In this document: one piece after another, positions 1 to 64,000 of the stretch
Numbering within the stretch: position 1 is the stretch's first letter
Layout of the letters: every line of letters begins with the position of its first letter
NCBI RefSeq assembly: GCF_918698095.1
Contig: NZ_CAKKLY010000028.1
Span: 1 to 64,000 of the forward strand
Reading direction: 5' to 3'
Length of the DNA: 64,000 nucleotides
Source of the DNA: Arthrobacter sp. Bi83
GTDB lineage: Bacteria > Actinomycetota > Actinomycetes > Actinomycetales > Micrococcaceae
Notes under the pieces: model-generated
Databases searched by the model: none
What the model saw: the letters and a program-made list of their open reading frames with translations, nothing else
What the model was told of the DNA's origin: nothing
Made by a program: the position numbers and the translations under genes

Positions 1-1079
1 GGCACTGCCGGGGCAGGCACTGCCGGTGAGGGCACTGCGGGACGTGCCGGCGCGGGCGCCGCCGGCGCGGCTGGGGCGGGCCTGGCAGGCGCAGGCGCAG
101 GCGCCGCAGGCTGCGCTGGAGCCGGTGCCGCCGGAGCAGCCTTCTGCGCGGAGGCGCCGGTCTGGCTTTCCTGTGCCGGCTGGGGGGACGCCGGCTGATT
201 GGATGCGGGCCCGTTGGACGCCGAACTGGCAGCCGCAGGCTGATCCGCTGCGGCCTGCTGGGCTGCTGCGGTTACCGCGGCGAGGCGTGCCTGCTGCCGC
301 TGGCGGTCCAAGGCATCAACCCTGGCTGATTCAAGCGCCGCCGTGGTGTGCCTCAGCGAGGCGAGCTGGCCGACCAGGACTGTCCGCTGCGCCGTCGCAT
401 CGGACACTGCTTTCAGTTGCGCTGCGTTGGCCTGTTCGGCCTCGGCCTTGAGCGATTCTGCGGTCTTCGCAGCGTCGTCTGCCGCGCGCCGGGCATCAGC
501 CGCGGCCGCGGTAAGTGATTCTGCCGCGGAAGCGCTGTTCACGGCCGTTTCGAAGGCGCGGCTGCGGCCGGCGGAGAGGGCCTGCAGCGTGGAGGCCTGT
601 TGCAGCACATCGCCCTTTCCGGTGACCAGGCTGCTCAGGGCCGGGTTCAGCCCGCCATTGCGGTATAGATCTCCCGCCAGCTGGCCGATCTCCTTGCGGC
701 TCTTTGCCTGATCCTTGTCCGCTGCCTCGGCACGGGCGGTCGCCTCCGCCGCGGCATCGCCGCGTATGCGCAGCTCCACCAGCGCGTCGCTGTACGCGTT
801 GTTCGCTTCGAGGGTTCGCGCAAAGGTGCCCTCCTGGGCGGCGGCCGCATCGGCAAGGATGTGCTCAATGCTGGTGACCTCCTTTGCCGTCGTGCGTTCA
901 CTGGACTTTGCAGCGGCGATGTCCTCGGGAGAGGGGACTTTCGGTGACGCCGGAACCGTGACGGCGGCGGCGAGAGCGGACGGCGCTTGGTCAGCCTGCG
1001 CCGGCCCCGCGAGGGTTCCAAGAAGGACGACGGCGGTGCACAGCACGGCCGCCTTGCGGCCGGGACCGGACAAACTCAT
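1..1079 (-). CDS. Secreted coiled-coil protein, N-terminal part (cut by left edge)
   Basis: Reading the minus strand from an ATG at 1079 gives an uninterrupted frame to the window edge (about 359 residues). It opens with a signal peptide (basic start, hydrophobic core, AQA cleavage site near residue 29). A long Ala/Glu/Lys-rich stretch of about residues 50-270 then reads as coiled coil (heptad-like, almost no Pro or Gly), followed by a low-complexity Pro/Ala linker with repeated PAPA and PAVP units. Signal peptide, coiled coil and PA linker is the layout of actinobacterial cell-wall hydrolases of the PcsB/RipA or NlpC/P60 type, whose catalytic domain would lie off the left edge. That catalytic domain is not visible, so the enzymatic role is inference. 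No gene overlaps it on the plus strand; the plus-strand frames here are its shadows. Confidence 0.75.
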   Translation of the reverse strand, partial: MSLSGPGRKAAVLCTAVVLLGTLAGPAQADQAPSALAAAVTVPASPKVPSPEDIAAAKSSERTTAKEVTSIEHILADAAAAQEGTFARTLEANNAYSDALVELRIRGDAAAEATARAEAADKDQAKSRKEIGQLAGDLYRNGGLNPALSSLVTGKGDVLQQASTLQALSAGRSRAFETAVNSASAAESLTAAAADARRAADDAAKTAESLKAEAEQANAAQLKAVSDATAQRTVLVGQLASLRHTTAALESARVDALDRQRQQARLAAVTAAAQQAAADQPAAASSASNGPASNQPASPQPAQESQTGASAQKAAPAAPAPAQPAAPAPAPARPAPAAPAAPAPARPAVPSPAVPAPAV

Positions 1080-1292
1080 TCGCAAACCTCGCAGCATCTA
1101 GGGCCGGGACGAACGAGTAGGGAGGCGGCACGGAAGTGCCCCTCTGCAGATCACCCAGCAGCACTGAGGCTACGTGCCAATAATCACTTTGGCAACACGA
1201 GTCACATCAGCATCCTAAACAACACGAGAGTCATTCTGTCGGATTTTGGACGTGCGTGTTGCGCCAAGGGCGGGACTCGAGCCGCCGTGCGC
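1080..1292. other. Intergenic gap between wall protein and CDF transporter
   Basis: The gap of 213 bases holds the presumed promoter of the truncated wall protein and the 3' end of the CDF operon. A short GC-rich inverted repeat (GGCGG/CCGCC, about 1269-1286) just after the CDF stop could be a weak terminator on the minus strand; it lacks a clear T-run. I see no gene. Confidence 0.3.
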
Positions 1293-2213
1293 TCAGGCGT
1301 GCTGGTGCGACTCGTGCTCGGAGTGGCTGGCGGGTTCGAGCTGGAACGTGCAATGTTCGGTGTCGAAATGCGAGCCGAGGCAGGTGGTGAGCTTGTCCAG
1401 AACCTGGTCAGCGCCGCGCGCACTCAGGACCGCGTCCTCGACCACCACATGCGCAGAGAACACGGGCACACCGGAGGTGATGGTCCAAATGTGGATGTCG
1501 TGGACGGCAACCACGCCGGCCACGGACAGGATATGTTCGCGGATCATCCGCACTTCCACGCCCTTCGGCGTGGCCTCCAGCAGGACATCCACCACATCCC
1601 GCAGCAGGTGCCAGGCGCGGGGCAGGATCATCACGGCAATCAGCACGGACGCGATGGTGTCCGCGGCCCGGAAGCCGGTGAGCATGATTACAAGTGCTGC
1701 GGCGATGACCGCGAACGATCCCAGCAGGTCGCCCAGCACTTCCAGGTAGGCGCCGCGCACATTGAGGCTTTCCTTCTGGGCGCCGCGCAGGATCAGCAGG
1801 GACGCAAGGTTGGCCGCCGCGCCGAGGATGGCCGCATACAGCATGATGTCCGTCTGGACGTCCGGCGCGGACCCGATCCGGCGGATGGCCTCACTGAAGA
1901 TGACCACCGAGATGACGACGAGGATGAGGGCATTGGCCAAGGCGGCGAGGACCTCGGCACGCTGGTAGCCGTAAGTCCGCAGGTCGCTGGCCGGGCGGGC
2001 GGCGATCCACGCCGCCAGGAGGGCGATGAAAATGCCGGCGGCGTCGGAGAGCATGTGTCCGGCGTCGGCCAGCAGCGCCAGGGAGCCTGACAGGGCTGCT
2101 CCGATCACCTGGACGAGCACCACGGCCACTGTGATGGCCAGAACGGCGATCAGTCGGTTGCGGTGCTTGCCCGTCGCCGTAAGGCCGTGGGAATGGTTGT
2201 GGTCGTGTCCCAT
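1293..2213 (-). CDS. CDF family cation efflux transporter (CzcD/ZitB-like)
   Basis: A 306-residue cation diffusion facilitator exporting divalent metals, probably zinc, from the cytoplasm in exchange for protons. The N-terminus is His-rich (GHDHNHSHG). About six membrane helices follow, with the metal-site motif ADAGHMLSDAAG in TM2 (His and Asp ligands) and a second Asp region in TM5 (GFRAADTIAS). A cytosolic ferredoxin-like domain (VHDIHIWTITSG, HVVVED) leads to another His-rich tail (HSEHESHQHA). Length and domain order are normal for CzcD/ZitB. It is the last gene of a minus-strand group: the zincin gene stops 9 bases upstream of its start. Metal specificity cannot be read from the sequence. 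Confidence 0.93.
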   Translation of the reverse strand: MGHDHNHSHGLTATGKHRNRLIAVLAITVAVVLVQVIGAALSGSLALLADAGHMLSDAAGIFIALLAAWIAARPASDLRTYGYQRAEVLAALANALILVVISVVIFSEAIRRIGSAPDVQTDIMLYAAILGAAANLASLLILRGAQKESLNVRGAYLEVLGDLLGSFAVIAAALVIMLTGFRAADTIASVLIAVMILPRAWHLLRDVVDVLLEATPKGVEVRMIREHILSVAGVVAVHDIHIWTITSGVPVFSAHVVVEDAVLSARGADQVLDKLTTCLGSHFDTEHCTFQLEPASHSEHESHQHA

Positions 2214-2222
2214 GCCTACAGG

Positions 2223-2657
2223 CTAGTCCCAACCGAGCTCGTGGAGCCGCTCGTCGTCGATGCCGAAGTGGTGGGCGATCTCGTGGACCACCGTCACGGC
2301 CACTTCGTCCACCACGTCCTCGCGCGTGGAGCAGGTGTCGAGGATGGGCTGGCGGTAAATCGTGATGCGGTCCGGCAGGGAGCCCGCGTCCCACCACGAG
2401 TCGCGTTCCGTCAGCGGGACACCCTCATAGAGACCCAGCAGAACGGTGTCCGGGTCCTCGCCCGGCTGCGGCGTGTAGTCGTCCTCGATGAAGACCGCCA
2501 CGTTGTCCATGGCCCGCGCCACATCGGCCGGGATCCGGTCCAGGGCGTCGCTGACAGCCGCTTCGAAATCAGTCTCTGACATGTCGAAGCCAGAGGAATC
2601 GCCGGCTCCGTCAGGAACGATGGGAAGTCCTGGCGGCAGGTTTGCGGGCATATCCAA
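2223..2657 (-). CDS. Metallopeptidase-like protein, zincin_1 family
   Basis: A 144-residue protein with a single HExxH zinc motif in its C-terminal third (VVHEIAHHFGIDDERLHELG); the two His and a downstream acidic residue would bind zinc. This is the small minimal-zincin family (PF06262/DUF1025), common in actinobacteria, whose substrate is unknown. An internal Met about 24 residues in (MSETDFEAAV) matches the usual start of family members and could be the true start; the longer form adds a Pro-rich leader. It begins 3 bases after the stop of the DMT transporter, so the pair is probably translationally coupled. Confidence 0.85.
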   Translation of the reverse strand: MDMPANLPPGLPIVPDGAGDSSGFDMSETDFEAAVSDALDRIPADVARAMDNVAVFIEDDYTPQPGEDPDTVLLGLYEGVPLTERDSWWDAGSLPDRITIYRQPILDTCSTREDVVDEVAVTVVHEIAHHFGIDDERLHELGWD

Positions 2658-2660
2658 ACT

Positions 2661-3671
2661 CTAGCGGGATCTCCTCCGCGTGAGCCCCACGCCCACCAGG
2701 CAGATGGCGCCGCCCACGAGCCCCCATACCGTGGGGATTTCGCTCAGCACGAGCCACGAGATCAGCACGGTGGTGCCAGGTACCAAGTATGTGGTGGCCG
2801 CCAGCTTTCCGGCGTCGATCAGGGAAAGGGCGTAGGCCCATGTGGTGAACGCAATGGCGGTGGGGAAGATGCCGAGGTACACGAGGCCGAGCGTGGCCGG
2901 CAGCGGCGCCGCCTGCAGTTCGGTCACCAGCTGGCCACCGAAGGGCAGGCAGCACAGGAACCCCACCATGATCCCGAACCAGGTGGCCTGCGCGGCGGGG
3001 AACTTCCGCAGCACCGGCTTCTGGACGATGACGCTGACGGCGGCGAGCGCAGCAGCGAGGAGGCAAAGAAGCACGCCGGCCACATCCGCCGTCGATCGTT
3101 GCCCCGAACCCAGCGCGATCACGGCAACGCCACCGAACGCCACGAGGCTTCCGATGATCAGCCAGCGCGGGAACCCCTCCTTGAGGATGACGCCGGCCAT
3201 AACCGCGATGAGAATGGGGTTGACGTTGATCAGCAGGGCGCTGGTTCCGGCGTCGAGGAGATGTTCGGCGGCGTTGAGGGCCACGTTGTAGCCGCCGAAC
3301 CACATCACGCCGTAGGCCAGGATGGGCCACCACTCGCGTCCCCGCGGCAGCACGCGGAGTTTGGGCAGGACCAAAGCCCCTAGCACGACGGCGGCGATCG
3401 CCAGCCGCCCAAGCGTCAGGGATCCGGGGGAGAAGCTGGGTCCGACGGCGCGGATGCCGACGAACGCGGAGGCCCATAGGACCACCGTGATGACGACGGC
3501 GGCGACACCCAGTTTGTTGACTGGCCCCCTGGCCGGGTTATCCGGTGTCGGCGCACCGTGAGGCCGTGAAGCATCGCCGGTCGCGGAGGGGGCAGGGGCG
3601 GGTGCAGCTGACGGAGATCCCTTGTGGGGACGTGCGGGCTGCATGGGGCTGGTGTCGGCGGTGGTTGCCAT
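2661..3671 (-). CDS. EamA/DMT family transporter
   Basis: A ten-helix drug/metabolite-type exporter made of two tandem EamA domains (VVLWASAFVGIRAVGP in the first; AAALAAVSVIVQKPVLRK starting the second). The family moves metabolites or toxic compounds across the plasma membrane; the substrate is unknown. I chose the ATG at 3671 (MATTADTSPMQ) rather than the upstream ATG at 3758, because the extra 29 residues look like translated leader. The protein then has about 336 residues including a 50-residue Pro/Ala-rich cytosolic N-terminus. It is the first gene of the three-gene minus-strand set leading to the CDF transporter. Confidence 0.88.
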   Translation of the reverse strand: MATTADTSPMQPARPHKGSPSAAPAPAPSATGDASRPHGAPTPDNPARGPVNKLGVAAVVITVVLWASAFVGIRAVGPSFSPGSLTLGRLAIAAVVLGALVLPKLRVLPRGREWWPILAYGVMWFGGYNVALNAAEHLLDAGTSALLINVNPILIAVMAGVILKEGFPRWLIIGSLVAFGGVAVIALGSGQRSTADVAGVLLCLLAAALAAVSVIVQKPVLRKFPAAQATWFGIMVGFLCCLPFGGQLVTELQAAPLPATLGLVYLGIFPTAIAFTTWAYALSLIDAGKLAATTYLVPGTTVLISWLVLSEIPTVWGLVGGAICLVGVGLTRRRSR

Positions 3672-3911
3672 GGTGCCAATGTAGTCCTGTTCCACGTTCC
3701 AGGGCTGGCGGAAATCGGTCACGTCTAAACGAGAAACTGCCAATTTTCGGCAGCCCACTCCGGGGCCTCCGAAGTGTCATCCCGGCCAATTTTGGATTTC
3801 CCCGGGGTAGGCCCTATAGTTTTAGAGGTCCAGTTCGGAGCAACTCGGAGGGACAAAAACGAATGGCTTCGGCCCTTTATTTTTGCCCTGAATGAGCCGG
3901 ATTGAGTTCAG

Positions 3912-3984
3912 GCCCCCATCGTCTAGCGGCCTAGGACACCGCCCTTTCACGGCGGCGGCACGGGTTCGAATCCCGTTGGGGGTA
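3912..3984 (+). tRNA. tRNA-Glu (anticodon TTC)
   Basis: A cloverleaf can be drawn by eye: acceptor GCCCCCA/TGGGGGT with a G-T first pair, anticodon stem CCGCC/GGCGG around loop CTTTCAC, T-arm CGGGTTCGAATCCCG, discriminator A. Anticodon TTC reads glutamate codons. It is the first of three tRNAs in a row. No CCA is encoded. Confidence 0.96.
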
Positions 3985-4079
3985 CGCAAGGAAGTGGTCA
4001 AACCGGGTGTGAAAGTCTGGTAGGCTAAAGGCCTTGAAAAATTGCAGTAGCGATACTGTGAACAGCAAGAAACAAGCAA

Positions 4080-4153
4080 GGCCCTGTAGCGCAGTTGGTT
4101 AGCGCGCCGCCCTGTCACGGCGGAGGTCGCGGGTTCAAGTCCCGTCAGGGTCG
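4080..4153 (+). tRNA. tRNA-Asp (anticodon GTC)
   Basis: Acceptor GGCCCTG/CAGGGTC, D-arm with GTTGGTTAGC, anticodon stem CCGCC/GGCGG around CTGTCAC, T-arm GCGGGTTCAAGTCCCGT, discriminator G. Anticodon GTC specifies aspartate. It lies 95 bases after tRNA-Glu and is probably co-transcribed. Confidence 0.96.
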
Positions 4154-4201
4154 CTCTGATTGCCAGAAGAAATTCCGGCTCTCATGGTGACATGTCACCT
4201 A

Positions 4202-4277
4202 GGCTCTGTAGCTCAGTTGGTAGAGCGTTCGACTGAAAATCGAAAGGTCACCGGATCGACGCCGGTCGGAGCCACCA
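4202..4277 (+). tRNA. tRNA-Phe (anticodon GAA), CCA encoded
   Basis: Acceptor GGCTCTG/CGGAGCC, D-arm GCTCAGTTGGTAGAGC, anticodon stem TTCGA/TCGAA around CTGAAAA, T-arm CCGGATCGACGCCGG, discriminator A at 4274 followed by an encoded CCA. The T-loop carries GATCGAC rather than the usual GTTCGA. Anticodon GAA reads phenylalanine. It closes the tRNA cluster and is followed by a strong terminator. Confidence 0.95.
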
Positions 4278-4283
4278 CTGGGA

Positions 4284-4319
4284 AGCACCAGTTCTTCGGA
4301 ACTGGTGCTTTTCTTCTTT
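4284..4319 (+). terminator. Rho-independent terminator of the tRNA cluster
   Basis: A perfect 11-bp stem (AGCACCAGTTC / GAACTGGTGCT) closed by a TTCG tetraloop and followed by TTTCTTCTTT, 6 bases after the CCA of tRNA-Phe. Confidence 0.92.
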
Positions 4320-4684
4320 AACCCCGCGACCTCTCTAGCGCCCCACAAGCGCTCCGAAGACGCGCGGGTGGTCCAGGGTCGGGCGAAGTCGGGTGGCGCC
4401 AAATCGTTGCCGTGCATCTGTGCGGTTCGCGCGTCCTCAGCATGCGCCGGCCCTCCCTCACGGCCGCTTGTAGCTCCGCGGGGTGTGGACCACTCCGCCC
4501 TGGAGATCTTCGCGAACGCCAAGCCGCTGACGGCATGCGCCTGCCCGACACACGCGCCTGCCCGACACCGGGCGGGGGTACTGTTCGGGCTCCTCCACTG
4601 GAGGGGTGCAGCTGCGCCAACTGGATGCGTGGCGGATGACAACTATCTTCCATGATCCCCGTCACCACTCCCCGTGATGTCGAT

Positions 4685-4732
4685 TGCTCCGTAACGGCCC
4701 TTTTCCAGACCGAATAGGGCCGTTACGGAGCA
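4685..4732. repeat. Perfect 16-bp inverted repeat
   Basis: TGCTCCGTAACGGCCC at 4685-4700 is repeated in exact inverse at 4717-4732, with a 16-base spacer. It lies in the gene-free stretch after the tRNA cluster. It could be a transcription terminator without a clear U-tract, or a mobile palindromic repeat. Confidence 0.85.
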
Positions 4733-4833
4733 GCGGTTGGGTAAACGGACAGTGGATGACGAAAAGAAATCATATTTGTTAAGCAACATTTGACTCGGAT
4801 ATGTGATCGTGGCACGCGCGCGCCAACGGAAGA

Positions 4834-4849
4834 TGTAAGCGCTTGCACA
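4834..4849. promoter_or_regulatory. LacI/CcpA-type operator upstream of levansucrase
   Basis: The palindrome TGTAAGCGCTTGCACA contains TGTAAGCGCTTGCA. This fits the catabolite-responsive element consensus of LacI-family regulators and differs at one base from the operator at 12499-12512 in front of the alpha-glucoside genes. Confidence 0.6.
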
Positions 4850-4898
4850 AATTATGGGCTGGGCCGGCCGCACTCCGAAAACCGTGTTGAACTCGGGT

Positions 4899-4910
4899 GA
4901 CAACGTTGTC
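4899..4910. promoter_or_regulatory. Palindrome GACAACGTTGTC, probable LacI-family operator
   Basis: A perfect 12-bp palindrome about 190 bases before the levansucrase start. Its TGACAA half-site and central CG are typical of actinobacterial LacI-family sugar regulators. It probably overlaps or follows the promoter. Confidence 0.5.
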
Positions 4911-5102
4911 TACCGTTGAATGTGGGCCGGGAAAAGCACAAACCTTCCGAGCCATCCAAGCGGGGTTCTACCCAAACCCCGCTCTCCCTCGACACAACGG
5001 CGTCCTCGACGACGCATGCCGTGTCAGCGAGGCCTCCGGAGTGCGGGGGACAGGGCGTCAGCCCGTCTTCCACGAAATTTATCTCCGCGAGAAGAGCAAA
5101 AA

Positions 5103-6698
5103 ATGCACAAGCACCCCAACACCACCCGGATGCTGCGGTGGCGACCAGCCGCCGCAGCACTGGCGGCCGCTGTCGCTGCCACGGCTTTCCTGGCAGTTCC
5201 CTCGGCGCAGGCCAACGAGCCGTCGGATCCGCCGTCGAACACCCAGATGCCGGCCCCCGCCCCGGGCTTTCCGCTGCCGACCAAGCACACGCAGAAGGTG
5301 CACGATCCGGCGTCTGACTTCACCTCGAAGTGGACCCGCGCTGATGCCAAGCAGATCATGGCGCAGAGCGACTCCACGGTAAAGCCCGGCCAGAACTCCA
5401 TGAGTCCGGACGTCACCATGCCGGAGATCCCCCAGGATTTCCCGGCCATGAATGACGACGTGTGGGTTTGGGACACCTGGTCCCTGACCGATGAGCACGC
5501 AAACCAGATCAGCTACAAGGGTTACGACGTGATCTTCTCGCTGGTCGCCGACCGCCACGCAGGCTACGGCTTCGACCAGCGCCACTGGAATGCGCGCATC
5601 GGCTACTTCTTCCGCAAGACCAACGCTGACCCGGCCAAGGACAAGTGGAACTACGGCGGACACCTGTTCCTGGACAACACCTCCATCGGCAACACCGAAT
5701 GGTCCGGTTCCACCCGGCTCATGAAGGGGAACGAGGTGAACGTGTTTTACACGGCCACCACGTTCTACGACGTCAAGGAGCGCAACTCCGGCGGCGGTGG
5801 AATTGCCCCTGACGCCGTCATTGCCAAGGCGCTGGGTAAGATTCACGCCGACAAGAACGGCGTCACCTTCGACGGCTTCAAGCACACCAAGCTGCTGGAG
5901 CCGGACGGAAAGATGTACCAGAACAAGGCCCAGAACCCGGGCTTCGCGTTCCGGGACCCCTACACCTTCGCCGACCCGGCACACCCCGGCAAGACCTACA
6001 TGGTGTTCGAAGGCAACACCGGCGGAACCCGCGGCGACTACAAGTGCAAGGACGAGGACCTGGGCTACGCTCCCGGTGACCCCAACGCGGAGAAGCGTGA
6101 CGAGGTCAACAGCAAGGGCGCCTACTATCAGACTGCAAACGTCGGCCTGGCAGTAGCAGACAACAAGGACCTGACCAAGTGGCACTTCTTGCCTCCTGTC
6201 CTCTCCGCCAACTGCGTCAATGACCAGACTGAGCGCCCGCAGATCTTCATCCAGAATGAAGGCGGCAAGAACAAGTACTACCTGTTCACCATTAGCCACC
6301 AGTTCACCTACGCGGCTGGCATGCGCGGCCCGGACGGCGTCTACGGCTTCGTGGGCAACGGCATCCGCTCCGACTACCAGCCGATGAACAACAGCGGCCT
6401 CGCCCTGGCTTCCCCGACGGACCTGAACCTGCCGTCGGAATCCCCGGAAGCGCCGACCCCGAACCAGAACGGCCGCCAGTTCCAGGCCTACTCGCACTAC
6501 GTGCAGCCGGGCGGACTGGTCCAGTCCTTCATCGACAACGTGAACGGCGTCCGCGGCGGTTCGCTGTCGCCCACCGTGAAGATCAACTTCCGGGACGGTG
6601 TCTCCAAGGTTGACCGCAGCTTCGGCCAGAACGGCCTCGGCCCGTTCGGCTACCTGCCCACCAACGTCCGCGTTGGCGGCGAAGGCCACTACAAGTAA
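5103..6698 (+). CDS. sacB: Secreted levansucrase-type fructosyltransferase (GH68)
   Basis: An extracellular enzyme that splits sucrose and transfers fructose to a growing levan chain or to water. The ATG at 5103 follows GAGAAG and gives 531 residues, starting with a signal peptide (basic MHKH...RMLRWR, Ala-rich core, AQA site at residues 35-37). GH68 five-blade propeller landmarks are present: VWDTWS with the nucleophile Asp124, a WSGS segment, RDP with the transition-state Asp285, and the acid/base Glu377 in TERPQ. Length fits the family. It appears monocistronic, with a strong terminator behind it and two LacI-type palindromes in front. Levan versus inulin product specificity and the hydrolysis/transfer ratio cannot be read here. 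Confidence 0.93.
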   Translation: MHKHPNTTRMLRWRPAAAALAAAVAATAFLAVPSAQANEPSDPPSNTQMPAPAPGFPLPTKHTQKVHDPASDFTSKWTRADAKQIMAQSDSTVKPGQNSMSPDVTMPEIPQDFPAMNDDVWVWDTWSLTDEHANQISYKGYDVIFSLVADRHAGYGFDQRHWNARIGYFFRKTNADPAKDKWNYGGHLFLDNTSIGNTEWSGSTRLMKGNEVNVFYTATTFYDVKERNSGGGGIAPDAVIAKALGKIHADKNGVTFDGFKHTKLLEPDGKMYQNKAQNPGFAFRDPYTFADPAHPGKTYMVFEGNTGGTRGDYKCKDEDLGYAPGDPNAEKRDEVNSKGAYYQTANVGLAVADNKDLTKWHFLPPVLSANCVNDQTERPQIFIQNEGGKNKYYLFTISHQFTYAAGMRGPDGVYGFVGNGIRSDYQPMNNSGLALASPTDLNLPSESPEAPTPNQNGRQFQAYSHYVQPGGLVQSFIDNVNGVRGGSLSPTVKINFRDGVSKVDRSFGQNGLGPFGYLPTNVRVGGEGHYK

Positions 6699-6740
6699 CG
6701 CCGGGCTCACCCGTAGAACGGCAACACTGCAGTAAATCGG

Positions 6741-6773
6741 CGGAGGCGCCCGGACCAGTTCCGGGCGCCTCCG
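6741..6773 (+). terminator. Terminator hairpin after levansucrase
   Basis: A perfect 13-bp stem, CGGAGGCGCCCGG / CCGGGCGCCTCCG, with a 7-base loop, 42 bases after the levansucrase stop. The T-run is weak (CTGTTAA), as is common in high-GC actinobacteria. Confidence 0.85.
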
Positions 6774-6947
6774 CTGTTAAACACCTGCGCCTCGTACGCC
6801 CCGTCAGCCAGAAACCTTGGGCTGTCAACTTGGAAAGCAGGGTGTCGCCCCGGCTAGACTCGCACGCCGGGGGACACACGGCCGGCGCCTCCGCCGGCCA
6901 GACAAGGCCGCCGTTCGGCGGCGGAACCGATCCAGGAAATGTGAACT

Positions 6948-7412
6948 GTGAAAAACTTTGCCCGTCCGCTGACCGCCGCCGCCGTCTTCGCCACTGTGGC
7001 ACTGACCGCCTGCTCCGCCCCGACAGCCGGCAGCGCGCCGTCGCCGTCCTCTTCTCCAGACAGTTCCGGCTCTTCGAGCAACCCCGCCGCGGCGCCGAGC
7101 GCGGGCACAACATCCGGAGCTTTTGGAGGCTTCGCCACCGCCGCGGAGGCATGCACCACGATTTCCCAACAGGCCACCGGTGCCTCCCTGCTGCCTCTGT
7201 CCGCTGCCCAGGGCAAGACCGCGGAACTTGAGCAGAAGAAGGCGGAGCTGAGTGAAACGGCGGAACGCGTCCCGGAATCTCTGAAGGCAGACTTCGCCAG
7301 GCTTAATGAAGTGGCCGTGGCCGGGCTGAGCGACCAGACGGTGTATTCCAGCGGTAAGTTCCAGGACGCCATGGCCCCCGTGACCAAATGGCTGGCCAGC
7401 AACTGTTCCTAG
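6948..7412 (+). CDS. Small lipoprotein of unknown function
   Basis: A 154-residue protein with a lipoprotein signal peptide: the GTG start gives a basic N-terminus, a hydrophobic stretch and a lipobox LTAC with Cys at about residue 22. It should be lipid-anchored outside the membrane. A Ser/Pro/Gly-rich linker follows, then a compact mostly helical domain containing two Cys (ACTTI and the final NCS) that could pair. No catalytic motif or known family was recognised. The RBS is AGGAAA. It stands alone between the levansucrase terminator and the Asp23 operon. Confidence 0.75.
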   Translation: MKNFARPLTAAAVFATVALTACSAPTAGSAPSPSSSPDSSGSSSNPAAAPSAGTTSGAFGGFATAAEACTTISQQATGASLLPLSAAQGKTAELEQKKAELSETAERVPESLKADFARLNEVAVAGLSDQTVYSSGKFQDAMAPVTKWLASNCS

Positions 7413-7547
7413 TTTTAGTTCCTAGTTATAAAGGGTGCTTCCTGAGGTCAAGGAACGGTGCCGGAACGGAAGGGCGAATCGCGGCTCTACCCCTGACGAT
7501 GTCGGACCTAGGGGATAGGGTTGTGATCAACGGAAGGGGAGCGCCTG

Positions 7548-8003
7548 ATGGAATACCCGAACACGGATCCTGCCGGCACGCGCACACAAACGGCCCTCAG
7601 TCAGGCCGGCGGCAGCGGCCGGACGGTCATCTCTGAAACGGCAGTAGCCAAGGTGGCCGGAATCGCCGCCCGCGCCGTGCCAGGGGTTTACTCCCTGGGC
7701 ACCGGTTCCTCCAGGGCGCTGGGGGCCATCCGGGACGCGGTAGGCAGTTCAGACCACGCAGCGGGGGTACATGCCGAGGTTGGCGAAACCCAGGTCGCGG
7801 TTGATATCACCCTGGTCGCGGCGTACGGCACGCCGCTGCACTCCCTGGCCAACCAGGTCCGGGCCGCCGTTTATTCGGCAGTCGAGAAACTCGTTGGCCT
7901 GCAGGTCATAGAGGTGAACGTCGAAATCACCGATGTCTATATTGCCCCGCCGGTGAAACCAGCAGGGGCAGCGGCGGCAGCTGAGAGGGAGGCGATCCTG
8001 TGA
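7548..8003 (+). CDS. Asp23/Gls24 family envelope stress response protein
   Basis: A 151-residue cytosolic protein with the Asp23 (DUF322) domain over about residues 25-135. It starts at the characteristic segment where the chain becomes ISETAVAKVAGIAARAVPGV and ends at VNVEITDVYI. Asp23 proteins are abundant, lie under the membrane and respond to alkaline or cell-wall stress; in Staphylococcus they are tethered by AmaP. The ATG at 7548 has a good RBS (GGAAGGGGAG). It is the first gene of a tightly overlapping operon that also encodes an AmaP-like anchor. Confidence 0.92.
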   Translation: MEYPNTDPAGTRTQTALSQAGGSGRTVISETAVAKVAGIAARAVPGVYSLGTGSSRALGAIRDAVGSSDHAAGVHAEVGETQVAVDITLVAAYGTPLHSLANQVRAAVYSAVEKLVGLQVIEVNVEITDVYIAPPVKPAGAAAAAEREAIL

Positions 8004-8191
8004 GCCTGACGGTCGTGGGAATCGGAATCGGCGCCTTCGTGGCGTTCATGTCGCTCCAGTTCGGCCTGTGGGGGTTCCTGATTTCCCTCCTGTTCATGGG
8101 CATAGGTGCCCTTCTGGGCCGCGCCGCAGAAGGGAAACTGGACCTGCGCAGCGTCATCGATGCCCTCAGCGGCCGGCGCTCCTCATCATGA
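8000..8191 (+). CDS. Small two-helix membrane protein of the Asp23 operon
   Basis: A 63-residue protein consisting almost entirely of two membrane helices (TVVGIGIGAFVAFMSLQF and GFLISLLFMGIGALLGRA) plus a short basic cytosolic tail. It resembles the DUF2273-type small membrane proteins found in Asp23 operons. The GTG start overlaps the Asp23 stop by 4 bases (GTGA), so translation is coupled. Molecular role unknown; a membrane scaffold for Asp23 is a reasonable inference. Confidence 0.85.
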   Translation: MSLTVVGIGIGAFVAFMSLQFGLWGFLISLLFMGIGALLGRAAEGKLDLRSVIDALSGRRSSS

Positions 8192-8568
8192 GCGCGGAAG
8201 CCGGGGCGGCTCCCAGCCAGCTCTACAACGGCCACAACCGGATCAGCACCCAGGCCCTGACCAGCCTGGCCAAGGCTGCAGCCGGTGACGCCTTGGGGAT
8301 TCCGCCGCACGACGTCCGCGCAGACTGGTCGGACGACGACGGCCTGCTGGCCTTGTCACTGGTCACGCCTATCAAGATTCCCGCCCTGACTGCTGTCCTC
8401 CGCGACCCGGCACGGGTGCCGGCTTTCGGTGGCTCCATCTGGGACAGGGCCATTGCCGCCAAGTCCGAGATCCTGGCCAGGGTCACCGAACTCAGCGGTG
8501 CTCGGCTGAGCAGGGTGGATATCCGCATCAGCGGTGCCCACGTCACGGAAAGGGGCCGGGTCCGTTGA
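8188..8568 (+). CDS. Conserved protein of the Asp23 operon (Asp23-like)
   Basis: A 126-residue soluble protein starting at the ATG at 8188, which overlaps the previous stop (ATGA). Its layout resembles a divergent Asp23 domain: helix (ALTSLAKAAAGDALGIPPHDVRADW), strand (LLALSLVTPIKIPA), long helix (SIWDRAIAAKSEILARVTEL) and a final strand typical of this fold (LSRVDIRISGAH). No catalytic residues are evident. It probably partners with the Asp23 protein. Confidence 0.8.
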   Translation: MSAEAGAAPSQLYNGHNRISTQALTSLAKAAAGDALGIPPHDVRADWSDDDGLLALSLVTPIKIPALTAVLRDPARVPAFGGSIWDRAIAAKSEILARVTELSGARLSRVDIRISGAHVTERGRVR

Positions 8569-9215
8569 GCTCCGTCATCGAACAGCAGAACCCAACCGGC
8601 GAGGAGCCGGCGGATGCCTCCGGCGGGCCGGGCCACTCCGCGTCGTTGGACATGCGCCGGATCCTGGACCGGGAAACCCATTCCTCCCGCGCTGCGGCGG
8701 CAGGGATCGCCGCCACCCTCGTCATCCTCTTCTGCCTCTACGCACTCCTCGAATCGGCTGTCCGGGCCGTCGGCCAGCCGCCCTGGCTTGTCGATCCCCA
8801 GACGGCAGCCGAACGGATCGTTTCGCTTCCGAACGGCATTCCGCCCCTCCTGCTGGGGGTTACCGGCGCAGTGGTCACGGCTGCGGGCCTCTTCTTTTTC
8901 CTCAGCGCCATACTGCCCGGGCGCCGGGCACGGCACTTGCTGGACGACCCCCGGGTGGCCGTGGTGGTGGACGACGAAGTAATCGCGTCCGCCCTGGCCC
9001 GCCGGGCGCGCCTCGCGGCAAACGTCACGTCGGAGCAGGTAATGGTGGTGGTATCCCAGCGGCAGGCCGTGGTGAATGTCCGCCCGACCTCCGGTGTACC
9101 GGTGAGTGAGAACGCCGTCCGCGAAGCAGTTGAGGACGAACTTCGCTCAATGGCGCCGATTCCCATGCCTGCGGTGCGGGTTAATCTGGCGACGTCGGGG
9201 GTGATTGGCGCATGA
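8565..9215 (+). CDS. DUF6286-like membrane protein of the Asp23 operon
   Basis: A 216-residue protein with a cytosolic N-terminus, two membrane helices (about residues 45-65, AAAAGIAATLVILFCLYALL, and 95-120, PLLLGVTGAVVTAAGLFFFL) and a C-terminal cytosolic domain of about 90 residues rich in short beta strands (VAVVVDDEVI, VMVVVSQRQAVVNV). The layout matches the DUF6286 proteins of actinobacterial Asp23 operons. The assigned start is a TTG overlapping the previous stop (TTGA); no better start is visible nearby. Confidence 0.82.
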   Translation: MSSVIEQQNPTGEEPADASGGPGHSASLDMRRILDRETHSSRAAAAGIAATLVILFCLYALLESAVRAVGQPPWLVDPQTAAERIVSLPNGIPPLLLGVTGAVVTAAGLFFFLSAILPGRRARHLLDDPRVAVVVDDEVIASALARRARLAANVTSEQVMVVVSQRQAVVNVRPTSGVPVSENAVREAVEDELRSMAPIPMPAVRVNLATSGVIGA

Positions 9216-9823
9216 ACAACACGCCCCGGCTGCTCAACAGGATCCTCATCGGCATCCTCGGCCTCAAACTGTTGGCTGTTGGCATCCTGCTGATGCTGCT
9301 GGCCACTGTTCCCGCCGTTGGATCCTGGTGGCAGTCCTGGTCAGGAGACGTCTGGGACGGCGCCAACCGGCTCTTTGACGGCACGAGGTTCCCTGGCCGG
9401 CAGGAAAGCTGGGTCTGGATTGTCCTGGCCCTTGCCCTCGTGCTGCTGATCGTCCTCATGGTGGCCTGGGTCGCCCAGCAAGGGAAAGGACGTGCCGATC
9501 TTCTGCTGGCCGCCGAAGATCCCGGCAGCGTTCCCGGAGACGTGCGGATCGGCGGCGGTGTCGCAGAACAGGCACTGAAGAATGCGCTGGCTGAACGTCC
9601 CGATCTTGCCGGCGCCACGGTCACCACCTACGAGGTCCGTGGGCAGCCAGCCCTGAAGATCCGGCTGCATCCGAGGCCCGGAGTCGCCCCGCACACACTC
9701 ACGGCGGACACGTCAGCACTGGTCGCGGCCTTGGAAGCGGTCGTGGGCCAGAAGACTCCCGTGCTGGTGCATGTTGCCGCCGGAGCCCGCAGCCGCTTCA
9801 GCCGTGCGGAGCGCGTCCGCTGA
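9212..9823 (+). CDS. AmaP-like alkaline shock membrane anchor protein
   Basis: A 203-residue protein with two membrane helices flanking an extracytoplasmic loop (LLNRILIGILGLKLLAVGILLMLL and WVWIVLALALVLLIVLMVAWVA) and a cytosolic C-terminal domain (GDVRIGGGVAEQALKNALAERPDL...). This is the AmaP layout, the factor that tethers Asp23 to the membrane in Staphylococcus. The start overlaps the previous stop by 4 bases. It ends the overlapping run of five genes, giving a complete envelope-stress cassette. Homology is by layout and context, so the name is not certain. Confidence 0.8.
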   Translation: MNNTPRLLNRILIGILGLKLLAVGILLMLLATVPAVGSWWQSWSGDVWDGANRLFDGTRFPGRQESWVWIVLALALVLLIVLMVAWVAQQGKGRADLLLAAEDPGSVPGDVRIGGGVAEQALKNALAERPDLAGATVTTYEVRGQPALKIRLHPRPGVAPHTLTADTSALVAALEAVVGQKTPVLVHVAAGARSRFSRAERVR

Positions 9824-9977
9824 ATGTGACCTCCTGCAGGTCCGGCCGCGTTCCCGTTTGGTGCAGGCACGCCTTGGCCATAGTTTTGAAGAGCGAGGCG
9901 TGGTTGTCCATTGCGGCAGCCACGGCCCGTATCCGGGCCCAACCGCCCGGCCAAGCCCGTCGATGAAGGAGAACACT

Positions 9978-10259
9978 GTGAGCGAAGACGTAACAGGAAA
10001 CCAGGCTGCCAAGGACGGACTCGAAAACGCTGTGGGCCATGCAAAGGAATTTGCGGGCGACGCTGCCGAAAACGTCAAGGAGTTCGCGGGCGAGACCGCT
10101 GAACACGTCAAGGAATTTGCCGGTCAGGCGGCGGGGAGTGTCAAGGAATTCCTCGCCGGAGACGTGGCGGAAAATGCGAAGGAACTCGCCGGCGATGTAA
10201 CCGAGAACGTCAAGGGCTTCGGGGCCAAGCTTGCCGGGCTCTTCAAGGGCGGCAAGTAG
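9978..10259 (+). CDS. LEA-like 11-mer repeat stress protein
   Basis: A 93-residue, highly charged protein built of tandem 11-residue amphipathic repeats (VKEFAGETAEH, VKEFAGQAAGS and variants), the signature of late-embryogenesis-abundant-type and similar desiccation or osmotic-stress proteins. I use the GTG at 9978 because AAGGAG at 9965-9970 is correctly spaced for it; the ATG at 9963 overlaps that RBS. It follows the Asp23/AmaP operon by 154 bases and ends with a basic cluster (KLAGLFKGGK). It is probably cytosolic, membrane-protecting or disordered until drying; this is inference from composition. Confidence 0.82.
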   Translation: MSEDVTGNQAAKDGLENAVGHAKEFAGDAAENVKEFAGETAEHVKEFAGQAAGSVKEFLAGDVAENAKELAGDVTENVKGFGAKLAGLFKGGK

Positions 10260-10370
10260 CCTTTTCGCGAGTCACTCGCGCCCGGCGCCGTGGTGCCCCG
10301 GCACCCCGGGCAGGCTTACCGGGCAGCGTCCGGTCTGTGCTACCACCATTCGCGCCGGATAAAGGCAGAA

Positions 10371-10402
10371 GAGCGCTGCGTTCCCCGCGGAACGCAGCGC
10401 TC
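10371..10402. terminator. Bidirectional terminator between LEA-like gene and GH13 gene
   Basis: A perfect 14-bp stem, GAGCGCTGCGTTCC / GGAACGCAGCGCTC, with a CCGC loop, placed between the convergent LEA-like and GH13 genes. It can serve both strands. Confidence 0.85.
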
Positions 10403-10439
10403 TTCGGCCTAACGCGGCACTCTTGTCCTCGGCGTCCGG

Positions 10440-12473
10440 CTATCCCGCCACGAGGTAAGCTGCGCTGTTCGGCACAATAACTGCTGCGTCAGTCACGGCT
10501 TCGGCCGCAACGGAGGCGGCCGTCCCGGCGCCCGCGGGTCCGGCCGCACTCGACAACACCACGCGGTAGCCATCCGGAACGGGCGTCGGCTCGGCTGCCA
10601 TGTTGGCCACCACCAGGATGCCCCGGTTCTGGAACGCCAGGACGCCGAGTTCGGGGTCATGGATGTCGGCCCAGCAAAACGATCCCGAGCCCAGGCCATG
10701 GCTCTTGCGCAGCGACAGCGCGGATCGGTACAGCTCCAGCGTGGAACCCTCGACGCCGTCCTGCAGGTCCGCGGCCAGCTCGCCGAAGGACGCCGGCTGG
10801 GGCAGCCACGGCTCGGCGGGCTGGCGGTGACCTGCCCCGCCGTCTGACGATCCGCCGTCTGATGATCCGCCGTCGGGCGTTCCGCTGGGAGGTGCCCCCT
10901 TGGAAGGTGCTCCGCTGGAAGGTGAAACGGCCGCCGTGTAGGCCTCGGCGAATCCGAAGCCGGGCTCGCCGGACTTCCACGGCAGCGGAACGCGGCACCC
11001 ATCGCGTCCCCGCTCAACTCCGTTGGTGCGGAAGAATGTCGGGTCCTGGCGCGCGTCCGCCGGCACGGTGGTGTGCTCCGGCAGGCCCAGTTCCTCGCCC
11101 TGGTAGAGGTAGGCCGAACCTGGCAGCGCCAGGGATACGAGCGTGGCCGCACGGCCGCGCGCGAGTCCCAGGGCGGCATCAGGCTGCTCGTCCTCGGCCG
11201 CGATGCCCTTCGGGAAGGTGGTGGGGTCCGCAAGTCCGAAGCGGGTCGTGTGCCGCACCGTGTCATGGTTGCTCAGCACCCACGTTGTCGGTGCGCCGAC
11301 CGAAGCGGCTGCCTCGAGCGACTCTTCGATGGCTACGGCCATGCGCTGGGCGTCCCACCCGGCCAGGAGGAAATCGAAATTGAACGCCTGCTGCATTTCG
11401 TCCTTCCGGATATAGCGGGCGAGGCGCTCCGCAGGCTCCACCCAGGCTTCGGCGACCAGCATGCGGTCACCGTCATACCCGGCCAGCACGCGGTTCCAGT
11501 CGCGGTATATGTCGTGGACGCCGTCCTGGTCAAAGAACGGCGACGGCGGATACAGCGGCGACACCGGCTGGTGGTCCAGGGCCTCCCCGGGCGCATCGAG
11601 CACGGCTACTTTCGCCCCGACGGCGTCATCCGCGCCGGCGCTGCCGGCCGCCAGGCTTGCGCGGTGGGCTGTGTGCGGTTCGACTGCCTCCGGGTGGGCG
11701 CCGGGGGCGTCCGGAAGATGCCGGCCCTCGGACGAGCCTTCCACCATGGCGGCCACGCCTTCCCAGTCCGGGAGCCCGGCCTCCTTGACCATTCCGTGGG
11801 CCACGTCCACACGGAAGCCGTCCACGCCGCGGTCCAGCCAGAAGCGCAGCACGGATCGCATTTCCTCCTGGACCTCAGGGTTTTCCCAGTTGAGGTCCGG
11901 CTGCTTGGTGTCGAAGAGGTGCAGGTACCAGTCGCCGGGGGTTCCGTCCGCGTTGGTGGTCCGCGTCCAGGCCGGCCCGCCAAAAATGGACTTCCAGTTG
12001 TTTGGGGCCGTGTTCCCGTCGCCGGAACCCTCCGTTTCGTCCTTCCCCGGCCTGAACATGTAGCGTTCCCGCGCGGCTGAGCCGGGCTCCGCAGCCAGGG
12101 CCTCCTGGAACCACACGTGTTCGTCCGAGGTGTGGTTCGGCACCAGGTCAACGATGACCTTCACGCCCAGGCCGTGAGCCTCGTGTAACATTTCGTCGAA
12201 GTCATCGAGGCTGCCGAACATCGGGTCCACCTGGCGGTAGTCGGCCACGTCATAGCCGGCATCCGCCTGCGGGGATTTGTAGAACGGCGACAGCCAGACG
12301 GCATCGACGCCGAGCTTCTTCAGGTACGGTAGCCGCGCGGTGACGCCCAGGAGATCGCCCATGCCATCGCCATTGGCATCGGCGAAGGAACGGGGATAGA
12401 TCTGATAGACGACTGCGCTGGCCCACCACGTCCCGATGTCGGAACCGGGCGTTGAAATCGGGCGGTGGCTCAT
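10440..12473 (-). CDS. Alpha-glucosidase, GH13 (oligo-1,6-glucosidase/maltase type)
   Basis: A 677-residue cytosolic glucosidase cleaving terminal alpha-linked glucose from imported oligosaccharides. GH13 landmarks are present: VYQIYPRSFADANGDGMGD at the start, DLVPNHTS, GFRVDVAHG with nucleophile Asp223, AEAW with acid/base Glu342, and SNHD with Asp404. It is about 110 residues longer than typical enzymes (550-570) because of two low-complexity insertions: one at about residues 245-305 in the region after the nucleophile, and a Ser/Gly/Pro-rich one at about 515-550 (PSKGAPPSGTPDGGSSDGG). It is divergent from a carbohydrate binding protein and its permeases, with a LacI-type operator between. 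Trehalose, isomaltose or maltose-type substrates are all possible. Confidence 0.9.
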   Translation of the reverse strand: MSHRPISTPGSDIGTWWASAVVYQIYPRSFADANGDGMGDLLGVTARLPYLKKLGVDAVWLSPFYKSPQADAGYDVADYRQVDPMFGSLDDFDEMLHEAHGLGVKVIVDLVPNHTSDEHVWFQEALAAEPGSAARERYMFRPGKDETEGSGDGNTAPNNWKSIFGGPAWTRTTNADGTPGDWYLHLFDTKQPDLNWENPEVQEEMRSVLRFWLDRGVDGFRVDVAHGMVKEAGLPDWEGVAAMVEGSSEGRHLPDAPGAHPEAVEPHTAHRASLAAGSAGADDAVGAKVAVLDAPGEALDHQPVSPLYPPSPFFDQDGVHDIYRDWNRVLAGYDGDRMLVAEAWVEPAERLARYIRKDEMQQAFNFDFLLAGWDAQRMAVAIEESLEAAASVGAPTTWVLSNHDTVRHTTRFGLADPTTFPKGIAAEDEQPDAALGLARGRAATLVSLALPGSAYLYQGEELGLPEHTTVPADARQDPTFFRTNGVERGRDGCRVPLPWKSGEPGFGFAEAYTAAVSPSSGAPSKGAPPSGTPDGGSSDGGSSDGGAGHRQPAEPWLPQPASFGELAADLQDGVEGSTLELYRSALSLRKSHGLGSGSFCWADIHDPELGVLAFQNRGILVVANMAAEPTPVPDGYRVVLSSAAGPAGAGTAASVAAEAVTDAAVIVPNSAAYLVAG

Positions 12474-12498
12474 GGTTGCCTCTCCGGTAACAATTAGG

Positions 12499-12512
12499 TG
12501 TAAACGCTTGCA
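12499..12512. promoter_or_regulatory. LacI/CcpA-type operator in divergent alpha-glucoside promoter region
   Basis: TGTAAACGCTTGCA lies between the divergent GH13 gene and the binding-protein gene. It fits the TGWAARCGYTWNCW consensus, and 13 of 14 bases match the site upstream of levansucrase at 4834. The LacI regulator at 16170 is the nearest candidate ligand. Confidence 0.65.
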
Positions 12513-12600
12513 TTTGTTCCGGCAACGTTACTAGTGTGACTGTCACCACATCAAATGCACCAGTGATTTGTCTTGTCACTCAGCGAGGAGTCTCCTGCCA

Positions 12601-13893
12601 ATGAAAACCCCGAAATTCTTACTACCGGTAGCTACTGCCGGCGTTCTCGCCCTAACGCTCTCCGCCTGTGGTGGCGGTGGCGGGGGTGCCACCGGTGGCG
12701 GTGCTGCCGGCGGCGACGCCGCTGCGGGCCTTGACGGGCGCGGGCCCATTACTTACGTCCAGGGCAAGGACAACAGCAACGTCGTGCGCCCCTTGGTTGC
12801 CAAGTGGAACGCCGCGCACCCGAACGAGAAGGTGACCTTCAAGGAGCAGACCGACCAGGCCGACCAGCAGCACGACGATATCGTGCAGCACTTCCAGGCC
12901 AAGGACGCCGGCTACGACGTCGTGGACGTTGACGTAGTGTGGACCGCCGAGTTCGCTGCCAAGGGCTGGCTGCAGCCGCTCAAGGACAAGATGGCCATCG
13001 ACACCGGCGCCATGCTGAAGCCCACCGTTGACAGCGGCACGTACAAGGGCACGCTGTATGCCGCGCCGCAGACCTCTGACGGAGCCCTGCTTTACTACCG
13101 CAAGGACCTGGTGCCGACCCCACCCAAGACGTGGGACGAGATGATGAGCATGTGCTCCATCGCCAAGAAAAACAACATCGGCTGCTACGCCGGCCAGTTC
13201 AGCAAGTATGAAGGCCTCACCGTAAACGCGTCCGAGGCCATCAACTCCGCCGGCGGATCGGTCCTGGACAAGGACGGCAAGCCCAGCCTGAACACCCCCG
13301 AGGCCAAGGCCGGCCTGGAGAACCTCGCCAAGGCATACGCAGACGGCAACATTCCCAAGGAAGGCATCACCTTCCAGGAGGAGCTGAGCCGGCAGGCGTT
13401 CCAGAGCGGCAAGCTCCTGTTCCTGCGCAACTGGCCTTACGTCTACAACCTGGCAACTACTGAGGGTTCGTCTGCAGTGAAGGACAAGCTTGGCATCGCA
13501 CCGATCCCCGGCGCGACCGGCGCCGGCGCCTCGTCGCTGGGCGGACACAACCTGGCTGTCAGCGTCTATTCCAAGAACAAGGCCACTTCCTTGGACTTCC
13601 TGAAGTTCATGACCTCGGAAGAGTCCGAGAAGTTCTACGCAACCCAGGGTTCGCTTGCCCCGGTGCTGGGATCCCTGTACACCGACAAGGATCTTGTGGC
13701 CAAGCTTCCGTACCTGCCGGTCCTGAAGACGTCCATTGAGAAAGCCGTTCCCCGCCCGGTCTCCCCGTTCTACCCGGCGGTGACCAAGGCCATCCAGGAA
13801 AACGCCTACTCAGCCATCAAGGGCGAGAAGCCCGTGGACACTGCACTGTCAGACATGCAGAAGTCCATCGAATCCGCCGGTGCAGGATCGTAG
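12601..13893 (+). CDS. Carbohydrate ABC transporter substrate-binding lipoprotein
   Basis: A 430-residue extracellular solute-binding protein (family 1) that captures an oligosaccharide for the two permeases encoded downstream. The ATG at 12601 gives a lipoprotein signal peptide with lipobox LSAC followed by a Gly-rich linker. The mature chain has the fold landmarks of maltose/trehalose binders: NVVRPLVAKWNAAHPNEKV, YDVVDVDVVWTAEFAAKGWL, GTLYAAPQTSDGALLYYRKD and a C-terminal helical region. It most resembles AglE/ThuE/LpqY-type binding proteins. The 3' end precedes the permease start by 7 bases. The exact sugar is unknown. Confidence 0.9.
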   Translation: MKTPKFLLPVATAGVLALTLSACGGGGGGATGGGAAGGDAAAGLDGRGPITYVQGKDNSNVVRPLVAKWNAAHPNEKVTFKEQTDQADQQHDDIVQHFQAKDAGYDVVDVDVVWTAEFAAKGWLQPLKDKMAIDTGAMLKPTVDSGTYKGTLYAAPQTSDGALLYYRKDLVPTPPKTWDEMMSMCSIAKKNNIGCYAGQFSKYEGLTVNASEAINSAGGSVLDKDGKPSLNTPEAKAGLENLAKAYADGNIPKEGITFQEELSRQAFQSGKLLFLRNWPYVYNLATTEGSSAVKDKLGIAPIPGATGAGASSLGGHNLAVSVYSKNKATSLDFLKFMTSEESEKFYATQGSLAPVLGSLYTDKDLVAKLPYLPVLKTSIEKAVPRPVSPFYPAVTKAIQENAYSAIKGEKPVDTALSDMQKSIESAGAGS

Positions 13894-13900
13894 GTCTGCC

Positions 13901-14938
13901 ATGGCAACCGAATTAGGCCCGACGCCGGTCAAGGCACCGGCGTCGGGCGGTACCCCCGTCCATCACGCCCCCAAGGGCGTGGGTGAGGACAACAAGATCC
14001 TCAGCCAGGGTAAGTGGGCTGCCTGGCTCCTTGCCCCCACCGTCATCGCGTTGGGCATTGTGATCGTTTACCCGATCATCAGTGCCATCGTGATGTCCTT
14101 CCAAAAAGACGCCGGACTCGATCCGGCCACGGGACTCTTCACCGCCGGCGGCTCGGCCGGCATCCAGAACTACGTGAACTGGCTCGCGCAGCAGTGTGCG
14201 GCACCTGCCGGCGGAACCGTCGCCTGCCCGCCAGGAACACTCGGCGCCCAGTTCTGGTCGGCCACGACAACAACGTTTTTCTTCACCGTCGTGACCGTTG
14301 CTTTCGAAACCGTCCTCGGCTTCTGGATGGCCATGATCATGGCCAGGACGTTCAAGGGCCGGAGCCTCGTTCGTGCGGCCGTGTTGGTGCCGTGGGCCAT
14401 TCCCACCGCCGTGACCGCCAAGCTCTGGTTCTTCATCTTCGCCTTCGAAGGAATAGCCAACAAACTGTTCAACACCTCCATTCTGTGGACAGGCAGCGAA
14501 TGGCCCGCCAAGTGGGCGGTGGTCATCGCGGATGTGTGGAAGACCACTCCGTTCATGGCGCTGCTCATCCTCGCGGGTCTGCAGATGATTCCTGCCGAGG
14601 TCTACGAGGCGGCAAAGGTGGACGGGGCCACTGCCTGGCAGCGGTTCCGGATGATCACGCTGCCGCTGGTGAAGCCTGCGCTCATGGTGGCCATCCTGTT
14701 CCGCACCCTTGACGCGCTCCGCATGTTCGACCTTCCGTACATCCTCACGGGCGGCGCGAACAACACCACCACGCTGTCGATCCTGGTGATTAACCAGATC
14801 AGGCAAGGCTTCAACTCTGCCGCGGCCTTGTCGACCATCACCTTCATCATCATCTTTCTTGTCGCTTTCATTTTCGTCCGCTTCCTCGGGGCGAATGTTG
14901 TGGAGCAAAGCGGCGCCACCGGTAAGGGGAAGAAATGA
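13901..14938 (+). CDS. Sugar ABC transporter permease (MalF/AglF-like)
   Basis: An inner-membrane permease subunit of about 345 residues with six main helices. The start used is the ATG at 13901 (AGG six bases upstream) instead of the GTG at 13880, which would overlap the binding-protein gene. The cytosolic EAA loop that docks the ATPase is present (VYEAAKVDGATAWQRFRMITLPLVKPAL). A long extracytoplasmic loop after TM1 contains two Cys (QQCAAPAGGTVACP). It forms a heterodimer with the next gene product; their genes overlap by 4 bases. Confidence 0.92.
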   Translation: MATELGPTPVKAPASGGTPVHHAPKGVGEDNKILSQGKWAAWLLAPTVIALGIVIVYPIISAIVMSFQKDAGLDPATGLFTAGGSAGIQNYVNWLAQQCAAPAGGTVACPPGTLGAQFWSATTTTFFFTVVTVAFETVLGFWMAMIMARTFKGRSLVRAAVLVPWAIPTAVTAKLWFFIFAFEGIANKLFNTSILWTGSEWPAKWAVVIADVWKTTPFMALLILAGLQMIPAEVYEAAKVDGATAWQRFRMITLPLVKPALMVAILFRTLDALRMFDLPYILTGGANNTTTLSILVINQIRQGFNSAAALSTITFIIIFLVAFIFVRFLGANVVEQSGATGKGKK

Positions 14939-15825
14939 CCGCCGCGACAACCGAACTGCGCGCGCAGCAGGACAGGGGCAGGAAGGCGGCCCAGAACCGG
15001 GAAAAGTGGGCGCAGGGCCGCACTTACATAAGTGCCGCAGTGGTCCTGATCTGGTGCCTTGCACCGGCGTACTGGATGGTGGTGACGGCCTTCCGCGATG
15101 TGGGCTTCACGTACGACACCTCGATCCTGCCGACGCACGTCACCCTGGACAATTTCAATACCGCGTTCGACACATCGTTTGGCAACAGGTTCGGCCAGGC
15201 TTTGCTGAACAGCGTGTTCATCGGTGGAGTCGTCACCTTGGTGTCGCTGGTCATCGGTGTTTTCGCCGCCTACGCACTGGCCCGGCTGAACTTCAAGTTC
15301 AAGTACTTGGTGCTGGGCTTCATCCTGGGTGCTTCCATGTTCCCGGGCGTTGCCCTGATCACCCCGTTGTTCCAGCTGTTCACCAACATCGGATGGATGG
15401 GCACCTACCAGGCGCTGATCATTCCGAATATTTCGTTTGTCTTGCCGCTGACGGTCTACACCATGACCTCGTTTTTCCGCGAAATGCCGTGGGAACTTGA
15501 GGAATCGGCCCGTGTGGACGGCTGCACGCAGGGCCAGGCGTTCCGGAAGGTGATCATGCCGCTGGCCGCCCCGGCTATCTTCACCACTGCGATCCTGGCG
15601 TTCATCTCCTCGTGGAATGAATTCCTGATCGCCAGCCAGCTGTCCAGCGACGCGACCCAGCCGGTGACAGTGGCTATCGCCAACTTCGCCGGGGCGCAGC
15701 CAAACCAAATTCCCTACACCGCCATCATGGCGGCGGGCACCATCGTGACCATTCCGTTGGTCATCCTGGTGCTGGTTTTCCAGCGCAAGATCGTGGCCGG
15801 CCTGACAGCGGGTGCAGTCAAGTGA
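14935..15825 (+). CDS. Sugar ABC transporter permease (MalG/AglG-like)
   Basis: The second permease, 296 residues and six helices, with the EAA motif ELEESARVDGCTQGQAFRKV and the PLAAPAI segment. The start overlaps the previous gene (ATGA) and sits behind AAGGGGAAG. No ATPase gene is present in this operon, so the importer probably uses a shared ATPase of the MsiK type encoded elsewhere, as is usual for actinobacterial sugar importers. This last point is inference from the family, not visible here. Confidence 0.92.
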   Translation: MTAATTELRAQQDRGRKAAQNREKWAQGRTYISAAVVLIWCLAPAYWMVVTAFRDVGFTYDTSILPTHVTLDNFNTAFDTSFGNRFGQALLNSVFIGGVVTLVSLVIGVFAAYALARLNFKFKYLVLGFILGASMFPGVALITPLFQLFTNIGWMGTYQALIIPNISFVLPLTVYTMTSFFREMPWELEESARVDGCTQGQAFRKVIMPLAAPAIFTTAILAFISSWNEFLIASQLSSDATQPVTVAIANFAGAQPNQIPYTAIMAAGTIVTIPLVILVLVFQRKIVAGLTAGAVK

Positions 15826-16088
15826 CAGACGGGGCAGCACCGCGGGGCAAGAAGCAGGCAGCCTGGCTGGGGCATAAGCGTGTCCGGTCGGGCGAGGACT
15901 TCGACATCATCATCGGATTCCTTGGCTTCTGGGCCGTGGTGCTGCTCGTCTTCACCGTCTGGATGGAGCTCACGGCCCAGCCGGCCCTCGGCTGGGCGCT
16001 GGGCTTGCTGGCCATCCTGCTGGCGCTGTACGGGATGATCAGGCTCCGCAGGCGCCTGCCCGCGCGCACCGCCACCAGGCACAGCTGA
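15822..16088 (+). CDS. Small membrane protein of the alpha-glucoside operon
   Basis: An 88-residue protein with two membrane helices (DIIIGFLGFWAVVLLVFTVW and ALGWALGLLAILLALYGMI) flanked by basic cytosolic ends. The GTG start overlaps the permease stop by 4 bases, so it belongs to the importer operon. I recognise no family. Its position suggests an accessory role to the importer or simply operon membership. Confidence 0.75.
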   Translation: MTDGAAPRGKKQAAWLGHKRVRSGEDFDIIIGFLGFWAVVLLVFTVWMELTAQPALGWALGLLAILLALYGMIRLRRRLPARTATRHS

Positions 16089-16169
16089 CAGCGGGCCGGA
16101 CTAAAATGGTTTCTTGCCGCTGGGAGAACGACATGGCGGAAATCAGCATAAGGGCTTTGAAGGGACACC

Positions 16170-17222
16170 GTGGCGCGCACAACTGACCGGGCACAGCGCG
16201 GCGGCCACTCCGGAGTAAGCATCGAAGACGTGGCTGCCGCCGCCGGAGTGTCCACGGCCACGGTGTCCCGGGCCGTGCGCGGGCTGCCGAGGGTTTCACC
16301 TGCAACCCGTGAAAAAATCCTGGAAGTGGCAGGCGCCCTCGGCTACGTGGCTTCCTCGTCGGCTTCGGGCCTGGCCACCGGACGCACCAAAACGATTGGC
16401 GTGCTGGCCCCGTTCGTCAGCCGCTGGTTCTTCTCCAAAGCGATTGAAGGCGCAGACCGCGAGCTGCACGCACGGCAGTACAACCTGTCCCTGTTCAACC
16501 TCGGCGGCCACGGCAGCCACCGTGAACGGCTCTTCAGCAAGACCATGGTCTACAAGCAGATCGATGCGCTCCTGGTTCTTTGTATGGCGCTGTCCCATGA
16601 GGAGCTTGAGCACCTGCAAAAGATCGACATTCCGCTGGTCGTCGTGGGCGGCCACGTTGAGGAATGCGCCTACATTGGCATTGACGACTACGCAGCAGCG
16701 TCCGCCGCCGTCAAGCACCTGATCGGCCTCGGCCACCGCGACATCGCGTTGCTCCACGGCGACGACGAAACCGACCTCAACTTCGACGTTCCGCGCGTCC
16801 GCATCCTTGCATTCCAGGACGTCATGACCGCGGCCGGCCTCGAGGTCCGCCCGGAGTGGGATGAGTGGGGAGACTTCACGGTCCGGAGCGGCCAGGAAGC
16901 ATTCAGGCGGCTGTGGGGCCAGCACGGTCCCAAGCCGACAGCAATCTTCTGTGCTTCCGACGAAATGGCCATGGGCGTCATTTTTGAGGCGAACCGCGTG
17001 GGCGTCCGCGTTCCTGAGGACCTGTCGGTGATCGGCATCGACGACCACGACTTTTCCGAAGCCCTGGGACTCACCACTGTGGGCCAGCGGCCCGATGAGC
17101 AGGCCGAGCTGGGCACCAAGATGCTCCTGGATGAACTCGTCGGGATCACCGGCGCGGTGCACTCCACCGTCGCGCCGCACCGCCTCATCGTCAGACGGAC
17201 GACGGCGGCGCCCCGCGCCTAG
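16170..17222 (+). CDS. LacI family transcriptional regulator (alpha-glucoside module)
   Basis: A 350-residue repressor with an N-terminal LacI helix-turn-helix (VSIEDVAAAAGVSTATVSRAV, about residues 16-36), a hinge helix (YVASSSASGLATGRT) and a periplasmic-binding-protein-like effector domain ending in the usual VIGIDDHDFSEALGLTTV segment. The GTG start follows GAAGGGA. It lies 82 bases after the small membrane gene, in the same direction as the importer, and is the obvious candidate to bind the operator at 12499 and perhaps its near-twin before levansucrase. The effector is presumably the imported sugar or a derivative. Confidence 0.9.
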   Translation: MARTTDRAQRGGHSGVSIEDVAAAAGVSTATVSRAVRGLPRVSPATREKILEVAGALGYVASSSASGLATGRTKTIGVLAPFVSRWFFSKAIEGADRELHARQYNLSLFNLGGHGSHRERLFSKTMVYKQIDALLVLCMALSHEELEHLQKIDIPLVVVGGHVEECAYIGIDDYAAASAAVKHLIGLGHRDIALLHGDDETDLNFDVPRVRILAFQDVMTAAGLEVRPEWDEWGDFTVRSGQEAFRRLWGQHGPKPTAIFCASDEMAMGVIFEANRVGVRVPEDLSVIGIDDHDFSEALGLTTVGQRPDEQAELGTKMLLDELVGITGAVHSTVAPHRLIVRRTTAAPRA

Positions 17223-17236
17223 CGGGCGTCAGGCGG

Positions 17237-18136
17237 TCAGGATGCCCGCGCCAGCTGCCGGATGGGGATCCAGCGCGAAGCGAGCCTGCGGTAGGCGGCA
17301 GCTGCGCCGGTCATGTCTCCCTCGGCGAGGCACTCGATGCCAAGGCGCACGTCCATGGGCGAATCATCCGGGTAGACCTTGTCTGCCACCGCCCCGTAGT
17401 CCAGTTCGACCATGGCATCCGCATGGAAGAGCTCCAGCCATTCGGTGAGCTGCGTGAGGTCATCGAGCATGTCGAGGTCCGGCGCGGCCAGGGCGAGGTT
17501 CGCCACGGCGTAACGCACCCGGTCGAGGGCCTGGGCAATGGGCGTCCAGACCCGGACGGTGAGGATCCGGCCGCCGGACTCCACCACTTCCTGCGGATCA
17601 GACTCGAGGAACAGGGAGAACCAGCTGAACGGGATGCCCCAGGTGGACGCCCGGGTGTGCACGCGGGTGGCGCCTTCGCGCGCGTTGACCAGATCGATCC
17701 GCTCCTGGTGCCTGTCGCGCTGCTCTTCCGGAATCAGGAGTTCGGCCAGCGGCCCGTGGATTCCCTCCATCAGCGCATTGGCCGCCAGCCCGGCCCGCAG
17801 CACCAGCTGGCTGGGGCAGTAAAGGAGTGCAGCGCCGTCGGATTTTTCCGTGTCCGCCGCGTCTTTGGCACCGTTCTCCACCGGCACGCCGGGCGCGCGG
17901 GTGATGCGCACCAGATCGGTCCGTCCTGTGGGGAACGGATCGCCGCCGGGCCTGGTGATCCGTCCGAGCGAGGCCAGCAGCTCGGCGTTTTCGACGGCGG
18001 CGCGGGAGGCAGCACGCTTGCCGGCCGCCTTGAGGGCAGCCTGCTGGTCCTCGGGGAAGGCATCCAGCGGCTCATAGACCCGGAGCGTGGACGAGAACGG
18101 CAGGCCGGCCTGGCCCCGGTAGAGGTTTCCCGTCAT
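17237..18136 (-). CDS. Uncharacterised actinobacterial protein
   Basis: A 299-residue soluble protein that I do not recognise. It begins with a short strand-rich region (LPFSSTLRVYEPLDAFPEDQQ), followed by an Ala-rich helix, and contains the segment RVHTRASTWGIPFSWFSLFLESDPQEVVE. The C-terminal half is helical and acidic (LAAPDLDMLDDLTQLTEWLELF). There is no signal peptide, membrane helix or obvious catalytic motif. It converges with the LacI gene with 14 bases between the stops and lies 33 bases downstream of exonuclease III, probably as its operon partner. A role in nucleic-acid metabolism would be guesswork. Confidence 0.7.
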   Translation of the reverse strand: MTGNLYRGQAGLPFSSTLRVYEPLDAFPEDQQAALKAAGKRAASRAAVENAELLASLGRITRPGGDPFPTGRTDLVRITRAPGVPVENGAKDAADTEKSDGAALLYCPSQLVLRAGLAANALMEGIHGPLAELLIPEEQRDRHQERIDLVNAREGATRVHTRASTWGIPFSWFSLFLESDPQEVVESGGRILTVRVWTPIAQALDRVRYAVANLALAAPDLDMLDDLTQLTEWLELFHADAMVELDYGAVADKVYPDDSPMDVRLGIECLAEGDMTGAAAAYRRLASRWIPIRQLARAS

Positions 18137-18169
18137 GATTGCCTCCCCGTCACTGGTTGTCTGTCCCCA

Positions 18170-18976
18170 TTAGTCGGCAAGCTCCACCAGCACGGGGGCA
18201 TGGTCAGAGGCGCCCTTGCCCTTGCGTTCCTCACGGTCAATCGAGGCTCCGGTGACACGCGCGGCAAGGGCTGGCGACGCCAGGACGAAGTCAATCCGCA
18301 TGCCTTCCTTCTTGGGGAAGCGTAGCTGTGTGTAGTCCCAGTAGGTGTAGACGCCGGGGCCGGGGGTGTGCGGGCGGACCACGTCCGAGTAGCCGACCTG
18401 CTCGAAGGCGCGGAATGCGGCACGTTCGGGTTCGCTGACATGCGTCAGCCCCTGGGAGAGGAACATGTCGATGTCCCAGACGTCGTCGTCCGTGGGCGCG
18501 ATGTTCCAGTCGCCCATCAGCGCGATCTGCGCTTCGGGGTTCTCCGTGATCCAGCCGGCGGCGTGGTTCTTGAGGGAGTCCAGCCACTTGAGCTTGTAGG
18601 GCATGTGCTCATCGTTGAGGGCGCGGCCGTTGGGGACGTAGAGGCTCCAGACGCGGACGCCGCCGCAGGTCGCTGCCATGGCGCGGGCTTCCTGTATGGG
18701 GTCCTTGCCCGCCTTGCCGAACACCGGCTGGTCCACAAACGCGCGTTCAACGTCGTCGAGCCCCACCCGGGAAGCAATTGCCACGCCGTTCCACTGGTTC
18801 AGGCCGTAGTGCGCCACCTCGTAGCCCATCCGTTCGAACAGCTCCCACGGAAAGTTGTCGTCCTTGCACTTGGTTTCCTGAATGGCCAGGACATCGCAGT
18901 CAGAGCGCTGCAGCCAGGCTTCCACTCGGTCAGCTCGGGCACGGAGGGAGTTCACATTCCAGGTAGCTATCTTCAC
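18170..18976 (-). CDS. xth: Exodeoxyribonuclease III
   Basis: A 268-residue enzyme of the exonuclease III / AP endonuclease family, cutting DNA at abasic sites and degrading 3' ends in base excision repair. Family motifs in order: MKIATWNVNSLRAR at the start, IQETKC with the metal-binding Glu34, YVPNG, GDWNIAP with catalytic Asp and Asn, and SDHAPV with the catalytic His near the C-terminus. The start codon is GTG at 18976. Length is normal. It is transcribed with the unknown gene downstream. Confidence 0.95.
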   Translation of the reverse strand: MKIATWNVNSLRARADRVEAWLQRSDCDVLAIQETKCKDDNFPWELFERMGYEVAHYGLNQWNGVAIASRVGLDDVERAFVDQPVFGKAGKDPIQEARAMAATCGGVRVWSLYVPNGRALNDEHMPYKLKWLDSLKNHAAGWITENPEAQIALMGDWNIAPTDDDVWDIDMFLSQGLTHVSEPERAAFRAFEQVGYSDVVRPHTPGPGVYTYWDYTQLRFPKKEGMRIDFVLASPALAARVTGASIDREERKGKGASDHAPVLVELAD

Positions 18977-19067
18977 AGTTCCTAACTTACCGAACTTGGG
19001 CCCGGGGTGAATGGGGCACCAAAGGCGGAACGCGCGTCCATCCCGGTTCCTGGACTCTGGAATTTAG

Positions 19068-19086
19068 TAGGAAGTCCGAGTATATT
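19068..19086 (+). promoter_or_regulatory. Putative promoter/operator motif of the mmsA operon
   Basis: The 19-base segment beginning TAGGAAGTCC and ending AGTATATT lies 44 bases before the mmsA start. It matches 16 of 19 positions of the minus-strand segment at 28786-28804, upstream of the acyl-CoA ligase at nearly the same distance. GGAxGTCC could be operator and AGTATATT an extended -10. Confidence 0.5.
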
Positions 19087-19130
19087 CAGGTCCAAGATGA
19101 CCTGGGTCACATGCGAAGGAGCATTCCATC

Positions 19131-20630
19131 ATGGTGCGCGAACTGTCCCACTACATTGACGGCCACAGGGTCGACGGCACCTCCGGCCGGTTCAGCGATG
19201 TTTATGACCCCTGTACCGGTGAGGTCCAGGCCAGGCTGCCGCTGGCCAGCTCCGAGGAGGTCCGCAACGTCATCGCCAGCGCGGAAAAGGCCCAACTGGA
19301 GTGGGGGGCTATGAACCCCCAACGCCGCGGCCGCATCCTGCTCAAGTTCGTGGACCTCGTGAACGAGAACCTGGACGAGCTGGCCAGGCTGCTGTCCTCG
19401 GAACACGGCAAGACCATTCCGGACGCCAAGGGCGACATCCAGCGCGGCATCGAAGTAGTGGAGTTCGCTGCCGGGGCCCCTCATCTGCTCAAGGGCGAGT
19501 TCTCCGACAACGCGGGATCCGGCATTGACGTGCATTCCATGCGCCAGCCGCTGGGCGTGGTTGCGGGCATCACGCCGTTCAACTTCCCTGCAATGATCCC
19601 GCTCTGGAAGTCCGGCCCGGCCCTCGCGGCCGGCAACGCCTTCATCCTCAAGCCCTCGGAACGGGACCCGTCCGTGCCCCTGCGGCTGGCCGAGCTCTTC
19701 ACGGAGGCCGGCGTGCCGGACGGCGTGTTCAACGTGGTCAACGGCGACAAGGAAGCCGTGGACGCGCTGCTCGAGGACGAACGCGTCAAGGCAATCGGCT
19801 TCGTGGGCTCCACGCCCATCGCCCAGTACATCTACGCCACCGCGGCCGCCCACGGCAAGCGCGCCCAGTGCTTCGGCGGGGCCAAGAACCACATGGTGAT
19901 CATGCCCGACGCGGACCTCGACATGGCCGCCGACGCCCTGATCGGGGCAGGGTACGGGTCCGCCGGCGAACGCTGCATGGCCATCTCCGTGGCGGTTCCG
20001 GTGGGTGAGGATACTGCGGACAGGCTCGTGTCACGGCTCCAGGAGCGGATTAAGGGCCTGAAGGTCGGCCACAGCCTGGACAAGGACTCGGACTTCGGGC
20101 CGGTGGTGGCGCCAGCTGCCAAGGAGCGGATCGAGGGCTACATCCAGTCCGGTGTCGACGAAGGCGCCACGCTGGTGGCGGACGGCCGCGGACTTGCGGT
20201 GGAAGGCTACGGCGGCGGCTTCTGGGTGGGACCGACGCTCTTCGACAACGTCACCAAGGACATGAAGATCTACAAGGAGGAGATCTTCGGCCCCGTGCTG
20301 AGCGTCCTGCGCGCCTCAGACTATGACGAAGCCCTCCGGCTCTGCAGCGAGCACGAGTTCGGCAACGGCGTGGCGATCTTCACGCGAGACGGGGACGCCG
20401 CACGCGACTTCGCCAGTCGGGTCCAAGTGGGCATGGTGGGCATCAACGTGCCCATTCCGGTGCCCATTGCCTATTACACCTTCGGCGGGTGGAAGTCGTC
20501 CGGCTTCGGAGACCTCAACCAGCACGGCGCGGACGCCTTCCGTTTCTATACCAAGACCAAGACCGTGACCACCCGGTGGCCTTCGGGTATCCGCCAAGGG
20601 GCCAGCTTCATCATGCCGGAAGGAAGCTGA
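19131..20630 (+). CDS. mmsA: CoA-acylating methylmalonate-semialdehyde dehydrogenase
   Basis: A 499-residue aldehyde dehydrogenase-fold enzyme that converts methylmalonate semialdehyde, NAD+ and CoA to propionyl-CoA and CO2, the last specific step of valine (and inositol) catabolism. Landmarks: the N-terminal HYIDGHRVDG, GITPFNFPAMIPLW, FVGSTPIAQYIY for NAD binding, GERCMA with catalytic Cys282, and the C-terminal FTGGWKSS-type segment (FGGWKSSGFGD). The ATG follows GAAGGAG. The stop overlaps the next start (TGATG). Together with the three genes after it, it forms a valine-degradation operon. Confidence 0.95.
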   Translation: MVRELSHYIDGHRVDGTSGRFSDVYDPCTGEVQARLPLASSEEVRNVIASAEKAQLEWGAMNPQRRGRILLKFVDLVNENLDELARLLSSEHGKTIPDAKGDIQRGIEVVEFAAGAPHLLKGEFSDNAGSGIDVHSMRQPLGVVAGITPFNFPAMIPLWKSGPALAAGNAFILKPSERDPSVPLRLAELFTEAGVPDGVFNVVNGDKEAVDALLEDERVKAIGFVGSTPIAQYIYATAAAHGKRAQCFGGAKNHMVIMPDADLDMAADALIGAGYGSAGERCMAISVAVPVGEDTADRLVSRLQERIKGLKVGHSLDKDSDFGPVVAPAAKERIEGYIQSGVDEGATLVADGRGLAVEGYGGGFWVGPTLFDNVTKDMKIYKEEIFGPVLSVLRASDYDEALRLCSEHEFGNGVAIFTRDGDAARDFASRVQVGMVGINVPIPVPIAYYTFGGWKSSGFGDLNQHGADAFRFYTKTKTVTTRWPSGIRQGASFIMPEGS

Positions 20631-21724
20631 TGGCTGAGCGGCGCTCTGATTCAATCCCGACTGATACTGACAATGCCGATGCGGAGGTCCTGTTTGAACG
20701 GCGCGGCCACTTGGGCGTCATCACGCTGAACCGCCCCAGGGCGGTCAACGCGCTCAACGCCGGCATGGTGGCCGCAATGCTGCGCCGGCTCACCGCCTGG
20801 GCCGACGACGACGGCGTGGCCACCGTCCTGGTGCAGGGTTCCGGTGAACGGGGCCTGTGCGCGGGCGGGGACATCGTGGCCATTTACCGCGACATCCTGG
20901 CCGGCGGCGATGAGACCGCCGGCTTCTGGGAAGCGGAGTACCGGCTCAACTCGCTCATCTCCCGGTATCCCAAGCCGTATGTGGCATTCATGGACGGACT
21001 GGTCCTGGGCGGCGGCGTGGGAATCTCCGCCCACGGCTCCGTCCGCATCGTCACTGAGCGGACCAGGACGGGGATGCCGGAAACCACCATCGGGTTCGTG
21101 CCCGACGTCGGCGGCACCCTGCTGCTCGCGCGCTCGCCGGGGGAGGCCGGCACCCATGCGGCCCTGACCGGCGCCCATTTGGACGGCGCCGATGCGCTGT
21201 TCCTGGGACTTGCCGACCACTTTGTCCAGTCCGAAAAGCTCGCAGACCTGGCGGCAGCGCTTGAACACGAAACCGCGGAAGCCGCCGTCGGACGCTTCGC
21301 CGAAAAGCCGCCGGCCTCGGGGCTGGAGGCGCAGCGGCACTGGATCGACGCCTGCTACACGGCCGGCGACGCCGAGGAAATCCTTCGGACGCTGCGGGCT
21401 GCGGGCGGTGAGGCGGCTGAGGCTGCGGACACCATCGAGGCCAAGTCACCCACGGCTGTGAAGGTGGCCCTCGCATCGCTGCGGCGCGCTGCGGGGCTCA
21501 CTCTCGACGAGGCTCTCGTTCAGGAATTCCGGGTGGGACTGCGCTGCTTGGCGGGCCCGGACTTCCGCGAAGGGATCCGCGCGCAGGTGGTGGACAAGGA
21601 CCGAAATCCGCACTGGCGGCCACCCACGCTGTCGGAAGTGCACGCGGCCGACGTTGAGCGGTTCTTTGCGCCGTTGGGGGACAGGGAGCTGGTTCTTTTG
21701 GAGAAGGAGACTGACAATGCCTGA
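20630..21724 (+). CDS. 3-hydroxyisobutyryl-CoA hydrolase / enoyl-CoA hydratase family
   Basis: A 364-residue crotonase-fold protein. Its length, the N-terminal VITLNRPRAVNALNAGMV, the oxyanion-hole segment GSGERGLCAGGDIVAIY and a long C-terminal part (RVGLRCLAGPDFREGIRAQVVDKDRNPHW) fit 3-hydroxyisobutyryl-CoA hydrolase, which releases 3-hydroxyisobutyrate from its CoA ester. The segment MPETTIGFVPDVGGT contains the expected catalytic Glu. The start at 20630 overlaps the mmsA stop, and the product feeds the dehydrogenase encoded next. Confidence 0.88.
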   Translation: MAERRSDSIPTDTDNADAEVLFERRGHLGVITLNRPRAVNALNAGMVAAMLRRLTAWADDDGVATVLVQGSGERGLCAGGDIVAIYRDILAGGDETAGFWEAEYRLNSLISRYPKPYVAFMDGLVLGGGVGISAHGSVRIVTERTRTGMPETTIGFVPDVGGTLLLARSPGEAGTHAALTGAHLDGADALFLGLADHFVQSEKLADLAAALEHETAEAAVGRFAEKPPASGLEAQRHWIDACYTAGDAEEILRTLRAAGGEAAEAADTIEAKSPTAVKVALASLRRAAGLTLDEALVQEFRVGLRCLAGPDFREGIRAQVVDKDRNPHWRPPTLSEVHAADVERFFAPLGDRELVLLEKETDNA

Positions 21725-22694
21725 CGTTGCGACACCGGACGCTTCAGGGCCCAGCGGCGATGCGGCTGCCACCGGCCCGGCGGAGAAGAAGGAGCACATA
21801 GCGCTCCTCGGGCTGGGCCATATGGGCGGTCCCATGGCGGTCAACCTGGTCAAAGCCGGCTACACAGTCGCGGGATTCGATGTCGTGCCGGCGGCCCTCG
21901 AAGCCGCGCGTGAGCACGGCGTCCCCACCGCGGGAAGCGCCGCCGAAGCAGTGGCCGGGGCGGACGTGGTCCTCACCATGTTCCCGAGCGGCCGGCACGT
22001 GCTGGACGCCTACCAGGGCGAAGAAGGGCGGGCCGGTTTGCTCTCGGCTGCCGGCCCGGACACCATGTTCCTGGACTGCTCCACCATCAACGTTGATGAG
22101 GCCCGGGAGGCGGCCCGGCTGGCAATCGAAGCCGGGCACCGGGCAATCGACGCGCCGGTTTCCGGCGGTGTGGTGGGCGCAGAGGCGGGCACCCTGACGT
22201 TCATGGTGGGCGCCCTGCCGGAGGACTTTGAAGCCGTGCGGCCGATGCTGGAGGTGATGGGCCGGCGCGTGGTCCATTGCGGGCAGCACGGTGCCGGGCA
22301 GGCGGCGAAGGTCTGCAACAACCTGATCCTGGGTGTCTCAATGATCGCCGTGAGCGAGGCCTTCGTCCTCGGCGAGAAGCTGGGGCTGACGCATCAGGCA
22401 CTGTTCGACGTCGCCTCGGCAGCGTCCGGGCAGTGCTGGGCGCTCACCACAAATTGCCCTGTCCCGGGGCCGGTGCCCACGAGCCCGGCGAACCGGGACT
22501 ACCAGCCCGGCTTCGCCGGTGCGCTGATGGCGAAGGACCTCAGGCTGGCCCTCAACGCCGTCCAAAGCACGGGCGTTGCGGCCCGCATGGGACCGCTGGC
22601 TTCGGAAATATATGACGCCTTCGCCGCCGAGGGCGGTGCCGGACGGGATTTTTCCGGCATCATCACCGACATCCGGGACAAGTCCGGTCAGTAG
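21717..22694 (+). CDS. mmsB: 3-hydroxyisobutyrate dehydrogenase
   Basis: A 325-residue NAD-dependent beta-hydroxyacid dehydrogenase oxidising 3-hydroxyisobutyrate to methylmalonate semialdehyde, the substrate of MmsA. It has the Rossmann motif LLGLGHMGGPMAVNLVKAGY, the substrate-binding signature DAPVSGGVVGAEAGTL, and the catalytic Lys in AGQAAKVCNNL. A 25-residue acidic/Ala-rich extension precedes the Rossmann fold. The ATG at 21717 has a strong RBS (GGAGAAGGAGA) and lies inside the end of the preceding gene (8-base overlap). Confidence 0.94.
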   Translation: MPDVATPDASGPSGDAAATGPAEKKEHIALLGLGHMGGPMAVNLVKAGYTVAGFDVVPAALEAAREHGVPTAGSAAEAVAGADVVLTMFPSGRHVLDAYQGEEGRAGLLSAAGPDTMFLDCSTINVDEAREAARLAIEAGHRAIDAPVSGGVVGAEAGTLTFMVGALPEDFEAVRPMLEVMGRRVVHCGQHGAGQAAKVCNNLILGVSMIAVSEAFVLGEKLGLTHQALFDVASAASGQCWALTTNCPVPGPVPTSPANRDYQPGFAGALMAKDLRLALNAVQSTGVAARMGPLASEIYDAFAAEGGAGRDFSGIITDIRDKSGQ

Positions 22695-22727
22695 TCTTAG
22701 TTTTACGACCAACCATGAGGGGCACGC

Positions 22728-23507
22728 ATGTCGCAGGAGTACGGGAACATTCTGGTGGAGCGCCGTGGCCGTGTGGGCCTGGTGACCCTGAACCGGCCCG
22801 AGGCGCTGAACGCCCTGAACAGGGCGACCCTCGATGAGCTCGTTGCCGCGGTGTCAGCCATGGACACCGATCCTGGGGTGGGCGCCGTGGTGATCACAGG
22901 TTCAGGCAAGGCTTTCGCAGCCGGTGCGGACATCAAGGAGATGGCCTCCAAGGGCTACATCGAAATGTACGACGCCGACTGGTTCCGCGGGTGGGAAGAC
23001 CTGACCAGGCTGCGGATTCCGCTGATTGCGGCGGTGTCCGGCTTCGCCCTGGGCGGCGGCTGTGAACTGGCGATGATGTGCGATTTCATCATCGCCGGGG
23101 ACAACGCCAAGTTCGGCCAGCCGGAGATCAATCTTGGAGTGCTTCCCGGCATGGGCGGCTCCCAGCGGCTGGCCCGCGCTGTGGGCAAGGCCAAGGCGAT
23201 GGACATGATCCTGACCGGCCGGTTCATCGATGCCGAAGAGGCGGAACGCTCCGGTCTCGTGGCCAGGGTAGTGCCGGCAGCAGACACCGTGGAGGAGGCG
23301 CTGCAGGCAGCCGAAGTCATCGCGTCCAAGTCAAAACCCGCCGCCATGCTGGCCAAGGAAGCGGTCAACGCGGCGTTTGAGACGGGGCTGGCGCAGGGCG
23401 TGCTTTTTGAGCGCAGGCTTTTCCATTCACTCTTCGCCACAGAGGACCAGAAAGAAGGCATGGCGGCTTTCTCGGAGAAGCGCCAGCCGGAGTTCAGGCA
23501 CCGGTGA
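22728..23507 (+). CDS. Enoyl-CoA hydratase
   Basis: A 259-residue short-chain enoyl-CoA hydratase adding water to 2-enoyl-CoA (methacrylyl-CoA in valine breakdown; crotonyl-CoA and others also possible). Crotonase landmarks: [31 protein letters not shown], and [13 protein letters not shown] plus [19 protein letters not shown], which hold the two catalytic Glu. It ends with the family motif [17 protein letters not shown]. It lies 33 bases after mmsB and completes the methacrylyl-CoA to propionyl-CoA route in this operon. Confidence 0.93.
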
Positions 23508-24325
23508 ACATCCCCCTGGCCGTGCAGCGCACTGTCAAGGGGACTTCCCTGCGCGTCATCCCGGCGGCGATGCTGTCGCTGTCCGGCTTCACCCTGTTCG
23601 CGTTGGACCAGAGCGTTCCCGGCTACGCCCTGCTGGCAGCTGCGCTGGTGGTTGCTGCGTTCGTTGACCGGGCGCTGTTGCGCGACCTCGTCCTGATTGC
23701 GGTGGGGGTCGCCGCGGTCAGTGCTGTTCCGATCACCACGGATATCAGCACTTCGCACATGCTCATCATGGGATCCGCCATGATCCTGGCCGTGGGGATT
23801 CCGTATGCCGTTTCGCGCTGGATCACCAAAGAACACGCAGTGGTCTTTCCGGTCATGACCGGCAATAAGTGGACGCGCGGAGAGAAGTTGTACCTGCCCC
23901 TTGTGGTGGTGCTGGGCTACGCCGTGCTGCCCGTTTACATGATCAGGACAGGGGTCTATGCCAACTGGCCGGCCGTACATGACCCCGACGGTATCGCGCG
24001 GCTCTTCGTCGGAACGAACGCCCTGGGTATCTGGGACGAGCTGTTCTTCATCTGCACGTCCTTCGCGCTGCTCCGGCGGCACCTGCCCGACTGGCAGGCC
24101 AACCTCCTGCAGGCCGTCCTGTTCACGTCCTTCCTGTGGGAACTGGGATTCCGGGCCTGGGCGCCGCTCTTCATCTTTCCCTTCGCGCTCCTGCAGGCCC
24201 GCATATTCTCCGTGACGAAGTCACTTTCCTACATTGTGGCCGTTCACCTGCTCTTCGACTTCGTGCTCTTCCTCGTTTTGCTCCACGCCCATAACCGGGC
24301 ATGGTTCGACATTTTCCTGTACTGA
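23504..24325 (+). CDS. CPBP-like integral membrane protein
   Basis: A 273-residue protein with about eight membrane helices, starting at a GTG that overlaps the hydratase stop by 4 bases. Its C-terminal half resembles the CPBP (CaaX protease/bacteriocin-processing) fold: a segment [19 protein letters not shown] in place of the EExxxR motif, then [17 protein letters not shown], and a terminal HLLFDFVLF. The paired Glu of active CPBP proteases is reduced to Asp-Glu here, so protease activity is doubtful. It has no evident link to valine catabolism besides operon position. Confidence 0.75.
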
Positions 24326-24339
24326 GTACGGCTGATCGC

Positions 24340-24371
24340 CGCCGCGATTTCACCCGCCGTTAATCGCGGCG
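24340..24371 (+). terminator. Possible terminator after the mms operon
   Basis: A 10-bp stem CGCCGCGATT / AATCGCGGCG with a 12-base loop, 15 bases after the CPBP-like gene. It has no proper T-run. It could also be an operator for the small gene that follows. Confidence 0.5.
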
Positions 24372-24415
24372 CTCTATCGTTGCACTTCAAGCAATTGTGC
24401 GAGAAGGGAACGATC

Positions 24416-24679
24416 GTGGCAGACATCGCTGCTGTACTGGGACGACTCACCCTGGATGAACTTGAGGAGATCCACGCCGCCGGTCCCCACGGCCATTTGA
24501 GCCGTCGGATCGTGGAGGCACTGGACCGTGCCGTAGGAGGCCCGGGATCAGGCCGCGGCTACTACGTGCCGGCCGGCAGCGTCAGTGCGACTGGCAGTCC
24601 CCACCTGATCCTGCGAAGCGACGTTGCAGCCTGGCTCTTCGGATCGTCCGCGCAGAAAGAGGCCGCAAGCCCGGCCTAG
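24416..24679 (+). CDS. Small hypothetical protein
   Basis: An 87-residue protein starting at a GTG with a good RBS (GAAGGGA). The N-terminal part is helical and acidic (MADIAAVLGRLTLDELEEIHAAG), followed by a Gly-rich turn (GGPGSGRGYYVPAG) and a short C-terminal helix. No known domain. It converges with the ArsR gene with 21 bases between them. Confidence 0.65.
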   Translation: MADIAAVLGRLTLDELEEIHAAGPHGHLSRRIVEALDRAVGGPGSGRGYYVPAGSVSATGSPHLILRSDVAAWLFGSSAQKEAASPA

Positions 24680-24700
24680 CGGGATGGCCGGTAGCTGGCG

Positions 24701-25051
24701 TCAGCCGGCAGTCTGCAGGCTTCGGGAGGTATGGAGCCCGCCTGTGGATTGCCGGACGGATCCAAGCAGTCCGGCGGCCGCTTCCAGAAGTTCGCTCACG
24801 TCACTGCAGGACAGTTCGTAGAACAGGCGGCCGTCCTTGCGGGATGGGATGACCAGCCGCTGTCGTCTAAGGATTCCCAGGTGCTGGGAAAGATTCGAGG
24901 CCTCCAGGCCCGTGTCGTCCCGGAGCCGGCTTACAGCCACGGGGCCGGCAACCAGCATCTCCAGGATGAGGATGCGTGCCGGATGGCCCATCGATTTGAA
25001 GAGGTCCGCTTTCACGCTGGTCAGGACAACGCCGCCTGGCATGTCATCCAT
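24701..25051 (-). CDS. ArsR family transcriptional regulator
   Basis: A 116-residue winged-helix regulator. The ATG at 25051 is preferred because GGAGGGAAATTCA precedes it; a longer form from 25078 would have no RBS. HTH core: ADLFKSMGHPARILILEMLV, then VSRLRDDTGLEASNLSQHLGILRRQRLV and the wing SRKDGRLFYELSC. One Cys is present (SCSD), but the classical metal-binding CxC motif is missing, so it may sense something other than arsenite. No dedicated target gene is adjacent. A near-palindrome lies 74 bases upstream. Confidence 0.88.
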   Translation of the reverse strand: MDDMPGGVVLTSVKADLFKSMGHPARILILEMLVAGPVAVSRLRDDTGLEASNLSQHLGILRRQRLVIPSRKDGRLFYELSCSDVSELLEAAAGLLGSVRQSTGGLHTSRSLQTAG

Positions 25052-25380
25052 TGAATTTCCCTCCGCTGCAGTCCCCAATCCGATACCGGCGGGGACGAAC
25101 AGCCGCGCCTAGAATCAAGTATAGAGACAGAACGGTCTGTCTTAGGACCGCCAAATGCCCGGGCAGGCAAAACCTGCATCCTAATGTCTCGGACGGACGC
25201 CCGGGGCGGTGCTAAGGCGTGGACCGGCCTTGAAAAATGGGCACAACTGGTTCACACTTTCATGAATTCATCAATTCGCGCCCGCCATCGTCTGTGGCGC
25301 GATAAGGGAACACTTCGACTGCTTCCGGTGCCGACGGCGTCATCGGAAGCCTGATAATTCTCTTGATCGGGGAGGACTTC
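25052..25380. other. Gene-free region with a palindromic site
   Basis: This region of 329 bases separates the divergent ArsR and DUF1508 genes. The only structure seen is the near-palindrome at 25125-25142. No gene, RNA or terminator was recognised in the rest. Confidence 0.5.
25125..25142. promoter_or_regulatory. TetR-type near-palindrome AGACAG-N6-CTGTCT
   Basis: AGACAG and CTGTCT flank AACGGT; 16 of 18 positions are symmetric. The form resembles operators of TetR/AcrR-family regulators. No TetR gene is present nearby, and the adjacent regulator is of the ArsR family. Confidence 0.45.
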
Positions 25381-25737
25381 ATGGCCGGCATGTTCGAACT
25401 ATTCATTGACGCTGATGCTTCGTTCAGATTTCAGCTCACAGCCCCGGACGGTACCGTGATGGCAGTGTCCCGGGCCTTTCCCGACAAGGCAGCAGCGGTG
25501 GAGGGTATTGCAGCTGTTCGCGAGTATGCAGGCATGGGCCACGTGACGGAACTTTCGGCGGCACCGGCTGACCGCCAGCCTCCGCGCCGCCCGGCTGCGG
25601 TTCCAGCGGGCGGTTCAGGGGCAGCCTTTCGGCGCGGCCTCCCGGCACGCCCCGAGGTGCGGCAGGCGTGCACGCTGTCCGCCCCGGCCCGGTCCCTCGT
25701 TTCCTCCTCCAGCGGACAGCCGCCCGGGGTGAAATGA
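25381..25737 (+). CDS. DUF1508 (YegP-like) protein with basic C-terminal extension
   Basis: A 118-residue protein. The first 55 residues match the DUF1508/YegP fold (MFELFIDADASFRFQLTAPDGTVMAVSRAFPDKAAAVEGI in two parts), a small beta-alpha unit found in stress-linked proteins of unknown biochemical function. The remainder is a Pro/Ala/Arg-rich, probably disordered tail not typical of the family. The ATG at 25381 follows GGGGAGGA. Its stop overlaps the start of the PAS-ANTAR gene (ATGA), so the two are translationally coupled. Confidence 0.8.
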   Translation: MAGMFELFIDADASFRFQLTAPDGTVMAVSRAFPDKAAAVEGIAAVREYAGMGHVTELSAAPADRQPPRRPAAVPAGGSGAAFRRGLPARPEVRQACTLSAPARSLVSSSSGQPPGVK

Positions 25738-26441
25738 GCGGACGCGGGGCGGCTGAAGATGTCGCGATGAACGAGCCGAAGAGCGTAAAAACGTACTCCA
25801 GCGCCCTTGGCGACGCGGACTGCGTGGCCGGGACGTTTCGCTATGATGCGGAGTCCCTTGAGCTGCACTGGTCCGATGAAATCTATGCCCTCCATGGGTA
25901 CTGCCGCGGGGAGATCGTGCCGACGATCGAACTTCTCTACTCCCACAAACACCCCGAGGACAGGGACCGCTGCCGCGACGTATTCGCCGCCGCCTGTGTT
26001 TCGGGTGGATTTTTCTGCAGCTATCACCGCCTTATCGACTCCCGCTTGCGCGAGCACCGCGTCCTCACTGCGGGGGAGGCGGTGGTGGAGGCAGGCGTCC
26101 TGCGGGCGGTGGACGGTTTCATTATCGACCTCACCAGCACGCTTCGCTGGGAGACCGAACGGGCGTCCCGCGAGGCGGTCGAAGGGGCCGTCGGGACACG
26201 AAGCACCATTGAACAGGCCAAGGGAATACTCATGGGGATCCTGCGGATCGGCTCCGATGCCGCCTTCGACCTTCTTTCCACCCACAGCCAGCACACCAAC
26301 ATCAAGCTGTCCAGCACGGCGGCCGATCTGGTGCAGCTTGCCAACAGTCCGCATCAGGCGGCCCTGCTCGACGCCTTCGTGCAGGAATTACTCCTGCCGT
26401 CCGCGCGGGCAGCAGGCGAGGATGCCGTGCCCGGCCGCTAA
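25734..26441 (+). CDS. PAS-ANTAR regulator (putative RNA-binding antiterminator)
   Basis: A 235-residue cytosolic sensor-effector. Residues of about 20-125 form a PAS_3-type fold (AGTFRYDAESLELHWSDE, YSHKHPEDRDRCRDVF, SCYHRLIDSRL-like strand). The C-terminal part carries the ANTAR helix (VGTRSTIEQAKGILMGILRIGSDAAFDLL), which in characterised proteins binds paired RNA hairpins to prevent transcription termination. The start used is the ATG overlapping the previous stop; an internal ATG 11 codons later is an alternative. The signal and RNA target are unknown. Confidence 0.85.
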   Translation: MSGRGAAEDVAMNEPKSVKTYSSALGDADCVAGTFRYDAESLELHWSDEIYALHGYCRGEIVPTIELLYSHKHPEDRDRCRDVFAAACVSGGFFCSYHRLIDSRLREHRVLTAGEAVVEAGVLRAVDGFIIDLTSTLRWETERASREAVEGAVGTRSTIEQAKGILMGILRIGSDAAFDLLSTHSQHTNIKLSSTAADLVQLANSPHQAALLDAFVQELLLPSARAAGEDAVPGR

Positions 26442-26481
26442 GTTGAGGACTCCACTGCGGGCCCGGCCGGCGAGTCCGCCG

Positions 26482-26988
26482 TTAATCGGAGAAGTCCCCT
26501 GCCTGGCGGCGGAAATCGCCCAGGATCCGGATCAGCTGGTCCACCTCACCGTCAGCGAAGCCGGACTGGCTGAAAACCTCGGTGTTGAGTACCGCCGTCG
26601 CTCTTTTGGCAACGGTGCGCCCCTCGGTGGTGAGCTCGATCAGTGTGGTGCGCCCGTCCGTGGGATGCGGTGAACGGATCACCAGGCCGGCCTTTTCGAG
26701 GCGGTCGACGGCGTTGGTCACCGACGTCGGATGGACCTGGAGCAGGGCGCTCGCCTTGCTCATGGGCAGGGCGCCGCTCCGGGCAAAACTCAGCAGGGCA
26801 AGCAACTCGTAGCGTGCGAAGGTCAGGCCAAACGGCTTGAGCGCCCCCTCGATACGGGCCAGGAGAATTTGCTGGGTACGCATGATCGCGGTAATGGCGG
26901 CCATCGGCGCGGCGACATTACCCCAGCCGTGGCGTTCCCAGTTCCGCTGGGCGTCGGCGATGGGGTCGCGGGGCAGCGGTGTTCCCAT
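26482..26988 (-). CDS. MarR family transcriptional regulator
   Basis: A 168-residue winged-helix dimer. The HTH is visible as GALPMSKASALLQVHPTSVTNAVDRLEKAGLV with the wing RSPHPTDGRTTLIELT. It lies 3 bases downstream of the acyl-CoA ligase gene and is co-transcribed with it, so it probably senses an aryl or acyl-CoA ligand and controls the divergent ligase/dehydrogenase promoter region, where the inverted repeats at 28761-28798 lie. The specific ligand is unknown. Confidence 0.9.
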   Translation of the reverse strand: MGTPLPRDPIADAQRNWERHGWGNVAAPMAAITAIMRTQQILLARIEGALKPFGLTFARYELLALLSFARSGALPMSKASALLQVHPTSVTNAVDRLEKAGLVIRSPHPTDGRTTLIELTTEGRTVAKRATAVLNTEVFSQSGFADGEVDQLIRILGDFRRQAGDFSD

Positions 26989-26991
26989 CGC

Positions 26992-28734
26992 TCACCCCTG
27001 GCTCTTCAGGCTCGGAAAGTCCGTTTCCGAATATTCCGTGCCCAGGTTTTGGGCGAGGGGACTGCCGGAAACGGAATTGCCGGCGTGCCGGATCTCCTCG
27101 CTGTGCCGCAGTTCGACGCGCCGGATCTTGCCGGAGATGGTCTTCGGCAGGTCGGCGAATTCGATGCGGCGGATGCGCTTGAAGGGAGCCAGGTGATCGC
27201 GGCAGTAGCGCAGGATCTCCTCGGCGAGTTCCGGCCCGGGCTCATGGCCAGCTGCGAGGACCACGAAGGCCTTGGGCACTGACAGCTTGACCGGATCCGG
27301 AGAAGGCACGACTGCGGCCTCGGCCACCGCCGGGTGCTCGATCAGGACACTCTCCAGTTCGAACGGGGACAGCCTGTAGTCGGAGGACTTGAAGACATCG
27401 TCATCGCGGCCCACATAGGTGATGATGCCGCGCTCGTCCCGGCTGGCCATGTCGCCCGTGTGATAGTAGCCGCCGCGGAAGGCGTCCGACGTCTTCCCGG
27501 GGTCGCCGTAGTACGCCTTCATCAGCCCCACGGGGCGGGGGTCCAGGCGCAGGCAGAGCTCGCCGTCGTCGGCTTCTTCGCCGGTGGCGGGGTCAACGAG
27601 AACCACATCGTAACCGGGCAGCGGCTGGCCCATGGCGCCGATCTTGACCGGCTGGCCCGGGGTGTTGGCCACCTGCACCGTGGTCTCGGTCTGGCCGAAG
27701 CCGTCCCGGATGGTCTGGCCCCAGGCCCGGTGGACCTGCCCGATCACCTCGGCGTTGAGCGGTTCACCGGCCGAAACCACCTTGGTGGGCGGGTTCCGGA
27801 GGAGCGTGAGGTCTGCTTGGATGAGCATTCGCCAGACCGTGGGCGGGGCGCAGAAGCTGGTGACCTTTTCGCGGTCCATCTGGTCCATCAGGGCGCGGGC
27901 GTCGAAGCGGTCGTAGTTGTAGATGAACACGCAGGCCTCGGCGATCCACGGCGTAAAAACGTTGGACCAGGCGTGTTTCGCCCATCCCGGGGAGGCAACG
28001 TTCAGGTGCACGTCCCCGGGCTCCAGGCCGATCCAGTACATCGTGGACAGGTGGCCCACGGGGTAGGACGTGTGCGTGTGCTCCACGAGTTTGGCCTTCG
28101 ACGTGGTGCCCGAGGTGAAGTACAGCAGCAGGGTCTCATCGGCCTTCGTGACTGCGTCCGGGGTGAAGTCCTCGGCGGAGGCGGCGGAGTCGGAGTATTG
28201 GACCGCGCGGGTGGGTGCGGTGCCGGCTTCGCCGATTTCAATCAGTGTGTAGGCGCCGGGAACGTCGGCAAACTTGCCGATGTTGGAACTTCCGACGGCG
28301 GCCCACGCCGCCTCGCCGCGCTCCACGCGGTCCTCCAGGTCCGCCGGACCCATCAGGGTGGTGGTGGGGATGAGCACGATGCCGAGCTTGATGCCGGCCA
28401 GCATAAGCTCCCACAGCTCCACCTGATTCCCCAGCATGATGATCATGCGGTCCCCGCGCCGAACGCCCTGGCTGCGGAGCCAGTTGGCCACCTGGTTTGA
28501 GCGTGCCGACAGCTTGCCGAAGCTGCGCCGCGTGGCCGAACCGTCCTGTTCCACGATCACCAGCGCGGGGTTGCCGCCGGTGGCCGGATCCGCCGCGACG
28601 GCGTCGAACCAGTCCAGGGCGAAGTTGAACTCCTCGAACCGTGGCCACTGGAAGCTGCCCCGGGCCTGTCCGTAGTCATCGCGCAGGGCCAGCAGCTGGT
28701 CGCGTGCTGCACGGAAGTCATCGGTGACTGTCAT
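26992..28734 (-). CDS. AMP-forming acyl-CoA synthetase
   Basis: A 580-residue adenylating enzyme that activates a carboxylic acid with ATP and ligates CoA. Motifs: P-loop-like LLYFTSGTTSKAKLVEHTH (A3), DGFGQTETT (A5), GGYYHTGDMASRDERG with the ATP-binding Asp (A7), VGRDDDVFKSSDYRLSPFE at the hinge (A8), and PKTISGKIRR with the catalytic Lys (A10). It resembles the medium-chain/acetyl-CoA-synthetase-like group (AcsM-type). It is divergent from an acyl-CoA dehydrogenase and followed by its presumed MarR regulator. Chain-length or aromatic specificity cannot be determined. Confidence 0.93.
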   Translation of the reverse strand: MTVTDDFRAARDQLLALRDDYGQARGSFQWPRFEEFNFALDWFDAVAADPATGGNPALVIVEQDGSATRRSFGKLSARSNQVANWLRSQGVRRGDRMIIMLGNQVELWELMLAGIKLGIVLIPTTTLMGPADLEDRVERGEAAWAAVGSSNIGKFADVPGAYTLIEIGEAGTAPTRAVQYSDSAASAEDFTPDAVTKADETLLLYFTSGTTSKAKLVEHTHTSYPVGHLSTMYWIGLEPGDVHLNVASPGWAKHAWSNVFTPWIAEACVFIYNYDRFDARALMDQMDREKVTSFCAPPTVWRMLIQADLTLLRNPPTKVVSAGEPLNAEVIGQVHRAWGQTIRDGFGQTETTVQVANTPGQPVKIGAMGQPLPGYDVVLVDPATGEEADDGELCLRLDPRPVGLMKAYYGDPGKTSDAFRGGYYHTGDMASRDERGIITYVGRDDDVFKSSDYRLSPFELESVLIEHPAVAEAAVVPSPDPVKLSVPKAFVVLAAGHEPGPELAEEILRYCRDHLAPFKRIRRIEFADLPKTISGKIRRVELRHSEEIRHAGNSVSGSPLAQNLGTEYSETDFPSLKSQG

Positions 28735-28760
28735 GGGGCACCTTTCGCCTCGGGATGCAC

Positions 28761-28798
28761 GTCCTAGTGATCCACATCACTGTGCAATATACTAGGAC
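28761..28798. promoter_or_regulatory. Inverted repeats in the ligase/dehydrogenase promoter region
   Basis: GTCCTAGT (28761-28768) and ACTAGGAC (28791-28798) form an 8-bp inverted repeat. Nested inside is AGTGAT-N4-ATCACT (28766-28781). The minus-strand half continues into a segment at 28786-28804 shared with the mmsA promoter region. MarR binding and divergent promoters are the likely meaning. Confidence 0.6.
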
Positions 28799-28828
28799 AT
28801 CCAAGGGTTTGGAAGAGCGAAGGGATAC

Positions 28829-30121
28829 ATGCCCGTGCAGCCACAAGGACGTGACAGCGCACCATCCACAGATATGCAATCGGAAGGCATGCAATCCGCA
28901 GGTGCTGATGCTGCCCGGCGGACGGTGCCTCCGCAGGCGGCAGGCGGGCCGGAGGTTTCCGCGCCGCCGTTCCCCGACGCCGACCTCATGTACATTGCCG
29001 ACCTGCTCCCTCCCGACGAGCGGAAGCGCTACGTGGACATCCGGGAGTTCCTGCAGGCCAGGGTGAGGGCACAGTCCATCGACTACTGGAACCGCGAGGA
29101 ATTCCCGTTTGGGCTGCTGGCTGAGATGGGAAAGCGCGGACTCGGCGGGCTGCAGACGGACGGCACGTCCACGCTCTTCAAAGGCCTCATGTACGTGGAG
29201 GTTGCCCGGGCCGACGTGTCGCTTTCCGCCCTGGTGGGCATCCACAACGAGCTGATTGTGGGCATGATCCAGGAGCTCGGCTCCGACGAACAGAAGCAGC
29301 GCTGGCTGCCCGGACTGACTGCCTTCACGCAGTTGGGGGCCTTCGCCCTGACAGAGCCGGACCACGGATCGGACATCGCCGGCGGCCTGGCAACCACTGC
29401 CCGGCTCGAGGACGGCGAGTGGGTGATCAACGGGGCCAAACGCTGGATCGGAGCCGGCACCATTGCTGATTTTGCCCTGGTGTGGGCCCGGGATGAGGCC
29501 GACCAGCAGATCAAGGGTTTCATCGTGGAAACGGACCGGCCCGGCTACACGGCCACTAAGATCGCCAACAAGATCGGCCTGCGGATCATGCAGAACGCGG
29601 ACATCGTGCTGGACAACGTCCGAATCCCGGAGGCCAGCCTGCTCCCCGGGGCTACGGACTTCTCCAAGGCCAACGAGCTCCTGCGGGACTCGCGTGCCTG
29701 GGTCGGCTGGCAGGGGGCCGGGATCCAGCTGGCCGCGTTCGACGTCGCGCGCGCCTACTCGCTGCAGCGCCGGCAGTTCGGCAAGGAGCTGGCCCGCTTC
29801 CAGCTGATCCAGCAGCAACTCGCCGAGATCCTCGGCAATGCGTCCGCGTCCCTGGCGCTGATGGCCCAGCTTGCCAGGATCCAGGAGGAAGGCAAACTCG
29901 AGATGGCCCAGGCCGCCATGGCCAAGTCCACCACCACCCGGCTGGCGCGTGCCTCGGTGGCCATGGGGCGTTCGCTGCTGGGCGGCAACGGCATCAGCAG
30001 CGACTTCGAAATGGGAAAGCTGTTCGGGGACGCTGAAATCCTCTACACCTACGAGGGCAGCTACGAGATCAACTCGCTCATCGTGGCGCGGGCGGTAACG
30101 GGGGTGTCGGCCTTCGTCTAG
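28829..30121 (+). CDS. Acyl-CoA dehydrogenase
   Basis: A 430-residue FAD-dependent dehydrogenase introducing a double bond next to the CoA thioester. Its three-part fold is visible: the N-terminal helical domain (REFLQARVRAQSIDYWNREEFP), the beta domain with FAD/substrate motif FALTEPDHGSD, and the C-terminal helical domain (RRQFGKELARFQLIQQQLA) with the catalytic Glu in LYTYEGSYEIN. This Glu position is like that in glutaryl-CoA and short-chain enzymes. A 45-residue Pro/Ala/Gln-rich extension precedes the fold. It is divergent from the acyl-CoA ligase and probably takes its product or a derivative. Confidence 0.92.
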   Translation: MPVQPQGRDSAPSTDMQSEGMQSAGADAARRTVPPQAAGGPEVSAPPFPDADLMYIADLLPPDERKRYVDIREFLQARVRAQSIDYWNREEFPFGLLAEMGKRGLGGLQTDGTSTLFKGLMYVEVARADVSLSALVGIHNELIVGMIQELGSDEQKQRWLPGLTAFTQLGAFALTEPDHGSDIAGGLATTARLEDGEWVINGAKRWIGAGTIADFALVWARDEADQQIKGFIVETDRPGYTATKIANKIGLRIMQNADIVLDNVRIPEASLLPGATDFSKANELLRDSRAWVGWQGAGIQLAAFDVARAYSLQRRQFGKELARFQLIQQQLAEILGNASASLALMAQLARIQEEGKLEMAQAAMAKSTTTRLARASVAMGRSLLGGNGISSDFEMGKLFGDAEILYTYEGSYEINSLIVARAVTGVSAFV

Positions 30122-30134
30122 CGCTGCCCCAGAG

Positions 30135-30185
30135 CCTAAAGCCGGCGCTAAAGCCGGCGCCGAATCCCAAGGCCTAAAGCCGGCG
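30135..30185. repeat. Three direct copies of CTAAAGCCGGCG
   Basis: Copies at about 30136-30147, 30148-30159 and 30174-30185, just after the acyl-CoA dehydrogenase stop. A short tandem slippage-type repeat with no assigned function. Confidence 0.8.
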
Positions 30186-30207
30186 ACAAACCGCGGGGCG
30201 CTGATGC

Positions 30208-30828
30208 CTAGCGTTCAGACACGAACGGCGGCGTTGCGGGCGTTTCCGCCGGAGTCGCCGCTTCGCGTGCCGCGGCCTCGATCCGGCCGAAGTGCGCCGT
30301 CTGCTCGGCGGCGCTCCGCTGCGGGATATTGGGGTCGTTGGACCCTTGCCCGGCTGAGCCGTCGATGAGTTCCCGCAGAATGTCGGCGTGCCCCAGGTGC
30401 TGGGCCGTCTCTGCGCACATGTGCACCAAGATCTGCTGCAGGGTCACGTGCTTCCGCTCTTCGGGCCACCACGGCACCACGCCGGGCGCGTCGAGGGGCA
30501 GTTCCTCGATAGTGGCGTCGCTGTGGGAGGCTGAGAAGCGGTGCAGGTCCACGATCTCATCGCGGGTCTCCGAAGCCGTCGCCCACATATCAGCATCCGG
30601 TTCCGCGCCGTCGTCGAGCCAGGGGACGTCCCGCTCACTGGGGCGGCCAAACACCTTACCGAAGTAGCCCAGCTCCACGCTCGCAACGTGCTTGACCAGG
30701 CCCAGCAGGTTGGTCCCGGTGGGCGTCATTGGGCGGCGGGCGTCATACTCACCGAGGCCGTCGAGCTTTGCGAGCAGCTGGGCCCGGCGCGTGCGGAGGT
30801 AGCGGTGCAGAATCGCTTTGTCATCCAT
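30208..30828 (-). CDS. DinB family protein (probable thiol-dependent transferase)
   Basis: A 206-residue four-helix-bundle protein of the DinB/DUF664 superfamily. Family signs: an N-terminal helix (ILHRYLRTRRAQLLAKLDGL), the loop RPMTPTGTNLLGLVKHVASVELGYFG with a His ligand, and VTLQQILVHMCAETAQHLGHADILREL with two further His, forming a likely three-His metal site. Such proteins include mycothiol- or bacillithiol-dependent enzymes. The ATG at 30828 gives normal family length; the upstream frame extension has no support. The substrate is unknown. Confidence 0.88.
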   Translation of the reverse strand: MDDKAILHRYLRTRRAQLLAKLDGLGEYDARRPMTPTGTNLLGLVKHVASVELGYFGKVFGRPSERDVPWLDDGAEPDADMWATASETRDEIVDLHRFSASHSDATIEELPLDAPGVVPWWPEERKHVTLQQILVHMCAETAQHLGHADILRELIDGSAGQGSNDPNIPQRSAAEQTAHFGRIEAAAREAATPAETPATPPFVSER

Positions 30829-30919
30829 AGTGGGCACTCTACCGAGATCGCCCCGGTATGGGGTGTCTGCGCGGTCCGGATCGGCGGTCCACGAACTCCG
30901 TCCATGTAAGTAGTTAAGA

Positions 30920-30959
30920 AACTGCCCGGGATGTGCCAGTCGGCACATCCCGGGCAGTT
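30920..30959 (-). terminator. Terminator of the cold shock gene
   Basis: A perfect 18-bp stem (AACTGCCCGGGATGTGCC / GGCACATCCCGGGCAGTT) with a 4-base loop, 8 bases beyond the cold shock stop on the minus strand and followed there by TTTCTTAA. Confidence 0.92.
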
Positions 30960-30967
30960 TTCAAGCC

Positions 30968-31171
30968 TTACAGCGGGCGAATGTTCTCTGCCTGCGGTCC
31001 CTTGGGACCCTGGGTCACATCGAATTCGACCTTCTGGTTTTCATCCAGGGAGCGGTAGCCGCTGCTGGCAATTGCCGAGTAGTGCGCGAAAACATCTGCT
31101 GATCCGTCATCCGGAGCGATGAAGCCAAAACCCTTTTCGGCGTTGAACCATTTAACTGTGCCTGTTGCCAT
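30968..31171 (-). CDS. csp: Cold shock protein (CspA family)
   Basis: A 67-residue single cold-shock domain, an RNA/single-stranded DNA chaperone of the cytosol. RNP-1 is KGFGFIAPD and RNP-2 is DVFAHYSAI. The start ([14 protein letters not shown]) has the RBS AAAGGAAG. Length is standard. About 290 bases without another gene lie upstream; part of that is probably its leader, which in Csp mRNAs often controls translation by temperature. A strong terminator follows. Confidence 0.96.
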
Positions 31172-31460
31172 TACTACTACTTCCTTTGTAACCCTTTTCT
31201 GGTCCTGCTCCGACGGCAGGCAGATGCGGAGACTGTCTTCCGCTGTCTCAAACCTAGGGTGCGTACGCTGGCCGTGCAATAGCTACCGTCATCAACTGTC
31301 CCTCCTGTAACGGCAGATTCGGTCCGCAGGGGGTGGCCGGACCTGCGGTTTCCTGGTCCCGGGCAGGGCGAATTTGAAGACGTCCGCCTGCAGCAGCACG
31401 AAATCCCGGGGCATTCCGCGGGCTATGGAGGGTCCCCGATCTGCTCCTCCAAGGACCGGA
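31172..31460. other. Gene-free region upstream of the cold shock gene
   Basis: The region of 289 bases contains the cold shock leader and promoter on the minus strand and the 3' end of the phosphotransferase-like gene. Short frames here lack support. One plus-strand frame reads CPSCNGRF (zinc-ribbon-like) but has no usable start codon. Nothing else was recognised. Confidence 0.4.
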
Positions 31461-34265
31461 CTACCTCACGGTCCCAACGTCGGCTGCGGCGGTCGCAACC
31501 TCGGTAACAGTCCCGGCTGCGCCGTCCACAGTTACGGTCTGACCGGTGCGCAGCCTGCTGGTGGCGTCCGGCACGCCCACGACGGCGGGGATGCCGTACT
31601 CCCGGGCGACAACCGCCCCGTGGGATATGACGCCGCCCATTTCCATCACCAGCGCACCAGCGGTCAGGAAGAGCGGCGTCCAACCCGGATCTGTGGAAGG
31701 CGCCACCAGGATTTCCCCGGGTTCGAGGCGCGCGCCCACAGGGTCCAGGATCACCCTGACCCGTCCAGTGGCCGTGCCTGTGGATGCGGGTGTCCCGACC
31801 ATTCCTCCGGGGGCCGCGGCCGCACCGGCGACCACGGCCGCGGCCGCAGCGGCGACCACGGCCTCGACGTCCGTGCCATCGGAGAGCAGGAGCCGGGGAA
31901 TTCTCCGGCGCCGCAGTTCAGCATCATAAATTCGACGGCGGTCGGTCACCATTCCCTTCAGATCGGCGCCGCGCAGGCCCACGCGGACCTCGTCGAAGCT
32001 GAGGAAGAAGACGTCGGCGGCGGCGGCGACGGCACCGGTCCTGGCCATCTCGGCGCCGACGGCGGTGAGCTGCCTGTGCATTTCACCGAGCACCGTGACG
32101 ACGTAGAACTTCGGAAGTTCGCGTAGCCCGCACAGCTGCCGTGACCGGTGCAGGCACAGCGCCACCAGACGGCCCCGCAGCTGGCTCCTTGTACGGGCCC
32201 GCTCAACGAGGCTGCGAATTCTCGCCTCCGCGTGATCGGACGCCCGCTGGAATTGCCGGTCCGGAGCCTGTTCCGGATCCTCCACCCGAAGGTAGTTGGA
32301 AATCATCCCGAGAAGATGGTCCGGCTTCTCGGCCCACCGGGGCATGCCCAAGTCGATCTCCGCCACGGCGCGGTGGCCATAACGTTCCAGGAATCCGCGC
32401 AGGCCGGCCTGCGCCACAGCGGGCAGCTCTCCTGCGGCGTAGCTGACGGCCAGTTCATCAGGCTGTTTGTCGAGGAATGCGCTGCGCGAGGCGGGGTCCC
32501 CGGCGATGGACACGGAAAAACGCCAGAGTTCAAGGTCCATTTCGGTGGTCACATTGTGGGGCAATCCGCGGAGGACTGCTTCCAGCTCGCGAGGTTCGGC
32601 AATTCCGCGCAGAAGCCAGCGGGCCAGGGCCAGCATCGTATAGCCCGTGGCGGGTCCCGGCAGTGTGGATCGGAAGAGGCCATCAACCGTCCGCGCCGCT
32701 GCATGCTCGGCGTGGTCGAGGCGCCGGAAGGCGGTAGCGGGCTCGCGCAGTGCCAGATCCTTCGCGAGGCGTTGTGCGAAGGTCCGTGCCCTGCGCAATT
32801 CTGCTTCCGGCCGGAGAACGGCTCGAATCAGGGCCGGAAGCAGCCACGTCACCAGGCCAGGGCTGGCAAAGGAACCGCCTCCGCGGGCCCCGTCCGCTGT
32901 GGCCGGCGCTTTCCTGAGCGGGTGCTTGATGACCCTGAATCTCGGGTCGTCCAGAAGTGCGGGGAGAACGGCTGCCGAGCGACCGTCCGCCAGGGGGAGC
33001 ATTCTCACCAGGGCCCGGCGGCCGGACTTGCTGCGCACTAAAGGGGTGAGGTCCATATACATGCGCAGGCCGGGGCTGACGTAGGTCCACGGCGATCTGC
33101 GGTCGCCCCACATGCCCAGCGCGGAAAGCCCCATTGGCGTGATGGGGCGGGTCAGCCCCTGGAGCAGGGAGCCGCACAGATAAACGCGGACGTCGGATGT
33201 TGGCTCGGATTCAACGCCGAACGGTTCCGCGGACGATGGATCGGGCAGGGGGTACAGCGTGGTGATCGGACGCGACTGGGTCAGCCAAATCATGCCGCCG
33301 GCGTCGATGACCCATTCGACGTCCTGGGGTTCGCCGAACAGCCGCTGGGCGTCGAGGCCCAGCGCGGTCAGAGCACGGACCTCGGCGTCGGCAAGGCTCG
33401 GCTGGCCACCGGCGTTGCCGGGCTCGAGGTCGGCAGTGGCCGCACCGACGCGTCCGCGGACAAGCTGCAGAATCCGCCCCGTCGCACTGTCCACGGTGAA
33501 ATGGTCCGGATTCACTGCCCCGGAGACCACCGCCTGGCCTGGTCCCGGGCTCGCATCGATGACGGTTTCACCGCGTGTGCCGGTTACCGGATTGGCGGTA
33601 AACAACACACCCGCAGTGGCGGCGTCGACGAAAAGCTGGACGACGACGGCGAGTCCTGTGTCACGATGGCTGATCCCGTTGGCCGAGCGGTAGGCAACCG
33701 CCCGGTCGGTCCACAGGGAGGCCCAGCATCGCCGGACGGCCTCGATCACAGCGTCGGCACCGACGACATCCAGGAACGAATCCTGTTGCCCGGCGAAGCT
33801 CGCGAAGGACAGGTCCTCCGCGGTGGCGGAGGAGCGAACCGCCACCGCCGGGGCGTGTTCGGCGCCGGGCGCGGCACCCAACGCTGCGTAGCCAGTGCGG
33901 AGGGCGGCTGCGACTTCCGGTGGGACCGGTGACGTCCCCACAAGCTCCCGCGCCCGCTGGGCAAGCTGGCGCTCGGCAGGCTGCGTCCGTTCAAGCTGGC
34001 GCTCGGCAATCGCTGCCTCGGCGTCGGTGGAGGCCGCCACGGGGCCGATCCCGTCAAGGCGAGCGGCCAGAGCGTCCAGCTCCCGTGGAACCGCCAGTGC
34101 GTAGGCCGAGGTGGTCAGGCAGAAACCTGGCGGCACGGGGAAACCCGCAGCGGCCAGCTTCCCGAGGTTGAGGGCCTTGCCGCCCACCCGGGAAAGTGGT
34201 GCCGAGCCGAGGCTGCCGAGCTCCAGCACGAGACTGTCCTGGTCGGCGTGCTGCGGGGAGGCCAT
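31461..34265 (-). CDS. Rifampin phosphotransferase-like PEP-utilising enzyme
   Basis: A 934-residue three-domain enzyme of the PEP synthase superfamily without the C-terminal PEP-binding barrel. The N-terminal ATP-grasp part begins LSRVGGKALNLGKLAAAGFPVPPGF and contains VRSSATAEDLSFASFAGQQD. The middle region (about residues 330-780) has blocks shared with rifampin phosphotransferases, such as RGFLERYGHRAVAEIDLGMP. The C-terminal swivelling domain has MGGVISHGAVVAREYGIPAVVG with the catalytic His. That domain order matches Rph, which phosphorylates rifamycins using ATP. The start at 34265 has the RBS GGGAG; upstream frame extension is spurious. Many family members have unknown substrates, so resistance is not certain. 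An ABM-like gene precedes it. Confidence 0.85.
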   Translation of the reverse strand: MASPQHADQDSLVLELGSLGSAPLSRVGGKALNLGKLAAAGFPVPPGFCLTTSAYALAVPRELDALAARLDGIGPVAASTDAEAAIAERQLERTQPAERQLAQRARELVGTSPVPPEVAAALRTGYAALGAAPGAEHAPAVAVRSSATAEDLSFASFAGQQDSFLDVVGADAVIEAVRRCWASLWTDRAVAYRSANGISHRDTGLAVVVQLFVDAATAGVLFTANPVTGTRGETVIDASPGPGQAVVSGAVNPDHFTVDSATGRILQLVRGRVGAATADLEPGNAGGQPSLADAEVRALTALGLDAQRLFGEPQDVEWVIDAGGMIWLTQSRPITTLYPLPDPSSAEPFGVESEPTSDVRVYLCGSLLQGLTRPITPMGLSALGMWGDRRSPWTYVSPGLRMYMDLTPLVRSKSGRRALVRMLPLADGRSAAVLPALLDDPRFRVIKHPLRKAPATADGARGGGSFASPGLVTWLLPALIRAVLRPEAELRRARTFAQRLAKDLALREPATAFRRLDHAEHAAARTVDGLFRSTLPGPATGYTMLALARWLLRGIAEPRELEAVLRGLPHNVTTEMDLELWRFSVSIAGDPASRSAFLDKQPDELAVSYAAGELPAVAQAGLRGFLERYGHRAVAEIDLGMPRWAEKPDHLLGMISNYLRVEDPEQAPDRQFQRASDHAEARIRSLVERARTRSQLRGRLVALCLHRSRQLCGLRELPKFYVVTVLGEMHRQLTAVGAEMARTGAVAAAADVFFLSFDEVRVGLRGADLKGMVTDRRRIYDAELRRRRIPRLLLSDGTDVEAVVAAAAAAVVAGAAAAPGGMVGTPASTGTATGRVRVILDPVGARLEPGEILVAPSTDPGWTPLFLTAGALVMEMGGVISHGAVVAREYGIPAVVGVPDATSRLRTGQTVTVDGAAGTVTEVATAAADVGTVR

Positions 34266-34296
34266 CTCCGGCTCCCGGTTTCGCGGATTTCGGCCG

Positions 34297-34614
34297 CTAG
34301 GGAGCGTCCGAAGCCTCGCCCGTGTCCTCCCACATGACGTCAAGGTTGCGGAAGACCGGTGGTCCGTCACACAGCGCCGCCATCTTCGCGGCGAAGTCGG
34401 ACGTTTCCGGCCGGTTGGAGTTTTCCATGGCCGACTCGTAGGAATCGAATTCGACGATGGTGAAGTAGGTCCCCGGCCGGTCGCGGTCCGCGGTGGCCAC
34501 GATGCGACGGAACGTGGGGTCAGTCGCTCCCTCGGTCCTTGACGGACGGCCCAATTCTTCAATCTCCTTGATGCGGGAACTTTGGAATTCGATGATCTGC
34601 ACAAACCCGGCCAT
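34297..34614 (-). CDS. ABM-fold (dimeric alpha-beta barrel) small protein
   Basis: A 105-residue protein with the layout of antibiotic-biosynthesis-monooxygenase/EthD-like ferredoxin folds: strand (AGFVQIIEFQS), helix (RIKEIEELGRPSR), strand (RRIVATADRDRPGTYFTIVEFDS), helix (SYESAMENSNRPETSDFAAKMAAL) and a final strand (PVFRNLDVMWED). The RBS is AAGGAG. It lies 31 bases upstream of the phosphotransferase-like gene in the same direction, so a shared pathway is possible. No catalytic residues can be named. Confidence 0.78.
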   Translation of the reverse strand: MAGFVQIIEFQSSRIKEIEELGRPSRTEGATDPTFRRIVATADRDRPGTYFTIVEFDSYESAMENSNRPETSDFAAKMAALCDGPPVFRNLDVMWEDTGEASDAP

Positions 34615-34700
34615 GACGGCTCCTTGAGGGGCGGTGGATGCTGATGCCGATCACGCTAGACCCCGGCCCGCGGCCATGCAATAGCCGGAGCGGGTCCGTC

Positions 34701-35756
34701 TTATGGAGTCAGCAGCACCTTGATGGCCCGGCGTTCGTCCATTGCCTTGTAGGCCTCGGCTGCTTCCTCGAGCGGCATTTCGACGTCGAACACCCGGCCC
34801 GGGTTGATGGTCCCGGCCAGCACGTCTGCCAGCAGTTCCGGGATATATGTACGGGCGGGAGCCATCCCGCCTGCCACGGTGATGTTCCTATCGAACAGAT
34901 AGCGCAGCGGAATCTCGGCGCCGCCGGTCGGTACCCCGACGAACCCCAGGGCGCCGCCTGGACGGACCGAATGCAGGGCCTGTTCCATGGACTCCTTGGT
35001 CCCCACGCACTCCAGCACCGAGTCCGCGAGGACGCCGCCGAGCAGCTCACGGACCTTCGCCACGCCGTTGTCGCCGCGTTCTTCCACGATGTCCGTGGCG
35101 CCAAACTCGCGGGCGATGGCCTGCCGGTCAGCGTGGCGCGACATCGCGATGATCCGCTCGGCACCCAAGCGCCTGGCTGCCAAGACACCGCACAGCCCCA
35201 CGGCGCCGTCGCCCACCACCACAACGGTCCGGCCGGGCGAGACCTGGGCGCTGAGGGCGGCGTGGTGGCCGGTGGCCATGACGTCGGACAGCGTCAGGAG
35301 GTTCTTCCGGAGCGCATCGTCTGGGTCGCCGACGTCGGGCACCCTGACCAGGGTGGACTCGGCAAGGGGGACACGCACTGCCTGGCCCTGGCCGCCGTCG
35401 ATCCTTAATCCTGCATCGTCCTTGCCGCCCCAGCCGGCGAGCCGGTCGCAGGCGACTGTGACGCCGTTCAGGCACTGCGGGCACTCGCCGCAGCTCACCA
35501 CGAACGGGGCTATCACGAAGTCGCCCTCGTTGAGAGCCTTCACATCATCGCCGACGCTCTCCACCACGCCGATGAATTCGTGACCTATGGCGGAGGGTGC
35601 GTGGGTTGGCTTCACGCCGCGGTACGGCCACAGGTCTGAGCCGCACACACATGCTGCAGTCACCTTGACCACCGCGTCCGTGGGGAGCTGGACGGACGGA
35701 TAGTCCCGGTCCTCCACCCTGATGTCTCCGGGGCCGTGGATAATGGTGGCGCGCAT
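34701..35756 (-). CDS. Zinc-dependent alcohol dehydrogenase family protein
   Basis: A 351-residue medium-chain dehydrogenase/reductase oxidising an alcohol with NAD(P)+. The catalytic zinc site is CGSD (Cys) and GHEFIG (His, Glu). The structural zinc loop has all four Cys (CGECPQC and TVAC). The Rossmann motif is VVVVGDGAVGLCGVLAARRLGA, followed by SRHADR, a basic residue suggesting NADPH or mixed use. It begins MRATIIHGPGDIRVEDRDYP, as in the IMPDH-like zinc ADH group. It is unlinked to its neighbours by overlap. The substrate is unknown. Confidence 0.92.
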   Translation of the reverse strand: MRATIIHGPGDIRVEDRDYPSVQLPTDAVVKVTAACVCGSDLWPYRGVKPTHAPSAIGHEFIGVVESVGDDVKALNEGDFVIAPFVVSCGECPQCLNGVTVACDRLAGWGGKDDAGLRIDGGQGQAVRVPLAESTLVRVPDVGDPDDALRKNLLTLSDVMATGHHAALSAQVSPGRTVVVVGDGAVGLCGVLAARRLGAERIIAMSRHADRQAIAREFGATDIVEERGDNGVAKVRELLGGVLADSVLECVGTKESMEQALHSVRPGGALGFVGVPTGGAEIPLRYLFDRNITVAGGMAPARTYIPELLADVLAGTINPGRVFDVEMPLEEAAEAYKAMDERRAIKVLLTP

Positions 35757-35827
35757 GGCTGCTCCTGTCGGAAGGTGGGCGTGACCTGAACGAGTGTAAA
35801 CCCCGCACGCGTACGAGGCGGCCCAGC

Positions 35828-36454
35828 CTAGCGCATGCCCTCCCGGCGGATGGCGGTGGCGATGGCTGCTGCCCGCGTTTCCACTCCGAGCTTGGCGTAA
35901 ATGTGGGCCAGGTGGGTTTTGACCGTGGCCTCGGAGATGAAGAGCCGCTGGCCGAGTTCGCGGTTGCTAAGCCCCTCGGTGAGGAGGCTCAGCAGCTCGG
36001 CTTCGCGCGGGGTCAGGACCTCGCCGGGATTGCGCAGCTGCTGGAACAGCCGGGAGGCCACCGGGGCGCTCATCACGCTCCTGCCCTGCACGGCACCCCG
36101 GATGGCGGCGAAAATCTCCTCCGGTGCGGCGTCCTTGAGCAGGTAGCCCATGGCGCCGGCGTCCACCGCGCGGACGATGTCGGCGTCGGAATCGTATGTG
36201 GTGAACACGAGCACCGCCTGCCGCCTATTGCATTCGCGGATCCTCCGGATGGCTTCGATGCCGTCCATGCCGGCGCCCATGGCCAGGTCCATGACCACTA
36301 CAGCAGGGGAATGTTCCTCTACCTTCGCCAAGGCTTCTTCGCCTGATGCGGCCTCGGCCACGACGTCGATGTCCGGCTGGGTTCCCAGCAGCGCCTTGAG
36401 CCCGCTCCGGACCACGAGGTGATCGTCAGCGAGGAGGACGGTGATGGCGCTCAT
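35828..36454 (-). CDS. NarL/LuxR-type response regulator (SenR-like)
   Basis: A 208-residue two-component regulator. The receiver domain has acidic pocket DDH, phosphoacceptor Asp56 (VVMDLAMG), Thr/Ser switch (VFTTYDSD) and Lys (YLLKDAAPEE). The C-terminal LuxR HTH is LTPREAELLSLLTEGLSNRELGQRLFISEATVKTHLAHIYAKLGV. The start overlaps the kinase stop by 4 bases. The kinase-regulator pair is divergent from an HbpS-like haem-binding protein gene, the same arrangement as the Streptomyces SenS-SenR-HbpS redox system, so SenR homology is proposed. Confidence 0.93.
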   Translation of the reverse strand: MSAITVLLADDHLVVRSGLKALLGTQPDIDVVAEAASGEEALAKVEEHSPAVVVMDLAMGAGMDGIEAIRRIRECNRRQAVLVFTTYDSDADIVRAVDAGAMGYLLKDAAPEEIFAAIRGAVQGRSVMSAPVASRLFQQLRNPGEVLTPREAELLSLLTEGLSNRELGQRLFISEATVKTHLAHIYAKLGVETRAAAIATAIRREGMR

Positions 36455-37647
36455 GCGTCCTCCCTGGCAGGCAGTTGCGCGGCCACGATGGTCCCTTCCC
36501 CGGGGGTGCTTTCCACCGAGAATACGCCGCCCAGCTGTTCCACCCGCTGCCGCATGGCCCGCAGCCCGTAGCCTCCGGCGTCCGATGGCGGTGCTGCCGC
36601 CGCCGGATCAAAGCCGCCGCCGTCGTCGTAAATGTCCAGGGTGACGGCCTCCGGAAGGAAGCCGAGCGTCAGCGTCGCGTTCGCTGCGGACGCGTGGAGC
36701 TGGATATTGGCTGCCGCGCTCTGAACCACCCTCAGGAGTGTGTGGCGGACGTCCGCGGGAACGGGCCGCCGCTCGCCGGTGACCAGCAGCCGCGCCCCGG
36801 GGACATACTGCGAGGCGGCCTGCAGCAGGGCCTCGGGCAGGGGAGAGGCGTCCAGTCCGGGGGAAGCGAGCTCGTGGACGAGGCTCCGCGTTTCTGACAG
36901 GTTCCGGCGGAGCAGCCCGCTGGCCTGGCTGAGGTCCTGCCGGGACGACGGGGCAGGCCAGGCGCGGTTCGCCGCTTCCAGGAGCAGCAGGCTGCTGGCC
37001 AGGCCCTGCGTGACGGTGTCGTGGATTTCGCGGGACACACGCTCACGCTCGGCAATGGTGCCGGCCCGGCGCTCGCTGGCGGCCAGCTGTCCCTGGGCGA
37101 GCGACACCTCAGCGTGCAGGCGGCGCTGCTCCGCGGCGTCGTGCTCGATGCGGTCGTAGATCAGCGTCAGCATGACGCCGACGGCAAGCGGACCAAGCAG
37201 CATGGCGAGGTCGGTGCCGTCACTGAGCCGGAACAGCCCGACGGCGGTGGCGGCGGCCGTCGCGCCCGCTGCGATGTAGGCCACCGCCCCCCGGAATGCC
37301 GTGCGGCAGAGGAAGAACAGCGCAAACGAACACCACGCGAAGCTGGGCGCGGCAACCACCAAGACCGCCCACACGGCGACGAGGATGAACATCCAGACGG
37401 CCCAGGGACGCCCGCGCTGGGCAAGCACGGCGATGACGGCGTAGAGAACGCAGGCGGCGGCGGCCAGGCCGGGGACCATGAGGTTGTCAGCAGGGCTGTG
37501 CCGCATCACGTAACGCACCACCGACGCCACCAGCAGCACCGCGAAACCCAGGTGGACCGCGGCGTCAATCCTGCCCAGAGGGCCTGATGCCTGGGCTGTC
37601 CGGCCGGGCAGGGTTTCCTGGGGGAGTGCTGGGGCTGAGGAAGGCAT
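36451..37647 (-). CDS. Sensor histidine kinase, HisKA_3 type (SenS-like)
   Basis: A 398-residue membrane kinase. About five membrane helices occupy residues 30-170, then a coiled linker (HDAAEQRRLHAEVSLAQGQLAASERRAG). The dimerisation/phosphorylation helix has REIHDTVTQGLASSLLLLE with His209, and the ATPase domain contains RHTLLRVVQSAAANIQLHASA (N-box, unusual Ser-Ala-Ala-Asn), YDDGGGFDP and GGYGLRAMRQRVEQLGG. The start at 37647 is chosen because the upstream extension is not protein-like. A five-helix sensor next to HbpS matches SenS, which is regulated by the extracellular haem-binding protein. Confidence 0.9.
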   Translation of the reverse strand: MPSSAPALPQETLPGRTAQASGPLGRIDAAVHLGFAVLLVASVVRYVMRHSPADNLMVPGLAAAACVLYAVIAVLAQRGRPWAVWMFILVAVWAVLVVAAPSFAWCSFALFFLCRTAFRGAVAYIAAGATAAATAVGLFRLSDGTDLAMLLGPLAVGVMLTLIYDRIEHDAAEQRRLHAEVSLAQGQLAASERRAGTIAERERVSREIHDTVTQGLASSLLLLEAANRAWPAPSSRQDLSQASGLLRRNLSETRSLVHELASPGLDASPLPEALLQAASQYVPGARLLVTGERRPVPADVRHTLLRVVQSAAANIQLHASAANATLTLGFLPEAVTLDIYDDGGGFDPAAAAPPSDAGGYGLRAMRQRVEQLGGVFSVESTPGEGTIVAAQLPAREDA

Positions 37648-37863
37648 GGCGTCCGGTTCCGGTGGAGGGAGTGCTATCCACCATGCTATTGCCCGCGCCG
37701 TTGCTCGTCCCTCAGCCTTTTGGCTGATCCTGCTGGCTGTTAGGGGGAGCACGGTGCCGACGAAGGCCCGATGTGCGCGTTCGGAGCAGGCGGCACGATG
37801 GAAATGTACCCGATTCCGCTACCGGATTTCAGCTGAGTCTCAGCGCTAAAAAGGAGAACTACC
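37648..37863. other. Divergent promoter region of kinase and HbpS-like genes
   Basis: The region of 216 bases presumably contains the promoters for both divergent units and the SenR-type target site. I could not pick out a convincing inverted repeat. The HbpS-like gene has a strong RBS (AAAAAGGAGAA) at its end. Confidence 0.4.
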
Positions 37864-38457
37864 GTGAAAAAGTCCACCAAGGTTTTTGCCGCCGCCGCGG
37901 CCGGAGCGCTTGTCCTGACGGCCGGTGCGACCGCCGCCGCCAACTCCGGAATCGGTTCCTCGGCGCGGGCGGCTGAGCCGGCTTCGGTGTCCGCCGCCGC
38001 ACGCGCTGCCGTGCCTGCCGCGGACGTCCGGCCAGTGCCAGCTAACGTCGTGGCGCAGAGCCGGATCACCGTCGGCGCCTCGGCCAAGGCGGTGGGCGCG
38101 GCGCTTGCCAAGTGCCAGGCGGACAAGCTGCCCTTCGTCACGGTAGCGCTGGTCGACCGGTTTGGCGCTGTGCAGGCAATCCTCCGGGGCGACAACGCGG
38201 CTGAGCACACCATCGAATCGGCCAAGCGGAAGGCCTATACCGCTGCCGCTTTTGGTGCCCCCACGAGCGAGCTGGCGAAGCGCATCACGGGCAACGGCCC
38301 CAGCATCGCCGACCTTCCCGGCACGCTGTTCCTGCCAGGCGGAGTGCCGCTCAAGGTCAACGGCGTGTCCGTGGCCGGCATCGGCGTGGGCGGCGCCCCG
38401 GAAGGCAAGCTCGACGAAGCCTGCGCGGCAGCGGGTGCCGATGCCATCGCCGGATAG
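37864..38457 (+). CDS. Secreted HbpS/GlcG-like haem-binding protein
   Basis: A 197-residue exported protein. A signal peptide (MKKSTKVFAAAAAGALVLTAGATAAA) precedes an Ala-rich linker and a GlcG/HbpS domain (PF03928) from about residue 65: ITVGASAKAVGAALAKCQAD, FVTVALVDRFGAVQAILRGDNAAEHTIESAKRKAYTAAAFG in two parts, FLPGGVPLKVNGVSVAGIGVGGAPEGKLDEACAAAGADAI. In Streptomyces HbpS binds haem, senses oxidative stress and acts on the kinase SenS. Here a kinase-regulator pair is divergent from it, which supports the same function. A GTG start with a strong RBS. A single Cys lies in the first helix and one in the last. Confidence 0.9.
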   Translation: MKKSTKVFAAAAAGALVLTAGATAAANSGIGSSARAAEPASVSAAARAAVPAADVRPVPANVVAQSRITVGASAKAVGAALAKCQADKLPFVTVALVDRFGAVQAILRGDNAAEHTIESAKRKAYTAAAFGAPTSELAKRITGNGPSIADLPGTLFLPGGVPLKVNGVSVAGIGVGGAPEGKLDEACAAAGADAIAG

Positions 38458-38471
38458 GTTCAGTTCATGAG

Positions 38472-39236
38472 GTGGTTCAAGGCCGCTGGACGGCGCCGGG
38501 ACGGATGTCGGTTGTGAGCGCACTAGCGGCCGTTACCGTGGCAGCAGCAGTGGCAGGATGCAGCGCCGTGGGCGCAGTAGGCACGGCGTCAGACAGCGCT
38601 GCCACCGCCGAACCCAGTGCGCCATCGGCGGCCACCTCGAGTCCGGCCACGCCGCGCCTGGGAACGCCAGGCCCGGCAAAGTCGCAGACTTCCACGCCGA
38701 CAGGGGCCACGGCTTCGCGCCCGGCGCCGCCCCGGGAGGCCCAGGCGGAGCTCGACCGGCGGCTGATCCTTGCAGCCATAGCCTACAATGCGCCGCTGGT
38801 CAAGCAGCTGATCCGGGCCGGCGGTAACGTCAACGCCAAGGACGCGATCCAGGATTCGGCGTTCCTCTACGCCGGAGCTGAAGGGTTCAACGACGTGCTT
38901 CGGCTGACCCTGGCCAACGGTGCGGATGTGTCCAGTACCAACCGCTACGGCGGGACTGCACTCATACCGGCCAGCGAACACGGCCATGTGGACACGGTCC
39001 GGATCCTTATCGCCGCGGGAGTTCCCGTAAACCACGTGAACAACCTCGGCTGGACTGCCATGCAGGAGGCCGTCCTGCTCAACAATGGCGGTCCTAGGCA
39101 ACAGGAAGTGGTCCGGCTGCTCCTGGCGGCCGGCGCCGACCCCTCCATCCGTGACCCCCAGGGCCGGACGGCTTTGGACAATGCGGAGCGCCTGGGCTTT
39201 GCCGACATTGCGGCCCTGATCCGGGGCCGGAGCTAG
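38472..39236 (+). CDS. Ankyrin-repeat lipoprotein
   Basis: A 254-residue exported lipoprotein. The signal peptide has a lipobox (VAGC, Cys about residue 30), and a Ser/Pro/Thr-rich linker leads to four to five ankyrin repeats from about residue 95 (APLVKQLIRAGGNVNAKDAIQ, GFNDVLRLTLANGADVSSTN, GHVDTVRILIAAGVPVNHVN, EVVRLLLAAGADPSIRDPQG). The GTG at 38472 gives a basic N-terminus suitable for export; an ATG 11 codons downstream is the alternative. It follows the HbpS-like gene by 14 bases. Periplasmic ankyrin proteins next to catalases or haem proteins (AnkB of Pseudomonas) protect against peroxide, which is a plausible role here. Confidence 0.87.
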   Translation: MVQGRWTAPGRMSVVSALAAVTVAAAVAGCSAVGAVGTASDSAATAEPSAPSAATSSPATPRLGTPGPAKSQTSTPTGATASRPAPPREAQAELDRRLILAAIAYNAPLVKQLIRAGGNVNAKDAIQDSAFLYAGAEGFNDVLRLTLANGADVSSTNRYGGTALIPASEHGHVDTVRILIAAGVPVNHVNNLGWTAMQEAVLLNNGGPRQQEVVRLLLAAGADPSIRDPQGRTALDNAERLGFADIAALIRGRS

Positions 39237-39254
39237 ATGGCCATGCCCACATCG

Positions 39255-39345
39255 CCGTCCTGACCTTCATTCGGCCGCCACGCAGCCGACACGCGGGTGA
39301 ATTCGCGTGTCGGCGCGGTCTGCGGACAAAAGAAGGTCAGGACGG
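39255..39345. repeat. Nested inverted repeat between convergent genes
   Basis: Outer arms CCGTCCTGACCTTC (39255-39268) and GAAGGTCAGGACGG (39332-39345) are perfect 14-bp complements. Inside lies a second perfect 11-bp stem, GCCGACACGCG (39285-39295) and CGCGTGTCGGC (39304-39314). It sits between the ends of the ankyrin and thiolase genes. It could be a bidirectional terminator or a small palindromic mobile element. Confidence 0.8.
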
Positions 39346-39359
39346 TTCGGCGCCCGGGC

Positions 39360-40552
39360 TTAGACGGCCTCGAGGACGCTGACGTAGTTGGCGATTCCCA
39401 CGCCGCCCATGTTCTGCACCGCTGCCCGGCGGGGGCTGGCCAGCTGCATGTCGCCGGCGGTGCCGGTGAGCTGCATGGCTGCGATGACGTGCTGGGAAAC
39501 GCCCGTCGCGCCCACGGGGTGTCCCTTGGCCTTGAGGCCGCCGGACACATTGACGGGCAGCTTCCCGTCCTTGAACACCCAGCCTTCCTCGATGGCGCGG
39601 ACACCCTGCCCAGGTTCCGTAAGGCCCATTGCTTCGTACATGAGCAGCTCGGCGATGGTGAAGCAGTCATGGACTTCTGCGAAGTCCAGGTCCTCGATCC
39701 CGACGCCGGCCATCGCCAGGGCCCGCTCCCAGGAGACCCGGGTGGCGGCGAAGGCGGTGGGGTCGCGGCGTTCTGCGGGGAAGAAGTCGTTCGCGTGGCC
39801 GAAACCGGCGAGCCGGACCGGGGCAGTGACCCCGGCGGTCGGTGAGACAGACAGCACGACGGCGGCGGCGCCGTCGGACACGGGGGAGCAATCGGTGCGG
39901 CGCAGCGGGTCGGCCACCATCGGGTTCTTGTCCGACACCGTGCGGCAGAACTCCTCGCCGAGGTCTTTGCGGAGCTGGGCATAGGGGTTGTCCACGCCGT
40001 TGCGGTGGTTCTTGGCCGCGATGGTGCCCAGGACGTCGCCGAGGTTCCCGACGCTGGATCCGTAGCGCTTCCCGTAATGCTTGGCCACCTCCGCGAAGAG
40101 CCCGGTGAAACCGGTGGTGGAGGCCTTGCCGGCCATGTCGTAATCCGCCCCCAGCAGCGCCGCACCCACGACGTCCGCCGCCGCATGGGTCATCTTCTCG
40201 GCCCCAATCACAAGCACGGTCTTTGCGGTGCCTGCCAGCAGCGACTTGGTGCCCTGCTGGAACGCGGCCGACCCCGAGGCGCAGGCATTCTCAAGCCGCG
40301 TGGCGGGGACGTTGGCCAGCTGCTCCGAGACCTGCAGCGCGAGCGAGGACGGGAACGCCAGCGGCATCATGCCGGAGTTGAACTGGCCGAGGTAGATCTC
40401 GTCGATCTGGCCGGGTTCGATCCCGGCGTTGCCGATAGCCTCGGTGGCGACCTGAACGATCAGGGATTCAAGGGTCTCGTCCGTCAGCTTGCCGAAGCGG
40501 CTGTGGCCCCAGCCGGTGAGCAGGACGTCCTTGCCGAACTGATCTTTGAGGC

Positions 40553-40556
<4 letters not shown>
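39360..40556 (-). CDS. Thiolase family acetyl-CoA acyltransferase
   Basis: A 398-residue thiolase that splits a 3-ketoacyl-CoA with CoA. The nucleophilic Cys is in [24 protein letters not shown] and [17 protein letters not shown] supply the active-site His residues, and the chain ends [16 protein letters not shown]. The His-Asp-Cys-Phe motif and GGLKAKGHP place it in the SCP2-like/acetyl-CoA acetyltransferase branch without the usual C-terminal CxGGG Cys. The ATG at 40556 overlaps the CoA-transferase B stop by 4 bases. It probably cleaves acetoacetyl-CoA or a longer homologue made by the CoA-transferase. Confidence 0.92.
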
Positions 40557-41239
<683 letters not shown>

Positions 41240-41294
41240 GGGTTTCTCCTTGGGGGTTCAAATTCGGGGGGCTTAAGTGTTCGTTCGCGCTGGG

Positions 41295-42011
41295 TTAGGC
41301 GGGGACGGGCTCGACGCGCGGGCGCACGGTGCGCTGCTCGATGTCCTTGACGCGCTTGCTCGCCTGGACGAGGCGCTGGACGTAGACGCCGGGGGTGACG
41401 ATGTGGTTCGGGTCCAGCTCGCCGGGCTCCACGATCACCTCGGCCTCGGCGATCGTCACGGCGCCGGCGGTGGCCACCACAGGGTTGAAGTTGCGGGCGG
41501 TGAAGCGGTAGATCAGGTTGCCGTCCGTGTCGGCCGTGTGCGCGTGGACCAGTGCGACGTCGGCGCGGATGGCGCGCTCCTGAACGTACGTTTCGCCGTC
41601 GAACTCGGCGAGCGGTTTGCCTTCGGCAACCAGGGTGCCCACGCCGGTTTTGGTGTAGAACGCGGGGATGCCGGCGCCGCCGGCGCGGAGCCGCTCGGCC
41701 AGTGTTCCCTGCGGCGTGAACTCCACCTCCAGCAGGCCGGCCAGGTACTGCTCGGCGAATAGCTTGTTCTCGCCCACGTAGGAGGCGATCACCTTGCGGA
41801 CCTGGCCGGCCTCGATCAGGACACCGAGGCCCTTGCCGTCCACGCCCATGTTGTTGGACACCACCGTCAGGTCGCCGACGCCCGACTCCCGGACGGCCTC
41901 GATCAGGTCTGCCGGGATGCCGCTCAGGCCAAAGCCGCCGACGGCGAGCGTCATGCCGTCCCGGAGCACATCCTGCAAGGCCTCGGCCGCTGCGGATCTA
42001 AGTTTGGACAT
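41295..42011 (-). CDS. 3-oxoacid CoA-transferase subunit A
   Basis: A 238-residue alpha subunit. The class I signature GGFGLSGIPADLIEAV is at residues 24-40, with NNMGVDGKGLGVLIEAGQVRKVIASYVGEN in two parts and the C-terminal VEPGELDPNHIVTPGVYVQRLV. The RBS is GAGGAG. It is the first gene of the transferase-thiolase operon, divergent from the IclR regulator with two palindromes between. Whether the substrate is acetoacetate or 3-oxoadipate is undecided; no other beta-ketoadipate gene is adjacent, so acetoacetate is favoured. Confidence 0.93.
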   Translation of the reverse strand: MSKLRSAAAEALQDVLRDGMTLAVGGFGLSGIPADLIEAVRESGVGDLTVVSNNMGVDGKGLGVLIEAGQVRKVIASYVGENKLFAEQYLAGLLEVEFTPQGTLAERLRAGGAGIPAFYTKTGVGTLVAEGKPLAEFDGETYVQERAIRADVALVHAHTADTDGNLIYRFTARNFNPVVATAGAVTIAEAEVIVEPGELDPNHIVTPGVYVQRLVQASKRVKDIEQRTVRPRVEPVPA

Positions 42012-42110
42012 CGCATCTCCTCATCGAGCTGGGTTGGATCGTTGGGGGTTGGAGCGCGGGGGCTCCAATGGGCTGCTGGCAGACCGTCCCGAAAAATGCT
42101 CGTCGTTTGT

Positions 42111-42123
42111 TCCACTTTGTGGA
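42111..42123. promoter_or_regulatory. IclR-type operator, copy 1
   Basis: TCCACTTTGTGGA, a 13-bp palindrome with arms TCCA/TGGA (TCCAC/GTGGA counting the partly symmetric centre), 100 bases before the CoA-transferase A start. A second copy is near the regulator gene. Confidence 0.6.
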
Positions 42124-42230
42124 CTCAAGCTCTGGATGTTGAGCGTACGGGCGCCCGAGGGGCACTGTCAAGGACAAAATTGTCCCTACATCTGGCCATT
42201 TTTACAGTGTGGACGGTAGTCTTCAAACTA

Positions 42231-42243
42231 TCCACATTATGGA
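42231..42243. promoter_or_regulatory. IclR-type operator, copy 2
   Basis: TCCACATTATGGA shares the TCCAC-N3-TGGA pattern with copy 1 and lies 17 bases before the IclR start, where binding would repress the regulator. A TGTGGA half-site at 42208-42213 is also inverted relative to its TCCACA. Confidence 0.6.
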
Positions 42244-42259
42244 TATACGAAGGAGAGTT

Positions 42260-43042
42260 ATGAACCCGACACCCGTTCAGGGAGCCCAGGTGGTCAGCCG
42301 CATTGCCGGACTGTTGCGCATCGTGGGCCGCAGGCCGGAGGGAAGCTCCCTGGTGGAACTTGTGCGCGAATCCGGCCTCACCCGGCCCACGGTCCACCGC
42401 CTTCTCGCCTCTTTGGCCGCGGAAGGACTCCTGGACCACGATGCCCGGACCGGCAACTGGGTCCTGGGCCCGGAGGTTCTCCTGATGGGATCGGTGGCCT
42501 CCGCCCGGTTCCCGCTGGAGGACATTGCCAGGCCCAGCCTGCGGCGGTTGGCCGAGGAAACAGGCGAGAGCGCCTTCTTCTCCGTCCGAAGGGGCTCCGA
42601 GACCGTCTGCCTGCTGCGCGAGGAAGGAAGCTTCCCCGTGCGCTCGTTCGTGCTGCATGAGGGCGTCAGGTTTCCACTGGGCGTGGCATCGGCAGGCACG
42701 GCCATCCTTGCCTTCCTGCCGGAAAACGAGCAGAAGCAGGTCCTGTCCGGGTGGCCCGTACACGCCGGAAAGTTCGCAGAAGGGCACCCGGAGGCACTGG
42801 TCCGGGCCAACCTGAAGCAAACCCGCCAGCTGGGCTATTCGGTGAACCCCGGTCTGGTGCTGGAAGGCAGCTGGGGAATGGGCGCGGCCGTGTTCGACCA
42901 GGCCAACCGTCCGGCGTGGGCACTGTCCCTGACCGGGATCGAGCCGCGTTTCCGCGAAGACCGGCAGGAGTTCCTGGGCCGGCTCCTCCTCGAAGAGGCA
43001 CACCGGATCTCAGCCCTGCTCCGCACGCCCAGCGCCGGCTGA
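42260..43042 (+). CDS. IclR family transcriptional regulator
   Basis: A 260-residue regulator with an N-terminal winged HTH (SSLVELVRESGLTRPTVHRLLASLAAEGLLDHD) and an IclR effector-binding domain (PSLRRLAEETGESAFFSVRRGSETVCLL, FPLGVASAGTAILAFLP, GYSVNPGLVLEGSWGMGAAVFD). The ATG follows AAGGAGAG. It is divergent from the CoA-transferase/thiolase operon and is the expected regulator of it, acting at the two TCCAC-N3-TGGA palindromes. The effector is probably a keto acid or aromatic catabolite. Confidence 0.92.
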   Translation: MNPTPVQGAQVVSRIAGLLRIVGRRPEGSSLVELVRESGLTRPTVHRLLASLAAEGLLDHDARTGNWVLGPEVLLMGSVASARFPLEDIARPSLRRLAEETGESAFFSVRRGSETVCLLREEGSFPVRSFVLHEGVRFPLGVASAGTAILAFLPENEQKQVLSGWPVHAGKFAEGHPEALVRANLKQTRQLGYSVNPGLVLEGSWGMGAAVFDQANRPAWALSLTGIEPRFREDRQEFLGRLLLEEAHRISALLRTPSAG

Positions 43043-43396
43043 CCACCCTCGGCATCTCGACAATTTCCTCGACGCGGAGCACCATGGGAACTGTATCTGT
43101 AGTCTCGGACCGACCGGCTTCGACCGCACGCCGTCGGCCACGAATCAGGGCTCTGACGGCTCAACAGAACCACAACTTATCCCTTCGAGAACCGGAAAGT
43201 CCCGTGTTGTCGCCTAGTTCGGTGGCGGGTCCGGTTCCGAGGCCTCTTCCCTTCCCTGGGCTGGGCGACAGAGAAAAGCAGAAGGGTCCCGCTGGATCCG
43301 CGCCGCTCTGGCATCGGTCCGGTACCGCAATCTGCGGGCCGGTACCTTCCCGGCCGCACCGCGGCTGCCAACGCCCAGCGTAAAGGAATGAGTCGC
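43043..43396 (+). other. Gene-free leader region of the cupredoxin gene
   Basis: 354 bases without a supported gene. A GGTACC at 43321 and another at 43341 can pair around a short GC stem, giving a structured leader about 50 bases before the cupredoxin start. I recognised no riboswitch class or promoter. Confidence 0.4.
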
Positions 43397-44353
43397 ATGA
43401 CTCTCAAACCAAAAAACCACCAAAGGCCGCACCTGCTGCGCCTTCTCCTCGCCTTTTTGGCGGCCATCCTCCTGCCGCTGTCACTTAGTACCGCTGCTGT
43501 TGCCGACGATGAGAACTCGCCGAAGACCTGGACCGTCCAAGTCGGCTCAGAGTCCTCAGACCAGGCCATCCAGGGGATGTCCTTCCTTCCGTCGAACATC
43601 TATATCAACGCGGGAGACAAGATCAAGTGGGAGGCAAACGCCGCAGAAATCCACACCGTGACGTTCTTGGCGAAAGGCAAGCCGCTCACGCCGTTCAACC
43701 CCTTTGATCCGAAGCAGTTAAGCCGGCAGGGAGGCACCACGTATGACGGCCACTCGTACTTCAACTCCGGAATCATGGCCAATGTCTCCAACACCGGATT
43801 CAAAGCGGTGGAGCGTTACACGCTGAAGTTCACGCACACCGGCAAGTTCACCTACTACTGCGTTGTGCATGGCATGGCGATGAAGGGTACGGTCCATGTC
43901 CGCGCAGCCGGAACCGACTACCCGTTCACGCAGTCGCAGTACGACCGCCTGACCAAGAAAGAGGAACGGAAGATCGTGCGGGACGGCGAGAAGCAATGGG
44001 AGGCGGCCCGCAAGCAGGCCAGCAACCACAAGGTGATCGCCGGAACGGACAACGGAACCGCGATGCTGATGCGGTTTGTCCACCACGAGATTGTCGTCCA
44101 CCTCGGCGACACTGTGACCTTCGTGAATTCCGGCATGGGTGCGCCGCACACCGTGACGTTCGGGCACGAGCCGGCCAATGTGTTCGCGCCGGTGGGCAAT
44201 CCCAAGAACTTCAAGGGCGGGGACCTCAGCTCCGGCCTGATGGAGCCCGGGGCAAAATTCACCGTGACCTTCAACAAGGTGGGCGAGTACGACTACCTCT
44301 GCGCCCTGCATGACTACATGGGCATGGTGGGAGAGGTGGAAGTCAGGCGCTGA
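43397..44353 (+). CDS. Secreted protein with two cupredoxin domains
   Basis: A 318-residue exported protein. The ATG at 43397 is nine bases after AAGGA (a second ATG at 43388 overlaps it). A signal peptide with a very long hydrophobic core (LLRLLLAFLAAILLPLSLSTAAVA) precedes two plastocyanin-like domains. Domain 1 has EIHTVTF (His), then FTYYCVVHGMAM with Cys, His and Met ligands of a type 1 copper site. Domain 2 repeats the pattern with APHTVTF and YDYLCALHDYMGM. A charged helical linker (LTKKEERKIVRDGEKQWEAARKQ) separates them. No catalytic oxidase region is present, so electron transfer or copper binding outside the membrane is likely. Confidence 0.87.
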   Translation: MTLKPKNHQRPHLLRLLLAFLAAILLPLSLSTAAVADDENSPKTWTVQVGSESSDQAIQGMSFLPSNIYINAGDKIKWEANAAEIHTVTFLAKGKPLTPFNPFDPKQLSRQGGTTYDGHSYFNSGIMANVSNTGFKAVERYTLKFTHTGKFTYYCVVHGMAMKGTVHVRAAGTDYPFTQSQYDRLTKKEERKIVRDGEKQWEAARKQASNHKVIAGTDNGTAMLMRFVHHEIVVHLGDTVTFVNSGMGAPHTVTFGHEPANVFAPVGNPKNFKGGDLSSGLMEPGAKFTVTFNKVGEYDYLCALHDYMGMVGEVEVRR

Positions 44354-44442
44354 CCGGACTCCTGATGTCTCCTTGTGACGCCTGCAGTTCCCTGCCTACC
44401 CTTGCACTAGAGGCCAGGGACAGCAGCAAAGGAGCCAGCGCC

Positions 44443-45357
44443 ATGAGCACCAGGATCTACTTCGACGAATACGGCGGCCCGCAGGTCCTGAAGGTAGGAG
44501 CCGAGGAACTGCCTGAGCCCGGCGAGGGCCAAGTCCGCGTGGAATTCCGGGCGGTCAGCGTCAACCCTGTGGACTGGAAACTTGTGGCCGGCTACCTGAA
44601 ACAATGGGCACCGCTGGATTTTCCGGCGGTGCCCGGCAGCGAGGCAGCCGGCGTGGTCACAGCTGTGGGGCCCGCCTTCGAGGGGTTTGCCGTCGGCGAT
44701 GAAGTGATCTGGAACGGCCTCACCGGCGGCTACCGCACGGAAGCCCTGGTCCCGGCCGAACAGCTCACCCCGCTCCCTGCCGGGGTCGACTTCGAACAGG
44801 CGGCATGCATCCCCGTGGCCGGCGGCACCGCGTACTCTGCCCTGAAGCAGCTCGGAGTGGGCCCCGGAGACACCCTCCTCATCCATGCCGCGGCCGGAGG
44901 AGTGGGCTCGGCCGCGGTCCAGATCGCCGTAGCACTCGGGGCACGGGTGGTCGGCACGGCGTCCGAGTCCAACCACGAGTACCTCCGCGAGTTGGGTGCC
45001 GAACCCGTGACCTACGGAGCGGGGCTGGCAGACCGGGTGCGGGATCTGAGCCACGCCACGGGTGATGTCACCGCTGTGTTCGACACCATCGGCAACGACG
45101 AGGCCGTTGCCGCGACGGCCCAACTGCTGCAGGACCGCAGCCGCGCCGTAACAACAGTTCCCGGCAAGCACTCGGCGGAAGCCGGAATCGCCGCCGTCCG
45201 GCAGCTGGAAGGACGCGTTGAGGAAGTGGCTACCCTCACTGCGGACGGCCAGATCACCTTCCACATCTCCCACCGGATGCCCCTCATTGAGGCTGCCGAT
45301 GCCCTGGAGATCAGCAGGACGGGCCACGGCCGCGGCAAGATCGTGCTGCTGCCCTAG
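44443..45357 (+). CDS. Quinone oxidoreductase-like NADP-dependent reductase
   Basis: A 304-residue zinc-free medium-chain reductase of the zeta-crystallin group. It begins MSTRIYFDEYGGPQVLKVG, has VSVNPVDWKLVAGYLK, PGSEAAGVVTAVGP, and the nucleotide-binding LLIHAAAGGVGSAAVQIAVALGARVVGTASE (shown in part). The ATG at 44443 has the RBS AAAGGAG. It converges with nadE with 9 bases between stops. The physiological substrate is unknown. Confidence 0.9.
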   Translation: MSTRIYFDEYGGPQVLKVGAEELPEPGEGQVRVEFRAVSVNPVDWKLVAGYLKQWAPLDFPAVPGSEAAGVVTAVGPAFEGFAVGDEVIWNGLTGGYRTEALVPAEQLTPLPAGVDFEQAACIPVAGGTAYSALKQLGVGPGDTLLIHAAAGGVGSAAVQIAVALGARVVGTASESNHEYLRELGAEPVTYGAGLADRVRDLSHATGDVTAVFDTIGNDEAVAATAQLLQDRSRAVTTVPGKHSAEAGIAAVRQLEGRVEEVATLTADGQITFHISHRMPLIEAADALEISRTGHGRGKIVLLP

Positions 45358-45366
45358 GAGCCCGGA

Positions 45367-46221
45367 TCAGAGTCCTGCCCTGGGCTCCTCCGGACCCTCG
45401 TGCTTCCACCAGGTGTCGAAGATGCTGACCGGAACGGTGCGCTTGTGCCGGGTCCGCAGGAACTTCTGCTCGATGGTCACGGCTACGTTCGCCGGGACAT
45501 CACGGCCCTCGAGGTAGTCGTCGATCTGGTCATACGTGATGCCGAGTTCGTCCTCGTCCGTGCGGCCGGGCTTGCCGTCCAGGAGGTCGGCCGTGGGCAC
45601 CTTCTCCCAAATCCGTGCGGGCGCGCCAAGTTCGGCAAGCAGTGCACGGTTCTGCCGCTTGTTCAGGCCGAAGAGCGGCAGGATGTCCGCGCCGCCGTCG
45701 CCGAACTTGGTGAAGAACCCCGTCACGGACTCGGCGCCGTGGTCCGTGCCGATAACCAGGTAGTTGTGCTCACCGGCCAGGGCATACTGGGCGATCATGC
45801 GCGTCCGGGCCTTGGTATTGCCCTTATGGAAGTCGGAGATCTCCGATCCGACGGTCTTTTCGAACTCGTCCTCGAAACCGTCCACGGCCGCCGAAATGTT
45901 GAAGGTCCACTCCGTCTTTGCCTGGATGAAGTCCAGGGCGGCCTGGGCGTCGTCTTCGTCATGCTGCACGCCGTAGGGGAGGCGGACCGCCACGAAGTTG
46001 GCTTCGGTGCCCTCGGCCTGGAGCTCCTCGACGGCGATCTGGGCAAGGCGTCCCGCCAACGAAGAGTCCAGGCCTCCGGAAATGCCCAAAACAAAGCCCT
46101 TGGTGCGGGTGGCTTTCAGGTACTCCTTTAGGAAAGTGACGCGCTTGCGCACCTCCTCGGGAGGATCGATCCGGGGCTGGACGCCCATTTCTTCAATGAT
46201 CTTGGCCTGGAGTTCGCGCAT
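45367..46221 (-). CDS. nadE: NAD synthetase, ammonia-dependent
   Basis: A 284-residue enzyme that amidates deamido-NAD with ATP and ammonia. The PP-loop SGGLDSS is at residues 48-54. Further family blocks are [59 protein letters not shown] (shown in parts), and [13 protein letters not shown]. The length matches the short, glutaminase-free bacterial form (E. coli/Bacillus type), not the two-domain form common in other actinobacteria. It probably forms a single-gene unit. Confidence 0.96.
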
Positions 46222-46271
46222 GTGCCCAGCCTAGTCAGCGGCGTCGGCAACGCTCAACTGTGTCCGCACCG

Positions 46272-47309
46272 TCACTTCCATGCGTGGGTCGCGCCGGGTG
46301 CCGGGCCGGTGGAGCCTCGGACCGTCAGGTGGGTGGGCATCACCGACCTGCTGCGTGTGCCGCCGCCGGCCAGCGGGTTCAGCTGGGCCAGCAGCATGGA
46401 GACGGCCACGCGGCCGGCTTGTTCAATCGGTGACGCCATGGTGGACAGCGGCGGATTGCAGAAGTCGGCGCCGAAGATGTCGTCGCAGCCCACAATGCTC
46501 ATGTCCTCGGGAACACGGATGCCGCGTTCGCGGAGGCGCTGGAGCATGCCGATGGCGATGAGGTCGTTGAACGCGATGCACGCAGTCACTCCGCTGTGCA
46601 CGGCGGCGTCCGCGGCAGCTGCGCCGGACTGCGTCTTGGGGGCGAACGGACCGAGCCTGCGGACTTCCACGCCGCGTTCCTCGGCTGCCTCGGACAATGC
46701 GGTCCAGCGCCGTTCGCTGGACTGGGACGTCGTGGGCCCGGCCATGTAGGCGACCCGGGTGTGGCCCAGCGAGATGAGGTGGTCGAGGGCCTGACTGGTG
46801 GCGGACGGGGTGTCAATGAGGACCGCAGGGACCCCGGGAACGTCGCGGTTCATGGTGACCATAGGCATCTTTGCGGCCGCAGCCAGCAGGGCTTCGTCAC
46901 TGAGCCTGGATGCGGCAACAATGATGCCGTCCGCACTCTTGCGCAGTTGCTCCATGGTGCTGGCTTCCACCTCATCGGATTCCTCCGTGTCCACGAGCAG
47001 CTGGGTGTACCCGGCCGCCTTGAGCTGGAGCTGCGTGCCCCTGATGAGGTCGAAGTAGAACGGGTTGGTAATGTCCGGGACCAGGACTCCCACGGCACCT
47101 GTCCGGCCGGAGCTGAGCGCCTTCGCCTGGCTGTTGGGGATGTAGTGCAGTTGGGCCGCAGCCGCCTCGATCCGCAGGCGCGTCCTGATGTTGACGCGGT
47201 CAGGAGTCGAGAGGGCCCGGGAAACGGTGGAGGCCGCGACGCCGCAGAGCGCGGCAATGTCATGGATGGTGGGCGGACGGTCCACTGCTGCTGGTTGCGT
47301 CGTAGCCAC
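46272..47309 (-). CDS. LacI family regulator 1 of the sugar regulon
   Basis: A 345-residue repressor. The start is the GTG at 47309, preceded by GAGAGGAGC; the ATG at 47408 would add translated leader. HTH: TIHDIAALCGVAASTVSRALSTPDRV, hinge IPNSQAKALSSGRTGAVGV, then an effector domain ending VPEDMSIVGCDDIFGADFCNPPLSTM. It is divergent from the first isomerase-like gene and has a TGGCAATCGGTTGTCA palindrome in the gap. It is similar in layout to the second LacI at 57157; both share the IVG(C/F)DDIFGADF segment, so they are probably paralogues with overlapping operators. Confidence 0.92.
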   Translation of the reverse strand: MATTQPAAVDRPPTIHDIAALCGVAASTVSRALSTPDRVNIRTRLRIEAAAAQLHYIPNSQAKALSSGRTGAVGVLVPDITNPFYFDLIRGTQLQLKAAGYTQLLVDTEESDEVEASTMEQLRKSADGIIVAASRLSDEALLAAAAKMPMVTMNRDVPGVPAVLIDTPSATSQALDHLISLGHTRVAYMAGPTTSQSSERRWTALSEAAEERGVEVRRLGPFAPKTQSGAAAADAAVHSGVTACIAFNDLIAIGMLQRLRERGIRVPEDMSIVGCDDIFGADFCNPPLSTMASPIEQAGRVAVSMLLAQLNPLAGGGTRSRSVMPTHLTVRGSTGPAPGATHAWK

Positions 47310-47411
47310 GGCGCTCCTCTCTGAACGTGGTGGCCGGGCCGGAATGGCCGGGGGCGGACAGGCGGGCCTGTGACTGCCGCCACAGATCCCGTCAGCAAAG
47401 AATGCCACAGA

Positions 47412-47438
47412 TTGTCAAAGTTTGGCAATCGGTTGTCA
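47412..47438. promoter_or_regulatory. LacI operator(s) in the divergent lacI/isomerase region
   Basis: TGGCAATCGGTTGTCA at 47423-47438 is a 16-bp operator. An overlapping inverted repeat TTGTCAAAGTTTGGCAA runs from 47412 to 47428 with the same half-sites. It lies between regulator 1 and the first isomerase-like gene. Confidence 0.75.
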
Positions 47439-47550
47439 TTGCCGGCCAAGCTGGCTAAACTGGCCTGGACACCGTTTGTGAACTGGGTCACCGCGCTGGA
47501 GCAGGAAGGCGAGCTTTCACCGCGGCGGCCGCTAAACCCAGGAGATCCGC

Positions 47551-48399
47551 GTGAGCAAATCAACAACCGCAGTCTGGCCGCTCTCAGGCTTTGGCGATGA
47601 AATAGATCCGGATCCCGCGGTGCAGGCCGCGGTATTGCTGGCCTTAGGTGCCAGCCACATTGAGGTGCGCAGCGCCTGGGGCACTAATGTCTCCGAGCTG
47701 GAACCGCAGCAGGTTGCCACCCTCAAGGAAATCCTCGATGAGAAGGGCCTCAAGGTCTCGGCCGTGGCCAGCCCCATCGGCAAGGTGGACGTCTCGCTGC
47801 CCGTCGAGCACGAAGTGCAGCGGCTCCGCCAGATCATCTCCGTGGCCAAGGGCCTGGATACCAAATACATCCGTATCTTCTCGTTCTACCGGGCCGAAGG
47901 CCAGAGCCAGGAAGACATCCGGGACGACGTCATCGCCCGCCTGGGTGCGCTGGCCGCGGAAGCCGCGGAGGCCGGCGTCGTGCTTCTGCATGAAAACGAG
48001 AAGGGAATCTACGGCGACACCCCCGAACGCGTCCTCGACATCATGAAAACCGTGGACTCCCCGTCGCTGCGCATCGCCTGGGACAACGCCAACTTCGTCC
48101 AGGTGGGCGTCAAGCCCTACACCGACGGCTACGCCATGCTGCGCCCCTACCTTGAGTATTTCCAGGTCAAGGATGCGCTGTCCACCAGCGGGGAAGTGGT
48201 GCCCTCTGGCGAGGGCGACGGCGAACTGGACGCCACCATTGCCGCCTTGAAGGCGGACGGCTTCACCGGCTTCGCCTCGCTGGAACCCCACCTGGCCAGC
48301 GCCCATGAGCTGGGCGGATTCTCGGGGCCGGTGGCCTTCGGCGTCGCGGCCCGCGCCTTTGCCGCGCTCGCCGCGAAAAATGGGGTTGAACTCTCTTGA
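47551..48399 (+). CDS. Sugar phosphate isomerase/epimerase-like TIM barrel 1
   Basis: A 282-residue xylose-isomerase-like barrel (AP endonuclease 2 fold). Enzymes of this type isomerise, epimerise, or lyase/hydrate keto sugars using a divalent metal. Expected ligands are Glu148 (LLHENEKG), Asp178 (IAWDNANF) and Glu245 (ASLEPH), but the usual metal His is Gln205 (YFQVKDAL). The GTG start has a moderate RBS (AGGAGAT). It is translationally coupled to the first Gfo/Idh enzyme. In 3-keto-glycoside pathways such barrels perform elimination or hydration; inositol-type isomerases are an alternative. Confidence 0.9.
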   Translation: MSKSTTAVWPLSGFGDEIDPDPAVQAAVLLALGASHIEVRSAWGTNVSELEPQQVATLKEILDEKGLKVSAVASPIGKVDVSLPVEHEVQRLRQIISVAKGLDTKYIRIFSFYRAEGQSQEDIRDDVIARLGALAAEAAEAGVVLLHENEKGIYGDTPERVLDIMKTVDSPSLRIAWDNANFVQVGVKPYTDGYAMLRPYLEYFQVKDALSTSGEVVPSGEGDGELDATIAALKADGFTGFASLEPHLASAHELGGFSGPVAFGVAARAFAALAAKNGVELS

Positions 48400-49406
48400 G
48401 CACGACGGCGGCGGTCATCGGCTGCGGCGACGTTTCCGCCGTGCATTTCGAAGCGGTTGCAAAGCTCGACGGCGCCACGCTGGTTGCGGTCTGCGATTCG
48501 GATCCGGGGCGGCTGGCTTCCGCGGTGGCCGCCTACGGCGTCCCCGGCTTCGCTGACCACCTCGCCCTTATTGAGGCCGTCCGGCCGGACGTGGTGCACA
48601 TCTGCACCCCGCATGACCAGCACGCCTCGGTGGCTGCGGATTGCCTGGAGCGCGGCGTCAATGTCATCGTGGAGAAGCCGCTGGCCCACACGCTGGCGGA
48701 GGGACGGCGGCTGGTTGAAGCCGCCTCGGCAGCCAGGGCGAAAATCGCCGTGTGCTTCCAGAACCGGTACAACGCAACGTCGCAGGCCATGCACTCGCTG
48801 CTCTCTACGGGCGAGCTGGGGGCCGTGGTGGGAGCGTCGGCAACAGTGATGTGGCAGCGTTCCGCCGAGTACTACCAAAGCCGCCCGTGGCGGGGGACGT
48901 GGGCCGGCGGTGGCGGCGGGCTGATGATGAACCAGGCCATCCACACCGTGGACCTGCTCCAGTGGCTGGTTGGCGACGTCGTGACGGTCAGCGGCAACGC
49001 TTCCACGCGCTTCCTGGCCGGCACTATTGAGGTGGAAGACACCGCGGAATTCGTTGCGGAACATGCCAACGGTGCCCGGAGCGCCTTCTATGCCACCCTG
49101 GCCAATGCCTTCAACGCGCCCGTAACACTCGACGTCGTCACGGAAAAGGCCGTCCTGAGCCTGCGGGACGACCTCACGGTCACCTATGCGGACGGACGCG
49201 TAGACGTCACTCCGGAGCGCAAGAGCGACTCCGGCGGCCGCTCCTACTGGGGTGTGTCGCACGAGCTGCTGATCAACGACTTCTATGGCCGGCTGGACGA
49301 GGCGGAGACGTTCTGGATCGGCCCCGCGGAGGCCGAAAAGTCGCTGCGCATCATCAAGGATATTTACCGGCAGAGCTACCCGGCGCCTGCCCACAGGATG
49401 TCCTGA
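48396..49406 (+). CDS. Gfo/Idh/MocA family oxidoreductase 1
   Basis: A 336-residue NAD(P)-dependent sugar oxidoreductase. The Rossmann start is AAVIGCGDVSAVHFEAVAKL, with VHICTPHDQHASVAADCLERGVNVIVEKPLAHT (shown in parts) giving the catalytic Lys in EKP, and MMNQAIHTVDLLQWLVG with the His of the active site. The TTG start overlaps the isomerase stop by 4 bases. The pairing with the barrel enzyme suggests oxidation or reduction at C3 of a sugar followed by a barrel-catalysed step. The sugar is unknown. Confidence 0.92.
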   Translation: MSTTAAVIGCGDVSAVHFEAVAKLDGATLVAVCDSDPGRLASAVAAYGVPGFADHLALIEAVRPDVVHICTPHDQHASVAADCLERGVNVIVEKPLAHTLAEGRRLVEAASAARAKIAVCFQNRYNATSQAMHSLLSTGELGAVVGASATVMWQRSAEYYQSRPWRGTWAGGGGGLMMNQAIHTVDLLQWLVGDVVTVSGNASTRFLAGTIEVEDTAEFVAEHANGARSAFYATLANAFNAPVTLDVVTEKAVLSLRDDLTVTYADGRVDVTPERKSDSGGRSYWGVSHELLINDFYGRLDEAETFWIGPAEAEKSLRIIKDIYRQSYPAPAHRMS

Positions 49407-49493
49407 GCCGTCTGTTCGGCAACTGGTTGTGGCTGTTTGAGCAAAGTCAGGCCGCGGTATTTCAGCCCATTCGAGTCAAAATGGCAGTCGTTT

Positions 49494-49509
49494 TGACAAT
49501 CGGTTGCCA
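49494..49509. promoter_or_regulatory. LacI operator upstream of the ABC importer
   Basis: TGACAATCGGTTGCCA, matching the TGRCAAYCGSTTGNCA pattern, 104 bases before the binding-protein start. Confidence 0.75.
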
Positions 49510-49613
49510 AAACGGGCAACAATGCGTACGCTGAATCTCGCAAGGCCGGTGTGGTCCACGCCACACCGGCCTATTCCGTAAGCATCACGTTCCAAAGATC
49601 CAAGGAGCCAACA

Positions 49614-51137
49614 ATGAAGTTAGGTCCCAAGGCGGCAGTGACCGCCCTAACAGTCAGCGCGGCGCTTGCCCTGACCGCGTGCGGCGGCACCGCAAACTCC
49701 GGCTCAGCCGCCGGCGCCGCCACTGCGCTGACGATCGGCACGATCCAGGACGTACGTTCCTGGGACCCGGCCCAGGCCCACGTGGGGCACGTCCTCCAGC
49801 CCTACCAGGCCGTGTATGACACCCTGATCCTCCGCGAACCGGACGGAAAGCTCAGCCCTATGCTGGCTACCGCCTGGAAGTACAACAGCAACAGCACCAA
49901 GCTCACTGTGGACCTGCGGACTGACGTCACCTTCAGCGACGGAGCCAAGTTCGACGCCGAAGCGGCCAAGGCGAACATGGACCACTTCAAGAAGGCCAAC
50001 GGCCCGCAGATGGCCCAGCTCAATGCGGTCAAAGATGTGGCCGTTGTGGATGCCGACACCATCGACATCAACCTCACCACCCCGGACCCGGCCCTGGAAT
50101 ACTTCCTCAGCCAGGCTGCGGGCCTGATGGGCAGCCCCAAGGCACTTGGAAGCGAAGGCATCAAGACCGAACCGGTGGGCTCCGGCCCGTACGTGATGGA
50201 CAAGGCGGCGTCGGTCAAGGACTCCCAGACCGTTTTCACTGCCCGCAAGGACTACTGGAACAAGGACCTACAGAAGTACTCCAAGCTGACCTTCAAGATC
50301 CTGCCGGACCTTACCGCCCGCACCAACGCCCTTGTCTCCGGCCAGGTCGATGCCACGATCCTGGATCCCAAGAACGGCAAGCAGGCGGAGGGCGCCAAGA
50401 TGAAGCTGGCCGCCAACGAAGTGGACTGGCAGGGCCTGCTCCTCCTGGACCGCGACGGCACCAAGAACCCGGCGCTCGCGAACGTCAAGGTCCGCCAGGC
50501 CATTAACTACGCCTTCGACCGCAAGACGATCCTTGACCAGGTCATGCTGGGCCAGGGAACCCCGACGTCCCAGCCGTTCGGCAAGGCCAGCGGGGCCTGG
50601 ACCGAAGAGCTCGAGAACTACTACAGCTACGACCCGGCCAAGGCAAAGCAGCTCCTCAAGGAAGCCGGCTTCGAAAGCGGCGTAACCCTGGAAATCCCTG
50701 GCGTTCCCGGTTTCGAAACGCAGATCTCCGTGGTCCAGCAGCAGTTGGCGGACGTGGGCATCACCCTCAAGGTTGGCGCCGCGCTGACCAATACCTTCAC
50801 CTCTGACATTGCCGCGCAGAAGTTCACCAGCATGTACTTCTCGCTCTTCCAGGGCCAGCCCACGGTCGCCACCGACCAGATTGTTTCCACCAAAGCGCTC
50901 TACAACCCGTTCAAGAACGCGACGCCGGAGCTGGACGCCAAGATCGCGGCAGTGCGCAACGGAGGTGCCGATGCCGGCAAGCTGGCTCAGGAAGTCAACA
51001 AGTACGTCGTCGAACAGGCATGGTTCGCCCCGCTGTTCCGGGTCAACCAGATGTACTACCACAACTCCAAGGTGAACGTCAGGCCGCAGATCCAGCAGGC
51101 CGTTCCGTCCATCTACAACTACTCACCGGCCAAGTAG
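49614..51137 (+). CDS. ABC transporter substrate-binding lipoprotein, family 5
   Basis: A 507-residue extracellular solute-binding protein. The lipoprotein signal has lipobox LTAC (Cys about residue 23). The SBP_bac_5 fold is indicated by IQDVRSWDPAQAH, VYDTLILREPDGKLSPMLATAWKYN (in parts), LRTDVTFSDGAKFDAEAAKANMD, VGSGPYVM, VRQAINYAFDRKTIL and YSYDPAKAKQLLKEAGF. Family 5 binders take peptides, nickel, or oligosaccharides and glycosides; the sugar-gene context suggests a glycoside. The ATG follows AAGGAGCC. It starts the complete importer operon. Confidence 0.92.
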   Translation: MKLGPKAAVTALTVSAALALTACGGTANSGSAAGAATALTIGTIQDVRSWDPAQAHVGHVLQPYQAVYDTLILREPDGKLSPMLATAWKYNSNSTKLTVDLRTDVTFSDGAKFDAEAAKANMDHFKKANGPQMAQLNAVKDVAVVDADTIDINLTTPDPALEYFLSQAAGLMGSPKALGSEGIKTEPVGSGPYVMDKAASVKDSQTVFTARKDYWNKDLQKYSKLTFKILPDLTARTNALVSGQVDATILDPKNGKQAEGAKMKLAANEVDWQGLLLLDRDGTKNPALANVKVRQAINYAFDRKTILDQVMLGQGTPTSQPFGKASGAWTEELENYYSYDPAKAKQLLKEAGFESGVTLEIPGVPGFETQISVVQQQLADVGITLKVGAALTNTFTSDIAAQKFTSMYFSLFQGQPTVATDQIVSTKALYNPFKNATPELDAKIAAVRNGGADAGKLAQEVNKYVVEQAWFAPLFRVNQMYYHNSKVNVRPQIQQAVPSIYNYSPAK

Positions 51138-51143
51138 GACACC

Positions 51144-52085
51144 ATGATCAGGTTCATTGCGAAAAGGCTGGGAAGCGGGCTGGTGGTGCTGTTTGTGGTC
51201 TCCGCGCTCACCTTCTGCCTGCTCTATGTCTCCAGCGGAAGCATCGCCAGGAACATCCTGGGTGACCAGGCCACTGTTGAACAAGTGGCGATGAAGGAAC
51301 ACGAGCTGGGGCTGGACCAGCCCCTAATGACCCGTTATTTCTCCTGGCTGGGCGATGCCCTGACCGGAAACCTTGGTGCTTCGTGGTTCAGCTCGGAACC
51401 GGTGGCCAATTCCCTGGCCACCCGGATTCCGGTCGCCATGACCATGGTTTTCACCGCAATGATCCTGATCGCCATCTGCGCCGCACTGATCGGTGTGGCC
51501 GCGGCCGTCAAGCGCGGCTGGGTGGACAGGGTGGTCCAGGTTGGCGCCATCATCGGGGACTCGATCCCCGGGTTCGTGATTGGCGTCATCCTGGTCACCA
51601 TCCTGGCCATCCAGATGGGACTGTTCCCTGCCACCAGCACCATCTCCCCGGACTCCGGGGCCGAGGCGTGGGTCTATTCCATGTCCCTTCCCGTGATTGC
51701 CCTGTTGATCAACGGCGTCACGGGAGGCGCGCAGCAGATCCGCAGCGCGGTCATCAAACAGCTTGAGCGCGACTATGTCCGCACCCTGCGCAGCCGCGGC
51801 ATCGGTGAGCGCGAGATCCTCTTCAAGCACGTACTGCGCAGTGCTGCACCGGCCGGCCTGACCGTGCTGAGCCTGCAGCTGATCGGCATGCTTGGCGGAG
51901 TGGTCATCATCGAGCAGATCTTTGCCCTTCCGGGCATGGGTCCGCTGGCGGTCGCCGCTACCGGCCAGTCGGATCTTCCCGTGGTGATGGGCGTCGTTAT
52001 GTACACGGTGGTCGTCGTCATTGTGGTGAACCTGCTGGTGGACATTCTTAATGGCTGGCTCAACCCGAAAGTACGTGTGTCATGA
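51144..52085 (+). CDS. ABC transporter permease (DppB-like)
   Basis: A 313-residue permease with six helices, including the N-terminal RLGSGLVVLFVVSALTFCLLY. The EAA-type loop is DYVRTLRSRGIGEREILFKHVLRSA. The final part is LGGVVIIEQIFALPGMG...DLPVVMGVVMYTVVVVIVVNLLVDI (in parts), typical of DppB. The start lies 6 bases after the binding-protein stop. It partners with the permease half of the next protein. Confidence 0.93.
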   Translation: MIRFIAKRLGSGLVVLFVVSALTFCLLYVSSGSIARNILGDQATVEQVAMKEHELGLDQPLMTRYFSWLGDALTGNLGASWFSSEPVANSLATRIPVAMTMVFTAMILIAICAALIGVAAAVKRGWVDRVVQVGAIIGDSIPGFVIGVILVTILAIQMGLFPATSTISPDSGAEAWVYSMSLPVIALLINGVTGGAQQIRSAVIKQLERDYVRTLRSRGIGEREILFKHVLRSAAPAGLTVLSLQLIGMLGGVVIIEQIFALPGMGPLAVAATGQSDLPVVMGVVMYTVVVVIVVNLLVDILNGWLNPKVRVS

Positions 52086-53953
52086 GCGATTCCGTGGAAA
52101 CCGCGGCAGCTGCCGCCCCTGCACCTGCCGCCCCCACGCCCTCCAATCACGCGGGGCAGAGCGGCACTGTGGTCCGCTCCACCGTGATCCGGCGCCTGTT
52201 CAAGAACCCCCTTGGCATCGCTGCCACGGTAATTCTGCTGGCGATCTCGTTTCTGGCCATCCTCGCGCCCGTTCTGGCGCCCTTTGACCAGAATCACGCA
52301 AACATCGCCAAAACCCTGGCCGCACCGGACTCCGTGAACATCCTCGGAACTGACAGTTCAGGCCGTGATGTCTGGAGCCGGCTGCTGTTCGGTGCGCAGC
52401 TGACGCTTCTTTCGGCGTTGCTGTGCGCCGGCGTCGCCATTGTCATCGGCCTGCCGGCCGGCCTGATCGCCGGCTACTATTCCGGAAAGTTCGAGGCGGT
52501 CTCCAACTGGGTGGTCAGCATTCTCATGAGCCTCCCCGGCCTGATCGTGCTGCTGACCATCCGGGCGGCCTTCGGCCCGTCGGTATGGATGTCCATGATC
52601 GCCTTCGGCGTCCTGATCAGTCCGTCCTACTTCCGGCTGACCCGCACAGCCGTCCAGTCGGTCCGGAACGAACTGTATGTTGACGCCGCACGCGTGTCCG
52701 GGCTCTCCGACCTCAGCATCATTGCCCGCCACATCTTCTCCGTGGTCCGGGCACCCATCATCATCCAGACCGCGGCGATTGCAGGTGTTGCCATCGCCAT
52801 CCAATCCGGCCTGGAATTCCTGGGCTTGGGCGATCCCACCAAGGCCACCTGGGGCGTCATGCTCTCGGAAGGCTTCAAGAACGTCTACCTGAACCCGACC
52901 CTGCTGTTCTGGCCGGCTGTGGCCATGGCGCTGACCATCGGCGGGCTGGTCCTGCTGGGCAACGCCATCCGTGACGCTCTGGAGGATGGCGAAAAGATCA
53001 GGCACCGCAAGAAGCAGGCAACCCCGGTGATGGGCACGACGGCGGCACCAGCCACCGCGCGCCAGTCACGTAAGTCGGTGGCCGCCGTCGACGCCGGAAC
53101 CGAGCACCACCTGGTAAAGGTGACCAACCTCGGCGTCGGCTACCCGCAGGCAGACGGCACCGTCAAGAAGGTGGTGGACGACGTTTCCTTCCACGTGGAC
53201 CGCGGCGAGATCCTGGGCATTGTGGGTGAATCCGGTTCGGGCAAGTCCCAGACGGCGTTCTCCATCCTGGGTCTGCTTCCGGACAACGCCCGGCTCGTGG
53301 CCGGTTCCATCCAGTTCGACGGCAACTACACCGTGGCACCGGGCGAGGAACGCGTCGACCAGGCGCGGCTGTCCAAGCTGCGCGGCAGGAGGATCTCCTA
53401 CATTCCGCAGGAGCCCATGAGCAACCTGGACCCCGCCTTCACCATCGGCTACCAGCTGGTGACGCCGATGGTGCGTGTCCTGGGAATCTCGAAGGCTGAG
53501 GCGACGGCGCGGGCGCTGAAGCTCCTGACCGACGTCGGAATCGTCAATCCGCACCGGACGTTTGGCGCCTACCCGCACGAGGTCTCCGGAGGCATGGCCC
53601 AGCGTGTGCTGATCGCGGGAGCCATCAGCTGCGAGCCGGACCTGGTGATCGCCGACGAGCCCACCACGGCCCTGGACGTCACGGTGCAGGCCGACGTCCT
53701 GGACCTCCTGCGCGAACTCCAGCAGCGACTGAACATCGGCGTCATCCTGGTGACCCACAACTTCGGTGTGGTGGCGGACCTCTGCGACCGCGTGGCCGTC
53801 ATGCAGAACGGCCGGCTTGTGGAGGAAGGGTCCGTCCGCGACATCCTCCGCAACCCGAAAGAGCACTACACCCGGACCCTCCTGGCGTCGATGCTCGAAG
53901 GCAAAACACCCATGTCCATGCTTGTATCCAGCCAGAAGGAGCCGGTCGCATGA
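52082..53953 (+). CDS. Fused DppC-type permease and DppD-type ATPase
   Basis: A 623-residue fusion: residues 1-310 form the permease (LGTDSSGRDVWSRLLFGAQLTLL; EAA loop YVDAARVSGLSDLSIIARHIF) and residues 340-620 the ATPase. Walker A is GESGSGKSQTAFS, the Q-loop is YIPQEPMSNLDP, the signature is VSGGMAQR (LSGGQ variant usual for this family), and Walker B is LVIADEPTTALD. The fusion of the two subunits occurs in many actinobacterial dipeptide-type importers. The start overlaps the DppB stop (ATGA), and the stop overlaps the next gene. A Lys-rich linker separates the halves. Confidence 0.94.
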   Translation: MSDSVETAAAAAPAPAAPTPSNHAGQSGTVVRSTVIRRLFKNPLGIAATVILLAISFLAILAPVLAPFDQNHANIAKTLAAPDSVNILGTDSSGRDVWSRLLFGAQLTLLSALLCAGVAIVIGLPAGLIAGYYSGKFEAVSNWVVSILMSLPGLIVLLTIRAAFGPSVWMSMIAFGVLISPSYFRLTRTAVQSVRNELYVDAARVSGLSDLSIIARHIFSVVRAPIIIQTAAIAGVAIAIQSGLEFLGLGDPTKATWGVMLSEGFKNVYLNPTLLFWPAVAMALTIGGLVLLGNAIRDALEDGEKIRHRKKQATPVMGTTAAPATARQSRKSVAAVDAGTEHHLVKVTNLGVGYPQADGTVKKVVDDVSFHVDRGEILGIVGESGSGKSQTAFSILGLLPDNARLVAGSIQFDGNYTVAPGEERVDQARLSKLRGRRISYIPQEPMSNLDPAFTIGYQLVTPMVRVLGISKAEATARALKLLTDVGIVNPHRTFGAYPHEVSGGMAQRVLIAGAISCEPDLVIADEPTTALDVTVQADVLDLLRELQQRLNIGVILVTHNFGVVADLCDRVAVMQNGRLVEEGSVRDILRNPKEHYTRTLLASMLEGKTPMSMLVSSQKEPVA

Positions 53954-54825
53954 GCACCACGGAGAGCGCCCCGCTGCTGACGGTGGACAACCTGGTTGTG
54001 GAATATCCCAGCAAGAAGTTCCGGGCCAAGCCGTTCCGGGCCCTGACGGACATCAGTATTTCCATCGGCCAGGGCGAAACCCTGGGTCTGGTGGGGGAGT
54101 CCGGTTCCGGAAAAACCACCCTGGGCCGGGCAGTCCTGGGCCTTGCCCCGGTGACGGGCGGAAAGATCATCTTCGAAGGCAAAGACATCAGCCACGCCAC
54201 GCGCAAGCAACGGCGCACGCTCAGCCGCGACCTCCAGGTGGTCTTCCAGGATCCATACACCTCGCTGAACCCGGCCCTGGAGATCGGCGCCATCCTCGCC
54301 GAGCCCCTCGGGGTACAGGGCATGGAGTCCGTAGCGGCCAGGAAGCGCGTCAAGGAATTACTCGACCAGGTGGGCTTGCCCTCGGACGCCATCCACCGGC
54401 TGCCGCGTGAGTTCAGCGGCGGCCAGCGCCAGCGGGTCGCGATCGCCCGAGCCCTGGCACTCTCGCCGAAGCTGATTGTCTGCGACGAACCCGTCAGTGC
54501 CCTGGACCTGTCCACCCAGGCGCGGGTGCTCGACCTGTTCCTGCAGATCCAGAAGGACACCGGCGTTTCCTACCTGTTCGTCTCCCACGACCTCGACGTG
54601 GTCCGGCACATCAGCCACCGCGTCGCCGTGATGTACCACGGGGAGATCGTCGAACAGGGCCCCGCCGGCGTCGTCACCACCGACCCCGACCACCCCTACA
54701 CCCAGCGGCTGCTGCTGGCGTCTCCGGTCCCCGATCCGGACCGGCAGGAACAGCGCCGGGCGGACCGGCACCGGCTGCTGGAAAACCAGCAGCATCAAAT
54801 TGAACAGGCCGGCGCCGTCGCCTAA
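53950..54825 (+). CDS. ABC transporter ATPase (DppF-like)
   Basis: A 291-residue second ATPase of the importer. Walker A GESGSGKTTLGRA, Q-loop VVFQDPYTSLNP, signature FSGGQRQRVAIARAL, Walker B LIVCDEPVSALD, H-loop FVSHDLDVV, and the C-terminal PYTQRLLLASP of oligopeptide-type ATPases. The 20-residue charged tail (RRADRHRLLENQQHQIEQ) is somewhat longer than usual. The start overlaps the fusion gene by 4 bases. The importer is complete within four genes. Confidence 0.94.
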   Translation: MSTTESAPLLTVDNLVVEYPSKKFRAKPFRALTDISISIGQGETLGLVGESGSGKTTLGRAVLGLAPVTGGKIIFEGKDISHATRKQRRTLSRDLQVVFQDPYTSLNPALEIGAILAEPLGVQGMESVAARKRVKELLDQVGLPSDAIHRLPREFSGGQRQRVAIARALALSPKLIVCDEPVSALDLSTQARVLDLFLQIQKDTGVSYLFVSHDLDVVRHISHRVAVMYHGEIVEQGPAGVVTTDPDHPYTQRLLLASPVPDPDRQEQRRADRHRLLENQQHQIEQAGAVA

Positions 54826-54860
54826 CGGCGTTCGCCTAACAGCGTTCGTCTAACACCGGG
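54826..54860. repeat. Short degenerate direct repeats
   Basis: CGCCTAAC-GCGTTCG-like units recur three times immediately after the ATPase stop (CTAACGGCGTTCG, CTAACAGCGTTCG, CTAACACCGGG). Probably replication slippage; no function assigned. Confidence 0.6.
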
Positions 54861-54931
54861 CGGCGGCATCGGGTGACAGCACGAAACCGGCAAAATGGCC
54901 CTTAGGGGCCCGGAACACCACGGAGGAAACA

Positions 54932-55792
54932 GTGGCCAAAATTGGCGTACAAGCGATGATGTTGAAAGACAGCTTCACCGAACTCGGCGCGTTTGAAACG
55001 CTCCGCAAGGTCAGCGCGATCGGCTACAACGCCGTCGAGATCTCCCAGATTCCCATGACTCCGGAAAACGTCGCTGAACTGGAGCGTTCCCGCAGCGAAC
55101 TGGGCATGGATATTGCAGCCTTGTCCGTGGCCATGGAGACACCCCAAGGCCGTCCCGGTGACTCGCTCAGGGACGACTTCGACAAGATCGTGGATGACGC
55201 CAAGCGCCTCGACTCCACGCTTCTTCGGATCGGCATGCTGCCGTTCCCCGCCATGAAATCGATTGGCGCAGTCATTGACTTCGCCAAGCAGGCGAACGAA
55301 TACGCCGAACGCCTGCGGGAACAGGGCCTCGGCCTGTATTACCACAACCACCACATCGAGTTCGCGAAGTTCGACGGGAAGTACATGCTGGACATCATCG
55401 CCGAGAACTCCCCCGCCATGGGCATGGAAATCGATGTTCACTGGGTACAGCGCGGCGGCCTCGACCCTGTCCGCACCCTGGAAAAGTACGCGGGCCGTAC
55501 GGCCATGGTGCACCTGAAGGACTACCGGATCGGCGAATTGCCCGAGTCCTCCTTCGGGCTGCTGGACTCCGGGGACTTTATGGGCTTCATGGCGGAGTTC
55601 AAGAACGTGGTGCAGTTCGCCGAAGTGGGCGAAGGCAACCTGGACTTCCCCGCCATCATTCCGGCCGCGCAGGCTGCCGGCGCCCAGTACATGCTCGTGG
55701 AGCAGGACGAACTCTACGGCCGCACTGTGTGGGATGCCCTGCAGACCTCCTACGACAACCTGGTGGCCATGGGCCACGCGGGCCTCTTCTAA
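54932..55792 (+). CDS. Sugar phosphate isomerase/epimerase-like TIM barrel 2
   Basis: A 286-residue barrel with a complete metal site: YHNHHIEF (Glu143 and flanking His138, His140), EIDVHW (Asp168), MVHLKDYRI (His194) and MLVEQDE (Glu257). The YHNH-x-x-EF motif, the VGEGNLDFPAI segment and the VEQD end are typical of the subgroup containing enzymes acting on 3-keto sugars (elimination/hydration or epimerisation) and myo-inosose dehydratase-like proteins. A GTG start follows GGAGGAAAC. It lies 106 bases after the importer operon and 57 before the second Gfo/Idh gene, and is likely co-transcribed with it. Confidence 0.92.
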   Translation: MAKIGVQAMMLKDSFTELGAFETLRKVSAIGYNAVEISQIPMTPENVAELERSRSELGMDIAALSVAMETPQGRPGDSLRDDFDKIVDDAKRLDSTLLRIGMLPFPAMKSIGAVIDFAKQANEYAERLREQGLGLYYHNHHIEFAKFDGKYMLDIIAENSPAMGMEIDVHWVQRGGLDPVRTLEKYAGRTAMVHLKDYRIGELPESSFGLLDSGDFMGFMAEFKNVVQFAEVGEGNLDFPAIIPAAQAAGAQYMLVEQDELYGRTVWDALQTSYDNLVAMGHAGLF

Positions 55793-55849
55793 CCACTGAT
55801 CCCGATCATCCGGTTTCGACAAGCTCAACCAACGAAAAGGAAATTATCT

Positions 55850-57016
55850 GTGAGCACCAAAGTACGCCTGGGCATCATCGGCCTGGGCCAGCAGGGCGGC
55901 GCCTACGCCAGGTTCATCACCGACGGGCTGGTCCCGAACATGGAGATCGGCGCCATCTGCGACACCGACCCCGCCAAGAAGGAACTGGCCTCGGCCACGT
56001 ACCCGGAGGTTGCCTTCTACGACGACTACATCGCCATGCTGGAAAGCGGCGACGTGGATGCCGTGGTCACCTGCGTGCCGCACTTCCTGCATCCGGAAAT
56101 GGGCATCGAAACGCTCAAGCGCAACATCCACGCGCTCGTGGAGAAGCCCGCCGGCGTGTACACGAAGCAGGTTAGGGAGCTCAACGAGTTTGCCGCCGGC
56201 AAGCCTGAGCTCTCCTTCGCCATCATGTTCAACCAGCGCAACAACCCGCTGTACCAGAAGCTCAAGGAGATCGTCGGCAACGGCGAGATCGGCAGCATCC
56301 GCCGCACCAACTGGATCATCACCAACTGGTGGCGCCCGCAGGGCTACTACAACTCCAGTGAATGGCGCGCCACGTGGGGCGGCGAAGGCGGCGGCGTGCT
56401 GGTCAACCAGGCACCGCACCAGCTGGACCTGTGGCAGTGGATCTGCGGCGTGCCCAAGTCCGTCTACTCCAAGGTTGCCTACGGCTTCCGCCGCGACATC
56501 GCAGTGGAGGACGAAGTCACTGCGGTCGTGGACTATGGCAACGGCGCCACGGGCGTCTTCGTGACGGCCACGCACGACCTCGTGGGGACCGACCGCTTCG
56601 AGATCCTGGGCGACCAGGGCAAGATCGTCGTCGAAAACTCCAAAACCGCCACGGTGACGCGCCTGAAGAAGCCCGAGCGTGAACTCAGCGACGGCATGGA
56701 CATGGATGATGTCCGCAAACTCTTCATGGGCGAGCTGAATCCCGAGGAGTACTACACCACAGAGGTCATCGAGTTCGAGTCCGCCTGGGGCGCGCAGCAC
56801 TCCGGCGTCCTGGAGAACTTCGCGGCCAACATTTTGGACGGAACCCCACTGCTGGCCCCGGGATCGGACGGCATCAAGGGCGTCCGCTTGGCCAACGCCA
56901 TCCACCTCTCCAGCTGGACCGGCACGGAGGTGGGGCTGGACTTCGACGAGGACGAGTTCCTCGCCGAGCTGAACAAGCGCATCGCGGACGAGGGCAAGTT
57001 CCCCGAGCGCTCCTAG
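55850..57016 (+). CDS. Gfo/Idh/MocA family oxidoreductase 2
   Basis: A 388-residue oxidoreductase. The Rossmann start is LGIIGLGQQGGAYARFITDG. It has VTCVPHFLHPEMGIETLKRNIHALVEKPAGVYT (in parts; Lys of EKP), the segment TNWWRPQGYYNSSEWRATWGGEGGGVLVNQAPHQLDLWQWI (in parts) with the catalytic His, and a C-terminal part longer than in oxidoreductase 1. The GEGGGVLVNQAPHQLDL segment is typical of sugar-glycoside 3-dehydrogenase-like members such as those of deglycosylation loci. GTG start, RBS AAAAGGAAA. It pairs with barrel 2. Confidence 0.92.
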   Translation: MSTKVRLGIIGLGQQGGAYARFITDGLVPNMEIGAICDTDPAKKELASATYPEVAFYDDYIAMLESGDVDAVVTCVPHFLHPEMGIETLKRNIHALVEKPAGVYTKQVRELNEFAAGKPELSFAIMFNQRNNPLYQKLKEIVGNGEIGSIRRTNWIITNWWRPQGYYNSSEWRATWGGEGGGVLVNQAPHQLDLWQWICGVPKSVYSKVAYGFRRDIAVEDEVTAVVDYGNGATGVFVTATHDLVGTDRFEILGDQGKIVVENSKTATVTRLKKPERELSDGMDMDDVRKLFMGELNPEEYYTTEVIEFESAWGAQHSGVLENFAANILDGTPLLAPGSDGIKGVRLANAIHLSSWTGTEVGLDFDEDEFLAELNKRIADEGKFPERS

Positions 57017-57079
57017 TCCCTTCCAGCAACCCGCAACCCCAGCCCGGCAACCGCTGGCCAACCCTCGCCCAACTAACTG

Positions 57080-57120
57080 GCAGTTGTGGCCGTTTGAGCG
57101 CTCAAAACGGCCACAACTGC
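57080..57120. terminator. Large hairpin after oxidoreductase 2
   Basis: GCAGTTGTGGCCG (57080-57092) and CGGCCACAACTGC (57108-57120) are perfect complements and enclose the palindrome TTTGAGCGCTCAAA with one extra A. It lies between oxidoreductase 2 and the second LacI gene. No T-run follows. A partial copy of its left arm (GTTGTGGCTGTTTGAGC) occurs at 49427-49443, so it may belong to a repeat family. Confidence 0.7.
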
Positions 57121-57156
57121 GACCTGGTCGGGTTGTTTCCTCGTTAGGATGGGGCG

Positions 57157-58218
57157 GTGACTGAACCCAAGACGCCGGACGTTGCCGCACCAACAGGTCT
57201 GGTCAAGAAGAACGCCCGGGACGGAAAATCCAACGCCACCATCTACGACATTGCCAAGGTTGCCGGCGTCAATCCGTCCACGGTCTCCCGCGCGCTCAGC
57301 AAGCCCGGCCGCGTCAGCGCCAAGACGCAGAAACTCATCGAGGATGCCGCCGCCGAACTGAACTACCACGTCAACCCGTTCGCCCGGGCCCTCCCCACCG
57401 GCCGCACCAACACCTTCGGGCTGATCGTCGCGGACATCACCAACCCCACGTTCTTCGACATCATCCGCGGCGCAGAAACCACCGCGACTCTCCGCGACTA
57501 CACCCTGGTACTTGCCGAGTCCGCCGAGTCCGCCGTCACCGAGCTGACGGCTGCCCGCCGGATGATGGCCACCGTGGACGGCCTCATCCTTGCCAGTCCG
57601 CGCATGGACGACGACGACATCCGGACCATCGCCCGCGACAAGCCCGTGGTGGTCATCAACCGCGAGGTCGACGGCGTGCCGTGCGTGGTTCCCGACGTGA
57701 ACAAGGGCATCAGCGAGGCAGTCCGCAGCCTGGCGGCCAACGGGCACCACAAGGTTGCCTTCGTTGCCGGTCCTGCGCAGTCCTGGATGTCCGCCCGCCG
57801 CTGGGAAGGCGTGCAGGCCGCCTGCGAATGGTCCCGGCTCGACGCCGTGCGGCTGGAATCCACCAAACCCACGGTCGACGGCGGCCGGCAGGTGGCGCGC
57901 GACGTCCGCGCCAGCGGTGCCACGGCCGTGCTGACCTACAACGACCTCCTGGCCATCGGGCTCATGCAGGAACTCCAAGCCGCGGGGGTGGTGGTCCCGG
58001 ACCAGATCAGCATCGTGGGGTTCGACGACATCTTCGGGGCGGATTTCACCACGCCTCCGCTCACCACCGTTCGCTCGCCGCTGGGGGAGTGCGGCTCGGG
58101 CGCTGCCACGCTGCTGCTGGACCTGCTGCACGGCGCAGGGGAGCCGACCGCCACCCTGCGCGTCGAAACAGAGCTTGTGCTGCGGGGCTCGAGCGGACGG
58201 CTCCTGCCCGCGGGCTGA
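57157..58218 (+). CDS. LacI family regulator 2 of the sugar regulon
   Basis: A 353-residue repressor. The GTG start has AGGATGGGG upstream. HTH: ATIYDIAKVAGVNPSTVSRAL, hinge VNPFARALPTGRTNTFGLIV, effector domain ending ISIVGFDDIFGADFTTPPLTTV. It shares the FDDIFGADF region with regulator 1. It precedes the uxaC operon in the same direction, and the TGGCAACCGGTTGACA palindrome in front of uxaC is its likely operator. An effector such as a glucuronate derivative is likely but not provable here. Confidence 0.92.
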   Translation: MTEPKTPDVAAPTGLVKKNARDGKSNATIYDIAKVAGVNPSTVSRALSKPGRVSAKTQKLIEDAAAELNYHVNPFARALPTGRTNTFGLIVADITNPTFFDIIRGAETTATLRDYTLVLAESAESAVTELTAARRMMATVDGLILASPRMDDDDIRTIARDKPVVVINREVDGVPCVVPDVNKGISEAVRSLAANGHHKVAFVAGPAQSWMSARRWEGVQAACEWSRLDAVRLESTKPTVDGGRQVARDVRASGATAVLTYNDLLAIGLMQELQAAGVVVPDQISIVGFDDIFGADFTTPPLTTVRSPLGECGSGAATLLLDLLHGAGEPTATLRVETELVLRGSSGRLLPAG

Positions 58219-58335
58219 GCAAGTCCGCGGCATTTCCGGATATCCGCGCCGGTCTCGGACAACCGCGGCCCGGATCGCAGGTGCGACAGCCCGGAACCGT
58301 AGCGAACAGTAATCCGGGACACTCTGGCAATATTT

Positions 58336-58351
58336 GGCAACCGGTTGACAA
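58336..58351. promoter_or_regulatory. LacI operator upstream of uxaC
   Basis: TGGCAACCGGTTGACA, 30 bases before the glucuronate isomerase start, placed to block the promoter. It matches the regulon pattern TGRCAAYCGSTTGNCA. Confidence 0.78.
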
Positions 58352-58380
58352 ATACCCGGGGAAGACCGGACCATTGAGCT

Positions 58381-59787
58381 ATGTCACAGTCGATTGCCGC
58401 CAACCCAGACCGGCTCCTGCCCGCGGATCCCGGAACGCGCAGCATTGCGCGCGACCTCCTGCAGCGCGTCCAGGACCTCCCCATCATTTCCCCGCACGGG
58501 CACGTTGACGCCGCAGTCATCGAGCACAACACCCCTTTCCCGGACCCCGCAGCGCTGCTGGTCAGTCCGGACCACTACGTCACGCGGCTGATCCACGCCA
58601 GCGGCGTTCCCCTGGACCGGCTGAAGGGCTCGGCAGCGGGGGAACCGGACTCCCGTACCGTCTGGCACGAGTTCTGCAAGGCCTGGCCGCTGTTCGAGGG
58701 AACGGCCTCCGGCTACTGGCTCCGCACCCAGTTCAGCAGCGTCTTCGGCCTCCAGCACGAGATCAGCGCCGAGACCGCCGATGCCAGCTACGATGCGATA
58801 TCTGCCAAGCTGCTCGAGCCGGGCTTCCGGCCCCGCCAGCTCTTCAAGGACTTCAACATCGAGGTGCTGGCCACCACTGACGATCCGCTGGACAGCCTGG
58901 CCAGCCACAAGGCGATCGCCGAGGACCCCACGTTCCACGGACGAGTCCTTCCCACCTTCCGCCCCGACGCCTACCTGAACATCGCGCACCCCACCTGGTC
59001 CGCGAACGCGGACCGGCTCATCGCGGCAGCGGGCGACGGCGCCACCGGCTATGCCGGCTACGTCACGGCTCTGGAAAACCGGCGTCGTTACTTCGTGGAA
59101 CACGGCGCAGTCTCCGCGGACCACGGCGTCCGCACTCCCGTGACGCTCAAGCTCGACGCCGGCGATGCGGCCAAGCTGTTCGACCGCGCCCGCTCGGGCC
59201 AGGCCACGGCGCAGGACCGCGACGACTTCGAAGCCCACATGATGTACCAGATGGCGCGGATGTCCGTGGAGGACGGCCTGGTCATGACCATCCACCCGGG
59301 GTCCTACCGCAACCACCACGAGCCCACGTTCAACACCTACGGTGCAGACACAGGCCACGACATTCCCGTCGCCACCAACTACACCGAGGCAATCCGCCCG
59401 CTGCTGCAGGACTTCGGCACCGCCAAGGACTTCCACCTGGTGCTCTTCACCCTGGACGAGACCGTGTTCTCCCGCGAACTCGCGCCGCTGGCAGGCTTCT
59501 ACCCGTCCGTCTACCTCGGTGCCCCGTGGTGGTTCCTGGACGCACCGGACGCCATGCTGCGCTTCCGTTCCGCCGTCACGGAGACGGCCGGGTTCTCCCG
59601 CTCGTCCGGCTTCATCGACGACACCCGGGCCTTCTGCTCCATCCCCGCGCGCCACGATGCCTCCCGCCGGATCGAGGCCTCCTTCCTGGCCAGGCTGGTA
59701 GCGGAGCACCGCGTCGGCGAGGACCGCGCCCATGAACTGATCGTCGACATCGTCGACGGCTCGCCCCGAAGGGTCTTCAAGCTGTGA
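58381..59787 (+). CDS. uxaC: Glucuronate isomerase
   Basis: A 468-residue uronate isomerase converting D-glucuronate to D-fructuronate (and galacturonate to tagaturonate) in the cytosol. Family signs: the N-terminal PIISPHGHVDAA with two metal His, LFKDFNIEVLATTDDPLD, GRVLPTFRPDAYLNI, HPGSYRNHHEP, NFG-type region (LLQDFGTAKDFHLVLFTLDE in part), and YLGAPWWFLDAPDAM...TETAGFSRSSGFIDDTRAFCSIPARHD (in parts). Length is normal. The stop overlaps the next gene by 4 bases. It feeds the mannitol-dehydrogenase-family reductase encoded next. Confidence 0.95.
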   Translation: MSQSIAANPDRLLPADPGTRSIARDLLQRVQDLPIISPHGHVDAAVIEHNTPFPDPAALLVSPDHYVTRLIHASGVPLDRLKGSAAGEPDSRTVWHEFCKAWPLFEGTASGYWLRTQFSSVFGLQHEISAETADASYDAISAKLLEPGFRPRQLFKDFNIEVLATTDDPLDSLASHKAIAEDPTFHGRVLPTFRPDAYLNIAHPTWSANADRLIAAAGDGATGYAGYVTALENRRRYFVEHGAVSADHGVRTPVTLKLDAGDAAKLFDRARSGQATAQDRDDFEAHMMYQMARMSVEDGLVMTIHPGSYRNHHEPTFNTYGADTGHDIPVATNYTEAIRPLLQDFGTAKDFHLVLFTLDETVFSRELAPLAGFYPSVYLGAPWWFLDAPDAMLRFRSAVTETAGFSRSSGFIDDTRAFCSIPARHDASRRIEASFLARLVAEHRVGEDRAHELIVDIVDGSPRRVFKL

Positions 59788-61217
59788 GCATCGAACTGAA
59801 ATCCGCGCCGGAACCCGCCGTCGAGCTTCCCCAACTCAGCCGCAGCCTGAGGCCGTCTGCCAAGGCACCCGTGCGGATCGTCCATCTGGGACTGGGCGCC
59901 TTCCACCGCTCGCACCAGGCCTGGTACACCCACCTGTCGGCTGACGCCGCCGACTGGGGCATCGCAGCCTTCACCGGCCGACGCCCCGACGCAGCGCTGG
60001 CGCTGGCCGAACAGGACGGGCTGTTCACCCTGGTGGAACGCGCTGACGGCGGCGACTCCTTCACTGTGGTCAGCAGCATCGTGGAGGCCGTGGACGGCGC
60101 CGACGTGCAGCGGCTCGCGGAGCTGGTTGCCGCGCCCGCCACCGCCGTCGTCACCCTGACCATCACCGAAGCTGCCTACCGGCTCGGCGCCGACGGGCAA
60201 CTCGACCGGACGGCGTCCGACGTCGTTGCCGACCTTGCGCTGATGGCGTCCGGCAGCGGAAATCCGACGACGCCGCTGGGCCGGCTGGTGCTGGCCCTCG
60301 CCGCCCGCCGGACTGCTGCCGCCGGACCGCTCGCCGTGGTCTGCTGCGACAACCTTTCCAACAACGGCACCGTGGCGCACAACGCCGTGGTGGGCATGGC
60401 CGGGGCGTGGGACGCAGGCCTGGCCGGATGGATTGACGCCAACATCAGCTTCGTCAGCACCTCGGTGGACCGCATCACCCCGCGGACCACCGATGCGGAC
60501 ATTGCCGCCGTCCAGGCCGAGTGCGGTTACCGCGACAATTCACCCGTGGTGGCCGAGCCCTTCGCCAACTGGGTGCTCAGCGGGGATTTCCCCGCGGGAC
60601 GCCCGCGCTGGGAAGACGCCGGTGCCGTGTTCGTGGCCGACATTGAACCGTACGAGAACCGCAAACTGTGGCTCCTGAACGGCGCGCACTCCTTGCTGGC
60701 CTACGCCGGGCAGCTTCGCGGCCACACCACAGTGGCCCAGGCTTTGGCGGACCCGCTCTGCCTGCAGGCCGTTGAAAAGTTCTGGGACGAGGCGGAAGCG
60801 AACCTTTCCGGGCCGGACGGAAATCCTGCGGAACTGCAGATCCCGGCTTACCGCGCTGCGTTGCTGGCACGCTTCAGCAATGCCCGGATTGCCCACAACC
60901 TCGCGCAGATTGCGATGGACGGCAGCACCAAACTGCGGATGCGCGCCGTTCCGGTGCTGCGGGCCGAACGTGCAGCGGGGCGGTCCGGTGCGGCGGCGGC
61001 GCTCATGATCGCTGCGTGGATGGATGACAGCGCCGCCGCGGCAGCGTTCCAGGATCCGCTGGCTAGCGAGGCGGCCGAAGCCAACCGGCTCAGCGGCGCG
61101 GAGCGGATCCGTGCCCTGCTGGGCCTGGTGGATCCGGCCCTGGCCGGGGACCCCGCCGTCGTCGAGCTGATTGCAGACCTGTGCGGAACGTTCGGGGAGC
61201 TGGCTGTCTTCCCGTAG
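59784..61217 (+). CDS. uxuB: Mannitol dehydrogenase family protein, probable fructuronate reductase
   Basis: A 477-residue long-chain dehydrogenase of the mannitol dehydrogenase family. The nucleotide-binding start is RIVHLGLGAFHRSHQAWYTH, followed by VVCCDNLSNNGTVAHNAV, FVSTSVDRITPRT, WVLSGDFPAGRPRWEDAGAVFVADIEPYENRKLWLLNGAHSLLAYAG (in parts; catalytic Lys and His-like region) and a helical C-terminal domain. Family members are fructuronate/tagaturonate or mannitol dehydrogenases; adjacency to uxaC points to fructuronate reductase giving D-mannonate. A GTG start overlaps uxaC. Mannonate dehydratase (uxuA), the next pathway step, is not in the window. Confidence 0.88.
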   Translation: MSIELKSAPEPAVELPQLSRSLRPSAKAPVRIVHLGLGAFHRSHQAWYTHLSADAADWGIAAFTGRRPDAALALAEQDGLFTLVERADGGDSFTVVSSIVEAVDGADVQRLAELVAAPATAVVTLTITEAAYRLGADGQLDRTASDVVADLALMASGSGNPTTPLGRLVLALAARRTAAAGPLAVVCCDNLSNNGTVAHNAVVGMAGAWDAGLAGWIDANISFVSTSVDRITPRTTDADIAAVQAECGYRDNSPVVAEPFANWVLSGDFPAGRPRWEDAGAVFVADIEPYENRKLWLLNGAHSLLAYAGQLRGHTTVAQALADPLCLQAVEKFWDEAEANLSGPDGNPAELQIPAYRAALLARFSNARIAHNLAQIAMDGSTKLRMRAVPVLRAERAAGRSGAAAALMIAAWMDDSAAAAAFQDPLASEAAEANRLSGAERIRALLGLVDPALAGDPAVVELIADLCGTFGELAVFP

Positions 61218-61300
61218 CGTCCTCCGTACGTGCACTGCTGCCCGGCTCCCGGATCACGGGGAGTCGGGCAGCAGTGTTTCATGAAGTTTCATCAAAATGA

Positions 61301-61316
61301 TGGCAACCGCTTGCCA
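61301..61316. promoter_or_regulatory. LacI operator upstream of the beta-glucuronidase gene
   Basis: TGGCAACCGCTTGCCA, followed by a further TTGCCAA half-site at 61323-61329, about 115 bases before the uidA start. Confidence 0.75.
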
Positions 61317-61429
61317 AATGATTGCCAAGTGATTAGGATTCCAACAAGAGCAAAAACCCGGCCGCGACCCCGGGCACCCGCAATCCTCCCCAGACCCACC
61401 CCGCAATGACGCGTAAGGACTTCGCCAAA

Positions 61430-63262
61430 ATGCTCAAGCCCCAGGCAAACGAAACCCGTGAAATGGTCAACCTCGACGGCCTCTATCGCTTCCAGGTGGA
61501 CTTCGACCGTGCCGGACACCGGCAGGAATGGTTCAAGGCTCCGCTGGAAACCTGCCTCGAAATGGGTGTTCCGGCCAGCTACAACGACGTCTTCCCGGAC
61601 AAGGCCATCCGCGACCACGTGGGCTACGTCTGGTACCAGCGCGAAGTGCGCGTTCCCCGCAGCTGGGCCGGGGAGCGGGTCCACGTCCGCCTCGACTCCG
61701 CTACCCACGAAGGCATGGTCTGGGTGAACGACGTCCTGGTCGCCGAGCACACCGGCGGCTACATGCCGTTCAGCGCCGACATCACGGACCACGTCACCCC
61801 GGGCCAGGCTTTCCGGCTCACGATCTCCGTGAACAACGAACTCACCCAGGCCACCATCCCGCCGGGCAGCATCACCGTCACCGAGGACGGCCGCCGGCAG
61901 CAGAGCTACCTCCATGACTTCTACAACTACGCCGGGCTCCACCGCAGCGTCTGGCTCTACAGCACGCCCGCCGTCACGGTGGACGACGTCACGGCAGTGA
62001 CCGGCTTCGACGGCGCCACCGGCACCGTTGACTACACCATCGCGACGGCGGGCGGCTCCGGCAGCGAAACGGTGACTGTTTCCCTCAAGGATGCAGACGG
62101 CGTCGAGGTGTCCCGCGCGGAAGGCGCCGAGGGCGCCCTGGTGATCAACGACGTCGTGCTCTGGAAGCCCGGCGCGGCATACCTATACAACCTGACCGCT
62201 GAAATCCACGACGGCGGCCGGCTGCTGGACAGCTACACGCTGCCCGTGGGCGTGCGGACAGTCGAAGCACGCGGCAAGGAATTCCTCATCAACGGGGAGC
62301 CCTTCTACTTCACGGGCTTCGGCATGCACGAGGACCATGTCGCCATCGGCAAGGGCCACAGCAACGCCCAGATGGTCAACGACTTCCGGCTCCTGGACTG
62401 GGTGGGCGCCAACTCCTTCCGCACCTCGCACTACCCGTACGCCGAGGAAGTCATGGAGTTCGCTGACCGCCACGGCATCGTGGTGATCGACGAAACCGCT
62501 GCCGTGGGCCTGCACCTTGGCTTCGGCGCCGTGTTCGGCGGCATAGCGAAAAAGACGTACGTCGACGGCGGCGTGGACGCCAATACCGCCGCGAACCACC
62601 GCCAGGCCATTACGGAACTCGTGGCCCGCGACAAGAACCACCCGTCTGTAGTGATCTGGTCCATCGCCAACGAACCCAACGGTTCGGAGGAAGGCGCCCG
62701 CGAATACTTCCAGCCGCTGGCCGAACTGACCCGTCAGCTGGACCCCACCCGCCCCGTGGGCTACGTCAACGTCATGTTCGACACCCCGGACAAGGAACTG
62801 CTGGGTGACCTCTTCGACGTCATCATGCTCAACCGCTACTACGGCTGGTACCTGAACAACGGGGACCTGGAAACAGCGGAACAGGTCCTGGAGAAGGAAC
62901 TTCGGGAATGGGAAGCCAAGTACGGCAAGCCAATGATCATGACCGAGTACGGGCCGGACACCATGCCCGGCTTCCACTCCATCTATGAGCAGCCCTGGAG
63001 CGAGGAATACCAGGCAGCCTTCCTGGCCATGTACCACCGCGTCTTCGACCGGGTAGAAGCCATGGTGGGCGAGCAGGTGTGGAACTTCGCAGACTTCCAA
63101 ACGTCCAACGGCATCATGCGGGTGGACGGCAACAAGAAGGGCGTCTTCACCCGCGACCGCCGGCCCAAACCCGCCGCATTCGCCCTGCGCCAGCGCTGGA
63201 CCGCGCTCGCCGGAGTCAAGAACGGCAGCGACAAAACCATCGCGGTCACCACCACCCCCTAA
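61430..63262 (+). CDS. uidA: Beta-glucuronidase (GH2), E. coli UidA-like
   Basis: A 610-residue cytosolic glycosidase cleaving beta-D-glucuronides. The chain is collinear with E. coli UidA: MLKPQANETREMVNLDGLYRF at the start (in part), NYAGLHRSVWLYSTP, FYFTGFGMHEDHVAIGKG, ANSFRTSHYPYAEEVMEFAD, WSIANEPNGSEEGAREYF with acid/base Glu415, LNRYYGWYLNNGDLETAE, MTEYGPDTMPGFHSIY with nucleophile Glu506, VGEQVWNFADFQTSNGI and GNKKGVFTRDRRPK, which includes the NxK pair recognising the glucuronate carboxylate. The ATG at 61430 matches the UidA start and has AAGGA upstream; the earlier ATG at 61406 is unlikely. It is followed by a UidB-like transporter. Confidence 0.96.
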   Translation: MLKPQANETREMVNLDGLYRFQVDFDRAGHRQEWFKAPLETCLEMGVPASYNDVFPDKAIRDHVGYVWYQREVRVPRSWAGERVHVRLDSATHEGMVWVNDVLVAEHTGGYMPFSADITDHVTPGQAFRLTISVNNELTQATIPPGSITVTEDGRRQQSYLHDFYNYAGLHRSVWLYSTPAVTVDDVTAVTGFDGATGTVDYTIATAGGSGSETVTVSLKDADGVEVSRAEGAEGALVINDVVLWKPGAAYLYNLTAEIHDGGRLLDSYTLPVGVRTVEARGKEFLINGEPFYFTGFGMHEDHVAIGKGHSNAQMVNDFRLLDWVGANSFRTSHYPYAEEVMEFADRHGIVVIDETAAVGLHLGFGAVFGGIAKKTYVDGGVDANTAANHRQAITELVARDKNHPSVVIWSIANEPNGSEEGAREYFQPLAELTRQLDPTRPVGYVNVMFDTPDKELLGDLFDVIMLNRYYGWYLNNGDLETAEQVLEKELREWEAKYGKPMIMTEYGPDTMPGFHSIYEQPWSEEYQAAFLAMYHRVFDRVEAMVGEQVWNFADFQTSNGIMRVDGNKKGVFTRDRRPKPAAFALRQRWTALAGVKNGSDKTIAVTTTP

Positions 63263-63320
63263 CGTTTTCATCATTTTTCGCCGGCCCCGCGGGGACGGCA
63301 CCGGGTAAAGGAGCCCAATC

Positions 63321-64000
63321 ATGAAGAAACTGAGCAAACTGAACATCATCGGCTATGGCGCCGGCGACGCCGCCAACAACCTGGCCTTCACCACGGCCAC
63401 TATGTTCCTCCTCGTCTACTACACAGACGTTGCGGGCATTTCCGCCGCCGCGGCCGGCACCCTGCTGCTGGCCGTCAGGATTTTCGACGCGTTCGCCGAT
63501 GTCCTTGCCGGCCGCATGGTGGACCGTAGCTTCAGCAAGCGCTTCGGGAAGTTCCGTCCATTCATCATGTTCGGCTCCATCCCGCTGCTGCTCCTAAGCG
63601 TTGCAACCTTCTCCGTCCCCCAGCTGGGCGAGTCCGGCACCCTGCTCTACGCCTACGTCACTTACGCAGCCCTTGGCCTGGCCTACAGCCTGGTCAACAT
63701 CCCCTACGGCTCCCTGGCCGGCGCCATGACGCAGGACCCGGGGGAGCGCGCCAAGCTGGGATCGGCACGCATGGTTGGCGGCCTGCTGGTGGGTTCGGCC
63801 CTCGGTATCTTCGTGGCACCGCTCATCAAGCCCGGCGCTGACCTGCAGGCAACCTTCACCACCATCACGATGGTATTCGTCGTGATCGGCGCGGCCCTGT
63901 ACTTCTTCACAGTCCTCACCGCAAAGGAACGCGTCCACCGCGCGGTCCCGAACGTGTCCCTCAAGCAGAGCATGGAAACCCTGAAGGGCAACAAGCCCCT
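63321..64000 (+). CDS. uidB: GPH family glucuronide:cation symporter, partial (UidB-like)
   Basis: The gene starts at an ATG behind AAAGGAG and runs off the right edge (226 residues seen). It encodes a glycoside-pentoside-hexuronide symporter with about six helices visible. Family signs: IGYGAGDAANNLAFTTATMFLLVYYTDVAG (in part), VRIFDAFADVLAGRMVDR, RFGKFRPFIMFG, and LVNIPYGSLAGAMTQDPGERAKLG with the family's proton/sodium-coupled signature. The sequence order matches E. coli UidB, and the pairing with UidA indicates uptake of glucuronides across the cell membrane. The C-terminal half is not in the window. Confidence 0.93.
   Translation, partial: MKKLSKLNIIGYGAGDAANNLAFTTATMFLLVYYTDVAGISAAAAGTLLLAVRIFDAFADVLAGRMVDRSFSKRFGKFRPFIMFGSIPLLLLSVATFSVPQLGESGTLLYAYVTYAALGLAYSLVNIPYGSLAGAMTQDPGERAKLGSARMVGGLLVGSALGIFVAPLIKPGADLQATFTTITMVFVVIGAALYFFTVLTAKERVHRAVPNVSLKQSMETLKGNKP

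Follow-up and report, generated by a model that had tools for sequence, protein, structure and literature searches.

A probable HbpS-SenS-SenR orthologue in Arthrobacter sp. Bi83 with replaced haem- and iron-linked residues and a predicted SenR operator

The window, a stretch of 64,000 nucleotides from the soil bacterium Arthrobacter sp. Bi83, carries a two-component gene pair next to a gene for an HbpS-like protein. HbpS-SenS-SenR serves as a model for kinase sensing via a separate outer protein, and all of the functional work that we found concerns Streptomyces. Is the Arthrobacter locus the same system, and does it sense in the same way? A cluster of this kind, with its gene order, is described for Arthrobacter (Paenarthrobacter) aurescens in the available part of PMC4991794, so the presence of the system in Arthrobacter is not new.

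Layout and ancestry of the locus

The initial annotation had described a NarL-type kinase-regulator pair, with a five-helix sensor, divergent from a secreted GlcG/HbpS protein. Open reading frames and Pfam matches bear out the pair and its divergence from the HbpS-like gene, whose translation begins with a probable signal peptide (Table 1). The regulator contains Response_reg (7e-27) and GerE (8e-18) domains, and its gene overlaps by 4 bases that of the kinase, which contains HisKA_3 (2e-13) and HATPase_c (2e-9) domains. We place the kinase start at ~37647 with caution, since the open frame continues farther upstream. The HbpS-like protein belongs to PF03928 (1e-26). The longest frame of the ankyrin gene that follows begins at a GTG (38472), the ATG at 38505 being the presumed start. 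No sigma-70 promoters or terminators above chance were found near the locus. An alcohol dehydrogenase gene lies near the locus (Pfam), and thiolase and CoA-transferase genes were recognized nearby by eye.

Table 1. Features of the locus, in window coordinates
Feature	Coordinates	Strand	Basis
SenR-like NarL/LuxR-type response regulator, 208 aa	35828..36454	-	ORF call, Pfam, best matches, tree
SenS-like HisKA_3 sensor histidine kinase, 398 aa	36451..37647	-	ORF call, Pfam, best matches; start codon inferred
Perfect inverted repeat TCAGCC-TTTT-GGCTGA, predicted SenR operator	37712..37727	.	Divergent hbpS/senS intergenic region
HbpS-like protein, PF03928, 197 aa, probably secreted	37864..38457	+	ORF call, Pfam, PDB match, model, Foldseek
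Likely Sec-type signal peptide of the HbpS-like protein, with the first part of a low-confidence linker	37864..37980	+	Translation; end approximate
Cys84 codon of the HbpS-like protein, near the end of helix 1 (70-86)	38113..38115	+	Model helix, conservation
Cys187 codon of the HbpS-like protein, C-terminal helix (181-194)	38422..38424	+	Model helix, conservation
Ankyrin-repeat lipoprotein, lipobox AVAGC, directly downstream of hbpS	38505..39236	+	ORF call, Pfam, conservation

The closest PDB sequence match of the HbpS-like protein is S. reticuli HbpS (3fpv, E 6e-30). Its predicted model (pLDDT 83.9, pTM 0.70) gives 3fpw and 3fpv as top Foldseek matches (E 5e-17 and 1e-16, TM-score by target 0.94 and 0.95, rmsd 1.3 and 1.2 Å, respectively). 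The N-terminus, which begins MKKSTK without a twin arginine and has pLDDT below 50 at residues 6-29, suggests that the protein is probably secreted. Of the 81 Arthrobacter-group proteins, 67 conform to a crude start motif and 14 do not; a twin arginine occurs in none of the starts listed.

Divergent SenS and SenR homologues lie on the expected side of hbpS in 77 of the 80 named loci, some of these matches being partial, and at L021 they lie ~2 kb from hbpS. In the other three (L018, L051 and L064), a contig end cuts the senS-senR side. The arrangement is thus not due to chance.

Window SenS and window SenR each have as top match the protein encoded beside hbpS in 7/7 HbpS-bearing Streptomyces-like genomes. 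In the reverse search, a Streptomyces-type SenS had the hbpS-adjacent kinase as its top match in 7 of 8 Arthrobacter-group genomes, the exception being one (G004) in which a paralogous kinase outscored it. The 25 SenR rows of the regulator tree, from which the long rows L194 and L198 were omitted, form one clade (support 95/87), in which the two SenR groups join through long branches and may do so falsely. Two kinase trees, built from the window kinase, those of 17 named loci (out of 80), 7 Streptomyces-like sequences and 16 or 10 other kinases, did not establish orthology. Three other kinases mixed into the SenS group in the first tree. In the second, which omitted the long rows L190, L191, L194, L195, L196 and L198, the best tree joined Streptomyces-type SenS to paralogous kinases (92/79) and not to window SenS, and a topology with all SenS in one clade remained acceptable (p-AU 0.172). 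Dropping incomplete frames left 74 and 76 of the 80 named loci in the alignments of SenS and SenR, respectively. Because the kinase tree is inconclusive, orthology rests on gene order, best matches, the SenR tree and the operator described below; from these, we are confident that this is an orthologous HbpS-SenS-SenR system. The initial annotation's likening of the locus to SenS-SenR-HbpS is thus upheld by sequence, fold, gene order, best matches and common operator half-sites.

The helix count of the sensor calls for correction. A hydropathy scan detects about five hydrophobic stretches in window SenS, the third spanning 37 residues, but the predicted model (mean pLDDT 82.5, pTM 0.45) has six N-terminal helices (23-49, 57-77, 83-99, 101-117, 121-141 and 148 onward) separated by very short loops, which is the better reading.

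A conserved repeat between the divergent genes

The perfect inverted repeat in the 216-bp region between hbpS and senS is matched at 13 or more of its 16 bases in 72 of 77 hbpS-senS intergenic regions, compared to 0 of 385 letter shuffles; the window and 30 of these 77 loci served to define the repeat, and at L025 its score is at chance level. Its half-sites, TCAnCC/GGnTGA, are also found in Streptomyces-type regions, of which 22 of 23 match them at 9 or more of 10 bases, compared to 10 of 920 two-base-block shuffles, in a count that excluded two Micrococcaceae loci (L233 and L234) and two loci with no SenS match (L235 and L252). Across 99 genomes, at least 44 of the 53 exact sites lie no more than 350 bp upstream of a system gene, which is hbpS for 26 sites and a listed paralogous kinase for at least 18, and some of the 9 sites elsewhere may precede kinases beyond those listed; a reversed control pattern has one match. 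The exact strict repeat is absent from 17 of 43 HbpS-bearing genomes. The only exact copy in the genome of the window adjoins hbpS. A wider SenR regulon was looked for in 25 genomes by allowing up to two mismatches, and was rejected; this genome has six matches, five of them with two mismatches, compared to one for the control.

Since these half-sites are also present at Streptomyces-type loci and upstream of paralogous kinases, the sequence conservation makes TCAGCC-TTTT-GGCTGA a likely SenR operator. Its presence upstream of the paralogous kinases also indicates that it marks a regulator subfamily. The published SenR consensus was rejected as the operator here, as the conserved repeat is unlike site III, CCGGGCCGCGTCCCGT, given in the available part of PMC4991794. 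The candidate site makes regulation by SenR directly testable; if it is bound, the published consensus would be revised.

NarL-type pairs are common, and this, together with the inconclusive kinase phylogeny, would fit a pair that merely adjoins a functionally unrelated secreted HbpS-like gene. The gene order shared by the 77 named loci and by Streptomyces-type loci, the best matches and the half-sites common to the intergenic region render such an explanation extremely improbable.

Sensing residues and cysteines of the HbpS-like protein

Residues were counted in 81 Arthrobacter-group proteins and in a second set of 35, found by whole-protein or profile search (29 of 42 other orthologues and 6 from a further search; 21 have the same sequence as a first-set protein, and the other 14 are new). 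In S. reticuli HbpS, according to the available part of PMC3754957, S26 and H28 are tied to the octamer and to contact with SenS, Y77 to dityrosine, and E81 and D141 to iron; H28A is monomeric, and K108A does not mediate haem-based activation of SenS. None of the 81 Arthrobacter-group proteins, and none of the second set, keeps S26, H28, Y77, E81, K108 or D141. In the 81, these are replaced as follows: S26 by Gln and H28 by Arg throughout (Gln or Thr, and Arg, in 35/35 of the second set), Y77 by Ile, E81 by Lys, Gln or Arg, and K108 by Ala (78/81) or Asp (3/81). In the iron motifs E78xxE81 and D141xxE144, E78 and E144 are kept in 80/81, and E81 and D141 in none. The haem residue T113 is kept in 81/81 and 35/35, and K83 and D143 in 81/81. 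Streptomyces-type proteins vary as well: E81 is Glu in 13/23, D141 is Asp in 17/23, K108 is Lys in 22/23 (L176 has A108), and one protein (L249) carries V26 and R28.

The initial annotation's S. reticuli-type haem sensor is not supported as stated, because most of the residues tied to that role are replaced group-wide, though T113 is kept; by sequence, the sensing chemistry has probably shifted from the S. reticuli type. The differences could nevertheless be immaterial, with haem and iron on HbpS activating SenS as in S. reticuli and T113 as the main haem residue. The retention of T113, K83, D143, E78 and E144, the common fold and the variation among Streptomyces-type proteins, including the single R28 and A108, agree with this. 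We consider it rather unlikely, as H28 and K108, whose alanine substitutions impaired S. reticuli HbpS in the available part of PMC3754957, are replaced throughout the group, as are Y77 and E81, and no KatG/CpeB-type peroxidase was found in the genome of the window. The S. reticuli output cpeB therefore seems to be missing.

Two cysteines, Cys84 and Cys187, are present in 81/81 Arthrobacter-group proteins and in 0/23 Streptomyces-type proteins. Because 2 of the 6 peptide patterns behind the first set include the cysteines and could have biased selection, the count was redone on the second set, with both cysteines present in 35/35; all 90 distinct sequences contain at least two cysteines. As most residues for iron, dityrosine and haem-based activation are replaced and these cysteines are invariant, a thiol-disulfide change could act as a switch, although we advance a disulfide switch only tentatively.

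Alternatively, the signal that the HbpS-like protein senses and relays to SenS could be a different small molecule, for instance an aldehyde or a product of aromatic breakdown. EfgA belongs to the same family and is a formaldehyde-binding protein, for which a K57-D121-S114 pocket is proposed (available part of PMC8153426); K123 and D184, which we match tentatively to K57 and D121, are invariant with similar spacing in all 39 rows of the family alignment, and the alcohol dehydrogenase, thiolase and CoA-transferase genes would suit such a signal. However, residues invariant family-wide tell little about the ligand, the metabolic neighbours are known from the window locus alone, and the closest characterized relative is a redox/haem protein, so we regard this explanation as improbable.

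Proposed mechanism and comparison with known systems

We favour, with reasonable confidence, a Micrococcaceae version of HbpS-SenS-SenR working as follows. The HbpS-like protein would be secreted and serve the membrane kinase SenS as an accessory sensor on the outside; as SenS has almost no outer domain, the signal is likely to be read by HbpS and relayed by contact. SenS would phosphorylate SenR, which probably binds the repeat between the gene sets and may thereby control its own divergent locus, both hbpS with the ankyrin lipoprotein gene and, in the opposite direction, senS-senR. On balance, we lean slightly towards redox as the signal, possibly through a thiol-disulfide change of the HbpS cysteines, with T113 as the remaining haem residue.

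Downstream of hbpS, 70 of the 80 named loci carry the ankyrin-repeat gene (one of the other 10 is cut by a contig end), and 64 of 71 ankyrin proteins, including that of the window, have a lipobox. The gene is absent from 20 and present in 3 of the 23 Streptomyces-type loci. The lipoprotein looks like part of the system and is a new candidate component. One detailed combination, that C84-C187 opens and closes with external redox in place of haem/iron sensing, that the ankyrin lipoprotein is a fourth component holding HbpS at the membrane, and that SenR has its own locus as main target, via a repeat whose half-sites are common to Arthrobacter through Streptomyces, is rather doubtful as a whole. 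AnkB-KatB of Pseudomonas aeruginosa also links an exported protein with ankyrin repeats to an oxidative-stress gene; the window protein differs in being a lipoprotein that adjoins hbpS, with no catalase beside it.

The DUF336/GlcG relatives EfgA (a formaldehyde sensor), PduOC (haem, bis-His) and NahX share the fold of the HbpS-like protein, with 24-32% identity in the structural match. According to the available part of PMC8153426, EfgA is cytoplasmic and PduO resides in the pdu microcompartment, unlike the probably secreted HbpS-like protein. The A. aurescens cluster has the same family and gene order as the window; at its P. aurescens TC1 locus (L029), identity to the window is 90% for HbpS (residues 54-188), 66% for SenS, 84% for SenR and 78% for the ankyrin protein. 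Of the related systems of S. reticuli and S. coelicolor, that of S. reticuli, according to the literature, has a PF03928 gene divergent from a HisKA_3 kinase and a NarL-type regulator, as do the Streptomyces-like loci; S. reticuli HbpS has the same fold (1.2-1.3 Å), and Streptomyces-type SenS also has about five hydrophobic stretches and the motif APSFAW. The window genome differs in the missing KatG/CpeB match, the window signal peptide in lacking the twin arginine, and the window group in its frequent ankyrin neighbour, its replaced residues and its two invariant cysteines. A branch that keeps the gene order while several haem and iron residues are gone and two cysteines are invariant thus provides a test of what sensing in these systems requires.

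Gene identity, layout and the kinase membrane region

The three genes lie where the initial annotation had placed them, as the open reading frames of the window and the domain searches agree: a NarL-type kinase-regulator pair on the minus strand, divergent from a PF03928 gene on the plus strand.

Coordinates of the three genes and of the intergenic repeat
Feature	Position	Strand	Basis
SenR-like NarL/LuxR-type regulator	35828-36454	minus	domain search
SenS-like HisKA_3 kinase	36451 to about 37647	minus	domain search
Perfect inverted repeat TCAGCC-TTTT-GGCTGA, hbpS-senS intergenic region	37712-37727
HbpS-like protein, PF03928	37864-38457	plus	domain search

The top PDB sequence match of the HbpS-like protein is S. 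reticuli HbpS (3fpv, E 6e-30), with which its predicted structure agrees to 1.2-1.3 Å (TM-score by target 0.94-0.95). Of 80 named Arthrobacter-group loci, retrieved via the HbpS-like protein, 77 have homologues of SenS and SenR in divergent orientation, and the remaining three are truncated by contig ends. At locus L021, senS is about 2 kb from hbpS rather than adjoining it, as though by an insertion between them.

Eleven Streptomyces-like genomes were searched for best matches, four of which lack an HbpS orthologue; in the seven counted, the window SenS and SenR best match the hbpS-adjacent kinase (7/7) and regulator (7/7), respectively. In the reverse search with Streptomyces-type SenS, the hbpS-adjacent kinase ranks first in seven of eight genomes, the exception being G004, where a paralogous kinase slightly outscores it. 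The SenR rows form one clade of the regulator tree (support 95/87), whose join the program flags as long-branch. The best kinase tree groups Streptomyces-type SenS with paralogous kinases (92/79), and the topology test does not reject a single SenS clade (p-AU 0.172); the kinase trees lack resolution here. The proposed equivalence with SenS, SenR and HbpS is upheld by the HbpS match, gene order and the best matches, and by the SenR clade subject to its long-branch warning. We conclude that the window system is an HbpS-SenS-SenR member by descent and layout, and that in architecture it likely works like that system.

The SenS membrane part is common to the Arthrobacter and Streptomyces-type groups, including the motif APSFAW. 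The description of SenS as a five-helix sensor is likely one helix short: its model, with a pTM of only 0.45, shows six helices at the N-terminus, separated from one another by just a few residues. The very small outer part in this model would fit signalling via a partner protein.

Functional residues and cysteines of HbpS

A published study of S. reticuli HbpS (PMC3754957) links octamer formation and contact with SenS to S26 and H28, and dityrosine to Y77. It connects iron with E78/E81, D141/E144, K83 and D143, haem with T113, and the activation of SenS by haem with K108. In all 81 Arthrobacter-group proteins of a first set (the 80 loci and the window's genome), S26 is replaced by Q, H28 by R, Y77 by I and E81 by K, Q or R; in place of K108, 78 have A and three have D, and position 141 is D in none. 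T113, K83 and D143 are retained in 81/81, and E78 and E144 in 80/81. A second set of 35 loci follows the same pattern with single exceptions, none restoring an S. reticuli residue. Among 23 Streptomyces-type proteins, T113 is found in 23, H28, K108 and E78 in 22 each, Y77 in 20, S26 and D141 in 17 each and E81 in 13, so not all of these sites are tightly kept in the Streptomyces-type proteins themselves. In the window system, several residues with a function in the type member have been exchanged.

The window protein has only two cysteines, C84 and C187 (its own numbering). Both are present in all 81 first-set and all 35 second-set proteins, and all 90 distinct sequences in the union of these overlapping sets have at least two cysteines; both also occur in G790 (L234/L207), a divergent family member with 55% identity. 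Neither cysteine occurs in any of the 23 aligned Streptomyces-type proteins, in S. reticuli HbpS or in L235. In the model, C84 is close to where helix 1 stops and C187 sits early in the final helix; the helix ends bearing them may be close together in the HbpS fold. C84 and C187 may form a disulfide; a thiol-based switch in this HbpS is a testable idea rather than a result.

Intergenic repeat and ankyrin lipoprotein gene

At least 13 of the 16 bases of the intergenic repeat are matched in 72 of 77 named loci versus 0 of 385 letter shuffles; the match at locus L025 is at chance level. In the 23 Streptomyces-type loci the same half-sites flank GATC; 22 of these loci match nine or all ten of the half-site bases, versus 10 of 920 block shuffles. 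Sixteen loci with other kinases were also checked: perfect TCAACC-N4-GGTTGA repeats lie upstream in L184, L192 and L193, near-perfect ones in L185 and L189, and no convincing repeat was found upstream in the other 11. L184, L185 and L189 adjoin ABC-transporter-like genes, identified by eye. The kinases of these five paralogous pairs are about 32-39% identical, and the pairs may represent sister systems that rely on another sensor.

A search of 99 genomes for the strict pattern TCAnCCnTTTGGnTGA gave 53 sites, compared with one for the reversed pattern. Of the 53, 26 precede hbpS, 18 precede paralogous kinases and nine lie elsewhere. The exact pattern is present in 26 of 43 HbpS-bearing genomes, and the hbpS-senS site is the only exact one in the window's genome. 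We read the repeat as a putative SenR operator for control of its own locus. Site III of SenR, the one published site compared, is unlike it.

An ankyrin-repeat lipoprotein gene begins 14 to 47 bases 3' of hbpS, according to the start codon chosen. Of the 80 named loci, 70 have it (L012, one of the other ten, is truncated by a contig end), as do 25 of 29 loci from the second set, which overlaps the first; a hydrophobic stretch followed by a lipobox is found in 64 of 71 ankyrin proteins, the window's among the 71. Three of 23 Streptomyces-type loci (G202, G1071 and G1009) have the gene 3' of hbpS. In a distant actinobacterium (G419; L179, 5668-6721), the ankyrin lipoprotein gene comes immediately after an HbpS-like C-terminal fragment, and the 11 kb of sequence covered there contain no SenS match. 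The divergent Micrococcaceae relative L234 (G790) has an HbpS that itself resembles a lipoprotein (lipobox LGVTAC) and, in the ankyrin gene's place, a relative of the gene 3' of the ankyrin gene in L173. No literature linking ankyrin with HbpS was found among titles and opening lines of abstracts. That the ankyrin protein is a system partner is put forward as an idea for testing, not a finding.

Distribution and output

The 99 genomes searched for an HbpS orthologue include 61 from the window's genus, among them that of the window itself; 43 of these 61 have one (E 1.2e-70 or better). A profile search (E up to 1e-20) of 347 genomes of the order found window-type HbpS in eight, all from the window's family. 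Of 394 genomes of the class, 28 have it, three of the window's genus and the rest nearly all from one large-genome, Streptomyces-like family. PMC4991794 names Arthrobacter aurescens as one of the actinobacteria in which hbpS, senS and senR form a cluster of the same relative orientation, so the presence of the system is not new; L029, from P. aurescens TC1, has the same locus as the window. The paper also names Rhodococcus, Nocardia and Leifsonia, of which no clear case was found in the order and class searches, perhaps through sampling or the cut-off.

The window's draft genome (121 contigs, estimated 100% complete) has no match to PF00141, the peroxidase family covering KatG/CpeB; thus cpeB, the S. 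reticuli target, is unlikely to be the target here. A second PF03928 protein of this genome (G000:C26:17744-18124; L002, L180; E 9e-25 to the family) has transporter-like and RidA-like genes nearby, identified by eye, and no BLAST match to the window HbpS at 1e-5. Elsewhere in the window, a 105-aa ORF (34297-34614) overlaps the 5' end of a long frame (31461-34604) and matches nothing in Pfam at E values up to 1.

Compared with HbpS-SenS-SenR of S. reticuli, the window system is alike in descent and layout but differs in several functional residues.
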